From Streptomyces sp. AcH 505 (lineage in GTDB: Bacteria > Actinomycetota > Actinomycetes > Streptomycetales > Streptomycetaceae), in contig NZ_JTIY01000001.1 of NCBI RefSeq assembly GCF_000818175.1, positions 6,382,121 through 6,446,120 on the forward strand: a stretch of DNA of 64,000 nt, read 5' to 3'. Shown here piece after piece: positions 1 through 64,000 of this stretch. Each line of letters opens with the position of its first letter. Positions within the stretch are counted from its first letter, which is position 1. Below the pieces are notes generated by a model, which searched no databases, was not told the DNA's origin, and worked only from the letters and a program-made list of their open reading frames with translations. The position numbers and the translations under genes were made by a program.

Positions 1-360
1 CCGCCGCTCGGCGCTCAGCCCGGGGCCCGGCGGCTGCGCCGCCCAGACGCCCCAGCGCTCGCCGGGCCCTGGGCGGGGCCCGTCCAGCTCGTGGAGGATC
101 GCCACGGCGTCGAGGTGCCCTTCGCCCAGCCGGGCCAGCGAGAGGTCGGCGCGGCCGAGGTCGGACAGCGCACGGAAACGCTCCCCGGTCCTGCCACTGC
201 CGGGCAGTGGCGCCACGAGCGCACCGCTCTCGACCAGGGCGGTGAACCGCGCGGCGACGTCCTGGCGCAGCGTGGCCGGATCGAGCAGCCGTGTGGGGTC
301 GGTGGTGTCCGTGGCGGGCCCGGCCGACCGGCCGGTGGCGGCAGCCGCTTCAGCGGTCAC
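1..360 (-). CDS. Acyl-CoA dehydrogenase-like protein, N-terminal part (runs off the window)
   Basis: A GTG-started frame reads leftward from 360 to the window edge without a stop (120 codons). The start has a clear AGGAGG seven bases upstream. After a Ala/Thr-rich leader the protein reads LLDPATLRQDVAARFTAL, then GRTGERFRALSDLGRADLSL and ARLGEGHLDAVAILHEL. This resembles the N-terminal helical domain of actinobacterial acyl-CoA dehydrogenase-like proteins. The catalytic and FAD regions lie outside the window, so the reaction cannot be assigned. It is divergent from the glutamate synthase-like gene and shares its upstream region. The family call is from pattern memory and is moderate. Confidence 0.55.
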   Translation of the reverse strand, partial: MTAEAAAATGRSAGPATDTTDPTRLLDPATLRQDVAARFTALVESGALVAPLPGSGRTGERFRALSDLGRADLSLARLGEGHLDAVAILHELDGPRPGPGERWGVWAAQPPGPGLSAERR

Positions 361-456
361 TCGTTCCTCCTGTGGGGAAGGCGTTCGGTCCCGGGCGGTC
401 ATCGCACCGGGGGAGTGCCGAATGCCCCTGTCCACTCGGCACAAACGCCATGGAAT

Positions 457-491
457 GTCACATCAGTCACAGCTGTGACGTATCTGTCACA
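457..491. promoter_or_regulatory. Array of GTCAC/GTGAC half-sites in a divergent promoter region
   Basis: Four copies of the pentamer GTCAC or its complement occur within 35 bases, at 458-462, 466-470, 475-479 and 486-490. The central pair forms the perfect 14-base palindrome GTCACAGCTGTGAC (466-479). The right pair forms GTGAC-N6-GTCAC (475-490). The cluster lies between two divergent genes, where a dimeric regulator would control both. The regulator is unknown. The pattern is vaguely CRP-like (TGTGA/TCACA) but the spacing does not match the classical site. Confidence 0.5.
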
Positions 492-598
492 CCGTGCCCC
501 GTGCCGCCGGCACCCGCAAACGTTCGTCGGGGGGATCCATGGGCATTTCTCGACCATGTCCCTGGATTGCGTCCGCGGGACGGGGACAGGTGGCTGGG

Positions 599-2194
599 GT
601 GTCGAAAATATCTGCGCTTGTTCTGCTGGGGGTGACGCTCGCCGCGGCAGTGGTGGCCGCCCTGCTGCTCTCTCCCTGGTGGTGGCTGGCCGGCGCCCCG
701 CCGGCGGCCGCCCTGCTGCTGGCCGTGCACGATCTGCTCCAGCGCCGGCACTCGATCCTGCGCAACTATCCGGTGCTGGGCCATCTGCGGTTCGCGCTGG
801 AGGGGCTCCGGCCCGAGTTGCAGCAGTACTTCATCGAGCGCAACTTCGACGGCCGCCCCTTCGACCGCGACACCCGCAGCATCGTCTACGAGCGGGCCAA
901 GGGAACCGACGCCGAGGAGCCTTTCGGCACGGAGCGCCAGCTCAACGACGTGGGCAGCGAATACCTCATCCACTCGATGGCCCCGCGCCCGGTGCGCACC
1001 GACCCGCCCAGGGTGCGGATCGGCGGCCCGGACTGCACCAAGCCGTACGACATGGCTTTGCTGAACGTGTCGGCCATGAGCTTCGGTTCGCTGTCGCCCA
1101 ACGCGCTGCTGGCCCTCAACACCGGTGCGGCGCTGGGGGGTTTCGCCCATGACACCGGTGAAGGCGGTCTTTCGGAGTACCACGAGAGGCCGGGCGGTGA
1201 TCTGGTCTGGGAGATCGGTACCGGTTACTTCGGCTGCCGTACCGAGGACGGCGGTTTCGACGAGAAGCAGTTCGCCGAGAAGGCCGGCCACGAGAACGTC
1301 AAGTGCGTCTCGCTCAAGCTCAGTCAGGGTGCCAAGCCGGGCATCGGCGGTGTCCTGCCGGGCAAGAAGGTCAACGCGGAGATCGCGAAGGTGCGCGGCG
1401 TGCCGCAGGGTGAGACGGTCACCTCGCCGCCGTACCACCGGGTCTTCTCCACCCCGCGCGAACTGGTCCTCTTTCTCGCCCGGATGCGTGAACTGGCTGA
1501 CGGCAAACCGGTCGGCTTCAAACTCTGCGTCGGCTCGCGCCACGAATTCCTGGCCATCTGCAAGGCCATGCTGGCCGAGCAGGTCACACCGGACTTCATC
1601 ATCGTGGACGGCGCGGAGGGCGGTACGGGCGCGGCGCCGCTCGAATTCGCCGACAACGTCGGACTGCCGCTGACCGAGGGGCTGATGACCGTACACAACG
1701 CCCTGGTCGGCACGGGGCTGCGGGACCGGGTCCGGATCGGGGCGAGCGGCAAGGTGGCCACCGGAAGTGACGTGGTCAAACGGCTGCTGCAAGGGGCGGA
1801 CTACACCAACGCGGCGCGGGCGATGATGTTCGCGGTCGGCTGCATCCAGGCCCAGCGCTGCCACACCAACACCTGCCCCGTCGGCGTCGCGACCCAGGAC
1901 CCGCGCCGGGGGCGCGCGGTCGACGTCGCCGACAAGTCGCAGCGTGTGCGCCGCTTCCAGGAGGCGACCGTCAAGAGCGCGCTGCAGATCATGGCCTCGA
2001 TGGGCGTCGCCGAACCGGCCGAACTGGGGCCCCACATGCTGCTGCACCGCGTGGACGCCCACACCACCCGCAGTTACGCGGACCTCTACGACTGGCTGAC
2101 ACCGCGTCAACTCCTCACGGACACACCGGCGTCCTGGCGACAGGACTGGGAAGCGGCCGACCCGGACACCTTCCACGCCGTCCAGGGCGCGTAG
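599..2194 (+). CDS. FMN-binding glutamate synthase family protein (GltB central/FMN domain only)
   Basis: The product of about 531 residues has one or two membrane-spanning helices at the N terminus (ALVLLGVTLAAAVVAALLLS, then WWWLAGAPPAAALLLAV). A glutamate-synthase FMN/TIM-barrel domain follows, with NVSAMSFGSLS, GGLSEYH, KPGIGGVLPG and VDGAEGGTGAAPLEF. Near the end, CIQAQRCHTNTC gives the C-x5-C-x4-C spacing of the 3Fe-4S cluster of GltS. The glutaminase domain of true GltB is absent, so this is the short membrane-associated relative of unknown substrate, not an ammonia-assimilating enzyme on its own. The start is uncertain: GTG at 599 puts the membrane helix at the N terminus, while an ATG at 539 has a G-rich stretch upstream but adds non-conserved sequence. 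Confidence 0.85.
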   Translation: MSKISALVLLGVTLAAAVVAALLLSPWWWLAGAPPAAALLLAVHDLLQRRHSILRNYPVLGHLRFALEGLRPELQQYFIERNFDGRPFDRDTRSIVYERAKGTDAEEPFGTERQLNDVGSEYLIHSMAPRPVRTDPPRVRIGGPDCTKPYDMALLNVSAMSFGSLSPNALLALNTGAALGGFAHDTGEGGLSEYHERPGGDLVWEIGTGYFGCRTEDGGFDEKQFAEKAGHENVKCVSLKLSQGAKPGIGGVLPGKKVNAEIAKVRGVPQGETVTSPPYHRVFSTPRELVLFLARMRELADGKPVGFKLCVGSRHEFLAICKAMLAEQVTPDFIIVDGAEGGTGAAPLEFADNVGLPLTEGLMTVHNALVGTGLRDRVRIGASGKVATGSDVVKRLLQGADYTNAARAMMFAVGCIQAQRCHTNTCPVGVATQDPRRGRAVDVADKSQRVRRFQEATVKSALQIMASMGVAEPAELGPHMLLHRVDAHTTRSYADLYDWLTPRQLLTDTPASWRQDWEAADPDTFHAVQGA

Positions 2195-2207
2195 CGCGCC
2201 GGTCGCC

Positions 2208-2789
2208 TCAGCGGCGCAGATGCTCGATGAGTACGTCCATGGCGGCCTCCAGATGCGCGGTGCTCCCGGTCGTCCGGAGCATCTGCACACCGCCCTGGAT
2301 CCCGGCGATGAACGCGGCCGCCATCCGGTCGGCGTCCAGGGCGGGACGTACGTCACCCTGCGCCTGCATCGCGGTGATGCCCCGCAGGACGTCTCCCTGC
2401 CACTGGTTGAGCAGCGTCGTGACCACCTCTGCGGCGCCGGGGGTGGCGCCGACCTGGTTCATCAGGCTGCCGAGCGGGCAACTCGCGCCTTGCGCTCGGT
2501 AGCGTGCCACGACCGCGTCCCGCCAGTTCTCCCAGGCCGCCCAGGAGGTGAGCGCGCCGAGGTGCGGTTGCTGGTCGGCGATGACCTTGTCCGCCTCGGC
2601 CCGTGCGACCGCCAGCAGCAGCTCCTCCTTGCCGCCGGGAAAGTAGTGGAACAGCTGGCCCTTGCTGGTGCCGGTGGCTGCGAGGGCGTCGTCGAGCGTC
2701 ATGTCCCCGGGAGCGTCACTGCGCAGATGGGCGGCGGCCCCGTCGATGATGCGCTGCCGGGTGGCCCGGCCCTTCGTCGTCAGTCCCAC
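2208..2789 (-). CDS. TetR family transcriptional regulator (LmrA/YxaF-like C-terminal domain)
   Basis: A 193-residue protein. Residues 7-55 form the TetR helix-turn-helix (TRQRIIDGAAAHL ... LDDALAATGTSKGQLFHYFPGGKEEL). The ligand domain contains CPLGSLMNQVG, typical of the YxaF/LmrA-type C-terminal domain. It is divergent from a quinone-oxidoreductase-like gene and probably represses it. The GTG start lies seven bases after TACGTT on the minus strand with no well-spaced ribosome site, so the transcript may be leaderless. A palindrome in the shared promoter region is the likely operator. Confidence 0.9.
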   Translation of the reverse strand: MGLTTKGRATRQRIIDGAAAHLRSDAPGDMTLDDALAATGTSKGQLFHYFPGGKEELLLAVARAEADKVIADQQPHLGALTSWAAWENWRDAVVARYRAQGASCPLGSLMNQVGATPGAAEVVTTLLNQWQGDVLRGITAMQAQGDVRPALDADRMAAAFIAGIQGGVQMLRTTGSTAHLEAAMDVLIEHLRR

Positions 2790-2812
2790 GTCCTCGAACG
2801 TACCACACGTTC

Positions 2813-2846
2813 TGGACTTGCAGGTCCAAAAATCTGTGCCTACCTT
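2813..2846 (+). promoter_or_regulatory. Promoter of the oxidoreductase gene with overlapping TetR-type operator
   Basis: TGGACTTGCAGGTCCA (2813-2828) is a 16-base palindrome with one mismatched pair. It overlaps a probable -35 element TTGCAG (2818-2823), followed 17 bases later by a -10 element TACCTT (2841-2846). A repressor bound here would block transcription of the downstream oxidoreductase. The site lies about 10 bases beyond the -10-like TACGTT of the divergent regulator, consistent with autoregulation. The pairing with the neighbouring TetR protein is inferred from position. Confidence 0.6.
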
Positions 2847-2887
2847 CGGCGGCGTAAGGAAAAGCCTGACAAGTGGAGGTGTGGCAC

Positions 2888-3901
2888 ATGCGTGCGATCG
2901 TTGGTGGACAGCTCGACGGAGTCGTTCAGCTGGAGCTCAAGGAGCGGCCCGACCCGGAGCCGGGCCCCGGGGAGGTGCTGGTCGACGTCGCCCACGCGGG
3001 CGTCAACTTCATGGACACCGCGGCCGGCACCCTGGGCGCCACGCGCGGCGTCCCCTTCGTCCCCGGTGTCGAGGGAGCCGGCCGGGTCGCCGCCCTCGGC
3101 GAGGGGGTCACGGAGTTCGCCGTCGGTGACCGGGTGGCCTGGATCTCCGTGTGGGGGAGCTACGCCGAGCGCCTGGCCGTACCGGTGGCGAACGCCGTCC
3201 CGCTGCCGGACGACATCCCCACCGACGTCGCCGCCGCGACGATGATGCAGGGCCTCACGGCGCACCATTTCGTCAACGAGGTCGCCCCGCTGAACGCGGG
3301 GGACACGGCGCTCGTGCACGCCGCGGCCGGGGGCGTCGGGCGGACGGTCAGCCAGTTGCTCACACTGCGCGGTGTCCGGGTGATCGGCCTGGTCTCCCGC
3401 GAGGAGAAGGTGCCGGTCGCGAAGGCCGCGGGCGCCGACGAGGTGCTGATCTCGTCGGGCGGCGACTTCATCGACCGGGTCAGAGAGCTGACCGGGGGAG
3501 AAGGCGTCCACGCCGTGTTCGACGGCGGCGGCGCGAGCACCTTCCAGCCGTCCCTCGACGTACTGCGCCGGGTCGGCACGCACGTCTGGTACGGCCCGCT
3601 GATCGGTGAGGTCCCCACGGTGAACCTGTTCGACCTGCCGAAGAGCATCCGGCTCAGCTACGCCGTGTACTCGGACCACATCCCGACCCGGGAGCTGCTG
3701 CTGAAGCACACCTCGGACCTGTTCGACAAGATCAGGGACGGAAAGCTGCACATCGACATCACCCGCCGCTACCCGCTCGGCGAGGCGCGGCAGGCGCACG
3801 CCGACATCACGTCGCGGGCCACCACCGGCAAACTGCTGCTCGACACGGGGCTGTCCGACACCGAGCTGTCCGACACCGAGCCGTCCGGCACGGGGCGGTG
3901 A
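2888..3901 (+). CDS. NADPH:quinone oxidoreductase-like medium-chain dehydrogenase
   Basis: The 337-residue protein begins MRAIVGG, with GGAGGTG eight bases ahead of the ATG at 2888. It has the GroES-like N-terminal domain (GEVLVDVAHAGVNFMDTAAG, PFVPGVEGAGRVAALGEGV) and the Rossmann motif AAAGGVGRTVSQL, as in quinone reductases and crotonyl-CoA reductase relatives. No zinc-ligand set is present, so it is a zinc-independent MDR enzyme. The partner substrate is unknown; divergence from a TetR gene suggests induction by a small toxic or redox-active molecule. The C terminus ends in a short repetitive tail encoded by a 15-bp tandem repeat. Confidence 0.85.
   Translation: MRAIVGGQLDGVVQLELKERPDPEPGPGEVLVDVAHAGVNFMDTAAGTLGATRGVPFVPGVEGAGRVAALGEGVTEFAVGDRVAWISVWGSYAERLAVPVANAVPLPDDIPTDVAAATMMQGLTAHHFVNEVAPLNAGDTALVHAAAGGVGRTVSQLLTLRGVRVIGLVSREEKVPVAKAAGADEVLISSGGDFIDRVRELTGGEGVHAVFDGGGASTFQPSLDVLRRVGTHVWYGPLIGEVPTVNLFDLPKSIRLSYAVYSDHIPTRELLLKHTSDLFDKIRDGKLHIDITRRYPLGEARQAHADITSRATTGKLLLDTGLSDTELSDTEPSGTGR
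3851..3895 (+). repeat. 15-bp tandem repeat at the 3' end of the oxidoreductase gene
   Basis: CTGTCCGACACCGAG occurs twice exactly (3851-3865, 3866-3880) and a third time degenerately (CCGTCCGGCACGGGG, 3881-3895). It encodes the tail LSDTE-LSDTE-PSGTG beyond the conserved family C terminus. The unit is a multiple of three, so copy changes preserve the frame. Confidence 0.75.
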
Positions 3902-3917
3902 CGTCACTCCCGACCGG

Positions 3918-5528
3918 TCAGTAGTACTGCTTGAGACCCCTGACCTCCCGCGGCCACGCCAGCTCCACCCCGTCGGCGGCCAGCAGCCGCTGGAACTCGG
4001 CCAACCGGTCCGCACGCGCGCGTATCTGACGCGGTATCAGTCCGGTGTCGAGGCAGTGCGCCGCCAGCGTGCCGGCCACCTCGCCGATGTTCCACTCGAT
4101 GGGGTGCAGCCGGTAACAGCCGTTGGTGAGGTGGGTGGTGCCGATGTTCTTCGCGGCCGGCAGCAGGTTGTCGACCCGGACCGGCAGCAGGGCGCCCAGC
4201 GGGATCTGGAAGGGCCAGGTCTCGATGTCGACGAACGTGCGCGGGCCGCGTTTCCCGCCGGTGCTGGGGTGCAGGTCGATCCGGTACGAGCCGATGCCGA
4301 CGGTGTCGGCGAAGACCTCGGCGCCCACGAGCGGTTCGCGGGCGCGGGCGCCGACATGGTTCTCGGTGACGGTGAACTCGGCCTGGATACGGCGTGATTC
4401 GCGTACGTACGGGGCCTTCGCCAGGCCGTCGGAGGTGCCGAGGACGTCCGGGCGCAGCCGCAGCCCCGGATAGCCGGCGCCGCCGTCGGCCGTGGGGGCC
4501 TCGGTCTGCATCCAGTACAGGAAGGAGCGGCTGAGCTGGCGCGCCGACTCCAGGTGCCGTTCGCGCTCCTCGGGCTGTACGCCGACCACCGGGCCCAACC
4601 AGTAGTCGATATGGGCCCAGTTGACGAGCGTGACATCACCCAGCCCCGCTGACTCGGCGAAGTTGGCGCGGGCCAGGATGCGCCGGAAGTCCCACAGCCC
4701 GAAGCCGTCCGGCCGGCCGCTGGAGTCCTCGAACAGCGCCCTGCGGTGCTCGGTGAGGTCCCAGGGGTTGATCTCGGCCCAGTTGAGCTGAGGCCCCGGC
4801 CAGAAGTCGGCCTGATGGTCGCGCCAGAAGGCGTAGTCGCGCGGGCGGTCGATGACATGCTCCTCGCCGGGCCGGTGCTCCAGGGCGAAGCACCAGCTCA
4901 CCGCCTGCTGGTCCAGGGGCTCGGCCTCGCCGTCCAGCGCGTGCGGCTCGCCGGTCTCCGCCGCCGACTCGGCGCCGGTGACATGCTCGACCGCGCCGAG
5001 TTCCAGCAGATCGCCCAGTTCGGTGGCGTCCACGGTGTACGCGGCTGCGATCTCGACGACCTCGCCCGCGGCGTCCCGTAGCGACACCGATGTGATCCGG
5101 TCGCCGTCCCGGCCCACCGCGACCGGCTCGTGCCGGGTCAGCAGCCGGATGCGGCGCGCGGCCCGGTAGGGGGCGAGCATCTCCTCCAGCACGGCGACGG
5201 CCACCCGCGGCTCGTGGCAGATCCGGCTGACCCGCCCGTTGCCCGGATTGAACCGGGGGTCGGCAGCGGCGGCGGCGGTCAGCGGGTAGTTGCGGCGGTA
5301 GTAGGCGCGGATGCCGTCGCGCAGCGCGCGGTACCCGCGCGTGCAGCCGAACTCCTCGATCCACGGGTGTTCGTCGGGCGGCACGCCCTGGGTGGTGAGC
5401 TGGCCGCCGATCCAGTCGGTGGCCTCCGTCAGGACGACTCCGTACCCCCGGCGGGCCGCGGCGAGCGCGGCGGCGACACCGCCGAGTCCGCCGCCGACCA
5501 CCAGGACGTCGCATCGGTCTTCGCGCAT
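3918..5528 (-). CDS. FAD-dependent oxidoreductase (FAD_oxidored family)
   Basis: A 536-residue flavoprotein. The N terminus has the dinucleotide motif DVLVVGGGLGGVAAALAAARRGYGVVLTE-type Rossmann fold, then DWIGGQLTTQG. A second conserved block near the C terminus reads LLPAAKNIGTTHLTNGCYRLHPIEWNIGEVAG, the FAD-closing segment of this family. No signal peptide is visible, so it is cytoplasmic. The ATG at 5528 is preferred because GAGGAG lies just before it; an in-frame ATG at 5540 falls inside a 17-bp repeat. The gene is directly downstream of a LacI regulator and probably co-transcribed, suggesting a role in oxidising a sugar or related metabolite of the adjacent glycan locus. The substrate cannot be read from the sequence. 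Confidence 0.8.
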   Translation of the reverse strand: MREDRCDVLVVGGGLGGVAAALAAARRGYGVVLTEATDWIGGQLTTQGVPPDEHPWIEEFGCTRGYRALRDGIRAYYRRNYPLTAAAAADPRFNPGNGRVSRICHEPRVAVAVLEEMLAPYRAARRIRLLTRHEPVAVGRDGDRITSVSLRDAAGEVVEIAAAYTVDATELGDLLELGAVEHVTGAESAAETGEPHALDGEAEPLDQQAVSWCFALEHRPGEEHVIDRPRDYAFWRDHQADFWPGPQLNWAEINPWDLTEHRRALFEDSSGRPDGFGLWDFRRILARANFAESAGLGDVTLVNWAHIDYWLGPVVGVQPEERERHLESARQLSRSFLYWMQTEAPTADGGAGYPGLRLRPDVLGTSDGLAKAPYVRESRRIQAEFTVTENHVGARAREPLVGAEVFADTVGIGSYRIDLHPSTGGKRGPRTFVDIETWPFQIPLGALLPVRVDNLLPAAKNIGTTHLTNGCYRLHPIEWNIGEVAGTLAAHCLDTGLIPRQIRARADRLAEFQRLLAADGVELAWPREVRGLKQYY

Positions 5529-5537
5529 GGCGCTCCT

Positions 5538-5588
5538 CATCAGGATCGACGGGTCATCAGGATGGGCAGGTCATCAGGATCGGCGGGC
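5538..5588 (-). repeat. Three 17-bp tandem repeats spanning the LacI stop and FAD-oxidoreductase start
   Basis: Units at 5538-5554, 5555-5571 and 5572-5588 share CATCAGGAT on the plus strand, which is ATCCTGATG on the minus strand. Each unit therefore carries an overlapping TGATG stop/start signal. The LacI gene ends with the TGA of the promoter-proximal unit, and the last unit's ATG is the alternative start of the oxidoreductase. Confidence 0.8.
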
Positions 5589-6653
5589 GGGCGGCGGCTG
5601 GAGGGTCTCACCTGTCCGGACACCGCAGGCGGCGACGGCCCGGCGGGGCGTCTGGTCCTCCGGCCTGGCGAGCAGGTCGGCCAGCAGCCGCACCGCCTGC
5701 CCGCCCATCTCCTCGCGCGGTGTGAGCAGTGAGGTGATCGTCGGATCGTCCGGACGGCTCCTCGCGAAATCGCCGAGCGCCACCACCGACAGGTCCTCCG
5801 GCACCCGCAGCCCCAGCAGACCGGCCCCGGCGCGCACACTCGCCGCGTGGTCCGAGTCGTCGGTCACCACGCAGGTCACGCCCTGGTCGACGAGCGTCGC
5901 CAGCAGGTCGGTGCCGACCCCTTCGGGGTCCACCAGGTGGACGGCGCCCGACTCGACGCGGGTATCGGTGCGGCACGCCTCGAAGTACCCGGCCTCGCGC
6001 TCCAGTACGGCCTCGGAGGCGACCGCGCTGCGCAGCAGGGCCAGCCGGCGGTGGCCGAGCCCGGCGCACCGCTCGACCATGGCGCGGGTGGCACTGGTGT
6101 AGTCGGCCGTCACGTACGACATCTCGCCCGAACTCAGCTCGCGGCGGCCGATGTAGACGAACGGGAAGCCGGAGTCGACGAGCGCCGCCAGCTCCTCGCG
6201 GTCCTCGTCCTGGCCCAGCAGGACGGCGCCGTCGGTGACTTGGAGCGTGTTGACACCGTCCTTGTAGATCGACCGGCGCCGCTTGCCGTCGTCCTGGCCG
6301 CGCCCGCGCGATCCGGTGAACAGCAGGAGATGGCAGTCGAGTTCCTCGGCGGCTTCCTCGATGCCGATCAGCGAGTCGTGGAAGAAGCTCAGCCGGTCCG
6401 TGGGGAACACCGCTTCGTACGTGAACACACCGACGATGTTGTTGCGGCCGCCGGCCAGACTGCGGGCCGCCAGGTTCGGGGTGTAGCCGAGCGTGCGGAC
6501 CGCCTCCCACACGCGCTGCGCGGTCTGTTCGCTGGCCCGCACCGCACCGTCGTGCCGGCCGTTGACCACGGCGGAGACCACCGAGGGCGACACCGCGGCG
6601 AGGCGGGCGACATCGGCCTGGGTCGGTCTGCGCGACGATCGGGGATTTCCCAT
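5574..6653 (-). CDS. LacI family transcriptional regulator of the first glycan locus
   Basis: A 359-residue protein. Residues 10-60 form the LacI helix-turn-helix and hinge (TQADVARLAAVSPSVVSAVVNGR ... LGYTPNLAARSLAGG). A periplasmic-binding-protein-like sensor domain follows (residues 70-350). Recognition-helix residues SPSVVSAVVNG are those of the GalR/LacI group. It is divergent from the binding protein-permease-hydrolase operon and upstream of the FAD oxidoreductase, and is the obvious candidate for the paired palindromes in the intergenic region. GGGAGAGAG upstream of the ATG provides a ribosome site. The effector is probably an imported oligosaccharide or monosaccharide (inference). Confidence 0.92.
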   Translation of the reverse strand: MGNPRSSRRPTQADVARLAAVSPSVVSAVVNGRHDGAVRASEQTAQRVWEAVRTLGYTPNLAARSLAGGRNNIVGVFTYEAVFPTDRLSFFHDSLIGIEEAAEELDCHLLLFTGSRGRGQDDGKRRRSIYKDGVNTLQVTDGAVLLGQDEDREELAALVDSGFPFVYIGRRELSSGEMSYVTADYTSATRAMVERCAGLGHRRLALLRSAVASEAVLEREAGYFEACRTDTRVESGAVHLVDPEGVGTDLLATLVDQGVTCVVTDDSDHAASVRAGAGLLGLRVPEDLSVVALGDFARSRPDDPTITSLLTPREEMGGQAVRLLADLLARPEDQTPRRAVAACGVRTGETLQPPPARRS

Positions 6654-6712
6654 GGACGACGACTCTCTCCCTGGTCGGCTGAGACTGCTCGGGCCGTGGA
6701 CACTCTCTCACA

Positions 6713-6730
6713 TGATATTGCGCAATATCA
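6713..6730. promoter_or_regulatory. LacI-type operator 1 (perfect 18-bp palindrome)
   Basis: TGATATTGCGCAATATCA is a perfect even palindrome with a central CG, the hallmark of LacI/GalR operators. It lies about 60 bases upstream of the LacI gene start, towards the divergent transporter promoter. It matches the pattern TGATNNNGCGCNNNATCA shared with a second site at 6849-6866. Confidence 0.8.
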
Positions 6731-6806
6731 GAGGTCGGCGGATTCCGTTACGGCCGGTCAAGCGTGCTGCTGGTTCAGTGAAGTGTTACGTCATCGTACA
6801 CATCTG

Positions 6807-6836
6807 TTGACACCCATGTGGCCGGGCTCATACTTT
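6807..6836 (+). promoter_or_regulatory. Sigma-70-like promoter of the first glycan operon
   Basis: A consensus TTGACA (6807-6812) is followed after 18 bases by TACTTT (6831-6836). Transcription would begin near 6843, just ahead of or inside operator 2. The promoter drives the binding protein, permeases and probably the hydrolases. Confidence 0.65.
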
Positions 6837-6848
6837 GAGGCCCGCCGT

Positions 6849-6866
6849 TGATGTAGCGCATCATCA
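6849..6866. promoter_or_regulatory. LacI-type operator 2 (imperfect palindrome over the transcription start)
   Basis: TGATGTAGCGCATCATCA matches operator 1 at TGAT, the central GCGC and ATCA, and is 14/18 self-complementary. It lies immediately downstream of the predicted -10 element. The two operator centres are 136 bp apart, near 13 helical turns, which would permit DNA looping over the promoter. Confidence 0.65.
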
Positions 6867-6911
6867 CCCGCGCTGCCGACGTTCGAACCCCTTCGGGAAG
6901 AGGTGACAGCA

Positions 6912-8618
6912 GTGAGCGGACCGGGACAGGACCGGCGTGATCTGGAAGGTGTCAGCAGACGCCGGGTACTGAGCATGACGGGTGCGGCGGTGGGAATGGC
7001 CGCGGTCGCCGCCTGTTCCGGCGGCGGTACGAACGCCGTACCGAAAGGCGACGTCAAAAGCCTCGAACTGCCGGCGCGGCTGACCCCGAAGCCGGTCGAC
7101 GGGCAGGTGCTCAGCAGCGTCGCCGACGTGCCGGCCGCGTTCACCCGCTACCCCACGCCGTACAGGACCGTCACCGAGAAGCCCGGCAGCGGCGGCACGG
7201 TGACGACGTTCCAGATCACGTACACACCGCCGCCACCGGCGGACAACCGCTGGGCCGACGAACTCGACAAGCGGCTCGGGGTGCAGGTCAAACCGACCCT
7301 GGTCAACCCGGCCGACCTCGCGCAGAAGACCGCGACCGTCATCGCGGGCGGCGACATCCCCGACCTGTTCTACCTCAACACCGCCACCGGACAGGCCCCC
7401 GCAGCGGCGCAGTCGGTGCTCCAGGGCGCCTTCACCGACCTGACCGAATACGTCTCCGGCGACGCGATCCGCGACTACCCCAACCTCGCGCTCTTCCCGT
7501 CGTACGCCTGGAAGAACGCCTCGATCCAGGGCCGTATCTACGGCGTGCCACGGCCGACCCCGCTGCTCCAGAGCGGCATCCCCACCCTGCGGCTGGACTG
7601 GATGCGGAAGCTCGGCATGCGGCAGCAGCCCGCGGACGCCGACGAACTCTTCGCCCTGCTCACCGGATTCACCGGGAGCGACCCCAACGGCAACGGCAAG
7701 AAGGACACCTGGGCGCTGTCGTCGCTCCAGATCTACTGGCAGTCGACCCCGATCCTCAACATGTTCGGCGTCCCCAACAACTGGCGGCTGGAGAAGGACG
7801 GGAGCCTCACCAAGGACGTCGAGACCGACGAGTTCGAGGCCGCCACCGAGTACATCGTCAAACTGTGGAAGGCCGGTGCCTTCCATCCCAACGCCGCCGC
7901 CAACACCTACGACCAGCAGATGGCCCTGTGGAACGCCGGCAAGATCGGCATGTCCGGCGCCGCGCTGAACACCACCTACGTCCGCTCCGTCCCGCAGATC
8001 GCCGGTGTGAAGGACTGGTCAACGGACCTCGGGCCGCTCGTCCCGCCCGGCCACGACGGCGGCGTCGCTTCGCTCTACCAATCGAGCGGCATCTTCGGGA
8101 TGTTCGCCATCCCCGCCAAGGTCGGCAACTCCGGCAAGGGCAAGGAGCGGGTCAAGGAGCTGCTGCGCATCCTCAACTACCTCGGCGCGCCCTTCGGCAG
8201 TGCGGAGAACACCTTCCTCACCTACGGCATCGAGGGGTGGAACTACGACCTCGCGCACGGTGCCCCGGTCAAGTCCACCAACGCGGGCCGCCTCGCCGAG
8301 CTGGCTGGGCAGTACTTCTGCGAGCCGACCGAGACCGTGCTCTACCTGCCAGGGCCGCCCAACAAGTCGGTCACCGCCCAGAAACAGGCCGAGAAGCTCA
8401 TCCCGCGGACCGTCGCCGATCCCACCGTCAACCTGATCTCGCAGTCGTCGGTGTCCAAGGGCCCGGCGCTGCAACAGAACCTGAACGACGCCTTCGTGGG
8501 GATCATCACCGGCCGCAAGCCGGTCAGCGCCCTCAAGGAGCTGCGCAGCCAGTGGGCAGGGCAGGGCGGCGACGCGATCCGCAGGGAGTTCGAGCAGTCC
8601 CTGGCCAAGAGCCGGTAG
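6912..8618 (+). CDS. Extracellular oligosaccharide-binding lipoprotein of an ABC importer
   Basis: A 568-residue binding protein with a twin-arginine lipoprotein signal: SRRRVLSMTGAAVGMAAVAAC, the Cys being the lipidation site, followed by SGGG. Its size and sequence (PDLFYLNTATGQAP, LRLDWMRKLGM, FTGSDPNGNGKKDTWAL) place it in the long LplA/YtcQ-like group of CUT1 oligosaccharide-binding proteins. GTG at 6912 is chosen because GGGAAGAGG lies eight bases upstream; a GTG at 6903 overlaps that ribosome site. It is first in an operon with two permeases and three glycosidases. The ligand is presumably an oligosaccharide produced by the secreted GH26/GH3 enzymes. Confidence 0.9.
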   Translation: MSGPGQDRRDLEGVSRRRVLSMTGAAVGMAAVAACSGGGTNAVPKGDVKSLELPARLTPKPVDGQVLSSVADVPAAFTRYPTPYRTVTEKPGSGGTVTTFQITYTPPPPADNRWADELDKRLGVQVKPTLVNPADLAQKTATVIAGGDIPDLFYLNTATGQAPAAAQSVLQGAFTDLTEYVSGDAIRDYPNLALFPSYAWKNASIQGRIYGVPRPTPLLQSGIPTLRLDWMRKLGMRQQPADADELFALLTGFTGSDPNGNGKKDTWALSSLQIYWQSTPILNMFGVPNNWRLEKDGSLTKDVETDEFEAATEYIVKLWKAGAFHPNAAANTYDQQMALWNAGKIGMSGAALNTTYVRSVPQIAGVKDWSTDLGPLVPPGHDGGVASLYQSSGIFGMFAIPAKVGNSGKGKERVKELLRILNYLGAPFGSAENTFLTYGIEGWNYDLAHGAPVKSTNAGRLAELAGQYFCEPTETVLYLPGPPNKSVTAQKQAEKLIPRTVADPTVNLISQSSVSKGPALQQNLNDAFVGIITGRKPVSALKELRSQWAGQGGDAIRREFEQSLAKSR

Positions 8619-8629
8619 GGCGGCGGACG

Positions 8630-9625
8630 GTGACCGTGCACAGCACCGACCGGCCGGCCCGCGCCACGCCGCCCCGGCCTGCCCCCACCACTGAGCTACC
8701 GGCGAGCCAACCGCCGTCCCGCAGAAGACCGTTGCACAAGCGGATCTGGCGTGAGCGATGGATGTACGTCTTTCTCCTGCCGGGTGTGCTGTTCTTCGTC
8801 GTGTTCGCGTACGTCCCGCTCCTGGGGAACGTCGCCGCCTTCCAGAACTACTCGCCCTTCCTCGGCTTCCAGGGCTCGCCCTGGGTGGGGCTGGGCAACT
8901 TCCAGGCGCTCTTCTCCGATCAGCAGGCTCTCACCGCCATCAGGAACACCCTGGTCATCAGCCTGCTCCAGGTGATCTTCGCCTTCCCCGCGCCGATCGC
9001 GCTCGCCCTGCTGCTCAACAGCCTGGTCTCGCCACGTGTCAAACGGCTGGTCCAGTCGATCGTCTACCTGCCGCACTTCATCGGCTGGGTGATCGTGATC
9101 TCGATCTGGCAGAACGTGCTCGGTGACACCGGCGGTGTCGACCAGCTCTTCTCCCACATCGGGATGAGCACATCGCATCTGATGACCGACGCCGGCACCT
9201 TCAAAGGACTGCTGACGGCGCAGGTGATCTGGAAGGAGACCGGCTGGGGCACGATCATCTTCTTCGCCGCCATCTCCAACATCAACACCGATCTGTACGA
9301 GGCGGCCGTCGTGGACGGCGCTGGACCCTGGCGGCGCACCTGGCACATCACCCTGCCCGGCATCGCCAATGTGATCGCGCTGCTGCTGATCCTGCGGATC
9401 GGCGATGTGCTCTCCGTCGGCTTCGAGCAGATCATCCTCCAGCAGAACGCGGTCGGCAACGACGCGGCCCAGGTCGTCGACACCTTCGTCTACTACAACG
9501 GTGTGCTCGGCGGGAACTGGGGGCTGGCCACCGCCGCCGGCATCTTCAAGGGCGTGGTCGGCACGGCGCTGGTCGTCGCCGCCAACAAGACCGCCAAACG
9601 GTTCGGAACGGCAGGGGTCTTCTAG
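8630..9625 (+). CDS. ABC sugar transporter permease (LplB-like)
   Basis: A 331-residue protein with a long Pro-rich cytoplasmic leader and about six membrane helices, beginning WMYVFLLPGVLFFVVFAYVPLL. The EAA loop that contacts the ATPase is YEAAVVDGAGPWRRTWHITLPG. The start is GTG at 8630, eleven bases after the binding-protein stop; a second in-frame GTG at 8636 is possible. The stop TAG abuts the next permease's ATG, so translation is coupled. Confidence 0.9.
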   Translation: MTVHSTDRPARATPPRPAPTTELPASQPPSRRRPLHKRIWRERWMYVFLLPGVLFFVVFAYVPLLGNVAAFQNYSPFLGFQGSPWVGLGNFQALFSDQQALTAIRNTLVISLLQVIFAFPAPIALALLLNSLVSPRVKRLVQSIVYLPHFIGWVIVISIWQNVLGDTGGVDQLFSHIGMSTSHLMTDAGTFKGLLTAQVIWKETGWGTIIFFAAISNINTDLYEAAVVDGAGPWRRTWHITLPGIANVIALLLILRIGDVLSVGFEQIILQQNAVGNDAAQVVDTFVYYNGVLGGNWGLATAAGIFKGVVGTALVVAANKTAKRFGTAGVF

Positions 9626-10516
9626 ATGAGCAGCAGCAGGACCGAACGCCCGGCGTGGATGGAACAGCCCTCCCCGCTCACGCAGTTGGTGAAGGCCGTG
9701 GTCATCGCGGCCATCGTCACGGTGATGCTCTACCCGTTCCTGTACGTGGTCGCCTCCAGCTTCGCCACCCCCGCCGCCGCCAACTCCGGCGGACTGCTGC
9801 CGACCGCCTTCTCGCTCGACGCCTACCGCAGCATCTTCTCCGGCAACGTGGTGACCCGCGCACTGCTGGTGTCCATCGGGGTGACCGCCGGAGGTACGGC
9901 GCTGTCGGTGCTGTTCACCGTCACCACCGCCTACGGCCTCTCCCGCACCAAGGACGTGCCGGGATCGAAGGTCGCGCTCTACCTGATCCTGGTCACGATG
10001 CTCTTCGGCGCCGGGATCATCCCGCAGTACCTGCTGATCAGGAACCTCGGACTCGTCGACTCCTACTGGTCGTTGATGCTGCCCGGCATGGTCAGCGCCT
10101 TCAACCTCGTCGTCGTGCGCAACTTCTTCATGGAGATCCCGGCCGAACTCATGGAGTCCGCCCGGATCGACGGAGCCGGCGAACTGCGCATCCTGCTGCG
10201 GATCGTCCTGCCGCTCTCCAAGGCGGTGATCGCGGTGATCGCGCTGTTCTACGCCGTCGGCTACTGGAACAACTTCTTCAACGCGATGCTCTACCTCAAC
10301 GACAGCACCAAGTGGCCGATGTCCCAGGTGCTCAACGAGTACGTGCTGCAGGGCGGCCAGCTCTCCACGGTCACCGACGTGCAGCAGGCGAGGCCGCCGT
10401 CGCAGACCGTCCAGATGGCCGTGGTGGTCATCGCCACCGTCCCGATCCTCGCCGTGTACCCCTTCGCGCAGCGGTACTTCACGAAGGGCGTCCTCACCGG
10501 CGCCATCAAGGGCTGA
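9626..10516 (+). CDS. ABC sugar transporter permease (LplC/YtcP-like)
   Basis: A 296-residue inner-membrane protein with about six helices and the EAA motif MESARIDGAGELRILLRIVLPLS. The ATG directly follows the stop of the partner permease. It completes the heterodimeric channel. No ATP-binding subunit is encoded in the operon, so a shared MsiK-type ATPase from elsewhere is expected, as is usual for Streptomyces CUT1 importers. Confidence 0.92.
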   Translation: MSSSRTERPAWMEQPSPLTQLVKAVVIAAIVTVMLYPFLYVVASSFATPAAANSGGLLPTAFSLDAYRSIFSGNVVTRALLVSIGVTAGGTALSVLFTVTTAYGLSRTKDVPGSKVALYLILVTMLFGAGIIPQYLLIRNLGLVDSYWSLMLPGMVSAFNLVVVRNFFMEIPAELMESARIDGAGELRILLRIVLPLSKAVIAVIALFYAVGYWNNFFNAMLYLNDSTKWPMSQVLNEYVLQGGQLSTVTDVQQARPPSQTVQMAVVVIATVPILAVYPFAQRYFTKGVLTGAIKG

Positions 10517-10551
10517 CCGTCCCCCCCCCGTACGAGAAAGGGCCCAGAACG

Positions 10552-11763
10552 ATGAACGACGCATCCACCCCCCGCCCACGTCCCGCATCCGGAACCGCAG
10601 CCGCAGCCGCGTCCGCCGGCCGACCGATCAGCAGGCGCACCGCGCTGGGCCTCGCCGCAGGTGTCTCACTCGCCGCGACCGGCGCACTGGCCGCACCCGC
10701 GCAGGCCGTACCCGCGCGTGCGGCGACCCGTGCGGCGGCCTCGACCGCCGCCCGCGTCGGTGTCCCGCATCTGGGCGTCTACCGCTGGGGAGCCCCCGAC
10801 GCACCCGCCAAGGTCGACGCGTACGCCGACTGGATCGGCGAACCCGACGTGTGGGCGCTGGACTTCATGGCCACCGACACCTGGGACAACATCATGAACC
10901 CCACCTGGGAACTGCCCGTGTGGGGAAAGTGGGTCGGCGCGCGGGCCGGCCGCAACCTCGTCCTGTCCGTACCCATGCTGCCGGGCCCCTGGGACCTCAG
11001 CGGCCCGACCACGGGCACCGGCGCAGGGAAGGCCGTGTCGCTGGCGGCCGGCGCGGCGGGCGACTACGACGGGTACTTCCGTACCCTCGGCGAGTCCCTG
11101 GTCGCCGCCGGACTCGGCAGCGCCTGGCTGCGGATCGGCTGGGAGTTCAACGGCGGCTGGTACGCCTGGCGGGCGTCCTCCGACACCGCGCACTGGGCGA
11201 CCTTCTTCCAGGCCGTCGTGGGATCGATGCGCGGGGTGGCCGGGTCCGACTTCCGCTTCATCTGGAACCCGACCATCGGCTACCAGCAGGTGCCCGCCGA
11301 CCAGCTCTACCCCGGCGACTCCTACGTGGACTTCATCGGCCTCGACGTCTACGACCAGTCGTGGGCGGCCAACACCTACCCGTGGCCCGCCGGTTCGACC
11401 GCCGCGCAGATCGCCGCCGCCCAGCAGACCGCCTGGACGAACGACATCCACGGCGGCGACCACGGCCTGGCCTACTGGAAGACCTACGCCGACAGCCATG
11501 GCAAGTATCTGGTCGTCCCGGAGTGGGGTGTCTGCGACCGCGGCGATACCCACGGCGGCCTGGACAACCCCGCCTTCGTCCAGAACATGCACGACTTCCT
11601 GGTGAGCGCGAACGTCCCCTACGCGTCGTACTTCGACGTCAACGCATCGGACGGCGCACACCAGTTGTCACCCGGTGTCGATCCCAGCGGCAACCCGGTG
11701 ACGACCGAGTTCCCGAACTCCGCCGCGAAGTACCTGGAGCTGTTCAGCGGTACCGGCGCCTGA
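10552..11763 (+). CDS. Secreted glycoside hydrolase, GH26-like (first of a tandem pair)
   Basis: A 403-residue enzyme with a Tat signal (RR at 28-29, SRRTALGLAAGVSLAATGALA, cleavage near AQA). The catalytic domain shows the clan-A pattern of GH26: LRIGWEFNGGWYAW with presumed acid/base Glu198, YPGDSYVDFIGLDVYD, and VVPEWGV with presumed nucleophile Glu324. GH26 members are mostly beta-mannanases, with some beta-1,3-xylanases and lichenases, so the exact bond cleaved is not certain. There is no extra binding domain. GAAAGGGCC precedes the ATG. It lies 35 bp after the permease gene and 26 bp before a second GH26-like gene. Confidence 0.75.
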   Translation: MNDASTPRPRPASGTAAAAASAGRPISRRTALGLAAGVSLAATGALAAPAQAVPARAATRAAASTAARVGVPHLGVYRWGAPDAPAKVDAYADWIGEPDVWALDFMATDTWDNIMNPTWELPVWGKWVGARAGRNLVLSVPMLPGPWDLSGPTTGTGAGKAVSLAAGAAGDYDGYFRTLGESLVAAGLGSAWLRIGWEFNGGWYAWRASSDTAHWATFFQAVVGSMRGVAGSDFRFIWNPTIGYQQVPADQLYPGDSYVDFIGLDVYDQSWAANTYPWPAGSTAAQIAAAQQTAWTNDIHGGDHGLAYWKTYADSHGKYLVVPEWGVCDRGDTHGGLDNPAFVQNMHDFLVSANVPYASYFDVNASDGAHQLSPGVDPSGNPVTTEFPNSAAKYLELFSGTGA

Positions 11764-11789
11764 CCCATCGCTCACCGAAAGGACTGATC

Positions 11790-13355
11790 GTGACGAGATC
11801 GCTCAACCGGCGGCGGTTCATCGCACTGGCCGGCGCGACCACAGGACTCACCGCACTCGCGGGCGTCGTGCCCCCCGCGGCGCTCGCCGCACCGCACACC
11901 GGGCCGCAGGGTCACACCGACGTGCCGGCCCGCAGGATCGGCGTCTACCACTGGGACCGGCAGCCGGGCCAGATCGGCGACTTCGCCGAATGGATCAACA
12001 GCCCGGTGCACTACGCCGAGGACTTCCTGCTCAGGGACAGCTGGGCGTCCCTCACCGGGGCGGAACGGCTGTCGTACTGGCAGGACACGCCATGGGCGGA
12101 CCGTATGGTGTGGGCCGCCTACCCGTTCCCCGACGGCCAGGGCGACCTGGCCCAGGCCGCCGCCGGTACGTACAACACCCACTACGCCGAGCTGGCCGCC
12201 AACCTCGTCCAGGCCGGGATGGGCAACGCGGTCCTCCGCTTCGGCCACGAGTTCAACGGCAACTGGTACCCCTGGTCGCCCCTGAACCATCCCGACGGTG
12301 TGCGGGCGGGGGAGCGCGACTTCGCCGCCGCGTTCCGGCAGTTCGTCACGGCCGTCCGGGCGGTGCACGGCGGGCACTTCACCTTCGTCTGGAACCCCGT
12401 CCCCGGACAGTCCGGCGTCGACCTCGCCGCCTGCTATCCCGGCGACCCGTACGTCGACCTCGTCGGCATCGACATCTACGACCAGGACTGGAACGTCTAC
12501 AGCCCGACCGTCCCGCCGACGGCGCAACTACGCGAACAGGCCTGGCAGGACCTGCGCACCGACCCCAACTGGGGCATCGACAGGATCCAGCGGCTCGCCG
12601 CCGACCACGGCAGGCGACTCGCCGTGCCCGAATGGGGCGTCTGGCAGCAGAACGCCGGGCACGGCGGCAACGACAACGCGTACTTCATCCGGCAGATGTA
12701 CGACTGGCTGAACGCCAACGACGTCGTCTGGAACGTGTACTTCAACGTGTACGCCAGCGACGGCAACCACGACCTGTACGACACCTACCTCTTCCCCGAG
12801 GCGTCCGCCGAGTTCCAGCGGCTCTGGAACCCGTCCGGCCGGCTGCCCCGCCCACGGCGCGTGACGTCGGGCACCGTCCACCCGTCGGGTGCGGCGGGAC
12901 CCACCGCCTTTCCGTCCGGCACCGTCGCACGGGAAGCGCACAACGGCACGTTCACCCAGCCGGCCGGCACCAGGGCCCGGCCGTACGGGAATCCCTGGGC
13001 GAAGGACCGGATGCTCGCCTCGCTGATCCGCTCGGGCGCGCCCGTCGCACCCGCCGTGTCGTACTCCGGCGTGCCGGCCGCAGCCTCCCTCATGCTGCGC
13101 TACCAGACCCCGGTCAACGGCGACATCTACCTGTCCCTCTACATCGACGGCACGAAGGCCGTGGCCCACGTCGAACTACCCGCCGTCGACCGCACCTTGC
13201 CCACCGAGTACGCCATGGTGACCGTACCGGTGGACATTCCGGCCGGTGCGACCGTCACCGTCCAGATCGACCCGGACGACGACCGGACGGTGTCCGCCGG
13301 CATCTGGGAGTACGTGAACCTGGACACCGTCGGCTTCTGTCCCCGCCGCTTCTGA
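11790..13355 (+). CDS. Secreted GH26-like glycoside hydrolase with C-terminal accessory domain
   Basis: A 521-residue protein with a Tat signal (NRRRFIALAGATTGLTALAG). The GH26-like domain spans about 45-345, with LRFGHEFNGNWYPW (presumed acid/base Glu154), YPGDPYVDLVGIDIYD and AVPEWGVW (presumed nucleophile Glu281). A Pro/Gly-rich linker leads to a beta-rich C-terminal domain (about 385-521) likely to bind carbohydrate. It is a diverged paralogue of the preceding gene, sharing the catalytic blocks but not the C-terminal module. The GTG start has GAAAGGA upstream. The pair may act on different parts or lengths of one polysaccharide. Confidence 0.75.
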   Translation: MTRSLNRRRFIALAGATTGLTALAGVVPPAALAAPHTGPQGHTDVPARRIGVYHWDRQPGQIGDFAEWINSPVHYAEDFLLRDSWASLTGAERLSYWQDTPWADRMVWAAYPFPDGQGDLAQAAAGTYNTHYAELAANLVQAGMGNAVLRFGHEFNGNWYPWSPLNHPDGVRAGERDFAAAFRQFVTAVRAVHGGHFTFVWNPVPGQSGVDLAACYPGDPYVDLVGIDIYDQDWNVYSPTVPPTAQLREQAWQDLRTDPNWGIDRIQRLAADHGRRLAVPEWGVWQQNAGHGGNDNAYFIRQMYDWLNANDVVWNVYFNVYASDGNHDLYDTYLFPEASAEFQRLWNPSGRLPRPRRVTSGTVHPSGAAGPTAFPSGTVAREAHNGTFTQPAGTRARPYGNPWAKDRMLASLIRSGAPVAPAVSYSGVPAAASLMLRYQTPVNGDIYLSLYIDGTKAVAHVELPAVDRTLPTEYAMVTVPVDIPAGATVTVQIDPDDDRTVSAGIWEYVNLDTVGFCPRRF

Positions 13356-13387
13356 CCCGCGCGTCCCGACGATCGGAAGGGGCCACC

Positions 13388-15544
13388 GTGCACCTGTTCT
13401 CCGTCCCCTGCGGCGACATGACCGCGCGCTACGACCACGACGAGGCCACCGGCACCGTCGGCTTCACCCTGGCCCCCGCCACCGTTCCCATCAACGCCGC
13501 CACCGGCCTCGCCGCACCCGCCGACGAGCGGCCGCCCGAGGCCGGCACGGCGCCACTGGTGCAGCTCTCGGTCACCGGCGACCGCTCGGTGCACCAGTGG
13601 TCCGAGGGCGTCACCCTGCGCGACCGCTCCACGACCCGTGAACTCGCCCTGACCGGGCACCATAGGGACGTCCACGCGGGCACCACGACCGCGACCGTGG
13701 AACTCGCCACCCCGGACGGGATACGCGCCACGCATGTGCTGCGCTGGCGCGAGGGGGAGCCCTGTGTCGAGATCGAGACCAGCGTCGTCAACGGCACCGA
13801 CCGTCCGCTCACCCTGCAACTCCTCAGCAGCTTCAGCCTGGACGGTGTCGCCGCCGTCGGTCCCGGACGGGACGACCCCGGCGACACCGTCGTCCACCGG
13901 CTGCGCAGCGGCTGGTCGAGCGAGGGACAGCTGGTCAGCCAGACGTTGCGGGAGCTGCATCTGGAGGGCTGGCCACGTGTGGCGCTGGGCGTCGAACGGT
14001 TCGGCCAGCTCGGCACCATGCCGGTACGCGGCTTCGCCCCCAGCGTCGTCGTCGAGGACCGCGCGACGGGCACCGTACGGGGCGTGCAGCTGTGCTGGCC
14101 GGGCTCCTGGCAGATCGAGCTGTTCCGGCACGGGGGCGCGCTGTCCGTCGCCGGAGGGCTGGCCGACGGCGACTTCGGACACTGGCGCAAGGCTCTCGCC
14201 CCCGGCGACAGCTTCACGGCGCCGCGCGCCTGGCTGACCGCAGCGCCCGCCACGACTGCGACGGCCGATACGACCTCGGCGGAATCCAGGCAGTCCGCCG
14301 ACAGCTGCTTTCAGCGACTGGTCGCGATGCAGGACGCTCACAGCCCGCACGACCGCGCCGCCGAACGTGAACTCCCGGCGCAGGTGAACGAGTTCGCCAC
14401 CACCTGGGGCCGGCCCACCCACGACCGGCTGGTGGCCATGGCCGAGCGGCTGGCAGGCACCTGCGTCAAATATCTGGTGGCCGACGCCGGTTGGTACGAC
14501 GGCGGCCACGGCGACTGGACGAAGATCAAGCAGTCGGCCTTCCCCGACGGGCTCGCCGCCACGGCGAAGGCGGTACGCGATCACGGTCTGGTGCTCGGGC
14601 TGTGGGTCGAGGCCGAGACCTGCGACGAGGAGTCCACCGCCTTCTCGCTCACCGAGCACCTCCTCCACCGCGACGGTGTCCCCGTCACCGCGGGACGCCG
14701 CCGCTTCTGGGACCTGCGCCGGCCCGAGACGGCTGAGCTGCTGCTCGGCCGGATCGCCACGCTCGTCACGGACCACGGCATCGGCTATCTGAAGATCGAC
14801 TACAACGAGCCGCTCGGCGCGGGCTGCGACGGCGCCGAGTCCGTCGGCGAGGGGCTGCGCCAACAGGCCGCCGCCGCCCTCGACTTCTACGCCCGGCTGC
14901 GCGAGCGACTGCCGGACGTGGTGATCGAGCACTGCGCGTCCGGCGGCCACCGCCTGGAGCCCGCCACGATGTCCGTCAGCGATGTGACCTCCTTCTCCGA
15001 CGCGATGGAGGGCGACCACCTGCCCATCGTCGCCGCGGACACCAACCGGTTGGTGCCCGGCGCGCGTTCACTCGTCTGGGCCGTCCCACGCACCGGCGAC
15101 AGCGACGCCACGCTCGTCTACAAGCTGGCTTCAGGGCTGCTCGGCAGACTCTGCCTGTCCGGCGACTTCCTCGAACTCGACCCCGGAAAATGGCAGTTGG
15201 TGGCCGACACGCTCGACCTGTACGAGCGGGCGCGCCCCGCGCTCGCGTCGGGCCGCTGGCACCGCTACGGCCCGCCCGTCTCCGGCTACCGCCATCCGGA
15301 GGGGTGGCAGGCGCTCGTCCGGCCGACCCCGGAAGGCGACGGCGTACTCGCGGTGCTGCACGCCTTCGGCAGTCCGCCGACCACCCCGGTCCGGGTGCCC
15401 CTGCCACCGGGCCCCGCCTTCACGCTGGACGCCGCAGTCGCCTCGGGCCCGCCCCCCGAACTCCACGACGGAGCCCTGTACTGGCTACCGCCGGCCCCCT
15501 TCACCGCGACCGCCTGCCGGCTCGTCCGTCCCGCGCGCGGCTGA
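13388..15544 (+). CDS. GH36 alpha-galactosidase, cytoplasmic
   Basis: A 718-residue enzyme without a signal peptide. It has the N-terminal beta-supersandwich of GH36 and a TIM barrel containing WYDGGHGDWT, GLVLGLWVEAE, YLKIDYNEP (nucleophile Asp471), EHCASGGHRLEP and SFSDAMEGDHLP (probable acid/base Asp538). GH36 hydrolyses terminal alpha-1,6-galactosyl groups from raffinose-type sugars or galactomannan oligomers. Being intracellular, it would remove galactose from imported oligosaccharides. GTG at 13388 is preceded by GGAAGGGG. It is the last gene of the operon's contiguous run, 32 bp after the GH26-like gene. Confidence 0.88.
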   Translation: MHLFSVPCGDMTARYDHDEATGTVGFTLAPATVPINAATGLAAPADERPPEAGTAPLVQLSVTGDRSVHQWSEGVTLRDRSTTRELALTGHHRDVHAGTTTATVELATPDGIRATHVLRWREGEPCVEIETSVVNGTDRPLTLQLLSSFSLDGVAAVGPGRDDPGDTVVHRLRSGWSSEGQLVSQTLRELHLEGWPRVALGVERFGQLGTMPVRGFAPSVVVEDRATGTVRGVQLCWPGSWQIELFRHGGALSVAGGLADGDFGHWRKALAPGDSFTAPRAWLTAAPATTATADTTSAESRQSADSCFQRLVAMQDAHSPHDRAAERELPAQVNEFATTWGRPTHDRLVAMAERLAGTCVKYLVADAGWYDGGHGDWTKIKQSAFPDGLAATAKAVRDHGLVLGLWVEAETCDEESTAFSLTEHLLHRDGVPVTAGRRRFWDLRRPETAELLLGRIATLVTDHGIGYLKIDYNEPLGAGCDGAESVGEGLRQQAAAALDFYARLRERLPDVVIEHCASGGHRLEPATMSVSDVTSFSDAMEGDHLPIVAADTNRLVPGARSLVWAVPRTGDSDATLVYKLASGLLGRLCLSGDFLELDPGKWQLVADTLDLYERARPALASGRWHRYGPPVSGYRHPEGWQALVRPTPEGDGVLAVLHAFGSPPTTPVRVPLPPGPAFTLDAAVASGPPPELHDGALYWLPPAPFTATACRLVRPARG

Positions 15545-15570
15545 GCCTGCCCGTCCGTCCGGCACAGGGA

Positions 15571-15616
15571 TTGACAGTGGTCAGTCATTAGAAGAAACTC
15601 CCGAGAGAGCGCTCTC
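15571..15616 (+). promoter_or_regulatory. Promoter and palindromic operator ahead of the GH3 gene
   Basis: TTGACA (15571-15576) is followed 17 bases later by a weak -10 candidate GAAACT (15594-15599). Immediately downstream is the perfect palindrome GAGAGCGCTCTC (15605-15616), centred on GCGC like LacI-family sites such as the CebR box. It differs from the operators at 6713 and 6849, so a second LacI-type regulator may control the GH3 gene separately. The rest of the 220-bp gap shows no other signal. Confidence 0.5.
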
Positions 15617-15765
15617 CGACATTTCTCCGGACCGTGGGAACAGGGTCCGGAGCCACCCACGGCTGCCCGTGACGCCGTTGTCGAGCGCCCGTGCGGGATC
15701 GCGGGGTCAGGTCTCGGCGACGGTCTCACGGGCGGTCAGGCATCACACCGCCCATGGAGATGCAC

Positions 15766-18700
15766 ATGAGCCGCTTGTCGCTGTTACTCCGCTCCGTCCG
15801 GCGCCGCAGACCGCTGGTCGCGATGGCCCTCGCCATGGCCCTCGCGACCGGCGGCGCCGTCGGCACCACCGCCGGTACGGCCCAGGCCGCCGACACCCTT
15901 CTCTCGCAAGGCAGGACCGCCACCGCCTCGTCCACGGAGAACGCCGGCACCCCGGCCTCCGCCGCCGTGGACGGTGACGCGGGCACCCGCTGGTCCAGCG
16001 CCGCCGCCGATCCGCAGTGGATCCAGGTCGACCTCGGCGCCACCGCCGACATCTCGTCCGTCACCCTCAACTGGGAAGCCGCCTACGGCAAGGCGTTCAA
16101 GATCCAGGTGTCCGGCAACGGCACCGACTGGACCGACATCTACACCACCACGACAGGCCCCGGCGGCAAACAGACGCTGACCGCGCACGGTTCCGGGCGC
16201 TACGTCCGGCTGTACGCCACCGCGCGCGGCACCGGATACGGCTACTCCCTCTGGGAGTTCCAGGTCTACGGCTCCGGCGGCAGCGGCCCGTCCGCCGGCG
16301 ACTGCGGTACGGCCGACGCCGCCCTCAACCACCCAGCGACCGCGTCCTCGGTGGAGAACGCCGGCACCCCGGCCTCCGCCGCCGTGGACGGCAACGCGGG
16401 CACCCGCTGGTCCAGCGCGCCCGGAGACCCGCAGTGGATCCAGGTCGACCTCGGCGCCACCGCCACCGTCTGCGAGGTCGTCCTCAACTGGGAAGCCGCG
16501 TACGCCACAAGCTTCCAGATCCAGGTCTCCGACAACGGCACGACCTGGACGCCGGTGTACACCACGACCACCGGGGCCGGCGGCAAGCAGACCCTCGCCG
16601 TGAGCGGCTCGGGCCGCTACGTCCGCGTCAACGGCACCGCGCGCGCCACCGCTTACGGCTACTCGCTCTGGGACTTCACCGTCCACACCACAGGACCCGG
16701 CAGCGGACCCGGCGGTGACGACGGCGACTTCTCGGGATCCGTCATCTCCGCGTACAAGCAGGTCTCCGCTTCCTCGTCCGAGGGCGGCAACGCGCCGGCG
16801 GCGGCGCTCGACGGCAGGACCAACACCCGCTGGTCCAGCGAGGTCAGTGACAACCAGTGGCTCCAGGTCGACCTCGGCGGCAAAGGCACCATCAGCGGCA
16901 TCGTGCTCAACTGGGAGACCGCGTACGGCACCGGGTACCACATCGACGTGTCCGACGACGGTACCAACTGGACGCCCATCTACACCACCACCACGGGCAA
17001 GGGCGGCATCGAGAGACTGCCGGTCACCGGACAGGGCCGGTACGTACGGTTCAACGGCACGGCGCGGGCCAGCGCCTACGGCTACTCCCTGTGGGAGTTC
17101 CAGGTCTACGGCACGGTCGACACCTCCACCGCCACCCCGCCGCTGCTCTCGGCGCCCACCAAGGCACCGGCCACGCTCAACCAGTTCGCGCTGTCCGCAC
17201 CGGCGGACAAGGCGATGGTGACCAACACCCGCAGGCCCGCGCTGTCCTGGGCGGCCGTCGGCGGCGCCGCCCACTACGAGGTGTGGCTCAACATCAGCCG
17301 CACCGACTACGACTTCGCCGCCTCGGGCAAGCTGCTCGACCTCTACACCAAGGTCGCCGAACCCACCGGCACCAGCTACACGCCGACCTGGGACATCACC
17401 GACCGCTGGACCTACAAGTGGTTCGTCGTCGCGGTGAGCGGCTCCGGCACCAAGACCACCTCCAACATCCGCACCTTCAGCGTCTATCTGCCCGATGTGG
17501 AGAAGACGGACGACGGCGTCGGCATCGTCAACGGCGCGCGCGACCTGAACAAGAACGGCACCATCGAGCCGTACGAGGACTGGCGGCAGCCGGTCGCCAC
17601 CCGGGTCGACGATCTCCTCGGCAGAATGACGCTGGAGGAGAAGGCCTACCAGATGTTCTACAACGTCCAGACGTTCCCGCAGTCCGGCTGGCACTTCGGC
17701 CCCGCGCAGCCGGCCGACCTGCACAAGATCCTGCTGTCGACGGCGGCCACCCGGCTCGGCATCCCGCCCGTCTCCGCGGGTGACACGACCGCCGGCTACC
17801 AGACGACGTATCCGCTGCAGAGCGCGCTGGCAGCCGGCAAGGACTACCCGCTCGACTACCAACTCGGCGACATGCAGCGCAAGGAGGAGCTGGAGGTCGG
17901 CGCGCGGGGCACGCTCTCGCCGCTCGCCGAGGTCGGTACGAAGGTGATCTACCCCCGTATCCAGGAGGGCGGCGGTGAGAACGCCGACGTCGCCGCGGCC
18001 CAGCTCCGGGCCCTGGTCGCCGGTCTGCAGGGCGGTCCCGAGCTGAACCCCGGCTCCGTACTCGCCACGGTCAAGCACTGGCCCGGCGAAGGGGCGGGCG
18101 GCGAGGCCGGCATCGTCTACGACGGGGTGAGCATCAAGTACCACATGATCCCGTTCCGGGCGGCGATGGAGGCGGGCGCCGTCAACATCATGCCGGGCTA
18201 CGCGGGCAGTTCGTTCCTCGACCCGGGCGGCCCCGGCGCGGGCGACAGCGCGAAGATCCTCGCGTACCTGCGGCAGAACCTCGGCTACACCGGTCTGATC
18301 ACCACGGACTGGCTGCCGCCGGGCAACTGGATCAACGCGGCCAACGCGGGGTCCGACGTGATGGGCGGAGCCGACCCGGGCGCGGCGGACTTCACCATGG
18401 CGAGCTTCGATTCGCAGGTGCCGCTCGCCAGGATCAATGACGCGGTGACCCGGATCCTCACGCTCAAGTTCCAACTGGGCGTCTTCGAGCACCCGTACGG
18501 CGACCCGGTGAACGGTCCCTACCGCTTCCACCAGCCGAGCTACACGGCGCTCGCCAACCAGGCGTCCCGCGAGTCCAACACGCTCCTGAAGAACAACGGC
18601 GTGCTGCCGGTCAAGCTCAACGCCGGCGACAACATCGTCGTCGCGGGACCGAGGGCGACCGACGGCGCTTCATGCTGCATCTGGTCCAGCTACTTCCACC

Positions 18701-19290
18701 AGGAGTACGGCTCGCTGACCACACTGGACGCCATCAAGGCCAGAGCGGCCAAAGCGGGCGTCAACGTCTACCAGGACACCGGGCCCGCGCCGAAACTGGC
18801 CGTGGTCGCGGTGGGGGAGCCGTCCTACACCCACGCCACCTCGTGGCTCAACACCCAGCCGTATCTGCCCGCCGACCAGCTCGCCCTGATCAAGAACTTC
18901 AAGGCCCAGGGCATTCCGGTGGTGGTCGTGCTGACGTTGCCGAGACCCATCGTCATGAGCGACTGGAACGACCTGGCGGACGCCATCGTGATCACCTACC
19001 GCGGCGGTGAGGAGGTCGGCCCCGCGACGGCCGGCCTGCTCTTCGGCGACTACACCCCACGGGGCAAGCTGCCGTGGCAGATGCCCAGAAGCGTCGACCA
19101 GGTGCTCAAGCCCGGCGGCGCCGACACCCAGGCGGATGCCAACGAGAGCTGGGACCTGCCGTACGACCTCGGGGCGACAGCCGCCGAACGCACCGATATC
19201 CGCGCCAAGATTGACGCGGGTCAGACCGTTCCGACGACGTACGGGAACCCGCTCTACCCGTACGGCGCGGGACTGACCTCCTGGAACTAG
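15766..19290 (+). CDS. Secreted GH3 beta-glycosidase with three N-terminal F5/8 type C (CBM32-like) domains
   Basis: A 1,174-residue modular enzyme. The export signal has an Arg-rich n-region (SVRRRRPLVAMALAMALATG, cleavage near AQA). Three discoidin domains follow at roughly 42-170, 180-312 and 325-450, each with RWSS-QW-QVDLG, TLNWEAAYG-type and GRYVR blocks. A fibronectin-III-like domain (about 470-580) precedes the GH3 N-domain (about 600-890; ATVKHWPGEGAGG, and LITTDWLPPG with nucleophile Asp848) and the GH3 C-domain (about 930-1,174; NTLLKNNGVLPV). ATG at 15766 is preferred because GGAG lies six bases upstream. It probably releases terminal sugars outside the cell. It has its own promoter, so it need not be in the operon. 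Confidence 0.88.
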   Translation: MSRLSLLLRSVRRRRPLVAMALAMALATGGAVGTTAGTAQAADTLLSQGRTATASSTENAGTPASAAVDGDAGTRWSSAAADPQWIQVDLGATADISSVTLNWEAAYGKAFKIQVSGNGTDWTDIYTTTTGPGGKQTLTAHGSGRYVRLYATARGTGYGYSLWEFQVYGSGGSGPSAGDCGTADAALNHPATASSVENAGTPASAAVDGNAGTRWSSAPGDPQWIQVDLGATATVCEVVLNWEAAYATSFQIQVSDNGTTWTPVYTTTTGAGGKQTLAVSGSGRYVRVNGTARATAYGYSLWDFTVHTTGPGSGPGGDDGDFSGSVISAYKQVSASSSEGGNAPAAALDGRTNTRWSSEVSDNQWLQVDLGGKGTISGIVLNWETAYGTGYHIDVSDDGTNWTPIYTTTTGKGGIERLPVTGQGRYVRFNGTARASAYGYSLWEFQVYGTVDTSTATPPLLSAPTKAPATLNQFALSAPADKAMVTNTRRPALSWAAVGGAAHYEVWLNISRTDYDFAASGKLLDLYTKVAEPTGTSYTPTWDITDRWTYKWFVVAVSGSGTKTTSNIRTFSVYLPDVEKTDDGVGIVNGARDLNKNGTIEPYEDWRQPVATRVDDLLGRMTLEEKAYQMFYNVQTFPQSGWHFGPAQPADLHKILLSTAATRLGIPPVSAGDTTAGYQTTYPLQSALAAGKDYPLDYQLGDMQRKEELEVGARGTLSPLAEVGTKVIYPRIQEGGGENADVAAAQLRALVAGLQGGPELNPGSVLATVKHWPGEGAGGEAGIVYDGVSIKYHMIPFRAAMEAGAVNIMPGYAGSSFLDPGGPGAGDSAKILAYLRQNLGYTGLITTDWLPPGNWINAANAGSDVMGGADPGAADFTMASFDSQVPLARINDAVTRILTLKFQLGVFEHPYGDPVNGPYRFHQPSYTALANQASRESNTLLKNNGVLPVKLNAGDNIVVAGPRATDGASCCIWSSYFHQEYGSLTTLDAIKARAAKAGVNVYQDTGPAPKLAVVAVGEPSYTHATSWLNTQPYLPADQLALIKNFKAQGIPVVVVLTLPRPIVMSDWNDLADAIVITYRGGEEVGPATAGLLFGDYTPRGKLPWQMPRSVDQVLKPGGADTQADANESWDLPYDLGATAAERTDIRAKIDAGQTVPTTYGNPLYPYGAGLTSWN

Positions 19291-19323
19291 CCCCGGAGAG
19301 GACATCAGTTGGTCCGCACGGGC

Positions 19324-20031
19324 CTACGGCGTCCGGTACGCGCCGCGTGCGCGCGTACCGGACGCCGGTCCGTCGGCGGCGGTGGCGAGTACGGCCGCCT
19401 GGATGCGCCGTTCGACACCGAGCTTCGCCAGCAGCCGGGAGACGTTGTTCTTGACGGTCTTCGCGGAGAGATAAAGCTGTTTGCCTATCTGCGCGTTGGT
19501 GAGCCCTTCGCCGATCAGCCCCAGGATCTCCCGCTCCCTCGGGGTGAGTTCGGCGAGCACGGCGAACTCGGATTGCGCGGGTCCCGCTTCGCCGCGAATG
19601 CTGCTCATCAGCCGGGCGGTGGTCGCAGGATCGAGCATCGACCGGCCCGAAGCGACGGTGCGTACGGCCGTGACCAGGTCGGAGCCCCTGATCTCCTTCA
19701 GTACGTATCCGGCGGCACCCGCCATGATCGCGTCCAGCAGCGCATCGTCGTCGTCGAACGACGTCAGCATGAGACACACCAGCTCCGGCATCAGGGAGCG
19801 CAGCTCCCGGCAGACCGTGATCCCGTTCCCGTCCGGCAGCCGCACGTCAAGTACGGCCACGTCGGGGCGGAGCGCGGGCCCCCTGGCCAGGGCCTGCTCC
19901 CTGCTGCCCGCCTCGCCCACGACCTCGATACCGGGTTCGGCGCCGAGCAGGTCACGTACGCCTCGCCGGACGACCTCATGATCGTCGAGCAGGAACACCC
20001 GGATGGGATCCTGCGGTGCGTCTGTTGTCAT
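19324..20031 (-). CDS. NarL/DosR-type response regulator
   Basis: A 235-residue regulator. The receiver domain has the acidic pair Asp16/Asp17, phospho-acceptor Asp62 ([13 protein letters not shown]), Thr90 and Lys112. The LuxR-type helix-turn-helix (about 165-225) reads [22 protein letters not shown] and [21 protein letters not shown], very close to mycobacterial DosR/DevR. GAAGGA lies seven bases ahead of the ATG at 20031. It is downstream of a DoxX gene and a GAF-domain kinase that resembles DosS, so a hypoxia, NO or redox response is likely. The gene's end overlaps a strong hairpin. Confidence 0.9.
19328..19366. terminator. Perfect 16-bp hairpin at a convergent junction, inside the response-regulator 3' end
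   Basis: GGCGTCCGGTACGCGC (19328-19343) pairs exactly with 19351-19366 around a 7-base loop. It lies just past the GH3 stop and overlaps the last codons of the opposing response-regulator gene. No T-run follows on either strand, typical of Streptomyces terminators. It could end transcription from both sides. Confidence 0.6.
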
Positions 20032-20067
20032 GGCCGTCCTTCGCGGTGATGGGGAGTACTGCGGGAA

Positions 20068-20092
20068 CCGCCGGTCCGTGAAGGACCGGCGG
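20068..20092. other. Intergenic hairpin between the doxX-like and response-regulator genes
   Basis: CCGCCGGTCC (20068-20077) pairs perfectly with GGACCGGCGG (20083-20092) around GTGAA. It sits between two same-strand genes, 4 bp after the doxX-like stop. It lacks a T-run. It could attenuate readthrough or stabilise the upstream transcript, giving different amounts of the two products. Confidence 0.5.
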
Positions 20093-20096
20093 CCGT

Positions 20097-20720
20097 TCAG
20101 ACCAGCCAGCGGCTGTTGTCGCGTACGAAGGGGAGTTCCTGCCAGACCTTGCCGAGCCCCCAGGTGCGGCCCGCCGCGGCGACCGCGAGAACGATCATGA
20201 CAGCGGCGAACATGACGTGATAGTCGACAAGGGGATTGGACGACATGCTGGGTGACCCGTCCGCCAGGTGCTTGGCCGGGGGCCACTCCGCCGCCCACAT
20301 GAGCGCCATCATCACAGTCCCGGCGACGGCGGTGACCCGCAGCGCGACACCGGATGTGAGGGCGACCCCGAGACCGAGCATGCCCAGCATGAACAGCCAG
20401 TCCGCCCAGGGCTGGCCGGCCCACGCGTGGAAGGCCGACTGGAGCGGTCCGGCCGAAACCCCGCCGAGGAAGCCCTTGGTGGGCGAGCCTCCGTTGATCC
20501 AGGCCCCGGCCGACGGCGTCGCGTAACCCCAGCCGAAGAGCTTGTCGAAGAACGCCCAGAGGAAGACGAAGCCGAGCAGGATGCGGGCGCCGGCGGCGGT
20601 ACGGGCGAGCGCCCACGACATGGCCTGCGGCCGGTCGGCGGCGATGGCCGGGTCCGCCGTGTGCTTGCGCGACGACGGGAGGCGCAATCCGGTGGGCCGG
20701 GGGCTTTCGTGAACTGCCAT
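20097..20720 (-). CDS. DoxX-like membrane protein
   Basis: A 207-residue protein with four hydrophobic segments: [59 protein letters not shown] and [18 protein letters not shown]. The sequence [39 protein letters not shown] belongs to the DoxX/thiosulfate:quinone-type group, in which the exact reaction is often unknown. The start MAVHESPRP is preferred; AAAGGGATG lies upstream. It is placed between the kinase and regulator genes of a DosRS-like system, which suggests a redox or respiratory role under oxygen limitation (inference). Confidence 0.75.
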
Positions 20721-20861
20721 GGGATACATCCCTTTCAGGGCTGGCGTGCTGCGGTGAGTTCGGGTTCGTGTCCTCAATCTCCTCCGGCACCCGCGCCGGC
20801 GCATCGGCTCTTCGGCTCCGACCGCAGGGCCGAACGGCCCTGTTCGTCAGCCCGGTTGGGC

Positions 20862-22628
20862 TCAGGACGCACCGCCCCGCACCGGTACGCGCCACACCAG
20901 ACGGGTACCGCCACCGGCCGGGGTGTCCCGGACGAAGGTGCCGCCGAGCGCGGTCGCCCGCTGTTCGATGTTCTTCAGCCCACCGTGCGCGGCTCCGGGG
21001 CCCACGCCCACCCCGTCGTCGGCGACGGTCAGCGTCAACGTCCCAGCGGCGACCGCGAGACGGACGTCGACGGACCGGGCGTGCGCGTGCCGGGCGGCAT
21101 TGCTCAACGCCTCGACCAGCACCGCGATCATATGGTCGGCGACCGCGGGCGACACCTCGGTCTCGATCAGCCCCTCAAGCCGCAGCGCCGGCGGAAAGCC
21201 CAGCGAGACACCCGCACGCTCCACCACGACGGCGAGCCGGCTGCGGACGCCGTCCCCCGACCGGCCCGGCTCGTGCGCGCGCAGCCCGAAGATGGTCGAC
21301 CTGATGATCTTGATGGTCTCGTCGAGGTCGTTCACCGCACGTTCGAGACGCTCCGCGACCTCCGGGTGCTGGACGAACTTCTGGGCGCTCTGCAGTGTCA
21401 TACCGGTCGCGAACAGCCGCTGGATGGCCAGGTCGTGCAGGTCACGGGCGATCCGGTCGCGGTCCTCCAGCAGGGTGATCTGCTCGGTGTCACTGCGCCG
21501 TTCGGCCAGTTCCATCGCGAGCGCCGCCTGTCCCGCGAAGCCGAGCAGCGGAGCGGACTGCGCGGCCCCGAACGCCGGACGCCCGGCGCTGCGGGCCAGC
21601 ACCAGCACACCCCGTACACCTTCCCCCGTCCCCATCGGCACCGCCACCGCAGGGCCCAGCCCCGTCCAGCGGGCCGCGCCGCCCTCGATCCGCGGATCGG
21701 TGGCGATGTCCTTGCTCACGACCGGCTGCGTCCCGGTGAACGCCGCCCCGATGAAACCGTCCGGCCCGGTGTCCGCCTCGCCGTCCGCCCCGGAGTCCGG
21801 GCCGCCGCCCGACAGGCCGCCGTGCGCCGACACTTCGAGCCCCACCGCCAGTTCCGTACGCAGACCGCCGCCGCCGACGGGAACGGCGACAAGCCCCACG
21901 TCGGCGTCGAGGATCTGCCGTGCCCGCTCGACGATCAGCTCCAGCACCTGCGGGCGCGGATCGCCCGACAGCAGCCGGCTCGTGACTTCCGAACTCGCCG
22001 ACAGCCACAACTCCCTGCTGCGCGCAGCCTCGTAGAGCCGGGCGTTCTCGATGGCCACACCGGCGGCCACGGCCAGGGTCCGCAGCACCGACTTGTCCTC
22101 GGCGTCGAACTCCTTGGCGCTGCGCTTCTCCGTGAGATACAGATTCCCGAAGACCTCGTCACGCACCCGGATCGGCACGCCGAGGAACGAATGCATCGGA
22201 GGATGGTTCGGCGGGAAACCCGACGACGACTCGTGGTCGGCCAGCTCGGCCAGTCTCAGCGGTACGGGATGCCGGATCAGCTCACCGAGCAGCCCGTGGC
22301 CGCTGGGCAGATCCCCGATCCGGGCCCGTCGCTCGTCGTCCATGCCCACCGTGATGAACTCCGACAGGCTCTGCTCCCCGCCGATCACCCCCAGCGCGCC
22401 GTACTGCGCGTCGACCAGCACCACGGCCGCCTCGACGATGTCCCGCAGCACCTGGGCCAGATCCAGCTCCCGTCCGACGGACAGGACCGCCTCCAGCAGA
22501 CTGTGCACCCGGTCCCGGGTGCCGCGCACCGCGTCGATGCGGACCTGCAGCTCCTCCAGCAGCTCGTCGAGGCGCAGCCGAGGTATCCGTTCTTCCGCAC
22601 CGGCCGCCGTACTGCCCGCGTCCGCCAT
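20862..22628 (-). CDS. GAF-domain sensor histidine kinase, DosS/DevS-like
   Basis: A 588-residue cytoplasmic kinase. GAF-A (about 45-200) ends in [33 protein letters not shown], closely matching the mycobacterial DosS heme pocket; His142 aligns with the proximal heme ligand (DosS His149). GAF-B follows (about 215-375). The HisKA_3 dimerisation region holds [14 protein letters not shown] with phospho-His398. The ATPase domain has [13 protein letters not shown] and [27 protein letters not shown] is well spaced before the ATG. It would sense O2, NO, CO or redox state and phosphorylate the downstream regulator. Heme binding is inferred from the conserved His only. Confidence 0.88.
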
Positions 22629-22694
22629 CGAGGAGCCTCCACACCGTCGGGATCAAGCCTGTACGCATGATGCGCCACGACGGCGGCCGGAAGG

Positions 22695-23522
22695 TCAGAA
22701 ATCGGTCGAAGCGGCCGTCTCCCGCTGGGGACGCAAGGCGGCCAGCCGCTCTTCGAGCGCGCCGGTCATCGCGGTCCACGCGTCGCTGCCGAGCGCCAGC
22801 CGGAGCGGTGCGGGATCCTGGCCGACGCTTTCGATCATGAGCGTGGCCATCCGGGCCGGGTCCCCGACGGGGAGGCGCGTCGTGTCCTCGACCATGCGGT
22901 GGACCGCCGCTGTGGGGGTGACGTCGTACGCGTCGAGCCGCGCGCCGAGACGCACCCCGCCGTGCCGGAACTCGGTGCGGGCGCCGCCCGGTTCGACGAT
23001 CGTGACGCCGATGCCGAACGGTGCGACCTCACCGGCCAGCGCCTCCGCGAAGCCTTCGATGCCCCATTTCGTCGCGTGGTAGAGCGAGCCGCCGGGCCAT
23101 GCGGCCTGGCCGCCCATCGAGGACAGCTGGAGGATCCGGCCGCCGCCCGCCGCCCGCAGGTGGGGGAGCGCGGCACGGATCAGCTGGATCGAGCCGAGCA
23201 GGTTGGTGTCGATCTGATGGCGCACCTGCTCGTCGCTCAGCTCCTCGGCGGCGCCGATCAGGCCGTACCCGGCGTTGCTCACGACCACGTCGAGCCGCCC
23301 GAACCGGGCGTGCGCCGCGTCCACCACCTCCCGGATACGCGCGGTGTCGGTCAGGTCGAGGAGGGCGGCATGGAACGCGTCGCCGTACTTGCCGGTGAGG
23401 TCGGCGACCGAATCGAGCCGGCGGACGGTGCCCGCGACGCGCTCGCCGCGGGCGAGCAGCTGCTCGGTGAGATGGCGGCCGAAGCCGGTGTTCACTCCGG
23501 TGATGAGCCAGTTTCGTGTCAT
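22695..23522 (-). CDS. Short-chain dehydrogenase/reductase (classical type)
   Basis: A 275-residue SDR with the cofactor motif WLITGVNTGFGRHL, the structural NAG (VVVSNAGYGL), catalytic Ser in LQLSSMGG and YHATK (Tyr-x3-Lys) followed by WGIEGFAEALAGE. Such enzymes reduce or oxidise small carbonyls with NAD(P); the substrate is unknown. It is divergent from an XRE-family regulator, a very common pairing in Streptomyces, so it is probably controlled by it. Confidence 0.88.
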   Translation of the reverse strand: MTRNWLITGVNTGFGRHLTEQLLARGERVAGTVRRLDSVADLTGKYGDAFHAALLDLTDTARIREVVDAAHARFGRLDVVVSNAGYGLIGAAEELSDEQVRHQIDTNLLGSIQLIRAALPHLRAAGGGRILQLSSMGGQAAWPGGSLYHATKWGIEGFAEALAGEVAPFGIGVTIVEPGGARTEFRHGGVRLGARLDAYDVTPTAAVHRMVEDTTRLPVGDPARMATLMIESVGQDPAPLRLALGSDAWTAMTGALEERLAALRPQRETAASTDF

Positions 23523-23624
23523 GGACCGAGCCTCGCCCGACCTGGCGCCCCGTAGCCAGCGCCCCGCTGAGGGGGGTGCCGGCAGGGCCACCCGGCGGCG
23601 GCGGTGGCGACCTATGGTGGAGGG

Positions 23625-24452
23625 GTGGCAGCCAATCTGATCGGCGAGTTCCTGCGCGCCAGGCGCGAACAGGTGCGTCCCGAGGACGTGGGGATCACCG
23701 TCAACAGCCACCGGCGCGTACCGGGCCTGCGCCGCGACGAGCTGGCGCTGCTGGCCGGCATCAGCACCGAGTACTACACCCGGCTCGAACAGGGCCGCGA
23801 CCGCAACCCGTCGGCCCAGGTGCTGGACGCCGTCGCCCGGGCGCTCGGCCTCGACCGCGAGGCGTCCGCGCATCTGCACGACCTCGCGGACCCGGCGCAC
23901 CGCCGGCGGCGCGCCCCGCGCCGCACCGAGCGGGTCCGCCCCACCGTCACCCAGCTGGTCGCCTCGTGGGACAGGACCCCCGCCTATGTGCAGGGCCGCT
24001 ACCTCGACGTGCTCACCTCCAACCGGATGGCCGTCGCGCTGTCCCCGATCTACACCCCCGGCACCAATCTGCTGCGCGCCGCGCTCCTCGACCCGGCGGC
24101 GCAGGCGCTCCTCGACGTGTCGGAACGGAACATCGGCGGTCTGATCGCGAGCCTGCGCGCGGCGGCAGGAGCGGACGTCGACGATCCGCGTCTGACGGAG
24201 CTGGTCGGCGAACTATCGGTGAAGAGCGACGTGTTCCGCCGGCTCTGGTCGCGCCATCACGTACGCCCCCAGCCGGGCGGCGGCGTCCACCACATGCACC
24301 ATCCGCAGGTCGGCGAGATGGAGCTGCGGTACGACAAGTTTGTCGTCGCCGGCGCAGAGGACCAGCTCCTGGTGATCTACCAGGCCGAGCCCGGCTCCCG
24401 GTCGGCCGAGGCGCTCGCGCTGCTCTCCGCGCTGGCCGGCGACATGGCGTAG
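23625..24452 (+). CDS. XRE family regulator with MmyB-like ligand-binding domain
   Basis: A 275-residue protein. The N-terminal helix-turn-helix (residues 5-80) reads IGEFLRARREQVRPEDVGI, RRDELALLAGISTEYYTRLEQGRDRNPSAQVLDAVARAL. The C-terminal MmyB-type domain (about 105-270) includes PAYVQGRYLDVLTSNRMAVAL and LRYDKFVVAGAEDQLLVIY. The GTG at 23625 lies six bases after TATGGT (23613-23618), which is the geometry of a leaderless transcript. It faces the SDR gene and probably regulates it in response to a small hydrophobic ligand. Confidence 0.88.
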   Translation: MAANLIGEFLRARREQVRPEDVGITVNSHRRVPGLRRDELALLAGISTEYYTRLEQGRDRNPSAQVLDAVARALGLDREASAHLHDLADPAHRRRRAPRRTERVRPTVTQLVASWDRTPAYVQGRYLDVLTSNRMAVALSPIYTPGTNLLRAALLDPAAQALLDVSERNIGGLIASLRAAAGADVDDPRLTELVGELSVKSDVFRRLWSRHHVRPQPGGGVHHMHHPQVGEMELRYDKFVVAGAEDQLLVIYQAEPGSRSAEALALLSALAGDMA

Positions 24453-24473
24453 GAGCGGGTCCGGTGCGGCGGC

Positions 24474-25139
24474 TCAGGCGTCCATGGGCTCGGCGAAGTG
24501 GCGGAAGCCGGTGCGCTCGCGATGCATGGTCCACAGGGTTCCGGCGAGCACGCCGGGGTCCTTCCTCGGATCCCCGGCGGTGATCGCGCCCGGGATGATC
24601 AGCTGCGCGACATGCACCCGCCTGTCGGTCAGCGTCTCGTGCAACATTTGCGCGTAGGCGCTTTCGGCGGCGAAAGCGACGGAGGTACCCGCCCGCTCGG
24701 AGTGGGGCTGTACGGCGGTGCCGCCGTTCACGAAGAGGATCGTGCCACGGCCCTCGGCCAGCATCCAGGGCAGTACCTGCCGTACGGCCGTCACCGGGCC
24801 CTGGACGGAGAATTCGAAGGGCGCCTGGAGATCGGCGGCGGTGGTCTCCAGGACGGGCTTCATGAAGTCCCGGTGCGGCAGGGGGCTGTACTGGAGCACT
24901 TCCACCGGCCCCAGCGCCGATGCGGCGTCCGCCAGGGCAGCCGTGAGGGCGGCCGGATCGCGCACATCGGCGGCGAAGCCGCGCGCGTTCAGGCCCTCGG
25001 CTCCGAGCTCGGCCGCGAGCGCGTCCACATGGTCCCGCGTACGGGAGATCAGCGCGACGCCGAAGCCCTCGCGGCCGAACTGCCGTGCGACGGCGGCTCC
25101 GAGACCGCGTCCTGCTCCGATGATGGCGATGCTGGTCAT
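24474..25139 (-). CDS. SDR-fold protein lacking the Tyr-x3-Lys active-site pattern
   Basis: A 221-residue Rossmann protein with IAIIGAGRGLGAAVARQFG at the N terminus. Where classical SDRs show Ser and Tyr-x3-Lys, this one has FVNGGTAVQPHSERAG and ESAYAQMLHETL, with Tyr present but no Lys four residues on. It may be a non-classical SDR, a binding protein or an enzyme with altered chemistry. Its upstream region contains a MITE. It converges on the XRE gene. Confidence 0.75.
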   Translation of the reverse strand: MTSIAIIGAGRGLGAAVARQFGREGFGVALISRTRDHVDALAAELGAEGLNARGFAADVRDPAALTAALADAASALGPVEVLQYSPLPHRDFMKPVLETTAADLQAPFEFSVQGPVTAVRQVLPWMLAEGRGTILFVNGGTAVQPHSERAGTSVAFAAESAYAQMLHETLTDRRVHVAQLIIPGAITAGDPRKDPGVLAGTLWTMHRERTGFRHFAEPMDA

Positions 25140-25183
25140 GACCGTCTCCGTAGGTGGTGGCTCGTCGGGGCGCGCGTCCGAGC

Positions 25184-25352
25184 CTAGGCCCTGTCCGGTC
25201 GATCTTCGCGGGCCCGCACCGCCTGGCACGGCACCTCGCCGCGTTGTCGGACCGATCCCCGTACAACCAGTACGGGGATGATCCTCCGCCTTGCGATGCA
25301 CCGCACCAGACGCCGCGGGCTGATCCGCGAAGATCGACCGGACAGGACCTAG
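25184..25352. mobile_element. 161-bp MITE with 24-bp inverted ends flanked by CTAG
   Basis: The element spans 25188-25348 and is flanked on each side by CTAG (25184-25187 and 25349-25352), the target duplication typical of the IS5 subgroup. The ends (25188-25211 and 25325-25348) are inverted copies with 23 of 24 bases matching; one end reads GCCCTGTCCGGTCGATCTTC. No transposase frame is present, so it is non-autonomous. A central 10-bp stem (ATCCCCGTAC, 25255-25264, pairing with 25270-25279) gives it strong secondary structure. It lies in the divergent promoter region between the SDR-fold gene and the GntR operon. The IS5 link rests on target and end style only. Confidence 0.75.
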
Positions 25353-25431
25353 GCGGTATCGGCGATCTCCCCGCTGCTACGGGCCGGCACCAGCGTGGCG
25401 AACCGTTCTCCGCAGGCTTGCCCGCCAATCT

Positions 25432-25455
25432 GGTTCCCTAGTAGGGTAGGGAACC
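25432..25455. promoter_or_regulatory. GntR/YtrA-type operator
   Basis: GGTTCCCTA (25432-25440) and TAGGGAACC (25447-25455) are perfect 9-base arms with a 6-base spacer. The site lies 20 bases upstream of the GntR start and just ahead of its ribosome site. It is followed by the overlapping palindrome AACCGGTT. Autoregulation by the adjacent GntR protein is the simplest reading. Confidence 0.7.
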
Positions 25456-25475
25456 GGTTAGGTAAAGGAGAGAAG

Positions 25476-25883
25476 ATGTCACTTCTTGACGACGGCGGGC
25501 CGATCTTTGCCCAGATCGCCGCCGAGTTGGCGAACCAGATCGCCGACGGCACCGTGGGCGAGGGTGAACGGGTCGCGTCCAGCAACGAACTCGCGTCGTT
25601 CTACCGGGTCAACCCGGCCACGGCTGCGCGCAGCCTCACCCAGCTCCTGGACGACGGGCTGGTGGAGAAGCGGCGGGGCGTCGGCATGTTCGTCGCGGAA
25701 GGCGCGCGGGGCCGGCTGGTGCACGCCCGGCGCCGCCGCTTCACCGACCGGTACGTACGGCCGATGGTGGTCGAGGCGGGGCGGCTCGGGATCGGGGCGG
25801 ACGAACTGCTCGGTCTCGTGCGCGAGGAAATGGCATCGGCCGAGGTCACCTCGGCCGAGGCGGTCACGGGGGGAGAGGTATGA
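25476..25883 (+). CDS. GntR family regulator, YtrA subfamily
   Basis: A 135-residue protein: winged helix (about 8-75; GPIFAQIAAELANQIADGTVGEGERVASSNELASFYRVNPATAARSLTQLLDDGLVEKRRGVGMFV) and a short C-terminal helical tail, the YtrA arrangement. AAAGGAG lies five bases before the ATG. Its stop overlaps the start of the ABC ATPase gene (ATGA), and it should repress this operon through the palindrome upstream. YtrA systems often respond to cell-envelope stress; that is family knowledge. Confidence 0.92.
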   Translation: MSLLDDGGPIFAQIAAELANQIADGTVGEGERVASSNELASFYRVNPATAARSLTQLLDDGLVEKRRGVGMFVAEGARGRLVHARRRRFTDRYVRPMVVEAGRLGIGADELLGLVREEMASAEVTSAEAVTGGEV

Positions 25884-26779
25884 CGCCGGCCGTCTCGGTC
25901 ACCGGGGTCGATCGCCACTATCGCGGTCACCAGGCGCTGACCGATGTCACCTTCGCACTCGACACACCGTGCATCGCGGGACTCGTGGGCCGCAACGGTG
26001 CGGGCAAGACCACACTGCTGCGCATCCTGGCCGGCCAGGAGCTGACCTCCGCCGGGCGGGTGCATGTCTTCGGGGCCCGGCCGTTGGAGAACGACGCGGT
26101 GCTGCGCCGGATGATCCTCATCAGGGAGGACCAGACCTATCCCGACCTGAAGGTCCGTCAAGTCCTCGCGGCCGGAGCGCTGTTGTACCCGAACTGGGAC
26201 GCAGGTCTGGCCGGCGCCCTGCTGGACGCGTACGAACTGCCGCCCGCCCGGCCCGTCAAGAAGCTGTCGCGCGGTATGCGGACCGCGCTCGGCATCATCG
26301 TCGGACTGGCGGCCCGAGCCGAACTCACCCTGTTCGACGAGCCGTACGCCGGTCTGGACGCGGTCGCACGCGGCTTCTTCTACGACCAGTTGCTGGCCGA
26401 CTACACGGCCCACCCGCGGTGCATCGTGCTCTCCACCCATCTCGTCGACGAGGCCGCCGAACTCCTGGACAGGGTCCTGGTCCTCGACCACGGCCGGCTC
26501 GTCCTCGACGCGCCGGCCGACGACCTGCGCGGCACCGCCACGACCGTCACAGGACCGGTCGGCGGCGTCGAGCGGTTCGTCGCGGGCCGTACGACGGTGA
26601 GCCGCCGCACGATGGGCGCGCAGACCAGGGCCGTGATGGTCGGCAGGCTCGACGCACGCGACCGGGAACTCGCCGACCATCTGCGGCTGCGCCTGGAGGA
26701 CGTCACCCTGCAACAGCTCGCGGTCTACGCGGCCGAGGGCCACGACCCGTCCGACCTCACGACAGCGAGGGCATCCTGA
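25880..26779 (+). CDS. ABC transporter ATP-binding protein
   Basis: A 299-residue ATPase with Walker A GRNGAGKTT (about 38-46), signature LSRGM (129-133), Walker B LTLFDEP (149-155) and the H-loop His187 in VLSTHLVDEA. The C-terminal 80 residues are the extra domain seen in YtrB-like ATPases. It overlaps the GntR stop by four bases and the permease start by one, so the three are co-translated. The likely role is export or removal of an envelope-active compound (inference). Confidence 0.92.
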   Translation: MTPAVSVTGVDRHYRGHQALTDVTFALDTPCIAGLVGRNGAGKTTLLRILAGQELTSAGRVHVFGARPLENDAVLRRMILIREDQTYPDLKVRQVLAAGALLYPNWDAGLAGALLDAYELPPARPVKKLSRGMRTALGIIVGLAARAELTLFDEPYAGLDAVARGFFYDQLLADYTAHPRCIVLSTHLVDEAAELLDRVLVLDHGRLVLDAPADDLRGTATTVTGPVGGVERFVAGRTTVSRRTMGAQTRAVMVGRLDARDRELADHLRLRLEDVTLQQLAVYAAEGHDPSDLTTARAS

Positions 26780-27477
26780 TGCGTCCCACCCCGGTCGGCG
26801 CCGTCGTCCGCTATCTGCTCCTCGACCGTGTCACCTATCTCGTCATGCCCTGGGGCTGGGCGGTCTTCGGCTTCGTCCTCGACGTGGTGATCCTGGGCCT
26901 TACCCCGGCGGGCGACTCGGACCACCGCTGGGTCGGCGGGCTGGCGGCCGTCTTCATCGTGATGTTCTCCGCCGGCGTGCAGTCGGCCGCCCGCGCACTG
27001 CCGTTCGCCGTCGCCCTCGGGGTGAGCCGCCGCGTCTACTTCCTCGGCGTCTCCTCGCTGGCCCTCGCGCTGGCCGTGTGCTTCGGGTTCGCCGTCGCCG
27101 TCGGCCAGATCGCCGAGCGCGCGACCGGCGGCTGGGGGATGCACATGGCGTACTTCCGCGTCCCGTACCTGCTCGACGGCGCGTGGTACCAGTCGTGGCT
27201 CACCGCGGCGACCGCGTTCGCCCTCCTGTTCCTCTGGGGGATGTGGTACGGCCTGATCCACCGCCGCGCGGGGCTGACCGGCACCATGATCTTCGGCGGG
27301 GCGCAGCTCGGCGCGCTGGCCCTCGCCGCGGTCGTCGCGACGTGGGTGCACGGCTGGACGGGCATCGGCCACTTCTTCACCGCGCTCACCGCGACCGGCT
27401 TCACCGGCGTGCTCGCCGTCGTCGTCGCCCTGATGCTGGCGGGCGGCTTCGCCACCATCCGCCGCGTGACGGTGTGA
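26779..27477 (+). CDS. ABC transporter membrane subunit (YtrC/D-like)
   Basis: A 232-residue membrane protein with about six hydrophobic segments, beginning WAVFGFVLDVVILGL. There is little sequence signature; its identity comes from the TGATG overlap with the ATPase gene and the hydrophobic profile. It is the partner channel of the preceding ATPase. Confidence 0.8.
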   Translation: MRPTPVGAVVRYLLLDRVTYLVMPWGWAVFGFVLDVVILGLTPAGDSDHRWVGGLAAVFIVMFSAGVQSAARALPFAVALGVSRRVYFLGVSSLALALAVCFGFAVAVGQIAERATGGWGMHMAYFRVPYLLDGAWYQSWLTAATAFALLFLWGMWYGLIHRRAGLTGTMIFGGAQLGALALAAVVATWVHGWTGIGHFFTALTATGFTGVLAVVVALMLAGGFATIRRVTV

Positions 27478-27534
27478 CTTCGCGGCGCACCCGGCGCCGT
27501 ACGCCCGGACTGCCCGACCGCTGCCGCTGAACCG

Positions 27535-28158
27535 CTATCGCCGGGAGAGCGGCAGCCGGACCGCGGGCGGAAGCGGCGCACGGACCGGGTTCGCCTGGAA
27601 GGACTGGAGCATCAGGGCCGCGAAGCGGCGCGACGCCGCCACCCGCAGCTCCGGGGTCTCGGCGCGGATGCCCTCGTTCGCCATCAGCGCCAGGCTGATG
27701 TCCTCCAGGACGAAGTCGTCCCGCAACGGGCCCGCTTCCTGCGCCCGCCGTACCAGTTCGAGCAGCAGCCGCAGGGTGCGGTCACGGTCGGCGGCGAAGT
27801 CCGCGGCGCCGGGATACTGCGAGGTGAACGCGCGGGCGAAGCCCCGGTCGAGGGCGTGCATCTCCATCAGCCGCTCGATCACCAGACAGAACCCGCGCCA
27901 CGGATCGTCCGCCGCCACTCCCTCCGCCACGACGGCGGAGCAGGAGGCCAGCTGCTCCTCGAACGCCTCGGCCAGCAGCGCTTCCTTGGTCTGGAAGTGC
28001 CGGTAGACGGTCGCGACACCCACCTCGGCGCGCCGGGCGATCTCCCGGATCGGTACGTCCAGACCCTCGGCGGCGAACGCCGCGCGTGCGACCGCGAGGA
28101 TGCGCTCGCGGTTGTCGCGGGCGTCGGAGCGGAGATGCGTTATCACTTGCGTCGTCAC
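27535..28158 (-). CDS. TetR family transcriptional regulator
   Basis: A 207-residue regulator with the TetR helix-turn-helix RERILAVARAAFAAEGLDVPIREIARRAEVGVATVYRHFQTKEALL near the N terminus and a helical ligand domain. The GTG start at 28158 places the fold at the usual distance from the N terminus. It is divergent from an oxidoreductase gene 49 bp away and most likely represses it. Confidence 0.9.
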   Translation of the reverse strand: MTTQVITHLRSDARDNRERILAVARAAFAAEGLDVPIREIARRAEVGVATVYRHFQTKEALLAEAFEEQLASCSAVVAEGVAADDPWRGFCLVIERLMEMHALDRGFARAFTSQYPGAADFAADRDRTLRLLLELVRRAQEAGPLRDDFVLEDISLALMANEGIRAETPELRVAASRRFAALMLQSFQANPVRAPLPPAVRLPLSRR

Positions 28159-28207
28159 CGCTCTCACTTTAGTCAAACGGACGGGGTGTTCCGTTACGGT
28201 CCGGCGC

Positions 28208-29158
28208 ATGAGAGCAATCGAGTTCGCCGAGTACGGGCCGCCCAGTGTGGTGTACGTCGCCGAGGTGCCGCAGCCGCACGCGGGGCCGGGTGAGATCAGG
28301 ATCGCCGTCCGGGCGTCGGGCGTCTCACCAGGAGAGATGCGGATCCGCTCCGGGGCCCTGCGCGACGTCGTACCGGTCACGTTCCCCTTCAGGACCGGTT
28401 TCGACGCCGCAGGTGTCGTGGACGAGGTCGGCGACGGTGTCGCGGGGGTGGGTGAGGGCGACGAGGTGTTCGGCATGGTCGGTGCGGCCACCCGCGGCGC
28501 CAACGCCGAGTTCGCGGTCCTGACCGGCTGGGCGCCCAAACCGGCCGGGTGGAGCTGGGAAGAGGCGGGTGGCGCCGCCGGCGCCGTCGAGACGTCCACC
28601 CGGGTCCTCGACCGGCTCGCCGTCCGCGCCGGACAGACCCTGCTCGTACAGGGGGCGGCCGGCGGGGTCGGCACCGTCGCCGTCCAGCTCGCCGTCGCCC
28701 GTGGCGCCACCGTCATCGGTACGGCGAGCGCGCACAACCACGACTTCCTGCGCTCCCTCGGCGCCGAGCCGACGACGTACGGGACGGGGCTCGCCGCCCG
28801 GGTCGGCGCGCTGGCACCGGCCGGGGTCGACGCCGTCTTCGACTGCGCCGGAGGCGCGCTGCCGGACCTCGTCGCCATCGCGGGCGACACCGCGCGCGTG
28901 GTGACGATCGCCGACATGGACGCGGCGGCCCACGGCGTCCACATGTCGCACGGAGCGCCGGCCGACGAGACGGGCAAGGCGGTCGGAGCGGGCGCCGACC
29001 CGCTGGCGGTGCACGGGCTCGCGCTCGCCGTCACGCTCGCCGGTGAGGGCCGGCTGCGGGTGCCGGTCGCCGCGGCGTTCCCGCTCGCGGAGGCGGCGGC
29101 AGCGCACGAACTGAGCGAGACCCGCCATGCCCGAGGGAAGATCGTGCTGATGAGCTGA
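28208..29158 (+). CDS. NADP-dependent medium-chain oxidoreductase (quinone reductase-like)
   Basis: A 316-residue MDR enzyme: GroES-like domain (GEIRIAVRASGVSPGEMRIRSG, FPFRTGFDAAGVVDEVGDGV) and Rossmann motif VQGAAGGVGTVAVQLA. No zinc site is present. TACGGT ends seven bases before the ATG, with no ribosome site, suggesting a leaderless mRNA. The divergent TetR gene suggests inducible detoxification; the substrate is unknown. Confidence 0.87.
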   Translation: MRAIEFAEYGPPSVVYVAEVPQPHAGPGEIRIAVRASGVSPGEMRIRSGALRDVVPVTFPFRTGFDAAGVVDEVGDGVAGVGEGDEVFGMVGAATRGANAEFAVLTGWAPKPAGWSWEEAGGAAGAVETSTRVLDRLAVRAGQTLLVQGAAGGVGTVAVQLAVARGATVIGTASAHNHDFLRSLGAEPTTYGTGLAARVGALAPAGVDAVFDCAGGALPDLVAIAGDTARVVTIADMDAAAHGVHMSHGAPADETGKAVGAGADPLAVHGLALAVTLAGEGRLRVPVAAAFPLAEAAAAHELSETRHARGKIVLMS

Positions 29159-29194
29159 TCCCGGCGGGCGCGTTGACCGTAGCCGCGGCTTTCG

Positions 29195-30625
29195 TCACCC
29201 CTTGCTGCGCACGGACCCCAGCTTGCGGTCGGTCACGGTCATCGCGACCAGCACGAGACTGACGCCGATCATGATCCAGCCGATGAGATGGACACCGCCG
29301 TCCGTGACATGGGTGTGGAAGACGATGCCGGTGATGGCCGACGAGGCGATCGAGCCGACGTAACCGAAGGTGCGCAGCAGCCCGGAGGCGGTGCCGAGCT
29401 GCTCCGCCGGGGCCTGGGCGTAGAGGGCGGTCTGGTTGCCCGCCGCGCCCGCGCCCATCGCCACGCCGAAGACGAGCGTGATGACGACGATCCAGCCGAT
29501 CCAGGCCGACGCGCTGAGCATCAGCACTCCGGCGGAGGCGACCAGACACGTCAGCGACGCGATGATGACGGGGCTCCGGACCAGATTGCGCCGGGAGAAC
29601 GGGTAGATCACCAGCCCGGAGACCAGCGTCATGGGCAGGAGCAGCAGACCGGACGCCGTCTCGGACAGACCGCGCACGGTCTCCACCCACTGCGTGATGC
29701 CGTAGAGCACGACGTAGACACAGAGCAGCACCAGCCCGTAGCGCAGATACGTCCTGGTCAGCGGCAGATTTCCGGCGAGCAGCCGGATGTCGAGGAACGG
29801 GGTGCGGGCGCGCAGCTCCCAGGCCACGAGCGCCATCCACAGCACGACCGAGACAGCCAGCAGATACCAGTGCGCGGTCGGCAGTTCGAAGAGGAACAGC
29901 AGCAGCGCGATCATCGCGGCCGCGAAACCCCCTATCCCGGTCACATCGAGGTTGGAGGCGACGGTACGGGCGCTGCGCGAGCGGTCGAGCGGTCCGTCGG
30001 GCGACACCCAGGCCAGCGTCGCGACGAGTGCGATCAACGCGACGGGCACATTGACGAAGAAGACCGAGCGCCAGCCGAAGGCACCGACCAGGACCCCGCC
30101 GACCGGCAGCCCGAGGGAGGCGGTGGCGATACCGGCGATCTGCAGCCCGCCCAGCACACCGCCGGGCGGCTGGTCGAGCCCCGCGTCGTGGGCGCGGCGG
30201 CGGATGAGCAGCATCGCCGTCGGATACGCGCACGACGTGCCGAGCCCGATCAGCACCCGGCTGACCAGCAGCGTGAGCAGATTCTGGGCGAAGCCGCCCA
30301 CCAGACCGCCCACCGCGACGAGCACGATGCCGGCCAGGAACACCCGCCGTGGCCCGAACACCTCGGCGGCCTTGCCCGCGGTGGGCTGGGCGATGGCGCT
30401 CGCCAGGTACAGCGCGGTGACCAGCGCGGTCGTCTGCCCGATCGACACGCCGAGCCCGTGGGCGATCGGCACCAGGGCGGTCGCGATGAGGGAGCTGTTG
30501 ACCGGGTTGAGAGCCGAGCCGATGAACAGCGGGCTGGTGAATCTCCGGGAGAACGGGTGGTCACCCCAGGGTGCGGCGTCCGCGGGCGCCTGCGCTGGAG
30601 TGGCCGGGGGACGGGCGGGGGACAT
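29195..30625 (-). CDS. MFS drug-efflux transporter
   Basis: A 476-residue membrane protein with about 14 hydrophobic segments (EmrB/QacA group), including GLGTSCAYPTAMLLIRRRA and GVLGGLQIAGIATASLGLPVGGVLVGAFGWRSVFFVNVPVAL, the antiporter motif C region. The ATG at 30625 is five bases after GTGGAG; an adjacent GTG at 30628 is less well spaced. It is 50 bp downstream of a MarR gene on the same strand and is probably controlled by it. Confidence 0.9.
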   Translation of the reverse strand: MSPARPPATPAQAPADAAPWGDHPFSRRFTSPLFIGSALNPVNSSLIATALVPIAHGLGVSIGQTTALVTALYLASAIAQPTAGKAAEVFGPRRVFLAGIVLVAVGGLVGGFAQNLLTLLVSRVLIGLGTSCAYPTAMLLIRRRAHDAGLDQPPGGVLGGLQIAGIATASLGLPVGGVLVGAFGWRSVFFVNVPVALIALVATLAWVSPDGPLDRSRSARTVASNLDVTGIGGFAAAMIALLLFLFELPTAHWYLLAVSVVLWMALVAWELRARTPFLDIRLLAGNLPLTRTYLRYGLVLLCVYVVLYGITQWVETVRGLSETASGLLLLPMTLVSGLVIYPFSRRNLVRSPVIIASLTCLVASAGVLMLSASAWIGWIVVITLVFGVAMGAGAAGNQTALYAQAPAEQLGTASGLLRTFGYVGSIASSAITGIVFHTHVTDGGVHLIGWIMIGVSLVLVAMTVTDRKLGSVRSKG

Positions 30626-30676
30626 CACAACTCCACGGGATAGGAGAGGCTGGAGGGACGCAGGTCGGCGCGGGGG

Positions 30677-31135
30677 TCAGAGGAGATCGGCGAGCCGCTC
30701 GATCAACAGCGCGGCCTCGTCGAGGGCGGCGATCTCCTCGCGGGTGAACGACTCGTCCAGCGCGACGACCATCTTGTCGACGATCGCGCTGCGACCCGAC
30801 CGGATCGCGGTCCGGCCTGCCGGTGTGAGCGTGAGGATCGAACGGCGTCCGTCGTTGGCGTCCGGCTCGCGTACGACCAGACCGCGCCGTTCGAGCCCTG
30901 CGACCGTCGCGCCCATCGCCTGCGGGCTGATCTGCTCGCGTCTGGCCAGCTCGGCGATGGTCGAAGGGCCCCCTCGGTCCAGCCGCGAAACGGCCGTCAG
31001 CTCCGGACCTGTCAGGTCACCCTCGGTCGCGGCCTCGTGGACCCGGCGCCTGAACGCCCCCAGGGAGACGCGTAGTCGTGTCGCCGTCCCGCGGACCGCG
31101 GCGCTCTCGCCGGCGGACTTCTCTGCCTCAGTCAC
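30677..31135 (-). CDS. MarR family transcriptional regulator
   Basis: A 152-residue protein with the MarR winged helix: TIAELARREQISPQAMGATVAGLERRGLVVREPDANDGRRSILTLTPAGRTA. The wing signature DGRRS is intact. It starts with GTG. It leads an operon with the MFS efflux gene and has two palindromes immediately upstream, so it is likely an autorepressor released by a phenolic or drug ligand. Confidence 0.92.
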   Translation of the reverse strand: MTEAEKSAGESAAVRGTATRLRVSLGAFRRRVHEAATEGDLTGPELTAVSRLDRGGPSTIAELARREQISPQAMGATVAGLERRGLVVREPDANDGRRSILTLTPAGRTAIRSGRSAIVDKMVVALDESFTREEIAALDEAALLIERLADLL

Positions 31136-31137
31136 AC

Positions 31138-31175
31138 TTTGGAAGGTTAGGCTTCCAAAGTCAGGTTTGCAAACC
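31138..31175. promoter_or_regulatory. Two adjacent MarR-type operators
   Basis: TTTGGAAG (31138-31145) and CTTCCAAA (31152-31159) are perfect 8-base arms with a 6-base spacer. Fifteen bases further is the perfect 12-base palindrome GGTTTGCAAACC (31164-31175). The first site touches the MarR start region and the second the likely promoter. Both share TTTGG/CCAAA or GTTTG/CAAAC character but are not identical. Confidence 0.65.
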
Positions 31176-31218
31176 CAGCCTTCTCATCCTTCTCGTCCAG
31201 CCTTCTGGCGCCGCCCCG

Positions 31219-32550
31219 TCACTTCTCCAGGATTTGTTCCGTCGGTGTCGTCGCCAGGCGGTAGCGCCAGAACGCCGGTACGGCCAAGGCCATCGCGAGC
31301 ATGGCCAGCACGACCAGCAGCCCCCCGCCCGTCACGGTCGCGCGGGGGCCGATCGACGAGCCGGTCACGCCGTGCAGGGCGTCCGCCAGCCGAGGACCGC
31401 CCGCGACGACCACGGTGAACACCCCCTGCATCCGGCCACGCATCTCGTCCGTCGCCGCCAGCTGCAGGATGGAGCCGCGGAAGACCATCGAGACCATGTC
31501 GGCGGCGCCCGCCACGGCCAGGGCGACCGCCGCCAGCCACAGCGGCCCGGAAAGACCGAACACGGCCACGGCGAGGCCCCAGGCGCACACGGCGCCCACC
31601 ACCATCGCCCCGTGCCGTCGTACCCGGGCGAACGTGCCGGACAGCAGACCGCCCAGCAGGGCGCCGGCCGGAATCGCCGCGTAGAGCACGCCGAGCGCGT
31701 AGCCGCCGCCCGGCGGATCGCCGAAGTCGACCTGCGCCATCTGCGGGAACAGCGCGCGCGGCATCCCGAACACCATCGCGATCACGTCGGCCAGGAACGA
31801 CACCAGCAGCAGCCGCTGCGTCGACAGATACCGGAACCCCTCGACCACGTCCCGCAGCCCGGCCCGCCGGACCACGCCGCCCAGTGGTGGCAGCGGGGGC
31901 AGCTGCCACACCGCCCAGAGCGTCGCGCACAGCGCGATCGTGTCGCACAGATACAGACTCGACAGGCCGACCACCGGCACCAGTACACCGGCCAGCATCG
32001 GTCCCACGATCTGGCCGAGTTGGGTCACGGTGGAGATCAGCGCCGTCGCCGACGGCAGCTGCTCGGGCGGTACGAGCCGGGCCACCGAGGCCGTCCGGGT
32101 GGGCGAGTTGATCCCGAACAGGCCTTGCTGGAGCCCGAGCAGGACCATCAGGACCCACACCGAGTGCAGTCCCGCCGCTGCCTGCGCCCAGAACAGCAGT
32201 GAGGTGGCGGCGATGCCGCAGTTGCTGATGAGCAGCAGCTTGCGCCGGTCCATCATGTCGGCGATGGCGCCGCCCCACAGCGCGAACACCACCAGCGGCA
32301 CCAGGGCCACCACGCCGGACACCCCCACCCAGACCGACGAGTGCGTGTCGTCGTAGATCTGCAAGGGGACGGCGACGGCGGTGAGTTGGCTGCCGACCGA
32401 GGTGACGACCGTGGACGTCCACAGCCGCCGGAACGACGCGATCTGCAAGGGGGCGGTGTCCATCGCGAGACCCCGCACCCGGCGGGAGAAGGGCGATCGG
32501 CGCCGGGGCAGCTGCTCTTCGGGTATCTCTTCGGGTATGTGCCGTACCAC
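31219..32550 (-). CDS. MFS exporter, EntS-like (MFS_3)
   Basis: A 443-residue transporter with about 12 membrane helices. The first half reads SFRRLWTSTVVTSVGSQLTAVAVPLQIYDDTHSSVWVGVSGVVALVPLVVFALWGGAIADMMDRRKLLL, the pattern of the EntS/MFS_3 group that exports siderophores or macrolides. The start is uncertain: GTG at 32550 or ATG at 32463, neither with a strong ribosome site. An iron-box-like sequence lies 134 bp upstream, which would fit siderophore export, but no siderophore biosynthesis genes are in the window. Confidence 0.82.
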   Translation of the reverse strand: MVRHIPEEIPEEQLPRRRSPFSRRVRGLAMDTAPLQIASFRRLWTSTVVTSVGSQLTAVAVPLQIYDDTHSSVWVGVSGVVALVPLVVFALWGGAIADMMDRRKLLLISNCGIAATSLLFWAQAAAGLHSVWVLMVLLGLQQGLFGINSPTRTASVARLVPPEQLPSATALISTVTQLGQIVGPMLAGVLVPVVGLSSLYLCDTIALCATLWAVWQLPPLPPLGGVVRRAGLRDVVEGFRYLSTQRLLLVSFLADVIAMVFGMPRALFPQMAQVDFGDPPGGGYALGVLYAAIPAGALLGGLLSGTFARVRRHGAMVVGAVCAWGLAVAVFGLSGPLWLAAVALAVAGAADMVSMVFRGSILQLAATDEMRGRMQGVFTVVVAGGPRLADALHGVTGSSIGPRATVTGGGLLVVLAMLAMALAVPAFWRYRLATTPTEQILEK

Positions 32551-32683
32551 CGGGCGGATCCATTCCCGGCCGGGGCAGCCACGGTCAACTCAGCGTCGTC
32601 CACGCTTACCCCGAGCCGTTGTCGCAGGCTGAAGGTTCACGCGTTGATTGACGTTAACGCTTACGAGTTCACCGGTAGAAAAC

Positions 32684-32699
32684 TTAGGTAAGCCTACCT
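32684..32699. promoter_or_regulatory. Iron-box-like (DmdR/IdeR) sequence, one base short
   Basis: TTAGGTAAGCCTACCT agrees with the iron-box pattern TWAGGTWAGSCTWACCT except that one W is missing between CT and ACCT. It lies in the divergent region between the EntS-like exporter and the secreted peptidase. On the minus strand a possible -10 (TAAGTT) overlaps its end, so repression of the exporter by the iron regulator is plausible. Confidence 0.45.
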
Positions 32700-32801
32700 C
32701 GCGGTTCGCGGAGGTCAATCCCCATGAGTGGCGTGAATGTCGCTTGTGGATGAGTGATCGTCTGCGGGAGATTGCGCGCGTAACCCCCCAGGAGGTAGTG
32801 C

Positions 32802-34730
32802 ATGCGGATCCCATCACACCGAAGAGCTCTCGTCTCGCTCGCCGTCACGGCCGCCCTCGCGGCGGCCGGGATGCCTGCCGCCGCCCATGCGGCGCAGAAA
32901 CCTTCCATCAAGGTCACCGCCGACGGGACGCAGCCCGTCTTCTCGTACCAGGACGCCATCAGGGAGTACGTCCGGGTGCAGTCGACCGTCGACTCCGACG
33001 GCGACGGCAAGAAGGACCTGATCAGGGTGGACATCGTCCGCCCCAGGGAGAGCGACCGGGGGCTCAAGGTCCCCGTCATCATGGACGAGAGCCCGTACTA
33101 CGACAATCTCGGCCGCGGCAACGAGTCGGAGCGCAAGACCTACGACGCCGCCGGGGTCCAGACCAAGTCACCGCTGTACTACGACAATTACTTCGTGCCG
33201 CGCGGCTACGCCGTGCTGAACGTCGACATGGACGGGACGACGAAGTCCGACGGCTGCCCGACCTCGGGCGGCGCCTCCGACGTGCTCGGCGGCAAGGCCG
33301 TCGTCGACTGGCTGAACGGCCGCGCCACGGCGTACGACGCGCAGGGCAAGCGGGTCAAGGCGAGCTGGACGACCGGCCGTACCGGCATGATCGGCAAGTC
33401 CTACGACGGCACGCTGGCCAACGGCGTCGCCGCGACCGGGGTGAAGGGCCTGGAGACGATCGTGCCGATCTCGGCGATCAGCTCCTGGTACGACTACAGC
33501 CGCATGAGCGGCACCCTGTTCTCCCGGCACCAGGAGGACGGCCTCGCCGACACCGTCGACACCGATCCGCCCGCCAAGTGCGCCGCGGTGCAGCAGGAGC
33601 TGCTGACAGGCCAGGACGACACGACCGGCGACTACAACGCCTTCTGGAAAGAACGGGATTACCGCAGCGGAACCATCGGCGACGTGAGCAAGGTGCACGC
33701 GTCCGTGTTCGCCACGCAGGGTCTCAACGACCTCAACGTCAAGCCCAACCAGTTCTCCACGTGGTGGTCGGGGCTGGCCGAGCAGGGCGTCCCGCGCAAG
33801 GTGTGGCTGTCCCAGTACGGCCATGTCGACCCGTTCGACTACCGGCGCGACGCCTGGGTGGACACCCTGCACCAGTGGTTCGACCACTGGCTGTGGCGCA
33901 TACCCAACGACATCATGAAGAAGCCGCGGGTGGACCTGGAGGTCGGTCCCGACACCTGGGCCACCCAGTCCGACTGGCCGGCGCCGCAGGCCAAGCCGGT
34001 CACCCTGCGTCCGCAGGCGGACGGCGGGCTCGGTCTCGCAGCGGCCAGGGGCACCGCCACCTACACCGACACCGGGCAGGACGAGGCCACGGTGGTGAGC
34101 GACCCGACGGCCGCCGCACCGTACCGCCTCGCCTACACGACACCGCCGCTGACGCGCGACACCAGGGTGTCCGGTACGCCGAAGGTGAGCCTCAAGGTCA
34201 AGCTGGACAAGCCGACGGCGAACCTCGGCGCGCTCCTCGTCGACTACGGCACCGACACCCGGGTCAACTACCTGGACGGCAGGGAAGGGGTGAAGACCCT
34301 CACCACCGAGGACTGCAACGGTGAGAGCACGGCGCTGGACGACGCCTGCTACAAGCAGGTGGTCACCGACACGGTGACGTCCGACGTCAACGTGGTGGCG
34401 CGCGGCTACATCGACGCCCAGAACCGTCGTTCGCTCAGCCACCCGACCCCGGTGGAACCGGGCGTCGCCACGCCGGTCCGCTGGGACACCCTCCCGCAGG
34501 ACTACGTCTTCAAGGCCGGACACCGGCTCGCGCTGGTGCTCGTCGGCACCGACACCGACATCCAGAGCGACCGGGCCACCGGCGCCCGGATCAGCGTCGA
34601 CCTGGCGGGCAGCGGCATCACCCTGCCGGTGGTCACCGGGCGAGCGGCCGACCCGCTCTTCTCCACAGAGCGGGCCTGGCACGGCCCGTCCCGCGTGACC
34701 CTGCCGAAACCGCACCGCTCCTTCCGATGA
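32802..34730 (+). CDS. Secreted Xaa-Pro dipeptidyl-peptidase (CocE/NonD family)
   Basis: A 642-residue enzyme with a Sec-type signal (MRIPSHRRALVSLAVTAALA, cleavage near AHA). The alpha/beta-hydrolase domain carries the triad Ser200 in GKSYDGT, Asp310 in ATQGLNDLNV and His341 in SQYGHVDPF. The C-terminal jelly-roll (about 390-642; RVSGTPKVSLKVKLDKPTANLG, SLSHPTPVEPG) is the typical third domain of X-Pro dipeptidyl-peptidases. AGGAGGT precedes the ATG. It would release X-Pro dipeptides from extracellular peptides, as in other Streptomyces. It converges on the GH2 gene with a shared terminator. Confidence 0.9.
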   Translation: MRIPSHRRALVSLAVTAALAAAGMPAAAHAAQKPSIKVTADGTQPVFSYQDAIREYVRVQSTVDSDGDGKKDLIRVDIVRPRESDRGLKVPVIMDESPYYDNLGRGNESERKTYDAAGVQTKSPLYYDNYFVPRGYAVLNVDMDGTTKSDGCPTSGGASDVLGGKAVVDWLNGRATAYDAQGKRVKASWTTGRTGMIGKSYDGTLANGVAATGVKGLETIVPISAISSWYDYSRMSGTLFSRHQEDGLADTVDTDPPAKCAAVQQELLTGQDDTTGDYNAFWKERDYRSGTIGDVSKVHASVFATQGLNDLNVKPNQFSTWWSGLAEQGVPRKVWLSQYGHVDPFDYRRDAWVDTLHQWFDHWLWRIPNDIMKKPRVDLEVGPDTWATQSDWPAPQAKPVTLRPQADGGLGLAAARGTATYTDTGQDEATVVSDPTAAAPYRLAYTTPPLTRDTRVSGTPKVSLKVKLDKPTANLGALLVDYGTDTRVNYLDGREGVKTLTTEDCNGESTALDDACYKQVVTDTVTSDVNVVARGYIDAQNRRSLSHPTPVEPGVATPVRWDTLPQDYVFKAGHRLALVLVGTDTDIQSDRATGARISVDLAGSGITLPVVTGRAADPLFSTERAWHGPSRVTLPKPHRSFR

Positions 34731-34754
34731 CAAAGGGTTGAGCACCGTCACACT

Positions 34755-34800
34755 GTCCCGGACCGGACTGCCTCAGGGCCGTCCGGCCCGGGACGCTTTT
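34755..34800. terminator. Bidirectional rho-independent terminator
   Basis: A stem of 14 pairs (GTCCCGGACCGGAC, 34755-34768, with 34781-34794, one mismatch) is followed by GCTTTT on the plus strand. It lies between the peptidase stop (34730) and the stop of the opposing GH2 gene (34820). Confidence 0.85.
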
Positions 34801-34819
34801 GGTTCCGTGCCCCCGCGGC

Positions 34820-37837
<3,018 letters not shown>

Positions 37838-37869
37838 TCAGGAATGTTCCGTGCGCGGGGTGCCGGTGC

Positions 37870-40587
37870 TCACCGGACCACGACTGTTCTGATCTCCCAC
37901 GGTCCGAGGGCGAGTTCGAGCGCGTCGCTGACCGGCGTGGTGCCGAGCGGCCTGCCGAGCAGATCGACCGTGGCTGCCTCGGTGAACGCGCCGGTCACCC
38001 GGGCGGTCGAGCCGGTGTCGCTCATCGCGACCAGCCGCACCTCGATGCCGCCCTCCGGGAGACGGCGGATGCCGGACACGAGGACGTCCGCCCCTTCGAC
38101 CCGTACACCCGTCTCGGCGGGCGGCAGTTGACGTCCGGCGGCCCCGGTCCCACGGGTGACCAGCACGTCGTTGCGGAACTCCTCGGCGAGAGCGACCGCG
38201 TTCGCGCCCTGCCAGCCGGACGCCGAAGGCAGGACGGCGAGGCGGTTCTCGATGCGCACACCGAGATCCTGCGCGCCCGGCGCGGGGATCTCGCCGGCCG
38301 CAGGTTCGTCACGCAGCGGATGGATGTTGACACTGATGGAGCCGATCGCCCGCAGCAGTGTGACGGCCAGTTCGCTGCCCTCGCCCACGAGTTCGTACTC
38401 GGTGGAGTGGTCCAGCAGGACGGTCGCCGCGCCGGCCGAGACGAACGAACTCGCGGGGAAGGTCGGGAGCGGGTACTCGCCCCAGCCGCCCTCGGCGGTC
38501 AGTCCGCGCTCGGTGACGGCGAACTGCCCGGCGGCGGCCGACACCGCCGCCGGTTCGGGCAGCGGTACGTGGAAGCGCAGCCGGTGGTCGGCCGACTGGT
38601 TCAGGAACGACGTGGAGACCCGCACGAACGGCTCACCCGCCCGCACCTCCACCAGGGTCTCCACCGGCGTGCGGACCGTCCGGTCGCCGCGCACGTCACG
38701 CTCGGCGGAGAGCGCGGCCGGCCACTCGTAGCTCCGGGTGATCCGCAGCCTCGACCGCAGCGGGCCGTTCTCCAGGAGTTCGACGGTGACGTCCACCGGC
38801 TCCGAGACGAGCACGTCCTGGCCCGGCGGGGCGTAGTTGTAGCTGTCGCCGCGGTCACCGCCGTCCACGAGACGGCCCACGCCGCGCAGTACGGTCCCGT
38901 CGGCCCCGGTCACGTCGAGCGTCCCGTCGGCGGCGACCGTCACCTCGACCTGTCCGTTCGACAGTGTCCGGTCCGTGCCGGTCGCCGGGGTGAGATCCGT
39001 CGCCAACTCGGCGGTCACTTCGATCGGTTCGACCCGGAAACCCGCGAGTCCCGAGGCGGGTACGCGCACCGGCACCAGCGCGGTCGCGCGCGCTTCCTCC
39101 AGCGTCAGCACCCGCCACTCGCCGGGGTGGGCGGCAGCGGCGGCGGCCACGTCCCGGCGCAGGATCAGCAGGTCGAAGGGCCCGTCGGCCGGCACCTCGG
39201 CGAGGTGGAAGACCAGCGATCCCGGGGTGAGTTCGTAGCGGTCGATCAGCCGGCCGAAGAGCTCGCGGCGGTGGATGCGGCGCAGCACACGTTCGAGCTG
39301 CGACGCGTCCATGCGCTCGTCGCTGAGCACGGTCGGTGCCGTCGAGGTCAACTGCACCGGACGCGCCGAGCCGTCGGCGCCCGTCGCGATGAGTTCGGTC
39401 CCCTCGGGCGGAGCCACGACATCGACCTCGGCCAGCGAAGTTCGCGGGAACGGCAGCGGGTTGGCGACCAGATAACCGTCGCTCGGCACGCGGGCCGCCG
39501 GCTCGGCCAGGGCCGCGTCCCGGACCGCCCGCGCGGTGTGGGTGGCTTCCGCGAGTCGCGCCTCGACCTGGTCGGAGGTCTCGTCGGTGCCGGAGCCGAC
39601 GACCGAGTCATGCGCCGTCGACTCGATGATCTTGTGCCAGGCGAGCGCGAGGAACGGCGAGTCGTCGCGCCGGGACCACAGCGCGTTGATCCGCTCGGCG
39701 TGGTCGACGGTGCGTTCGGCGACGGCCATCCGCTGCTTGAGTGCGAGCCGTACGGAGAGCACACCGGGAAGGATGTTGCCGCGCACATGGCTGCGCAGCT
39801 CTCCGGTGACGACGGCGGAGACATCGTCACGCACATGCTCGCGGATGTATTCGGCGAGGGTCGCGATGGTGATGGGACGCTGCTCGCCGGCCGCGTCGCG
39901 CAGCCAGGACGCGAGGCGCGGGTCGGGTGCGTTGTGGTCGGTGCCGGCCATCGCGAGCAGCGGGTCGTCGCCCCACCGCTCGGCCGTCATCTGCGCGTAC
40001 TCGTCCAGCGCCCGGCCGATCTGGTCGGGCACGAGCAGCACGTCGAGGCCGTTGTCGTACCCGTCGAAAAGGAACTCCGTGCGCACCTCGGAACCGTCGG
40101 GCGCGCGCCAGCGGAAGGCATGGCCCTCGACGGAGCCCGGCACACCGCGCCACAGCGCGGCGTGCTCGATCCCGGCGCGTGCCAGGATCTGCGGCATCTG
40201 CGCGACATGGCCGAACATGTCCGGCAGGTAGCCGATGGGCATCGACCCGCCGAGCTTCGCCGCGGCCGCCCAGCCCATCTGCAGGTTGCGCACGATGGTC
40301 TCGCCCGAGCAGAGGAACTCGTCGAGCAGGATCAGCCAGGGTCCGACGGCGAGTTGGCCGCCGGTGACCAGGGCCTTGACCCGGTCGCGGTTCTCCGGCC
40401 GCATCTCCAGATAGTCCTCGACAGCGGCCATCTGCCCGTCGACCGTGAACCGGAAGTCCGGGTTGGCCTCGGCCGTCTCCAGCACGGTGTCGAGGGCGGC
40501 GACGAGCCGGTGCCGGAACACCTGGAACGGCTCGTACCACTCCCGGTCCCAATGGAAATGGGGCACGAAAACGGCGGAGTTCTGCAT
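37870..40587 (-). CDS. GH38 alpha-mannosidase
   Basis: A 905-residue enzyme with no signal peptide. The N terminus holds the GH38 metal motif HFHWDREW (His12, Asp14), and YLPDMFGHVAQMPQIL has the nucleophile Asp123. The middle helical bundle (LALAWHKIIESTAHDSVVGSGTDE) contributes His residues for the zinc site, and a long beta-rich C-terminal part follows. It hydrolyses alpha-mannosides and is cytosolic here. It sits between the permease genes and the GH2 gene in one operon, which points to mannose- and galactose-containing glycans such as N-glycan fragments. Confidence 0.92.
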   Translation of the reverse strand: MQNSAVFVPHFHWDREWYEPFQVFRHRLVAALDTVLETAEANPDFRFTVDGQMAAVEDYLEMRPENRDRVKALVTGGQLAVGPWLILLDEFLCSGETIVRNLQMGWAAAAKLGGSMPIGYLPDMFGHVAQMPQILARAGIEHAALWRGVPGSVEGHAFRWRAPDGSEVRTEFLFDGYDNGLDVLLVPDQIGRALDEYAQMTAERWGDDPLLAMAGTDHNAPDPRLASWLRDAAGEQRPITIATLAEYIREHVRDDVSAVVTGELRSHVRGNILPGVLSVRLALKQRMAVAERTVDHAERINALWSRRDDSPFLALAWHKIIESTAHDSVVGSGTDETSDQVEARLAEATHTARAVRDAALAEPAARVPSDGYLVANPLPFPRTSLAEVDVVAPPEGTELIATGADGSARPVQLTSTAPTVLSDERMDASQLERVLRRIHRRELFGRLIDRYELTPGSLVFHLAEVPADGPFDLLILRRDVAAAAAAHPGEWRVLTLEEARATALVPVRVPASGLAGFRVEPIEVTAELATDLTPATGTDRTLSNGQVEVTVAADGTLDVTGADGTVLRGVGRLVDGGDRGDSYNYAPPGQDVLVSEPVDVTVELLENGPLRSRLRITRSYEWPAALSAERDVRGDRTVRTPVETLVEVRAGEPFVRVSTSFLNQSADHRLRFHVPLPEPAAVSAAAGQFAVTERGLTAEGGWGEYPLPTFPASSFVSAGAATVLLDHSTEYELVGEGSELAVTLLRAIGSISVNIHPLRDEPAAGEIPAPGAQDLGVRIENRLAVLPSASGWQGANAVALAEEFRNDVLVTRGTGAAGRQLPPAETGVRVEGADVLVSGIRRLPEGGIEVRLVAMSDTGSTARVTGAFTEAATVDLLGRPLGTTPVSDALELALGPWEIRTVVVR

Positions 40588-40600
40588 GAGGAAGGGGACC

Positions 40601-41458
40601 TTACTTGAGGGAGCCGGAAGCGAGTCCGGTACGCCAGAAGCGCTGGAGGAGGATGAACACAATGATCACCGGCACGATCGAGACCAGGGAGCCGGTGATC
40701 ACGGACTCCTGGAGCAGCGGCGCGCGGGCGGTCTGGCCGTTCCACTCGTACAGGCCGAGTGTGATCGGGAACAGCGACTCCTTCTGCAGCATCACCATCG
40801 GCAGGAAGAAGTTGTTCCAGATGGCGACGAACTGGAACAGGAAGATGGTCACCAGCGACGGCGTCATCAGCTTGAACGCCACCGAGAAGAACGTACGGAA
40901 CTCGCCCGCACCGTCCAGCCGCGCCGACTCCAGGATCTCCTGCGGGACGGCGGCAGCGGCGAAGATGCGCGCCAGATACACACCGAACGGGCTGACGATG
41001 CTGGGCAGGAACACCGCGAAGTAGGTGTTGACGATGCCGGTCGCCGAGAACAGCAGGAACAGCGGCAGCGCGAGCGCCGTGGTGGGGACGAGTACGCCGC
41101 CGAGGATCACCGAGAACAGGAACTCCCGCCCGCGGAAGTGGAACTTGGCGAGCGCGTAGCCGCAGAGCGCGGAGATCAGGGTGCCGACGGCCGCGCCGAG
41201 TCCCGCGTAGATCACGGTGTTGAGCGCCCACCGGCCGAAGATGCCGTCGCTGCGGGTGAACAGGGTGCTCAGATTGTCGAACAGGTTGAAGTGCGAGAAC
41301 GCGAGACCGTTGGTGGAGGCGAGGTCGCCCTGCGGTTTCGTCGCGGCGACGATCAGGAAGTAGACCGGCAGCAGGAAGTAGATCGCCAGCAGGAACATCA
41401 GAGCCATGACAGCGGTGCGGCTGACGCGGCTTTCGCGGTTCAGGGTCTGGTTGTTCAC
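40601..41458 (-). CDS. ABC sugar transporter permease (MalG-like)
   Basis: A 285-residue membrane protein with about six helices and the EAA loop LESARLDGAGEFRTFFSVAFKLMTPS. Its GTG start overlaps the stop of the preceding permease gene by four bases (GTGA), so they are translationally coupled. It forms the channel with the MalF-like partner. The GH38 gene begins 13 bp downstream. Confidence 0.92.
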   Translation of the reverse strand: MNNQTLNRESRVSRTAVMALMFLLAIYFLLPVYFLIVAATKPQGDLASTNGLAFSHFNLFDNLSTLFTRSDGIFGRWALNTVIYAGLGAAVGTLISALCGYALAKFHFRGREFLFSVILGGVLVPTTALALPLFLLFSATGIVNTYFAVFLPSIVSPFGVYLARIFAAAAVPQEILESARLDGAGEFRTFFSVAFKLMTPSLVTIFLFQFVAIWNNFFLPMVMLQKESLFPITLGLYEWNGQTARAPLLQESVITGSLVSIVPVIIVFILLQRFWRTGLASGSLK

Positions 41459-42402
41459 AGTCCGGCCTTCTTCGAGGTCAGTCGCATGAAGCCGAAACTC
41501 AGGACGAAGGTGATGACGGCGATGACCACGGAGATCGCCGCCGCCTGCTGGTAGTTGTTTCCGGAGGCCACGGCGTAGGCGAGCATGTTCGGTGTGAATG
41601 TGCTGGAGATGTTCGAGGAGATCTGCCGCAGCACGGCCGGCTCCGCGTAGAGCTGCAAGGTGCCGATGATGGAGAACACCGTGGTGAGGACGATGGACGG
41701 GGCGATGATCGGGACCTTGATCTGCCACGCGATCGTCCAGTTGCTCGCACCGTCGAGCTTCGCCGCCTCGTACAGCTCCTGCGGGATCGCCTGGAGCGCC
41801 GAGAACATGATCAGCATGTTGTAGCCGGTCCACAGCCAGGTGGACACGTTCGCCGCCGACCACAGCACCGCGCCGGGGCCCAGGAAGTCGGGTTGCAGCC
41901 CGATGTGCTTCAACAGGTCGACGAGCGGGCTGAGTTGCGGCGAGTAGAGATACGACCACATGATCGCGGCGATCACACCGGGCACGGCGTACGGCATGAA
42001 CGCCGTGATGCGGAAGAACGCCTTGAGCTTCAGCAGGGGAGTGTCGAGCAGCAGCGCCATGACCAGCGCGACGAACAGCATGACCGGCACCTGCACGATG
42101 CCGAACAATCCGATGCGTCCGATGCTGGACCAGAACTCGGTGTTCTCGAAGACCTTCCCGTACTGCTCGAAGCCGCCGAAGGTGGTGTACGACGTGCCGT
42201 ACTGGCCGCCGGTGCGGCGCACCACACGCAGGCTCTGCCAGATCGCGTAGCCGACCGGCACCAGGTAGAACAGCACGAACGGGAGGAAGAACGGGGTCAC
42301 GAACGCGGCGATGGTGCCCGCCCGCGGGCCGCCGCCGTTAAGGCGGCGGCGGCCCCGGGGTGCGGCCGGCACGCCGGTCGCCGGGGTTGCGGTCTCAGTC
42401 AT
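41455..42402 (-). CDS. ABC sugar transporter permease (MalF-like)
   Basis: A 315-residue protein with a basic cytoplasmic leader, about six helices starting AGTIAAFVTPFFLPFVLFYLVPVGYAIWQSL, and the EAA loop YEAAKLDGASNWTIAWQIKVPIIAPS. It lies 7 bp after the binding-protein gene. As in the first glycan locus, no ATPase gene accompanies it. Confidence 0.92.
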   Translation of the reverse strand: MTETATPATGVPAAPRGRRRLNGGGPRAGTIAAFVTPFFLPFVLFYLVPVGYAIWQSLRVVRRTGGQYGTSYTTFGGFEQYGKVFENTEFWSSIGRIGLFGIVQVPVMLFVALVMALLLDTPLLKLKAFFRITAFMPYAVPGVIAAIMWSYLYSPQLSPLVDLLKHIGLQPDFLGPGAVLWSAANVSTWLWTGYNMLIMFSALQAIPQELYEAAKLDGASNWTIAWQIKVPIIAPSIVLTTVFSIIGTLQLYAEPAVLRQISSNISSTFTPNMLAYAVASGNNYQQAAAISVVIAVITFVLSFGFMRLTSKKAGL

Positions 42403-42409
42403 GCGGCAG

Positions 42410-43744
42410 TCACTTGCCCGCGGTAACCGGGATCGCCTGATCCTTCATCGACTTCAGCGCGGAGGCCTGGGCGGCCGCGAGGGCGTCGCTGAGCGTGCCG
42501 TCGCCGGCCGCCGCCTTCGCCATCGCGTCCTGGAGGGCCAGGTTGACCGTCTTCTGCGTGGGGCTCCAGGCGAAGCTGGTGTCGATGTTCTTCGACGAGT
42601 CGGCGAAGACGTCGAAGATCTTCTCGTTGTTGTAGTACGGGACGCCCTGCGAGAGCGCGGGGAGCTTCGTACCCGCCGTGGCCGCCGGGTAGAGGCCGCC
42701 CACCTTGTTCTCCAGCGCCAGCGCCTCCGGGTCGGTGTTCAGCCAGGAGTTGAACTTGACCGACTCGTACAGGTGCTTGCTGCCCTTCATGAACCCGACG
42801 GTCGAGCCGCCCCAGTCGCCGGACGCGGGGTTCGAGCCCCAGGTCGGCATCGGGACGATCGACCACTTGCCCGCCTGCTTGGGCAGGTTGTCGCGGAACA
42901 TGCTGTAGCCCCAGGCGGCGCCGACGTAGCTGGCGATCTGGTCCTTCTGGTACGCGGCGTACATCTGCGTCGAGCCGTTGGCCAGGTCGGTGCGGACGAC
43001 CTTGTCGTCGATCAGCTTCTGCCAGTACTCGCTGACCTGCTTGCTCTGGGCGGACTCGACGGTGACGTGCCACTTGTCACCGGAGTAGTTGTACATGTGG
43101 GCGTTGTTCTGCCACAGCAGCCCGTTGAACCACTCGGCGTTGTTCGGGTCGAAGAACGTCATGCTGAGGGCGGGGTCCGCCTTGTGCAGCTTCTCGGCGG
43201 CGGCCGCGTACTCGTCCCACGTCTTCGGGATCGCGATGTTGTGCTGCTTGAAGATGTCACTGCGCACGTAGAGGGCCATCGGCCCGGTGTCCTGCGGGAA
43301 GGCGAACACACCGGTGTTGTCGAAGCTGGCCTGCGACCAGGTCCACGGCACGAACTTCGACTTCGCGTCCTTGGCCGCCGAGCAGGCGGAGGCGTCGACG
43401 AACGCGCTCTGGGTGCGCAGCGCCGGCAGTTCGTCGTAGCCGACCTGGGCGAGGTCCGGGGCCTTGCCCGCCTTGAGGGCGTTGCCGATGGTGCCGTACT
43501 GGTCGTTGGAGATGTTCTTCGACTGGACCTGGATGTCCGGGTTCTTCTTGTTCCACAGGGCGACGACCTGGTCCATACCGGGAACGGTGTTCCAGTACTG
43601 GAGTGTGACTTTGCCCTTGGCGGGCGCACAGGAGGCCGCGGACGCCTTGTCCGACGGAGCCGGCGAAGAGCACCCGGCGAGGAGAGCGATACCGGCTGCC
43701 GCCGCGACGGCGACGAGGCGGATGCGCGTGACTGTGCTGCTCAT
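42410..43744 (-). CDS. Sugar-binding lipoprotein of an ABC importer (CUT1)
   Basis: A 444-residue protein with lipobox LAGC (Cys25) after a short hydrophobic signal (LVAVAAAAGIALLAGC). The mature part, KVTLQYWNTVPGMDQVVALWNKKNPDIQVQ and LYVRSDIFKQHNIAIPKTWDEYAAAAEKL, is the type-1 extracellular solute-binding fold. It heads the second glycan operon and is preceded by a composite LacI-type operator. The ligand is likely the glycan fragment later attacked by the GH38 and GH2 enzymes. Confidence 0.92.
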   Translation of the reverse strand: MSSTVTRIRLVAVAAAAGIALLAGCSSPAPSDKASAASCAPAKGKVTLQYWNTVPGMDQVVALWNKKNPDIQVQSKNISNDQYGTIGNALKAGKAPDLAQVGYDELPALRTQSAFVDASACSAAKDAKSKFVPWTWSQASFDNTGVFAFPQDTGPMALYVRSDIFKQHNIAIPKTWDEYAAAAEKLHKADPALSMTFFDPNNAEWFNGLLWQNNAHMYNYSGDKWHVTVESAQSKQVSEYWQKLIDDKVVRTDLANGSTQMYAAYQKDQIASYVGAAWGYSMFRDNLPKQAGKWSIVPMPTWGSNPASGDWGGSTVGFMKGSKHLYESVKFNSWLNTDPEALALENKVGGLYPAATAGTKLPALSQGVPYYNNEKIFDVFADSSKNIDTSFAWSPTQKTVNLALQDAMAKAAAGDGTLSDALAAAQASALKSMKDQAIPVTAGK

Positions 43745-43850
43745 ATTTTCCGTTCCAGAGAACGACTAGCGGAGGCGCTAGACGGGTCGACGTTGACTCC
43801 TCAAGGCGGGATGCCTTCTGGGCAGGTACTTCAGGCAGGTACTCCTGGCC

Positions 43851-43888
43851 CGTGAGCGTTCCCGTGAACGTTCACGTGAACGCTCACG
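43851..43888. promoter_or_regulatory. Composite LacI operator: 38-bp near-perfect palindrome
   Basis: The 38 bases are self-complementary except for one base pair. The core CGTGAACGTTCACG (43863-43876) is a perfect palindrome, and outer arms CGTGAGCGTTC (43851-43861) and GAACGCTCACG (43878-43888) are exact inverses. Read in register, the segment holds two further sites of the form GTGAACGYTCAC/GTGARCGTTCMC beside the central one. It lies between the LacI gene and the binding-protein gene (about 110 bp upstream of its start) and is almost certainly the LacI operator of this locus. Confidence 0.8.
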
Positions 43889-43966
43889 TGGTGGAAAGTG
43901 TTCGAAATTTTGCGCTCCCGTACGGTCGAGTGTCAAGACTTTCGAGTCACCCACGAGTCCGGCAGG

Positions 43967-44971
43967 TTAAGCGGACCCGGCGAGTCTCAGCTCGGCCCGG
44001 ACCACGAGACCGGCGTTCCCGAGCGGATCCACCCCGGTCAGCAGCCGTGCCACCTGCTCGATGGCGAGCCCGCCGAGCTTGCGTGTGTCGAGGGCGACAC
44101 TGGAGAGCGGCGGCTCCACGAGCGCGCCGAGCTGCAGACCGTCGAAGCCGATCACGGCCAGCTCCCGCGGCACGCTCCTGCCGAGCCTGCGTGCCTCGCG
44201 CAGCGCGCCGATCGCGATGATGTCGTTGAAGGTGAACACTGCGGTGACGTCCGGATACGTGGCGAGCAGGGTCCCCAGCGCCGCCCCGCCGCCGTCCGCC
44301 GACTGGTCGGCGCCCACCACCATGTCCGCGTCGATCTCGTACGCCTTCGCCGCCGTGGTGAACCACTCGCGGCGGATGCTCGGCTCGGCGCGGCCGTGGT
44401 GGTCGAGCATGCCGATGCGGGTGTGGCCCTCCGCGACCAGATGTGCCACAGCGGCGTGGACGCCCTCCGCGCCGTCGATCCAGATCGAGCTGAACCGTGC
44501 GGTGTGGTGCTCACGGCCGATGAGCACCACCGGCATGCCGCGGGTGAATATCTCCAGCTCGTCCTCGGGACAGCTGAAGTACCCGACGACCGCGTCCACC
44601 TGCGAGCTGATGACCTGCAACGTCCCCAGCTCCTCCTCGGCCCGGTCGGCGGTGTCGTACACGACGACATGCCAGCCGCGGGCCCTGGCCGCCTCCAGCG
44701 CGGCGGCGGCGACCTCGGTGAAGAACGGGTTGAGGAGATCGGGAATGACCAGCCCGATGGTGGTGGTGTCCTGCCGGACGAGCCCGCGGGCGAACCGGCT
44801 GGGCCGGTACCCGAGGGCACGGGCCGCGTCCAGCACCCGCTGCTTGGTCGAGCCGTCGATCTCACCCTTGTCGTTCAGCGCCCGCGACACGGTCTGCCGG
44901 GACACCCCGGCGGATCTGGCGACATCGTTGATCGTGACTTTGCGGGGTTCGGTCCCCGACGCCGACACCAT
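43967..44971 (-). CDS. LacI family transcriptional regulator of the second glycan locus
   Basis: A 334-residue protein. The DNA-binding head (12-65) reads VTINDVARSAGVSRQTVSRALNDKGEIDGSTKQRVLDAARALGYRPSRFARGL. The sensor domain (about 70-330) has the usual IGLVIPDLLNPFFTEV start. AGGAGG lies seven bases before the ATG. It precedes the binding protein, permease, GH38 and GH2 genes on the same strand and should repress them through the composite palindrome downstream of its own stop. Confidence 0.93.
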   Translation of the reverse strand: MVSASGTEPRKVTINDVARSAGVSRQTVSRALNDKGEIDGSTKQRVLDAARALGYRPSRFARGLVRQDTTTIGLVIPDLLNPFFTEVAAAALEAARARGWHVVVYDTADRAEEELGTLQVISSQVDAVVGYFSCPEDELEIFTRGMPVVLIGREHHTARFSSIWIDGAEGVHAAVAHLVAEGHTRIGMLDHHGRAEPSIRREWFTTAAKAYEIDADMVVGADQSADGGGAALGTLLATYPDVTAVFTFNDIIAIGALREARRLGRSVPRELAVIGFDGLQLGALVEPPLSSVALDTRKLGGLAIEQVARLLTGVDPLGNAGLVVRAELRLAGSA

Positions 44972-45118
44972 CGCCCACCTCCTGCTTATCGCGGACGCCG
45001 ATGCGTACGCAGAGCCTGAGTATGCCTGTGCGGGCGGGGAGCGTGCTGAGGGGCACGGACAGGAAGAGGCGTCCGGCGGGGCGGGCGGCGGGACGGGCGG
45101 TGCGGCGGGACGGGGGAC

Positions 45119-45754
45119 TCAGCCGGTGACGATTCCGGTGACGAGGTTGATGGTGGTGGCCAGGATGCTCGTACCGAAGACGTACGAGAGCAGACAGTGC
45201 CGCAGCGCGACGGCCCGGATCGTCGAGTCGGACACACCGGTGTCGGACACCTGGTACGTCATGCCCAGGTTGTAGCTGAAGTAGAGGAAGTCCCGGTACG
45301 CGGGCGGCTCGTCGGAGTTGAAGTCGATGCCACCGTCCGACGGGCAGTAGTACAGATACGCGTAACGGGTGGCGTACATCAGGTGCAGCGCCGCCCACGC
45401 CGTGAACACCCCGGCGAGCGCGAGCGCGGCGGCGACGTTGCCCTGCCCTGACTTCCCCGCGAGGAGCAGGACGACGATGCCGACCAGACCGCACAGTGCC
45501 GTGGCGACGACGACGAGTTCCTCGATCGCGGGCTGGAAGTCCTCGCGCCGGGCGTTGCGATGGGTGCTGCCGGCGTCCATCGGCCACAGCACGAACCAGC
45601 CGGTCACGACGAAGACGGTCTCGGTCACGGCGATGCCGGTGAGGACACCGACCGGATTCTCGGCCGGAATGCCGACGAGCACGCCGACCACGACGCCGAA
45701 CAGGATGGCGCCGATCAGCCGGGGGAGTGCGTGCAGGGGCAACCAGGACGTCAT
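45119..45754 (-). CDS. DUF1345 family membrane protein
   Basis: A 211-residue integral membrane protein with five or six hydrophobic segments. The conserved family block is [30 protein letters not shown], followed by a final helix ([18 protein letters not shown]). The function of DUF1345 is unknown. It stands alone, divergent from the DUF3626 gene. Confidence 0.85.
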
Positions 45755-45795
45755 GCCGCGTAACGGTACAAGATCGCTGCCGGGGTGAGCCGGTA

Positions 45796-46737
45796 ATGGG
45801 CGTGCGCCGACGTCAGGGCGTGCGCGAAACTGCGCCGATGAGTTCCCGACCCTCCTCGACCTCGACCTCGACGCCGTACGAGCGGGCCCTCCGGCACGTC
45901 ACGGAGCGCTCCTCGGGCGGCCCGCTGGATCCGGCGCTGCGCGTGACCCTCAACTTCCATCCGGACCGAGCGGTGCGAGGCAAACCGATCCTCGACGCCC
46001 TGGCCGAGGACGGCGTGTACCGCTCGCAGTTCGTGACGGGCACGAGCAACGGCGGCCTGACCGCCCACCCCGGCGGTGACCGGTGGCGCTGGGAGAGCCG
46101 GATCTTCGGCGGGGCGTACGACGCCGCGCCGGCGGAAGAGCGCCCGGTCTACGGAGCGCTGAACTTCCGCCATAAGCAGGTGGGCGCGGCACCACGCTTC
46201 GGCTCGGCCCACTTCCGGCTGAGGTGCGAGACGCTGCCGAGGACGACGTTCTGCTACCCGGACAGCTTCCTGGAACCGTCGGACTTCGCAGTGGCGTCCC
46301 GCATGCCCCTGGTCGAACTGGCCGAGGCGGACAGGCGGGACGCACTGGACGACTACATCGAGGCGCAGGTCCACGGCCCCCTGGTGCTGAAGGACGACGT
46401 GGAGGCACTGGTCCTGGACCCCTGCTACCGGGGTACGGAGGTGGAAGATTCGGCCCGCCGCCTGCCGTGCCCGCTCGAATGGCACCCGGGCTTCACCCTC
46501 ACCACGGAGGAACTACGACGCCATCCGGACTACCGGGGTGCGGAGTTCGTGGCCTTGGGCGAATCGATAGCGCAGGCGGGCCGCCTGACCCCACGCTCGA
46601 TAGGAACAGCCGCGCACACCGGCGACCACGACGAACAGTCCCTCAAGCGGGTCTGGCACTACGTGGCCCGCTTCGGCGCGCCGACGCCGGCGCGCGGGAC
46701 GCGGACGGAGACGGGAGCATTCGATGCCCTCCGCTGA
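45796..46737 (+). CDS. DUF3626 domain protein
   Basis: A 313-residue soluble protein (299 if the ATG at 45838 is used). Family-like blocks are [60 protein letters not shown] and LEWHPGF. DUF3626 has no established biochemical role. The upstream ATG is chosen because GGTGAG lies six bases before it; the downstream ATG has no ribosome site but gives a more typical N terminus. A broken PIG-L gene faces its 3' end. Confidence 0.75.
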
Positions 46738-46749
46738 GGGACGGGTGGC

Positions 46750-47034
46750 GGGCGGGTTGTGCGGGGGCTCTCGGGTACCAGTGTGCCCGTATACCCAGTG
46801 GGTGTGCCGGTGGTCCGGGCGGAACGCCCGCACTCGCTCGGCCAGTTGGGCGATCACCTCGTCCAGCGGCGCGGCGCCGCACCCAGGGCCGTCCGGCTGG
46901 TTTGCCGGTGCCCAGGATGCTCAAGGCGTCGGCCGGGTGGACGCGTGGTGGGCCAAGGTGCAGCCCGTCAGGAGGGATTCGTCGTCCGGGTGGGCGAACA
47001 CGCCCAGCAGGGACGGGAGTGTGGGGGTCCTCAC
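46750..47034 (-). pseudogene. Decayed PIG-L/LmbE-type deacetylase
   Basis: A GTG at 47034 with GAGGAG upstream starts LLGVFAHPDDESLLTGCTLAHHA, carrying the family's metal motif AHPDDE, but the frame stops at 46921 after 37 codons. A neighbouring frame then gives DALSILGTGKPA, and the original frame resumes with APLDEVIAQLAERVRAFRPD and HRHTHWVYGHTG, where normal family members have about three times as much sequence. The gene has therefore lost internal segments and frame. The left boundary is approximate. This remnant accounts for nearly all of the 331-bp gap between the DUF3626 and NmrA-like genes. Confidence 0.75.
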
Positions 47035-47068
47035 GGGCGGGCTCCTCGCCGTCGGTGGATCGCCGTGC

Positions 47069-47971
47069 TCAGGCAAGCCAGCGCGTGCGTGCCCATGTCT
47101 CGAAGGGCGTCAGCGGCAGGCCCAGGGCCCGCGCGAACTCCGGGTGCGCCGGCTGCGGGGTCTCGTTGAGGTGTGACTGCCCGAATCCCATGTCGGGCAT
47201 TCCGGCCGCGAGCGCTTCCTCCTTCGTCATGTCGGGCGCCGCCAGCTCCCTGCCGAGGGCGCGCGAGAGGATTTCCGCGATCTCCGCCATCGTCAGGCTG
47301 TCGCTCGCCAGCTCCAGCTCGACCTTGTGGAACCGTTCCGGCTCCGCGATCGCCGCGGCGGCCGTCGTACCGATGTCGTCCACCGCGACCAGGGACAGCC
47401 GGGTCGCGGGCTTCAACAGGCTCACCAGCCCGGCGTCGACTCCCCGCGGGAACATGATCTCCAGGGAGGGCAGGAAGTTCTCCATGAAGAAGCCCGGCTT
47501 GATCAGCGTCCAGTGCGTGAAGCCCGCCTCACGCACCCGGTCCTGGATCCCGGACTTCGCCGTGTAGTACGGCTCCATCCAGGCCCAGTCGTCCTTGACC
47601 CAGCTCGTGTGCTGCCCGGCGCCCGAGACGGACGTGTGCACGAACTGCGGTACGCCCGCCGCCCGTGCGCCCTCGATCAGATTGACGGCCTGGGCGAGCT
47701 CGCCCTCGAAGGCGCGTCCGGTCACGTCGGGCATCTGGACCGAGAAGACGGCGCGCGCCCCCTCTGCCGCCCGGGTCACCGAGCCCAGGTCGTCCAGGTC
47801 GCCGGTGACCAGTTCGGCGCCGAGCGCTTCGACGGTCTTCGCCCGGTCGGTCGCCGGGTCACGGACCAGGGCGCGGACCGGGATGCCCGAAGCGAGCAGG
47901 GCGCGGGCGGTGGCGCCGCCCTGCCGGCCGGTGGCGCCGATGACCAGGGCGGGTGCGGATTCAGTAGGCAT
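47069..47971 (-). CDS. NmrA-like NAD(P)-binding protein
   Basis: A 300-residue protein with an N-terminal dinucleotide motif ALVIGATGRQGGATARALL and the NmrA-type pattern VFSVQMPDVTGRAFEGELAQAVNLIEGARAAGVPQFVHTSVSGAG. Members act as redox sensors or as NADPH-dependent reductases of the NmrA/HSCARG group; no catalytic Tyr-x3-Lys is evident. GAGGAA lies before the ATG. It is divergent from a TetR gene with a perfect palindrome in between. Confidence 0.87.
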   Translation of the reverse strand: MPTESAPALVIGATGRQGGATARALLASGIPVRALVRDPATDRAKTVEALGAELVTGDLDDLGSVTRAAEGARAVFSVQMPDVTGRAFEGELAQAVNLIEGARAAGVPQFVHTSVSGAGQHTSWVKDDWAWMEPYYTAKSGIQDRVREAGFTHWTLIKPGFFMENFLPSLEIMFPRGVDAGLVSLLKPATRLSLVAVDDIGTTAAAAIAEPERFHKVELELASDSLTMAEIAEILSRALGRELAAPDMTKEEALAAGMPDMGFGQSHLNETPQPAHPEFARALGLPLTPFETWARTRWLA

Positions 47972-47998
47972 GGTGTTCCTCGGGTGGTGAAGCGCAGC

Positions 47999-48021
47999 TA
48001 AGTGGCGAGGCCCGCCACTTA
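47999..48021. promoter_or_regulatory. TetR operator between the NmrA-like and TetR genes
   Basis: TAAGTGGCG (47999-48007) and CGCCACTTA (48013-48021) are perfect 9-base arms with a 5-base spacer. A related partial arm, CCGCCGCTTAGC, lies about 25 bases further right. The location between divergent genes suggests control of both by the TetR protein. Confidence 0.7.
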
Positions 48022-48075
48022 CGTTCCGGTACGATACGGAGGGCCCCGCCGCTTAGCAACCCCGGAGATGACGTC

Positions 48076-48633
48076 ATGACCGTCCAGCGCGCTGACGCCC
48101 GGCGTAACTACGCGCGGATCCTCGCCGTCGCCGAGGCGGAGGTCGCCGCGCACGGCGGCGACGCCTCCCTCGAACAGATCGCCCGCGTCGCGGGCGTCGG
48201 CTCCGCCACCGTGCGGCGGCACTTCCCGGGCAGGCGCGCGATGTTGCAGGCGGTGTTCAGCGAGCGGGTCGAAGTCCTGTGCGCCCGCGCGGCGGAGTTG
48301 GCCGACGCCGCCGATGCGCGGGCCGCGCTGCTGGAGTGGCTGGGCGATCTCACCACGTACTCGGCCTCCGCACGGGGAATGGCCGACGCACTGGTCCAGG
48401 ACGGGGCGGACGACGCGGACCATGTGAACGTCTGCTCGGCGAAGCTCGGCGGGGCCGTCGACCCGCTGCTGCGGAACGCCGCGAGGGCCGGCGCCGTGGC
48501 GCCCGATGTGACGGTCGCCGACCTGGTCACGCTGGTCACGGGCATCGCCCTGGCCACCGAACACCACCAGGACCCCGTCGCTGAGGCACACCGCCTCCTC
48601 GGCCTGACGGTGCACGGCCTCAGCCCCCGCTGA
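48076..48633 (+). CDS. TetR family transcriptional regulator
   Basis: A 185-residue protein with the helix-turn-helix NYARILAVAEAEVAAHGGDASLEQIARVAGVGSATVRRHFPGRRAMLQAVF and a short helical C-terminal domain of the SbtR/PsrA-like kind. GGAG is present before the ATG. It is divergent from the NmrA-like gene and probably regulates it. Confidence 0.9.
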   Translation: MTVQRADARRNYARILAVAEAEVAAHGGDASLEQIARVAGVGSATVRRHFPGRRAMLQAVFSERVEVLCARAAELADAADARAALLEWLGDLTTYSASARGMADALVQDGADDADHVNVCSAKLGGAVDPLLRNAARAGAVAPDVTVADLVTLVTGIALATEHHQDPVAEAHRLLGLTVHGLSPR

Positions 48634-48707
48634 CCTGGGTGACTGCGCACGGCCGTCCCGGGTACCGGGGCGGTAGGGCCGTGGTGTTCACGCGAGAGGC
48701 GGGGGCG

Positions 48708-49568
48708 ATGTTCGACAACTTCGTGGCGGAGCACCGGCAGGTCGACGACGCGTCGATCTTCGTCCGCCACGCGGGGGAGGGGCCGCCGGTTCTGTTGCTG
48801 CACGGTCATCCCCGGACGTCAGCGACATGGCACCGCGTCGCACCGCAGCTGGTCCGGCGCGGCTTCACCGTCGTCTGCCCCGACCTGCGCGGATACGGTC
48901 GCTCGCGGGGCCCGGCGCCGACGGCGGACCACTCCGCCCACTCCAAGCGCGCCGTCGCGAACGACCTCGTGGCGGTGATGCGTTCGCTGGGACACGAACG
49001 GTTCGCACTGGCCGGTCACGATCGCGGCAGCTACGTGGCGTTCCGGCTCGCCCTCGACCACCCCGACGCGGTGTCACGCGTGGCGTTCCTGGACGGCGTG
49101 CCGCTCACCGAGCATCTCGCGCGCATCAGCGTGCAGTTCGCGACGCAGTGGTGGCACTGGTTCTTCTTCGCCCAGCCGGACATTCCGGAGCGCGTCATCA
49201 ACGCCGACCCGGACAGCTGGTACCACGGCGATCCGCTGAGCATGGGGCAGGAGAACTACGACGAGTGGCGTCAGGCCACGCGCAATCCCGCCGTGGTCCG
49301 GGCCATGCTGGAGGACTACCGGGCCGGACTCACGGTCGACCGGCAGGCGGAGGAGGCAGACCGGGCCGCCGGGGCGCGCCTCCGCTGCCCCGCGCTGATC
49401 CTGTGGTCCCTCCGCGACGATCTGGAGGATCTGTACGGCGACCCGGTGGCACCCTGGGCGTGCTGGGCCGACGACGTACACGGCCACGGGATCGACTCCG
49501 GGCACCACATGGCCGAAGAGGCGCCGGACGCCCTTGCCACCTCATTGGGTGACTTCTTCAGCGGCTGA
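48708..49568 (+). CDS. Alpha/beta hydrolase, haloacetate dehalogenase/epoxide hydrolase-like
   Basis: A 286-residue enzyme with oxyanion region LLLHGHPRTSATWHRVAPQL, DLRGYGRS, nucleophile elbow GHDRGS (Asp as nucleophile) and terminal His in DSGHHMAEEAPD. An aspartate nucleophile is the mark of dehalogenases and epoxide hydrolases rather than esterases. The start ATG at 48708 (MFDNFVAEHRQV) has a G-rich ribosome site; longer frames to the left are not conserved. The natural substrate is unknown. Confidence 0.85.
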   Translation: MFDNFVAEHRQVDDASIFVRHAGEGPPVLLLHGHPRTSATWHRVAPQLVRRGFTVVCPDLRGYGRSRGPAPTADHSAHSKRAVANDLVAVMRSLGHERFALAGHDRGSYVAFRLALDHPDAVSRVAFLDGVPLTEHLARISVQFATQWWHWFFFAQPDIPERVINADPDSWYHGDPLSMGQENYDEWRQATRNPAVVRAMLEDYRAGLTVDRQAEEADRAAGARLRCPALILWSLRDDLEDLYGDPVAPWACWADDVHGHGIDSGHHMAEEAPDALATSLGDFFSG

Positions 49569-49587
49569 GAAGGACAGCGAATCGCCC

Positions 49588-49632
49588 GTCGAGCCGGTCG
49601 AGCCCGTCGAGCCGGTCGAGCCCGTCGGGGCG
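49588..49632 (+). repeat. 9-bp tandem repeat ahead of cobF
   Basis: Four units of GTCGAGCCS (49588-49596, 49597-49605, 49606-49614, 49615-49623) and a degenerate fifth (GTCGGGGCG) follow each other. They fill the space between the hydrolase stop and the cobF ribosome site. The units would read Val-Glu-Pro in the cobF frame but lie upstream of its likely start. Confidence 0.75.
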
Positions 49633-49668
49633 GGGCGGGTCGGGCCGGTCGAGGAGGACAATCGCCCC

Positions 49669-50463
49669 ATGAGCAACACTGAGGCGCGGCACCTCCTGGT
49701 CATCGGCATCGGGGCAGGGGACCCCGACCATCTGACACTCGCTGCCGTGAAGGCCATCGGCAGGGCGCAGGTCTTCTTCGTACTCGGCAAGGGTCCGGAG
49801 AAGAACGCCCTGACACAGCTGCGCCGGGACATGCTCGACGAGCACGCGTCCGGCCCGTACCGCGTCGTCGAGGCCGACGACCCCTGGCGTGACCGCACTC
49901 AGGACGAACGGTCCGGCTACACGACGGCGGTCCACGACTGGCGGCAGCGGCGCGCCGACATCTGCGAACGGCTCATCCGCGACGAACTCGCCCCTGGCCG
50001 GTGCGGGGCGTTCCTGGTGTGGGGCGATCCCTCGCTGTACGACAGCACGCTCGGCATCCTGGAAGACATCAAGGCCCGCGGCGACGTGGCCTTCGACCAC
50101 GAGGTGATCCCGGGCATCAGCAGCGTCTCCGCCCTGGCCGCGCGCCACCGCGTCAACCTCAACCAGGTCGGCCGCCCCGTCCACATCACCCCCGGCCGCC
50201 GACTCGCCGAAGGCTTCCCCGACGACGACGGCGACATCGTCGTCATGCTCGACGGGCACCAGACGTTCCGGCATCTGACGGGCAGGGGCCTATGGATCTA
50301 CTGGGGTGCCTACATCGGCACGCCGGACGAGATCCTGGTGGCCGGGCCGCTGGACGAGGTCTCCGACCACATCCAGCAGGTACGCGCCGAAGCGCGGGCC
50401 CGGCACGGCTGGATCATGGACACCTACTTGTTGCGCCCCGGTCCCGTTGGCACGAACGGCTGA
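49669..50463 (+). CDS. cobF: Precorrin-6A synthase (deacetylating)
   Basis: A 264-residue SAM-dependent methyltransferase of the aerobic cobalamin pathway, which methylates C-1 of precorrin-5 with loss of the acetyl group. The start LLVIGIGAGDPDHLTLAAVKAIGRAQVFFVLGKG and the block GAFLVWGDPSLYDST...VIPGISSVSALAARH are characteristic of CobF. ATG at 49669 follows GAGGAGGA by about 10 bases; upstream in-frame sequence is a repeat and is not included. No other cob gene or B12 riboswitch adjoins it, so it is an isolated member of the pathway here. Confidence 0.9.
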   Translation: MSNTEARHLLVIGIGAGDPDHLTLAAVKAIGRAQVFFVLGKGPEKNALTQLRRDMLDEHASGPYRVVEADDPWRDRTQDERSGYTTAVHDWRQRRADICERLIRDELAPGRCGAFLVWGDPSLYDSTLGILEDIKARGDVAFDHEVIPGISSVSALAARHRVNLNQVGRPVHITPGRRLAEGFPDDDGDIVVMLDGHQTFRHLTGRGLWIYWGAYIGTPDEILVAGPLDEVSDHIQQVRAEARARHGWIMDTYLLRPGPVGTNG

Positions 50464-50496
50464 GGAAGCCCCTCGAACGAACACCCGTCGACCGGT

Positions 50497-50536
50497 GGAA
50501 GGCCCGGGGCCCGGGGTACTGGGCCCCTGACCTTCC
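50497..50536. terminator. Hairpin terminator between cobF and the MIB operon
   Basis: GGAAGG and CCGGGGCCC-type bases (50497-50512) pair with GGGCCCC and CCTTCC (50521-50536), giving a long GC-rich stem with a small internal mismatch. It lies between convergent genes and can serve both. There is no marked T-run. Confidence 0.6.
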
Positions 50537-50561
50537 GCCGGCGGTCGGCGCTCCGCGACGG

Positions 50562-51440
50562 TCAGACGCGGTCCGCCGCGATCAGGACGTACTGGAACGA
50601 GCCGTCCCTGTACGAGTTGATGAACGCCTCCTCGATGCCGGTGACCAGTTCGGACGTGGCCCGTAGCTCCCAGTACGGCAGCGTCTCGGGCGTCAGGTCG
50701 ATGACCGCCTGCGGGACGAGACGGTGGTCGGCCATGGCCTTCAGATACTCCCTGCGCGAGTGGATGTTGCACTCGAAGTGCGCGTTGATCTGGGATACCC
50801 ACTTCGACGGCTGGCCGTAACGCGGGTTCCAGCAGCCGGTGATGGTGACGTACCGGCCGCCGACGGCGAGCACGCGCGAGTGTTCGGCGAACAGGTCGTC
50901 CAGATCGACGTACATGCTCGACTCGTTGTTCCAGGAGCCGGCGGCCTGCCCGGTCTCGAAGGGCGTGTCGAGCATGTTGCACACCCGGGCGCGGACGTGG
51001 TCGTCGATGCCCAGTTCATGGGCGCGGCGGTTGGCGAAGTCGGCCTGCTTGGCCGACAGGGTGACACCTTCGACGTTGCAGCCGAACCGCTGATGGGCCA
51101 TCACCATCGAACCGCCCCGGCCGCACCCGGCGTCCACCAGTGTGTCCGCGCGCCCGATCGAACCGAGCTGGTCCAGCAGGACTTCGGCCTGCGCCGACTC
51201 CAGCCGGTGCAGCTCGGCGATCAGCCTCTTCTCGTGGCCGCTCTCGTGCGCCTTCCCGAGGGCGGCGTGGTCGACGTCGCCGATGCCGTAGTGGTGGTGG
51301 TAGAGCCCGTCCACGTCGCCGAGGCGCAGGTTCACCGGCCGCGCCTCGCCGTCCCAGTACCGGGCGATGTCACCCTGGTAGGGAGAGGCGGGGGTGGGGA
51401 TGAACACGGAGGTACCGTTGGTGAGTTCGGTGCTGGTCAC
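50562..51440 (-). CDS. mtf: Geranyl diphosphate 2-C-methyltransferase (2-methylisoborneol pathway)
   Basis: A 292-residue SAM-dependent methyltransferase that adds a methyl group to C-2 of geranyl diphosphate, the first step to 2-methylisoborneol. Motif I is VDAGCGRGG (102-110), followed by CNVEGVTLSAKQADFANRRAHELG and NNESSMYVDLDDLFAEHSRVLAVGGRYV, all closely matching known MIB methyltransferases. The GTG start has AGGAG ten bases upstream. It begins 15 bp after the terpene synthase stop, so the two are in one operon with the encapsulin-like gene. Confidence 0.95.
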   Translation of the reverse strand: MTSTELTNGTSVFIPTPASPYQGDIARYWDGEARPVNLRLGDVDGLYHHHYGIGDVDHAALGKAHESGHEKRLIAELHRLESAQAEVLLDQLGSIGRADTLVDAGCGRGGSMVMAHQRFGCNVEGVTLSAKQADFANRRAHELGIDDHVRARVCNMLDTPFETGQAAGSWNNESSMYVDLDDLFAEHSRVLAVGGRYVTITGCWNPRYGQPSKWVSQINAHFECNIHSRREYLKAMADHRLVPQAVIDLTPETLPYWELRATSELVTGIEEAFINSYRDGSFQYVLIAADRV

Positions 51441-51455
51441 AGTGAGATGCGCTCC

Positions 51456-52631
51456 TTACCAGAAGTCCGGCAGGCTGTACCGGTAGGTGTTTGTCCGGTG
51501 CCAGTAGTGGTTGCCGTCGACCCACACGGCCACGCCCCGGAGGAAACGCAGCACGTTCGGGACGGGGCAGGCGGCCGCCAGTGCCGCGGCCTCGGCTTCG
51601 AACTCGTGCATGAGTTCGTTGTGGACCTCGACCGCCTTCAGATAGGCGTCCTGGTCGGACAGGCCTTCCCGTTCGGCGATCACCACGGGCAGGTTGAGAT
51701 GCCGGCCCGGGCTGTTGAGTTCCTTGGTGTACGAGTAGAGGTCGTTGACGATGGTGGTGGCGTTGCCCGCCAGTGCGATGACCCGCTGCATGGCCGGCTG
51801 GGCATGCAGGTCGGCGGGGAGTTCGTAGCCGCCGACGGTGTCGGTGATGGTGGGGCAGGGGCGGAAGTTGTTGAACTGGCGCATCGCCAGGTACTCCCAC
51901 ACCTCGGGCACGTGCTCCGTCTCGGACCACGCGGCCTCCGCCAGGTAGCCGAGATGCAGCCGCGCCATGTCGTGCCGGTACCGGTCGGCCTGTGAGGCGG
52001 TGGACTGCTCGGTGAAGTAGGCCATGGCGGAGCTGTAGGCGCGCCGTGGGCCGTCCGACTGCAGCGACGCGGCCCAGGCCGGTTCGTACTCCTTCGTGGT
52101 GTGCAGGGTGTCGAGCGCCGTGTGCGCCAGCAGGAGGCGGCTGCCCAGGCCCACGGGTGAGCCGCCGTGGTCCTCGCAGTAGCAGTCGTCGACGGCGTTC
52201 TCCGCGACCATCAGCCGGGTGGCGATCATCAGGTGGTCGACGGTGGGCGCGTCCGGATGGCAAGCGACCATGTAGCGGCCGACGGAGAAGCCGTCGAACT
52301 GGTCCTCCCACTCGGGCGGGAACGCCTGGACCTCGTCCACCGCCCATTCCTTGATCCTGCGGCTGACCTCCGCCACCCGCGCCGCGTCGGGCTCCGCCAC
52401 CCGATGGTGGTAGAGCCCCGGGATCGGTGTGCCCTCCGGTGCGCTGTCCGGTGTGGTCTCCGGCGCGGCCTCCTCCGGCGCCCCCTCCGCCGGTGGGCCG
52501 GGATCGGGAGGAGCCGGTGGCTCCGCACGCCGGCCTAAGTGCAGACCGGTCGTGCCGAGACCGCTCGGGCCGCACAGGAGCCGTTCCAGGACGGGGCTCA
52601 GCTGCAGAGGGGAGGGCCCAGGATCGGGCAT
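51456..52631 (-). CDS. tpc: 2-Methylisoborneol synthase, presumed encapsulin cargo
   Basis: A 391-residue class I terpene cyclase converting 2-methylgeranyl diphosphate to 2-methylisoborneol. Metal-binding motifs are Asp148-Asp149 within DDCYCED and the NSE triad Asn296/Ser300/Glu304 in NDLYSYTKE. The C terminus WHRTNTYRYSLPDFW is typical. Residues 1-70 are Pro/Ala/Glu-rich and probably disordered; LERLLCGPSGLGTTGLHL (15-32) stands out as a conserved-looking linear motif. In Family 2B encapsulin systems such N-terminal regions direct the synthase into the shell. The region is shorter than in S. coelicolor, whose synthase is about 440 residues (from memory). AGGAG lies seven bases before the ATG. 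Confidence 0.95.
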   Translation of the reverse strand: MPDPGPSPLQLSPVLERLLCGPSGLGTTGLHLGRRAEPPAPPDPGPPAEGAPEEAAPETTPDSAPEGTPIPGLYHHRVAEPDAARVAEVSRRIKEWAVDEVQAFPPEWEDQFDGFSVGRYMVACHPDAPTVDHLMIATRLMVAENAVDDCYCEDHGGSPVGLGSRLLLAHTALDTLHTTKEYEPAWAASLQSDGPRRAYSSAMAYFTEQSTASQADRYRHDMARLHLGYLAEAAWSETEHVPEVWEYLAMRQFNNFRPCPTITDTVGGYELPADLHAQPAMQRVIALAGNATTIVNDLYSYTKELNSPGRHLNLPVVIAEREGLSDQDAYLKAVEVHNELMHEFEAEAAALAAACPVPNVLRFLRGVAVWVDGNHYWHRTNTYRYSLPDFW

Positions 52632-52682
52632 CCGTAACTCCTAGGTGAGGTGGTGGGTTTCGCCACGGGACCGATGGGGCGG

Positions 52683-52697
52683 CCTAGGCCCTGTCCG
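52683..52697. repeat. Short match to the MITE end at the encapsulin stop codon
   Basis: CTAGGCCCTGTCCGG is identical to the left flank plus terminal end of the MITE at 25184-25198, and the match extends one base outward (CC). It supplies the encapsulin gene's stop codon (CTA on the plus strand) and last four codons. No opposite end is found nearby, so it is either a solo remnant or chance similarity. Confidence 0.4.
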
Positions 52698-54102
52698 GCC
52701 GGTGCGCGATCTGTACGTTCTCCAGCACGCCGAGCGCGTCGGGCAGGAGGATCGCCGCTGAGTAGTAGGTGGTGACCAGGTACGAGATGATCGCCTGCTC
52801 GTTGATGCCCGTGAAGCGCACGGACAGGCCCGGCTCGTACTCCTCCGGCAGCCCGGTCTGCCGCAGACCGATGACCCCCTGGTTGTCCTCGCCGGTGCGC
52901 ATGGCGAGGATCGAGCTGGTGTTCTCCTTGCTGACGGGAATCTTGTTGCACGGCAGGATGGGGACCCCGCGCCAGGCCGGCACCCGCTGGCCGCCGAGGT
53001 CGATGTGGTCGGGATGGAGCCCGTAGGCGTTCAACCCGCGCCCGATCGCCGCGATCGTCCGGGGGTGGGCCAGGAAGAGTTTGGTGCCACGGCGGCGGCA
53101 GAGCAGATCGTCGAGGTCGTCAGGGGTGGGCGGCCCGGAGTGGGTCTCGATCCGCTGTTTGAAGGCGGCGTTGTGGAGCAGACCGAACTCGCGGTTGTTG
53201 ATCAGCTCGTACTCCTGGCGCTCGCGCAACGCCTCGATCGTGAGCCTCAGTTGCTCCTCGGTCTGGTTCATCGGGTCGTTGTAGAGGTCGGCGACCCGGG
53301 TGTGGATGCGCAGCACCGTCTGCGCGACGGAGAGTTCGTACTCGCGCGGGTGGAGTTCGTAGTCGACGAAGGCACCCGGCAGTTGGGCCTCGCCGGTGTG
53401 CCCTGCCGACATGGCGATCTCGGCCTCGCCGTGCCGGTTCTGCCGCCGGTCGGCGCGCGGGCCGAACTCCTGCAGATGGGACCGCAGGCCCGGCGCCGAG
53501 GACACCACGGCGTCGAAGTCGGCGCGGGACAGGGTGAGCAAGGTGCCGGCGGTCTGGGCGGTGGCGGTGCAGTCCCACGTGGCGTCGGTGTCCAGCAGGG
53601 CGTTCTCACCGAAGCTGCCGCCGTCGGCGAGCGTGGCGACGGTCACCTCGTCGCCGTACTTCCCGACGGAGGTCTGTTTGATCCTGCCGTGGGCGATCAG
53701 CTGGATCTGCTCGGCGGGGGAGCCGCGTTCGGCCAGCACCTCACCCGCGCGGAACTCACGCTGGACGCACCGGCCGGCCAGCGCCGCCAGTACCTCGTCG
53801 TCCTCGAAGCCGCGCAGCGGAGCCAGTTCGCACAGCTCACGGGGGATCACGCGGACATTCCCGCCGTCCTGGACGAACTCGATCCGACCGTCGCCGACGG
53901 TGTAGTTCAGCCGACGGTTCACCCGGTAGGTGCCGCCCTTGGTCTCCACCCAGGGGAGCATCCGCAGCAGCCAGCGGGAGGTGATCTCCTGCATCTGCGG
54001 GGCGGACTTGGTCGTCGTGGCGAGATTGCGCGCGGCGGCGGTGCCCAGGCTGGACTGCGGAGGCGACTCCGCCGGGGCTTCCGGACTGGTCTCTACGGTC
54101 AT
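52684..54102 (-). CDS. cnb: Family 2B encapsulin shell protein with inserted cyclic-nucleotide-binding fold (EshA-like)
   Basis: A 472-residue protein, often annotated as a Crp-like nucleotide-binding protein. It has no DNA-binding helix-turn-helix. Residues 20-85 and 240-472 are the HK97-type shell parts ([98 protein letters not shown]). A CNB domain is inserted at about 92-212 ([40 protein letters not shown]). The usual phosphate-binding Arg of the CNB cassette is replaced (ATWDCTA). It would assemble into a protein shell around the downstream-encoded MIB synthase. The gene leads the operon; a synthase start lies 52 bp after its stop. Confidence 0.92.
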
Positions 54103-54350
54103 CGGGCGACTGCTCCTTTACGACGGCGGTGATGGGCGTGCGCGCGCCAGGCGAGAAAAGAGGAGATAGGGGGAGTTATGGGGAGACAGAGGGTGAATCG
54201 CTGGCAATCCGTCCAGACACCAAGGAACCGTAACGGGGCGTGTGCCCAACTCGCCCGGGATGCCGGTTGAGTTACTTCGATGCGGCGATCTCGCCACGCA
54301 TCAGGTTTATCGCCGTGACCGGCGGTATACGGACTGGGTGAGCCCGGCCC
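54103..54350. other. Intergenic leader/promoter region of the MIB-encapsulin operon
   Basis: About 250 bp lie upstream of the shell-protein gene, ending in the adjacent hydrolase stop. AAAGGAG (10 bases ahead of the encapsulin ATG) is the ribosome site. The 54160-54210 stretch is unusually purine-rich on the plus strand (pyrimidine-rich in the transcript). No clear -35/-10 pair, palindrome or gene is visible, so regulation of the operon cannot be read from it. Confidence 0.5.
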
Positions 54351-55112
54351 TCACCGGTGGTCGGTGAGGAAATTCACGATCGAAGTGGTGAACTCCGGTG
54401 CCGCGACGGCCGTCCCGTGGTTTCCCGGCACCACGGCGCGCGTGCCGTGGGGCAGCGCCTCTGCCAGTGCGTCCGCCGAGTCGGCCCGCTCGTCCTCGCT
54501 GCCCACCATCACAAGGGTCGGTACCTGAACGCCGCCGAGCAGTTCCACCGGCGTGGCGACGATCGAATCCAGCACATGTACGAGCGCGACCGGGTCCCCG
54601 CCGCCCGCCAGGAGCCGTTGCGCCGCCTGCTCCTCCCGCGAACCCGGCGTGAAGGACGCCGATCCTGCGTAGACCTGCCGCATGAACGAGCCCGCACCGC
54701 CGCCGAAGCCGAGCACCTGCCGCAGCCCTTGGCCCGCGGCCACCGCCCGCCCGGGTGTGGCGCCGCGCACCAGCATCCGCACCACGATGCGCGCCCCCAG
54801 CGAGTAGCCGCCGAGGTCGTAGTCGTCCAGCCCCAGGTGGTCGAGGAGCGCGAAGGCGTCGTCGGTCAGTATGTCGGCGGGATACGCCTCGGCCTCATGG
54901 GGCTTCGCGCTCGCGCCGTGGCCGCGGAAGTCCGGCAGGATCACGCGGTAGCCGTGCGCCGCGATCGTCTCGGCCTGGCCGTGCCGCAGCCACAGCGTCG
55001 CGTCGGTGGAGATGCCGTGCAGCAGGACCAGCGGCCTGCCCTCGCCCAGTTCCCGGTAGCCGAGGCGGACACCGTCACGGGCGGGGAAGAAGGACACGGC
55101 GGGGCTCGGCAT
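54351..55112 (-). CDS. Alpha/beta hydrolase (3-oxoadipate enol-lactonase-like)
   Basis: A 253-residue enzyme with the oxyanion segment LVLLHGISTDATLW, nucleophile elbow GGYSLGAR (Ser), Asp in GSEDERAD and His in PGNHGTAV. The fold is the PcaD/BioH-like group; the substrate is not predictable. On the minus strand TATGCT lies seven bases before the ATG at 55112, suggesting a leaderless transcript; an alternative ATG at 55124 is inside that element. Confidence 0.85.
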   Translation of the reverse strand: MPSPAVSFFPARDGVRLGYRELGEGRPLVLLHGISTDATLWLRHGQAETIAAHGYRVILPDFRGHGASAKPHEAEAYPADILTDDAFALLDHLGLDDYDLGGYSLGARIVVRMLVRGATPGRAVAAGQGLRQVLGFGGGAGSFMRQVYAGSASFTPGSREEQAAQRLLAGGGDPVALVHVLDSIVATPVELLGGVQVPTLVMVGSEDERADSADALAEALPHGTRAVVPGNHGTAVAAPEFTTSIVNFLTDHR

Positions 55113-55145
55113 GGGGCCGAGCATATCCAGGGTTTTTCGTGTGGA

Positions 55146-56363
55146 TCAGGCCTCCTGGGACGCCGTCGTGTTGGCGACCGGGGTCTTCTCCTCCTCGGCC
55201 GGCGCCGACGGCTTCGCGTGCAGGATCCTGGCCGTGAAGCCTGCCAGTACGCAGAAGGCCACGGGCAGGAAGAACGTGACGTTGAGCGGTACGAACGCGG
55301 TCAGCGGGCCGATCACGGCAGGTCCCGCGAGCATGCCCAGGTAGCCGAGACCCGCCACACGCGACACGTTGGTTCCGGCCGCCTCCGGGTCGGTGTGGCC
55401 TGCGGCGCTGAAGAGCTGCGGGATGCAGCCCGACAGACCGGCACCGAAGAGGGCCCAGCCGACCAGCGCCGGGGGGACGGCAGGGGACAGCGCGGCCAGG
55501 GTCAGGCCGACGGCGGCCAGGGCCGAGCCCCAGCGCAGCACGGCGACCGGTCCGACCCGCGCGGCCACCCGGTCGGTGACCAGGCGGCCGACGGTCATGG
55601 CGGTGGCGAAGGCCCCGTAGGCGAAGGCGGCGGTGGCAGCGGGTGCGTCGAGCACGTCATGCAGCTGGAGCGTGCTCCAGTCGTTGGCCACGCCCTCGCA
55701 GAGCATCAGCATGAAGGCGAGCACGGCCAGGATCCAGATGCGCCGGGGTGTCCTGCGCTTGCCCGCCGAGGCTGCCGGGCGGGCGCCGTCCTCATGGAGA
55801 ACGGGCTCGGGCCGCAGCAGTGCGGGGGCGACGAGACCGGCCGTGACGATGCCCAGCAGCGCCATGATGCCGAGCGTCGTCGCGGCGCTCCAGCCCGCCC
55901 GCAGGGTGAGCGCGCCGACGAGCGCGGCGAGCACGCCGCCGATGGAGAACAGCGCGTGGAAGGCGGACATGATGGGCCGCGCGTAGCCGCGCTCGACGCG
56001 TACCGCGTGCGCGTTCATGCTCACGTCCAGACAGCCGTTGCCGAAGCCCAGCACCACCAGGGCGCCGCCCAGCGTCCAGGCGTTGGTGGCCAGACCGGGC
56101 AGCACCAGCGCCGCACTGCACACGGCCGCGCTCACGGGGACGACCTTCCGGGCGCCGAACCGGTCGGTCAGTGGCCCCACCAGCTGCATACCCGCGAAGG
56201 CGCTGCCGCCGAGCAGCAGCAGGAGCCAGCCGAGCAACGCGTGGCTGACGCCGGTCCGCTGCTCGACGGTGGGGATGTGGACGATCCAGATCCCCATGAT
56301 GAACCCGTTGAGAACGAAGTAGGCGAACGTGGCCAGTCGGCCGGCGCGAAGTGATCTGTCCAT
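55146..56363 (-). CDS. MFS transporter (sugar-type, FucP/YbjJ-like)
   Basis: A 405-residue protein with about 12 membrane helices (FAYFVLNGFIMGIWIVHIPTVEQRTGVSHALLGWLLLLLGGSAFAGMQLVGPLTDRFGARKVVP and GFGNGCLDVSMNAHAVRVERGYARPIMSAFHALFSIGG). The second block is characteristic of the YbjJ-like MFS group. It faces a DeoR regulator, which usually senses a sugar phosphate, so a sugar or related substrate is possible. The ATG at 56363 follows TTGTGA-N17-TATGTT by seven bases, a good leaderless promoter. Confidence 0.87.
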   Translation of the reverse strand: MDRSLRAGRLATFAYFVLNGFIMGIWIVHIPTVEQRTGVSHALLGWLLLLLGGSAFAGMQLVGPLTDRFGARKVVPVSAAVCSAALVLPGLATNAWTLGGALVVLGFGNGCLDVSMNAHAVRVERGYARPIMSAFHALFSIGGVLAALVGALTLRAGWSAATTLGIMALLGIVTAGLVAPALLRPEPVLHEDGARPAASAGKRRTPRRIWILAVLAFMLMLCEGVANDWSTLQLHDVLDAPAATAAFAYGAFATAMTVGRLVTDRVAARVGPVAVLRWGSALAAVGLTLAALSPAVPPALVGWALFGAGLSGCIPQLFSAAGHTDPEAAGTNVSRVAGLGYLGMLAGPAVIGPLTAFVPLNVTFFLPVAFCVLAGFTARILHAKPSAPAEEEKTPVANTTASQEA

Positions 56364-56369
56364 GGTTAC

Positions 56370-56427
56370 GAACATAACGAACATGGAAAGTGTTCACAAG
56401 ATTGCGTTTCAAACGCATCCGATGTTC
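56370..56427. promoter_or_regulatory. DeoR-type operator region between the MFS and DeoR genes
   Basis: GAACAT occurs twice in direct repeat (56370-56375 and 56379-56384), with inverted partners TGTTC (56391-56395) and ATGTTC (56422-56427). Between them is the perfect odd palindrome TGCGTTTCAAACGCA (56403-56417). The GAACAT pair overlaps the -10 of the MFS gene. Repeated short half-sites of this type suit an oligomeric DeoR protein. Confidence 0.55.
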
Positions 56428-56437
56428 AATGTGGGAT

Positions 56438-57193
56438 ATGAGCACAGACCGACTGAGGCAGATCAGCGACGCGGTGCGCGAGACCGGCCGACGCAGCGTC
56501 GCCGAGCTGGCCGAGCTCACCGGCGCCTCGGAGATGACCGTCCGCCGTGATCTGGAGGTGCTGGCCGACCAGGGGGTCCTGGAGCGCTACCGCGGCGGCG
56601 CGCGAAGCCTGCTGCTGCGCGGCGAGGAGCCGCCCTTCGCGCTCAGGACCCAGGAAGGCCTTGAGGCGAAACAGCTCATCGCCGCCGAGGTCGCCACCAT
56701 GATCGCGGAGGGTGAGTCGGTCGTCATCGACAGCGGCACCACCTGTCTGGAAGTGGCCCGCGCGCTTCAGCACCGACGGCTGACCGTCATGCCGTTGTCC
56801 CTGCACGCGGCCAACGAACTCACCAGCGGCACACAGTTGACGCTGCTGCTGCCCGGCGGTCAGCCGCGCCCCGGCGAACTGGCCCTGACCGGACCGCTGG
56901 CCGAGGCGTCGCTCGCCGCCCTGCGCTTCGACACCGCCGTCATCGGCTGCTGCGGCCTGACCGTGGCCGACGGCCTGACCGCGTACGATCTCGCCGACGC
57001 GACGATCAAGCGCGCCGCGATCACCTCGGCCCGCCGGGTCATCGCCGTGGCCGAGGCCGCCAAACTCTCCCGTACGGCCCTGGCGTTCGTCGCCCCGGCC
57101 GCCGCGCTGCACGCCGTGGTGACCGAGCGGTCCGCCCCGCAGGACGAGATCGACGGGCTGACCGCGGCCGGGGTCACCGTACGGAAGGTGTGA
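56438..57193 (+). CDS. DeoR family transcriptional regulator
   Basis: A 251-residue protein with the N-terminal helix-turn-helix RQISDAVRETGRRSVAELAELTGASEMTVRRDLEVLADQGVLERYRGGA, the DeoR signature, and a DeoRC effector domain (about 75-230; VVIDSGTTCLEVARAL, GPLAEASLAALRFDTAVIGCCGLTVADGLTAYDLADATIKRA). Effectors of this family are phosphorylated sugars. It is divergent from the MFS gene with shared half-sites between them. Confidence 0.93.
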   Translation: MSTDRLRQISDAVRETGRRSVAELAELTGASEMTVRRDLEVLADQGVLERYRGGARSLLLRGEEPPFALRTQEGLEAKQLIAAEVATMIAEGESVVIDSGTTCLEVARALQHRRLTVMPLSLHAANELTSGTQLTLLLPGGQPRPGELALTGPLAEASLAALRFDTAVIGCCGLTVADGLTAYDLADATIKRAAITSARRVIAVAEAAKLSRTALAFVAPAAALHAVVTERSAPQDEIDGLTAAGVTVRKV

Positions 57194-57348
57194 CTCCTGG
57201 CTGACCCCGCTGCGATCGCACCCTACGTCGCGGCCAACGACCGTGTGTCCTGCGCCACATCAGGCCCTGTCGGTGTCACAACCGCGCCCCCCGCGCCGTC
57301 ATGTGTCCGGACGGAACTGTCCATCCTGGCCGTTTCTGGGGGACACGG

Positions 57349-58908
57349 ATGAGCACGACACGACAGGCACCCGCGGGTGAGCGCATGGCCGACTGGGCGG
57401 ACGGCCGGCTCGGCATCTACGGCCTGGGCAGGACCTATTTGCGCAAGGTCTTCCCGGACCACTGGTCCTTCATGCTGGGCGAGATCTGCCTCTACAGCTT
57501 CATCATCCTCGTCCTCACGGGCGTCTACTTGACTCTCTTCTTCCACCCGTCGATGAACGAGGTGGTGTACCACGGGAGTTACGCCCCGCTGAACGGCATC
57601 AGGATGTCGGAGGCGTACGCCTCCACGCTGGACATCAGCTTCGACGTGCGCGGCGGACTGCTGATCCGGCAGATCCACCACTGGGCCGCACTCGTCTTCC
57701 TCGCCGCGCTGCTCGTGCACATGATGCGGCACTTCTTCACCGGCTCGTTCCGCAAGCCCCGCGAGATCAACTGGCTGTTCGGCTGGCTGATGCTGATCAT
57801 CGGGCTCTTCGAGGGGCTGACCGGCTACTCGCTGCCGGACGACCTGCTGTCCGGTACGGGGATGCGCTTCGTGGACGGCGCCGTCCTCTCCACGCCCGTC
57901 GTCGGCACGTACCTGTCGATGTTCCTGTTCGGCGGGGAGTTCCCGGGACACGACATCGTGTCGCGCTTCTACTCCGTGCATGTGCTGCTGTTCCCGGGGA
58001 TCATCGCCGCGCTCGTCGTCGTCCATCTGATCCTCGTCGTCTACCACAAGCACACCCAATTCCCGGGCCCCGGACGGACGGAGAAGAACGTCGTGGGGGC
58101 GCCGCTGATGCCGGTGTACATGGCGAAGGCCGGCGGCTTCTTCTTCCTGGTCTTCGGGACGATCGCGGTGATCGCGGCGGTCGCGGCGATCAACCCCGTC
58201 TGGTCGTACGGCCCTTACCGGCCCGACCAGGTGTCGACCGGTGCGCAGCCCGACTGGTACCTCGGCTTCTCCGAGGGACTGATCCGCATCATGCCGGGCT
58301 GGGAGATCAACGCCTGGGGTCACACACTCGTCCTCGGTGTGTTCGTGCCGCTGATGGTCTTCCCGCTGATGCTGGTCTTCATCGGGGCCTATCCGTTCGT
58401 CGAGGCATGGATAACCGGCGACCGCCGCGAACACCATCTGCTGGACCGGCCGCGCGACCGGCCGGTCCGCACGGCCATCGGCGCCGCGTGGATCAGTGAG
58501 TACCTGGTCCTGCTCGTCGGAGGCGGGAACGACCTGTGGGCGACCCACTTCCATCTGTCCATCAACGCCATCACCTGGACCGTGCGGGTCGCGTTCTTCG
58601 TGATGCCGGTGATCGTCTTCGTCGTGACCCGACGCGTCTGCCTGGGACTGCGGCGGCGCGACCGGGAGAAGGTGCTGCACGGCAGGGAGACCGGCATCGT
58701 CAAGCGGCTGCCGCACGGCGAGTTCGTCGAGGTGCACGAGCAGCTCTCGCCTGCCGAACTGTTCACCCTGACGCAGGGCGAACAGCCGCAGCCGCTCCAG
58801 CTCGGCCCCACGACGGACAGCAACGGCGTGACCCGCAGAACCGGCCTGGCCCAACGGGTACGGGTACGGCTGTCACGGGCCTTCTACGACGAGAAGTCGC
58901 GGGTGTGA
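57349..58908 (+). CDS. Cytochrome b of a bc1-type complex, stand-alone QcrB paralogue
   Basis: A 519-residue membrane protein. Helix B carries His110 and His124 (H-x13-H) and helix D His211 and His226 (H-x14-H), the bis-His ligands of the two b hemes. QPDWYLGF supplies the PDWY motif of the quinol-oxidation site in Gram-positive enzymes. The extra hydrophilic C-terminal tail (about 430-519) is typical of actinobacterial QcrB. GGGGGA precedes the ATG. Neither the Rieske protein (qcrA) nor cytochrome c (qcrC) gene is adjacent, so this is a second, isolated cytochrome b rather than the main respiratory operon copy. Confidence 0.9.
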   Translation: MSTTRQAPAGERMADWADGRLGIYGLGRTYLRKVFPDHWSFMLGEICLYSFIILVLTGVYLTLFFHPSMNEVVYHGSYAPLNGIRMSEAYASTLDISFDVRGGLLIRQIHHWAALVFLAALLVHMMRHFFTGSFRKPREINWLFGWLMLIIGLFEGLTGYSLPDDLLSGTGMRFVDGAVLSTPVVGTYLSMFLFGGEFPGHDIVSRFYSVHVLLFPGIIAALVVVHLILVVYHKHTQFPGPGRTEKNVVGAPLMPVYMAKAGGFFFLVFGTIAVIAAVAAINPVWSYGPYRPDQVSTGAQPDWYLGFSEGLIRIMPGWEINAWGHTLVLGVFVPLMVFPLMLVFIGAYPFVEAWITGDRREHHLLDRPRDRPVRTAIGAAWISEYLVLLVGGGNDLWATHFHLSINAITWTVRVAFFVMPVIVFVVTRRVCLGLRRRDREKVLHGRETGIVKRLPHGEFVEVHEQLSPAELFTLTQGEQPQPLQLGPTTDSNGVTRRTGLAQRVRVRLSRAFYDEKSRV

Positions 58909-59017
58909 CGGGCGGCGGCCGGCGTGCGCCGAGCGGCGTGCACCGACCTGTCCGACGTGGTCCCGGATTACGGGCGAGGGTGCGCGCGGGCCGTTCTTCC
59001 CTCTAGGCTGGTCCGTG

Positions 59018-59212
59018 CGACTGGTGAGCCCTGTCCGCCAGAGAGGGCTTCGTAAGAGGGAACCCGGTGAGAATCCGGGACTGCCCCGCAGCGGTGAGTG
59101 GGAACGACCGCCGTCATACGCACTGGACCCGGCCGGGTCTGGGAAGCGACGGCCATTAGGTGTCCCGTGACCTTCACGAGACGAGCCCACGAGTCCGAAG
59201 ACCTGCCCGTTG
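59018..59212 (+). promoter_or_regulatory. Cobalamin (B12) riboswitch upstream of metE
   Basis: The segment contains the conserved core GGGAACCCGGTGAGAATCC (from 59058), CTGCCCCGCAGCGGTGAG (59081-59098) and the closing GAGTCCGAAGACCTGCC (59191-59207). A -10-like TAGGCT (59004-59009) places the transcript start close to its 5' end. About 175 bases separate it from the metE start and would form the expression platform. B12 binding is expected to shut off metE when cobalamin allows use of MetH. Confidence 0.93.
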
Positions 59213-59386
59213 CCCGTGCGCGACCGATCGCGCGCGGACATCCCGGTGACCTCGTGGGCGGGTCGGCGTACACATCGAGCGGCATACGCGGCGGCACAGC
59301 CTCGCGGGCGGCCCGGTTGGTCCGTCCCTTCGCGTCCGCGGTCCCGTCCCCGGGATACCAGGACACATCTCGCGAAGGAGAGTTCC

Positions 59387-61711
59387 GTGACAGCGAAGCC
59401 CGCAGCCGCGGCAGCACGAGCCACCGTCCACGGCTACCCCCGCCAGGGTCAGAACCGTGAACTGAAAAAGGCCGTCGAGGGGTACTGGAAGGGCCGAGTC
59501 ACCGCCGACGCCCTCCGGGAGACCGCGGCAGGCCTGCGCCGTTCGAACTGGCAGCAGCTGGCCGAGGCCGGCATCCAGGAGGTGCCGTCCGGTGACTTCT
59601 CGTACTACGACCATGTTCTGGACACCAGCGTCATGGTCGGCGCTGTCCCCGAGCGGCACCGCGCGGCGGTCGGCGCCGACGCGCTCGACGGGTATTTCGC
59701 GATGGCCCGGGGCAATCAGGACATCGCCCCGCTCGAAATGACCAAGTGGTTCGACACGAACTACCACTACCTCGTGCCGGAGCTGGGCCCGGACACCGTC
59801 TTCACCGCAGACTCCGGCAAGCAGGTCACCGAGCTGAAGGAGGCTGTCGCGCTCGGGCACACCGCGCGGCCGGTCCTCGTCGGCCCGGTCACGTACCTGC
59901 TGCTCGCCAAGCCCGCGCCCGGCGTCGCGGCCGACTTCGAGCCGCTGACCCTGCTGGACCGGCTGCTGCCGGTGTACGCCGAGGTGCTGGCCGATCTGCG
60001 GGCGGCCGGCGCCCAGTGGGTGCAGCTCGACGAGCCCGCGCTGGTGCAGGACCGCACCCCCGCCGAACTGAACGCCGCCGCCCGCGCCTACCGCGACCTG
60101 GGCGGCGCGGCCGACCGGCCGAAGCTGCTCGTCGCCTCGTACTTCGGGCGGCTCGGCGAGGCGCTGGCCGTCCTGGCCAAGGCGCCGGTCGAAGGCCTCG
60201 CCCTCGACTTCACCGAGTCGGGCGCCGCCAACCTCGAAGACCTCGCAGCGGCCGGCGGACTGCCCGGCAAGCGGCTGGTCGCCGGCGTCGTCAACGGCCG
60301 CAACATCTGGCTCAACGACTACGAGAATTCACTGGCCAAGCTGGGCACCCTCCTCGGTCTCGCGGACCGGGTCGACGTCTCGTCGTCCTGCTCGCTGCTG
60401 CACGTACCGCTGGACGCAGACGCCGAGCGCGACATCGATCCGCAGATCGCCCGCTGGCTCGCGTTCGCCCGGCAGAAGACGCAGGAGATCGCCGTCCTGG
60501 CGCGCGGTCTGGCACGGGGCACCGATGCCATCGCTGCCGAACTCGCCTCCAACCGCGCCGATCTGGCCTCCCGCGCCGGGTCGGAACTGACCAGCGACCC
60601 CGCGGTACGGGCCCGTACTGCGGCCATCACCGACGCCGACGGGCGGCGCTCGCAGCCGTACCCCGAGCGGACCCTCACCCAGCGCGCGCACCTCGGGCTC
60701 CCGCTGCTGCCGACCACGACCATCGGCTCGTTCCCGCAGACCGACGAACTGCGCACCGCCCGGGCCGACGTGCGGACCGGCCGGATCGACACCGCCGGGT
60801 ACGAGGAGCGCATCAAGAACGAGATCAGGGACGTCCTGTCCTTCCAGGAGAAGGCCGGGATCGACGTCCTGGTGCACGGCGAGCCCGAACGCAACGACAT
60901 GGTGCAGTACTTCGCCGAGCAGCTGACCGGCTATCTGGCGACGCAGCACGGCTGGGTGCAGTCCTACGGCACCCGGTACGTCCGGCCGCCGGTGCTGGCC
61001 GGCGACATCTCACGGCCCGAGCCGATGACGGTGCGCTGGACGACGTACGCGCAGTCCCTGACCGACCGCCCGGTCAAGGGCATGCTCACCGGACCCGTCA
61101 CCATGCTGGCCTGGTCCTTCGTCCGCGACGACCAGCCGCTCGGCGACACCGCGCGCCAGGTCGCCCTCGCGCTGCGCGACGAAGTGAACGACCTTGAGGC
61201 GGCCGGTACTTCGGTCATCCAGGTCGACGAACCTGCCCTGCGCGAAACGCTGCCGCTGCGTGCCGCCGACCACGCCGCCTACCTGGACTGGGCCACCGAG
61301 TCGTTCCGGCTCACCACCAGCGGTGTCGGCCCGGCCACCCAGATCCACACGCACATGTGCTACGCCGAGTTCGGCGACATCGTGCAGGCCATCGACGACC
61401 TCGACGCCGACGTCATCAGCCTGGAGGCCGCCCGCTCGCACATGCAGGTCGCCGGCGAACTCGCCGCACACGGCTACCCGCGTGAGGCGGGCCCCGGCGT
61501 GTACGACATCCACTCGCCGCGCGTGCCGAGCGCCGAAGAGGCGGCGGCCCTGCTGCGTAAGGGACTTGAGGCCATCCCGGCCGAGCGGCTGTGGGTCAAC
61601 CCCGACTGCGGCCTGAAGACCCGCGGCTGGCCCGAGACCCGGGCCTCGCTGGAGAACCTGGTCGCGGCCGCCCGCGAGATCCGCGCCGAACTGGCCACCG
61701 AGGGCTCCTGA
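59387..61711 (+). CDS. metE: Cobalamin-independent methionine synthase
   Basis: A 774-residue enzyme that transfers a methyl group from 5-methyltetrahydropteroyltriglutamate to homocysteine. The two-barrel structure is seen from an N-terminal domain starting [23 protein letters not shown] and a C-terminal catalytic barrel with [10 protein letters not shown] and [16 protein letters not shown]. Zinc ligands are His656 and Cys658 in [10 protein letters not shown] and Cys741 in [11 protein letters not shown]. The GTG start has GAAGGAG six to eight bases upstream. It is controlled by the B12 riboswitch in its leader and ends in a strong hairpin. Confidence 0.97.
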
Positions 61712-61723
61712 CCGACGGAAGCG

Positions 61724-61758
61724 GTCCGGGGCGGACACCACGGGTGTCTGCCCCGGAC
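61724..61758 (+). terminator. Hairpin terminator after metE
   Basis: GTCCGGGGCGGACAC (61724-61738) pairs with GTGTCTGCCCCGGAC (61744-61758), one mismatch, around a five-base loop. It starts 13 bp after the metE stop. There is no T-run, as is common in this genus. The remaining gap to 61913 shows no other clear signal. Confidence 0.75.
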
Positions 61759-61913
61759 CTGCCTGGTGCTGCCCGCGTGTCGGGGTCGCTGACCGCCGCG
61801 GTGTTGGGGGAGTGTTCGGCAGTCCGCAGCCGATGAGCAATCTTGCCGTTCCGACATGATCCGTACCGTGACGCCGTTCGAATCCCCCTTTCTCAACGTG
61901 CGGAGCGGAAATC

Positions 61914-63929
61914 ATGGACGGCTCTCCTGCGGTCGGCAGCGGCGGCAAACCCGGACCGGTCGACAACCACGCGGACGACTGCGGTTGCCCCCGCACGGCC
62001 GATCTCGACGGCGACAGCATCGCCGCGGCGAGCCGGCGCACCTTCCTGCGGGGCGCGGGCGCGGTGGGGGCAGGCGCGGCTGCGGCCGGACTGCTGGGCG
62101 CCACACCGGCGTTGGCCGCCGCCGGTGCCGGCCGGCCGGACGAGGACCCGTACGGCCGGACGACGATGACCCACGCACCGCGCGGCACGTGGCGGCCGGA
62201 CCCGGAGAATCCGCGCTTCACGGTCGTCGTGATGCCCGACACGCAGTACATGTTCGACCAGGACCGCATCCACCCGGTCCCCGTCGAGGCGTCCTTCCGG
62301 TACGTCCTCGACCCCGAGCGCCGGGCCGGAGGCGACGACGAGAACATCGTCTTCCTCGCCCACCTCGGCGATGTGACCAACAACGGCCTCGCCGAGGAGT
62401 ACTCAGCGGCGACCAAGGTCTTCGACATGCTCGACCGGGCCGGCGCCTCGTACGGGGTGCTGGCGGGCAACCACGACGTCTCGGCTGACGACCAGCGCGG
62501 CGCCACCCCGTACCTGGACACCTTCGGCCCCGCGCGGGCGAGGAAGACGCCCGGCTACCACTCCTCCAGCCCCGACGGCTACAACACCTGCCACATCTTC
62601 CGGGCCGGCGGCCGGTCCTGGATGCTGCTCTCCCTCGACTGGAGGCTGTCGGAGAAGGGCTTCGCCTGGGCGAACAAGGTCATCGCCGACAACCCGACGC
62701 TGCCGGTCATCGTGACCACACACGAGATCGTGGACTCGGACGGGGAAGGCAACGCCTCGCTGTCCGAGTACGGCCGGCAGATGTGGGACAAGCTCATCAA
62801 GGACAACGACCAGATCTTCCTCACCCTCAACGGGCACTTCTGGCCGCCCGGGAACACCGTGCTGAAGAACAGCGCCGGCCACGACGTGCACCTGCACATC
62901 ACCAACTACCAGGACCGGTACTACGGCGGCGCAGGGATGATCCGTTCCTACCGCTTCGACCTCAACCGCGGGGTGATCGACATCGCGACCTTCTCGCCGT
63001 GGATACGTGAGCTGGCGGCGAAGGACGAGCTGAACGCCCTCGCCGCGCAGGAGATCGAACTGACCTCCAAGGTCGACCACTTCTCCATGGCGATCGACTT
63101 CGACGAGCGCTTCGCCGGCTTCGCGCCGGTACCGCCGCGCGCGCCGCGCCCGGCCCGGCGGATGCTGGTGCCCGGCACACTCGCCTACTGGCGGTTCGAC
63201 GAGGGCGAGGCCGCCGGCAGCGACGTCGCGGGCGACACGAAGATCAAGGATCTGACGGGACATGGCAACGACCTGGTGCTGCGCACCGTCCCCGGTTCCC
63301 CCGCACACAGTCTGACCTGGACCGACGACCACCACCCCGACCAGCCGGGCCACGGCGCGCTGGTTTTCGCGGGACAGGGCAACCCGGTCAGCGGCGCGTA
63401 TCTCCAGACCCTCGACCGCGCCCCGATCAACCGGGAGACCTTCCGGCACGGTTTCACCTTCGAGCTGTTCTTCAAGGTGCCCGCCGACTGGGACCCGAAC
63501 CGCAACGGCTGGTCGTCGATGCTCAGCCGCTGGGGCACGGCGGCCGAGGCGGGGAAGAACGGTCCGTCGGCGACCGCCGAGGAGCCCGTGCTCACCATCA
63601 GCCTGTCGAGCTCCGTCGAACTGCAGTGGAACGCCTATCCGCTCAACCAGACCGGTGCCACGACGGCTTGGAGCCATCTGTTGCAGCAGGACGAGTGGTG
63701 GCATGTCGCCGTCGTCAACGACGGCCGTATCAGCAAGCTGTACGTCAACGGCTGCGAGGAAGGCCGTAACCCGACCAGCCCCGCCGTCGGTCTCGCCACC
63801 CTCAACATGCCGTTCATGCTGGGCGGTTACGAGTGGGCCGGCGCCGTCAGCCAGGTCTTCCACGGCACCATCGGTGACGTACGGATCGCCGACCGGGCGC
63901 TGAAGCCGGGCCAGTTCATGAACGCCTGA
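61914..63929 (+). CDS. Secreted metallophosphoesterase with C-terminal LamG-like domain
   Basis: A 671-residue protein with a Tat signal (SRRTFLRGAGAVGAGAAAAGLLG, near 41-63). The phosphoesterase core shows the metal-binding series MPDTQY, GDVTNNG, GNHD, TTHE and NGHFWPPG (about 105-320). From about 420 a concanavalin A/LamG-type domain follows (GTLAYWRFDEGEAAGS, FTFELFFKVPADW, WWHVAVVNDGRISKLYVNG), probably binding carbohydrate or the cell surface. It could release phosphate from extracellular phosphoesters; no PHO box was recognised upstream. It ends 71 bp before the window edge. Confidence 0.88.
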   Translation: MDGSPAVGSGGKPGPVDNHADDCGCPRTADLDGDSIAAASRRTFLRGAGAVGAGAAAAGLLGATPALAAAGAGRPDEDPYGRTTMTHAPRGTWRPDPENPRFTVVVMPDTQYMFDQDRIHPVPVEASFRYVLDPERRAGGDDENIVFLAHLGDVTNNGLAEEYSAATKVFDMLDRAGASYGVLAGNHDVSADDQRGATPYLDTFGPARARKTPGYHSSSPDGYNTCHIFRAGGRSWMLLSLDWRLSEKGFAWANKVIADNPTLPVIVTTHEIVDSDGEGNASLSEYGRQMWDKLIKDNDQIFLTLNGHFWPPGNTVLKNSAGHDVHLHITNYQDRYYGGAGMIRSYRFDLNRGVIDIATFSPWIRELAAKDELNALAAQEIELTSKVDHFSMAIDFDERFAGFAPVPPRAPRPARRMLVPGTLAYWRFDEGEAAGSDVAGDTKIKDLTGHGNDLVLRTVPGSPAHSLTWTDDHHPDQPGHGALVFAGQGNPVSGAYLQTLDRAPINRETFRHGFTFELFFKVPADWDPNRNGWSSMLSRWGTAAEAGKNGPSATAEEPVLTISLSSSVELQWNAYPLNQTGATTAWSHLLQQDEWWHVAVVNDGRISKLYVNGCEEGRNPTSPAVGLATLNMPFMLGGYEWAGAVSQVFHGTIGDVRIADRALKPGQFMNA

Positions 63930-64000
63930 TCCGCGGCGGCAGTGCGGTGACGGCCGGGGGCACCGGGGCCGTGGCGGCCGGGACGGTCAGGCGTGTCACG

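Follow-up and report, generated by a model that had tools for sequence, protein, structure and literature searches.

As read from its genes, the locus at 50562-54102 of the window, by which is meant the whole 64,000-nucleotide stretch of Streptomyces sp. AcH 505 DNA that was analysed, is a Streptomyces operon for 2-methylisoborneol (2-MIB) of the known eshA-mibA-mibB kind. We give a probability of roughly 0.9 to the account as a whole, namely that this is a 2-MIB operon whose synthase would be loaded in an encapsulin shell and whose methyltransferase would stay outside it. The system is worth knowing: 2-MIB is behind the smell of soil and taints drinking water, and the study of encapsulins with biosynthetic enzymes inside is still young. 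What was found is a correct rediscovery, one more instance of something described and already known, since the operon has been in print since 2019 (PMC6428758), the class was predicted in 2021 (PMC8346489) and the title of a 2024 paper states the claim (Andreas and Giessen 2024, Nat Commun 15:9715).

The three genes stand in tandem on the minus strand, shell, then synthase, then methyltransferase, the first two 52 bases apart and the last two 15:

52684..54102, minus strand: shell gene, Family 2B encapsulin (EshA type), 472 aa; NCBIfam NF041163, 755.7 bits; PDB 9bhu over the full length, E 6e-248

51456..52631, minus strand: 2-methylisoborneol synthase, likely cargo, 391 aa; NCBIfam NF041167, 495.8 bits; PDB 3v1x, E 1.6e-191

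50562..51440, minus strand: geranyl diphosphate 2-C-methyltransferase, 292 aa, without the cargo motif in a motif scan; NCBIfam NF041943, 472.7 bits, match starting at residue 21; PDB 4f84

The original prediction had recognised a shell gene directly preceding the genes for MIB synthase and its GPP methyltransferase, and curated families, PDB matches and gene order bear it out, down to a span that is identical to the outer ends of the three genes. It also called the operon a complete compartment for a volatile. Family 2B shell, synthase and methyltransferase are indeed together in one operon, but that wording is excessive: a passage of PMC6428758, citing older work, calls EshA dispensable for 2-MIB biosynthesis, so the shell is not essential for making the odorant and ‘complete compartment’ is an overstatement. 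The same paper describes eshA-mibA-mibB of Streptomyces venezuelae, identical genes in identical order to those of the window, as one operon that is a direct target of BldC and activated by it. A scan of 50400-54500 for sigma-70 consensus sites returned zero, which says nothing about BldC. PMC8346489 counts 904 operons in which a Family 2B shell is accompanied by terpene cyclases, in many cases along with C-methyltransferases, and predicts that the class forms nanocompartments; the 2024 title speaks of biosynthesis compartmentalised within a protein shell.

Identification of the second gene as that of a 2-MIB synthase is supported by its family (495.8 bits against NCBIfam f2_encap_cargo2, cut-off 400) and by its metal-site residues, D148, D149, E153, N296, D297, S300 and E304, which are invariant among 23 aligned cyclases; 2-MIB is its predicted product, and among solved structures it matches a 2-methylisoborneol synthase, PDB 3v1x. 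In a fold model residues 1-66 have pLDDT below 50, and within this stretch is the short sequence on which much of what follows turns:

52551..52571, minus strand: GPSGLGT, synthase residues 21-27, likely cargo-loading motif; motif found in 40 of the 42 cyclases of type A; consensus GPTGLGT in PMC8346489

When the first 81 residues were compared with the PDB at E up to 10, no solved chain covered the cargo region. GPTGLGT is proposed in PMC8346489 as a possible targeting sequence, with that consensus in 2-MIBS-like cyclases and GPTGLGTSAAR in those like geosmin synthase. Is loading all that such a region does? In PMC10520479 removal of the N-terminal domain of the Streptomyces coelicolor synthase is reported to raise product to 238%, from which it follows that the domain also limits activity.

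How general is the motif? The loci were divided into operon types A (42 loci, including the window), B (23) and C (27), which are score-based labels made in this analysis; one locus, L109, is type C by the score rule though it has a B-type N-terminus, and in the motif tallies it is counted with B. The pattern scanned, GPxGxG(T/S/A), is present in 61 of the 66 type A and C cyclases. The two type A cyclases that miss it have frames truncated at contig ends, and in type C, with L109 excluded, it is found in 21 of 24, or in all 24 when the first and last letters are loosened; shuffled N-terminal regions gave it in 83 of 13,200. The B-like cyclases (23 B plus L109) are another matter, as the stricter pattern is in none of the 24, and instead 23 have LPGPP as an N-terminal motif, in comparison to 5/42 for type A and 0/24 for type C. 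Since 23 of these 24 loci keep the shell, which at L100 is in pieces, the B-like operons retain a shell without the known cargo motif.

The methyltransferase, at 472.7 bits against NCBIfam GPPMT_Stmyces (cut-off 400) and with PDB matches to 4f84 (E 1.5e-166) and 3vc1, has just 20 residues ahead of its family match, and the motif scan found GPxGxG(T/S/A) in 0 of 94 methyltransferases. The view from which the work started, that it lacks the disordered N-terminal region of the synthase, thus stands. What this analysis adds to published work is comparative, namely the distribution of the GPTGLGT-type motif between the cyclases of two operon classes and the methyltransferases; together with the B-like class, which has shell and LPGPP, it provides concrete constructs to test.

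A Family 2B shell has 60 subunits in T=1 arrangement and is ~28 nm across. By analogy with relatives, the product of the first gene would assemble into such a shell, and the disordered N-terminal region with GPSGLGT would draw the synthase into it. Because it is without a motif-bearing region of this kind, the methyltransferase would most likely be outside, there methylating geranyl diphosphate, and the absence of the motif from its relatives fits that location, which the original prediction had raised as a question; 2-methyl-GPP would then enter via pores in the shell and 2-MIB would leave. Could both enzymes instead be inside, the methyltransferase being carried in by binding to the synthase? 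Of 150 Streptomyces genomes surveyed, 81 have a methyltransferase scoring above the family cut-off, and exactly these 81 also have a cargo cyclase above its own, a coupling that channelling of the intermediate would explain. However, the pathway alone predicts that the two co-occur, and this, with the motif-free methyltransferases and the shortness of the window's own leading segment, makes joint encapsulation rather unlikely.

With such co-occurrence across the genus, a chance grouping of the three genes is not in question, and the preferred account, synthase inside and methyltransferase outside, can be set against the neighbourhoods themselves. Fetching gave 93 stretches (L035-L127), two of which, L122 and L123, were dropped from the operon counts, their methyltransferase matches being below the cut-off, and the remaining 91 methyltransferase loci plus the window make 92. 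Within the fetched stretch a cyclase is present at 90 of these, a shell at 78 and all three genes at 76, and at 75 of the 76 they are on one strand. The shell gene is missing from the fetched stretch at 14 of the 92 loci; four of them (L081, L124, L126 and L127) we judge to be cut by contig ends, which leaves 10. For nine of the 10 there is a Family 2B shell elsewhere in the genome, and none was detected in the genome of the tenth, G050, which is 82% complete and in 1770 contigs. As Family 2B shells are nearly universal (59 of 61 Streptomyces genomes), the presence of one somewhere in a genome is weak evidence of pairing.

The 10 loci whose fetched stretch, not cut by a contig end, has the enzymes but lacks a shell gene are among the grounds for thinking that the shell may hold no useful amount of synthase in vivo, that its task is another one, developmental or in storage, and that the operon is shared for regulation only; direct control by BldC and the dispensability of EshA, both from PMC6428758, point in the same direction. 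Retention of the cargo motif by all but five of the 66 type A and C cyclases argues against it, as does the wording of the 2024 title (Nat Commun 15:9715), and we think it improbable, more so than joint encapsulation.

Is the first gene a shell gene at all? Older annotation has proteins of this kind as Crp-like, and in its middle there is a cyclic-nucleotide-binding (CNB) fold:

53905..54060, minus strand: N-terminal shell segment, residues 15-66, comprising the N-arm and the beginning of the E-loop; matched by residues 8-59 of Family 2A shell 8t6r, with 8wol and 9ksl over a similar stretch

53500..53760, minus strand: inserted cyclic-nucleotide-binding fold, residues 115-201; Pfam PF00027 (cNMP_binding), 60.7 bits

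52705..53424, minus strand: C-terminal HK97-type shell segment, residues 227-466; matched by PDB 6x8m residues 59-298; Pfam SrpI-like, 453.9 bits, over residues 217-466

Family 2A shells, which are without the insert, match the protein on either side of the CNB fold, 6x8m also at the N-terminal end (its residues 3-54 align to 12-63), and the Pfam SrpI-like score is to be compared with a cut-off of 22.8 bits. HK97-type segments flanking an inserted CNB fold, and the lack of a helix-turn-helix, were what first suggested a shell, and both observations have been upheld: with E values as high as 10 admitted, Pfam gave SrpI-like and cNMP_binding only and no DNA-binding domain, with the proviso that HMMER filters remove most weak matches. 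In a profile search the protein is far over the cut-off of 400 for NCBIfam encap_f2b, and at 347.8 bits it is below that of 380 for encap_f2a. Its best PDB match, 9bhu, aligned residues 1-469 to residues 1-469, carries the title ‘Streptomyces griseus Family 2B encapsulin shell’, and next are 9bix and 9bje, the two-component shells of S. lydicus. Curated families and near full-length PDB matches together support the first gene being that of a Family 2B encapsulin shell.

Residue 176 is a tryptophan at what is presumably the place where cNMP binders usually have a phosphate-binding arginine; in that column of 42 aligned shells there are 37 W, 4 H, 1 Y and no R. The Family 2B insert is stated in PMC12407261, citing Andreas and Giessen, not to bind cyclic nucleotides, and by analogy the window's CNB fold probably does not bind cAMP. 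That the gene encodes no shell but a transcription regulator of the Crp type that controls the operon, as its cNMP-binding fold and the labelling of the relatives in 9bix, 9bje and 9bhu as Crp/Fnr regulator or nucleotide-binding protein might have it, is scarcely credible, and we reject it, given the shell segments to either side of that fold, the absence of any DNA-binding domain from the Pfam matches with E up to 10, the fact that all 42 aligned shells have Trp, His or Tyr in place of the usual arginine, and the closeness of the match to 9bhu, which like 9bix and 9bje is itself titled an encapsulin shell.

Structure prediction of the shell protein against known Family 2B encapsulins had been proposed as a check, and its outcome is mixed: 9bhu is the top fold match (Foldseek, E 1.4e-42), but the model, for which 42 Streptomyces sequences were used, is a poor one, with mean pLDDT 57.0 and pTM 0.39. 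VIA-align of this poor model to 9bhu gave Z 18.2 and rmsd 6.8 over 257 residues at 73% identity, and of its C-terminal part to the Family 2A shell 6x8m, Z 16.5 and rmsd 3.5 over 120. Because of the quality of the model, fold matching adds little beyond sequence and is used as agreement only.

From the closest known system, the S. griseus Family 2B encapsulin (EshA, 9bhu) and the 2-MIB synthase that goes with it, no difference of kind was seen, the two shells being alike over their full length, though the window's synthase has a shorter N-terminal region, with the match to 3v1x starting at residue 11 as against 95 in the 3v1x chain. The two-component Family 2B encapsulin of S. lydicus (9bix, 9bje; PMC12407261) shares with the window a fold with an inserted CNB domain; it differs in that at the window's locus there is a single shell gene. 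The window's genome does have a second Family 2B shell gene, at C1:932433-933782, far away and beside a polyprenyl transferase.

Might the loading motif of the cyclases be a copy of the arm at the N-terminus of the shell protein? At 74 loci the shell arm has the form S-L-(G/S)-T-x-A-A-R-(N/Q), in which the L, both A and the R never vary, and one cyclase class has GLGTSAAR in its disordered region. Comparison of cyclases with the arm of their own shell gave for type C a mean of 4.87 of 8 shared residues against 3.77 in shuffles, for type A 4.49 against 3.49, with the top matches mostly away from the motif, and for type B 3.19 against 3.37. The window's synthase shares 3 of 8 with its own shell arm, a level that 85.5% of shuffles reach. 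Type C thus offers the idea weak support, type B and the window none, and imitation of the arm seems very improbable. If it were true, the cargo would occupy the position of a shell arm and the enzyme load per shell would depend on how many arm sites are free, and geosmin synthases with GPTGLGTSAAR and no shell gene nearby might be loaded in trans. A text search of the literature for ‘encapsulin’ plus a motif string, or for two motif strings, a search that did not reach the 2024 paper, returned PMC8346489 alone.

Among 60 loci, at four of which a contig end cuts the stretch short, geosmin-synthase-like proteins have a version of the motif at 29. A shell is in the fetched stretch at 1 of the 29 loci with the motif and at 4 of the 31 without it (Fisher p 0.35), and in these proteins the motif does not mark out loci with a shell alongside. 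In a search of plasmid records there were 32 matches with the shell as query and 6 with the methyltransferase.

Is the GPTGLGT-type motif the only sequence with which a terpene cyclase of these shell operons might be directed to its compartment? Among the 24 loci of the sister operon class (L094, L098, L100-L108, L110-L121 and L109), where the shell gene adjoins that for the cyclase in 23, a motif scan found no such motif in the cyclases, and LPGPP is present near the N-terminus of 23 of them; it is possibly an alternative loading motif.

Proximity of motif and shell gene is not invariable. Two 2-methylisoborneol operons of the window's type, L072 (genome G086) and L096 (G096), lie away from contig ends and have no shell gene in the fetched stretch; their cyclases retain the motif, and both genomes hold other Family 2B shells. 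A GPTGLGTSAAR-like motif also occurs in 29 of 60 geosmin-synthase-like proteins (L161-L215 among the stretches), and for 28 of those 29 the stretch is devoid of a shell gene. Somewhere in the genome, a Family 2B shell is present in 59 of 61; G008 and G050, the two that lack a Family 2B shell match, are likewise the only two that lack a geosmin-synthase match.

The window's own genome has a second shell gene; the gene downstream of it encodes a polyprenyl transferase that scores 496.9 bits (cut-off 450) with f2_encap_cargo4, an encapsulin-cargo family:

G000:C1:932433-933782 (L001 / L128), shell gene of Family 2B (second in the genome), 768.1 bits

Not all shell genes look intact. That of L100 (G036:C2), divided among three frames with an internal stop, looks broken, as does that of L044 (G040), which is without its N-terminal part. 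At L092 shell residues 1-327 are joined to synthase residues 8-391 in a single frame:

L092 1782-3930 (G041:C124), + strand, shell-synthase fused open frame, 716 aa

It sits on a 7602-base contig of a 260-contig draft, and the fusion may stem from a genuine deletion or from a fault in the assembly.

In the window, the methyltransferase gene has a convergent neighbour:

49534-50463, + strand, precorrin-6A synthase (CobF), 339.1 bits
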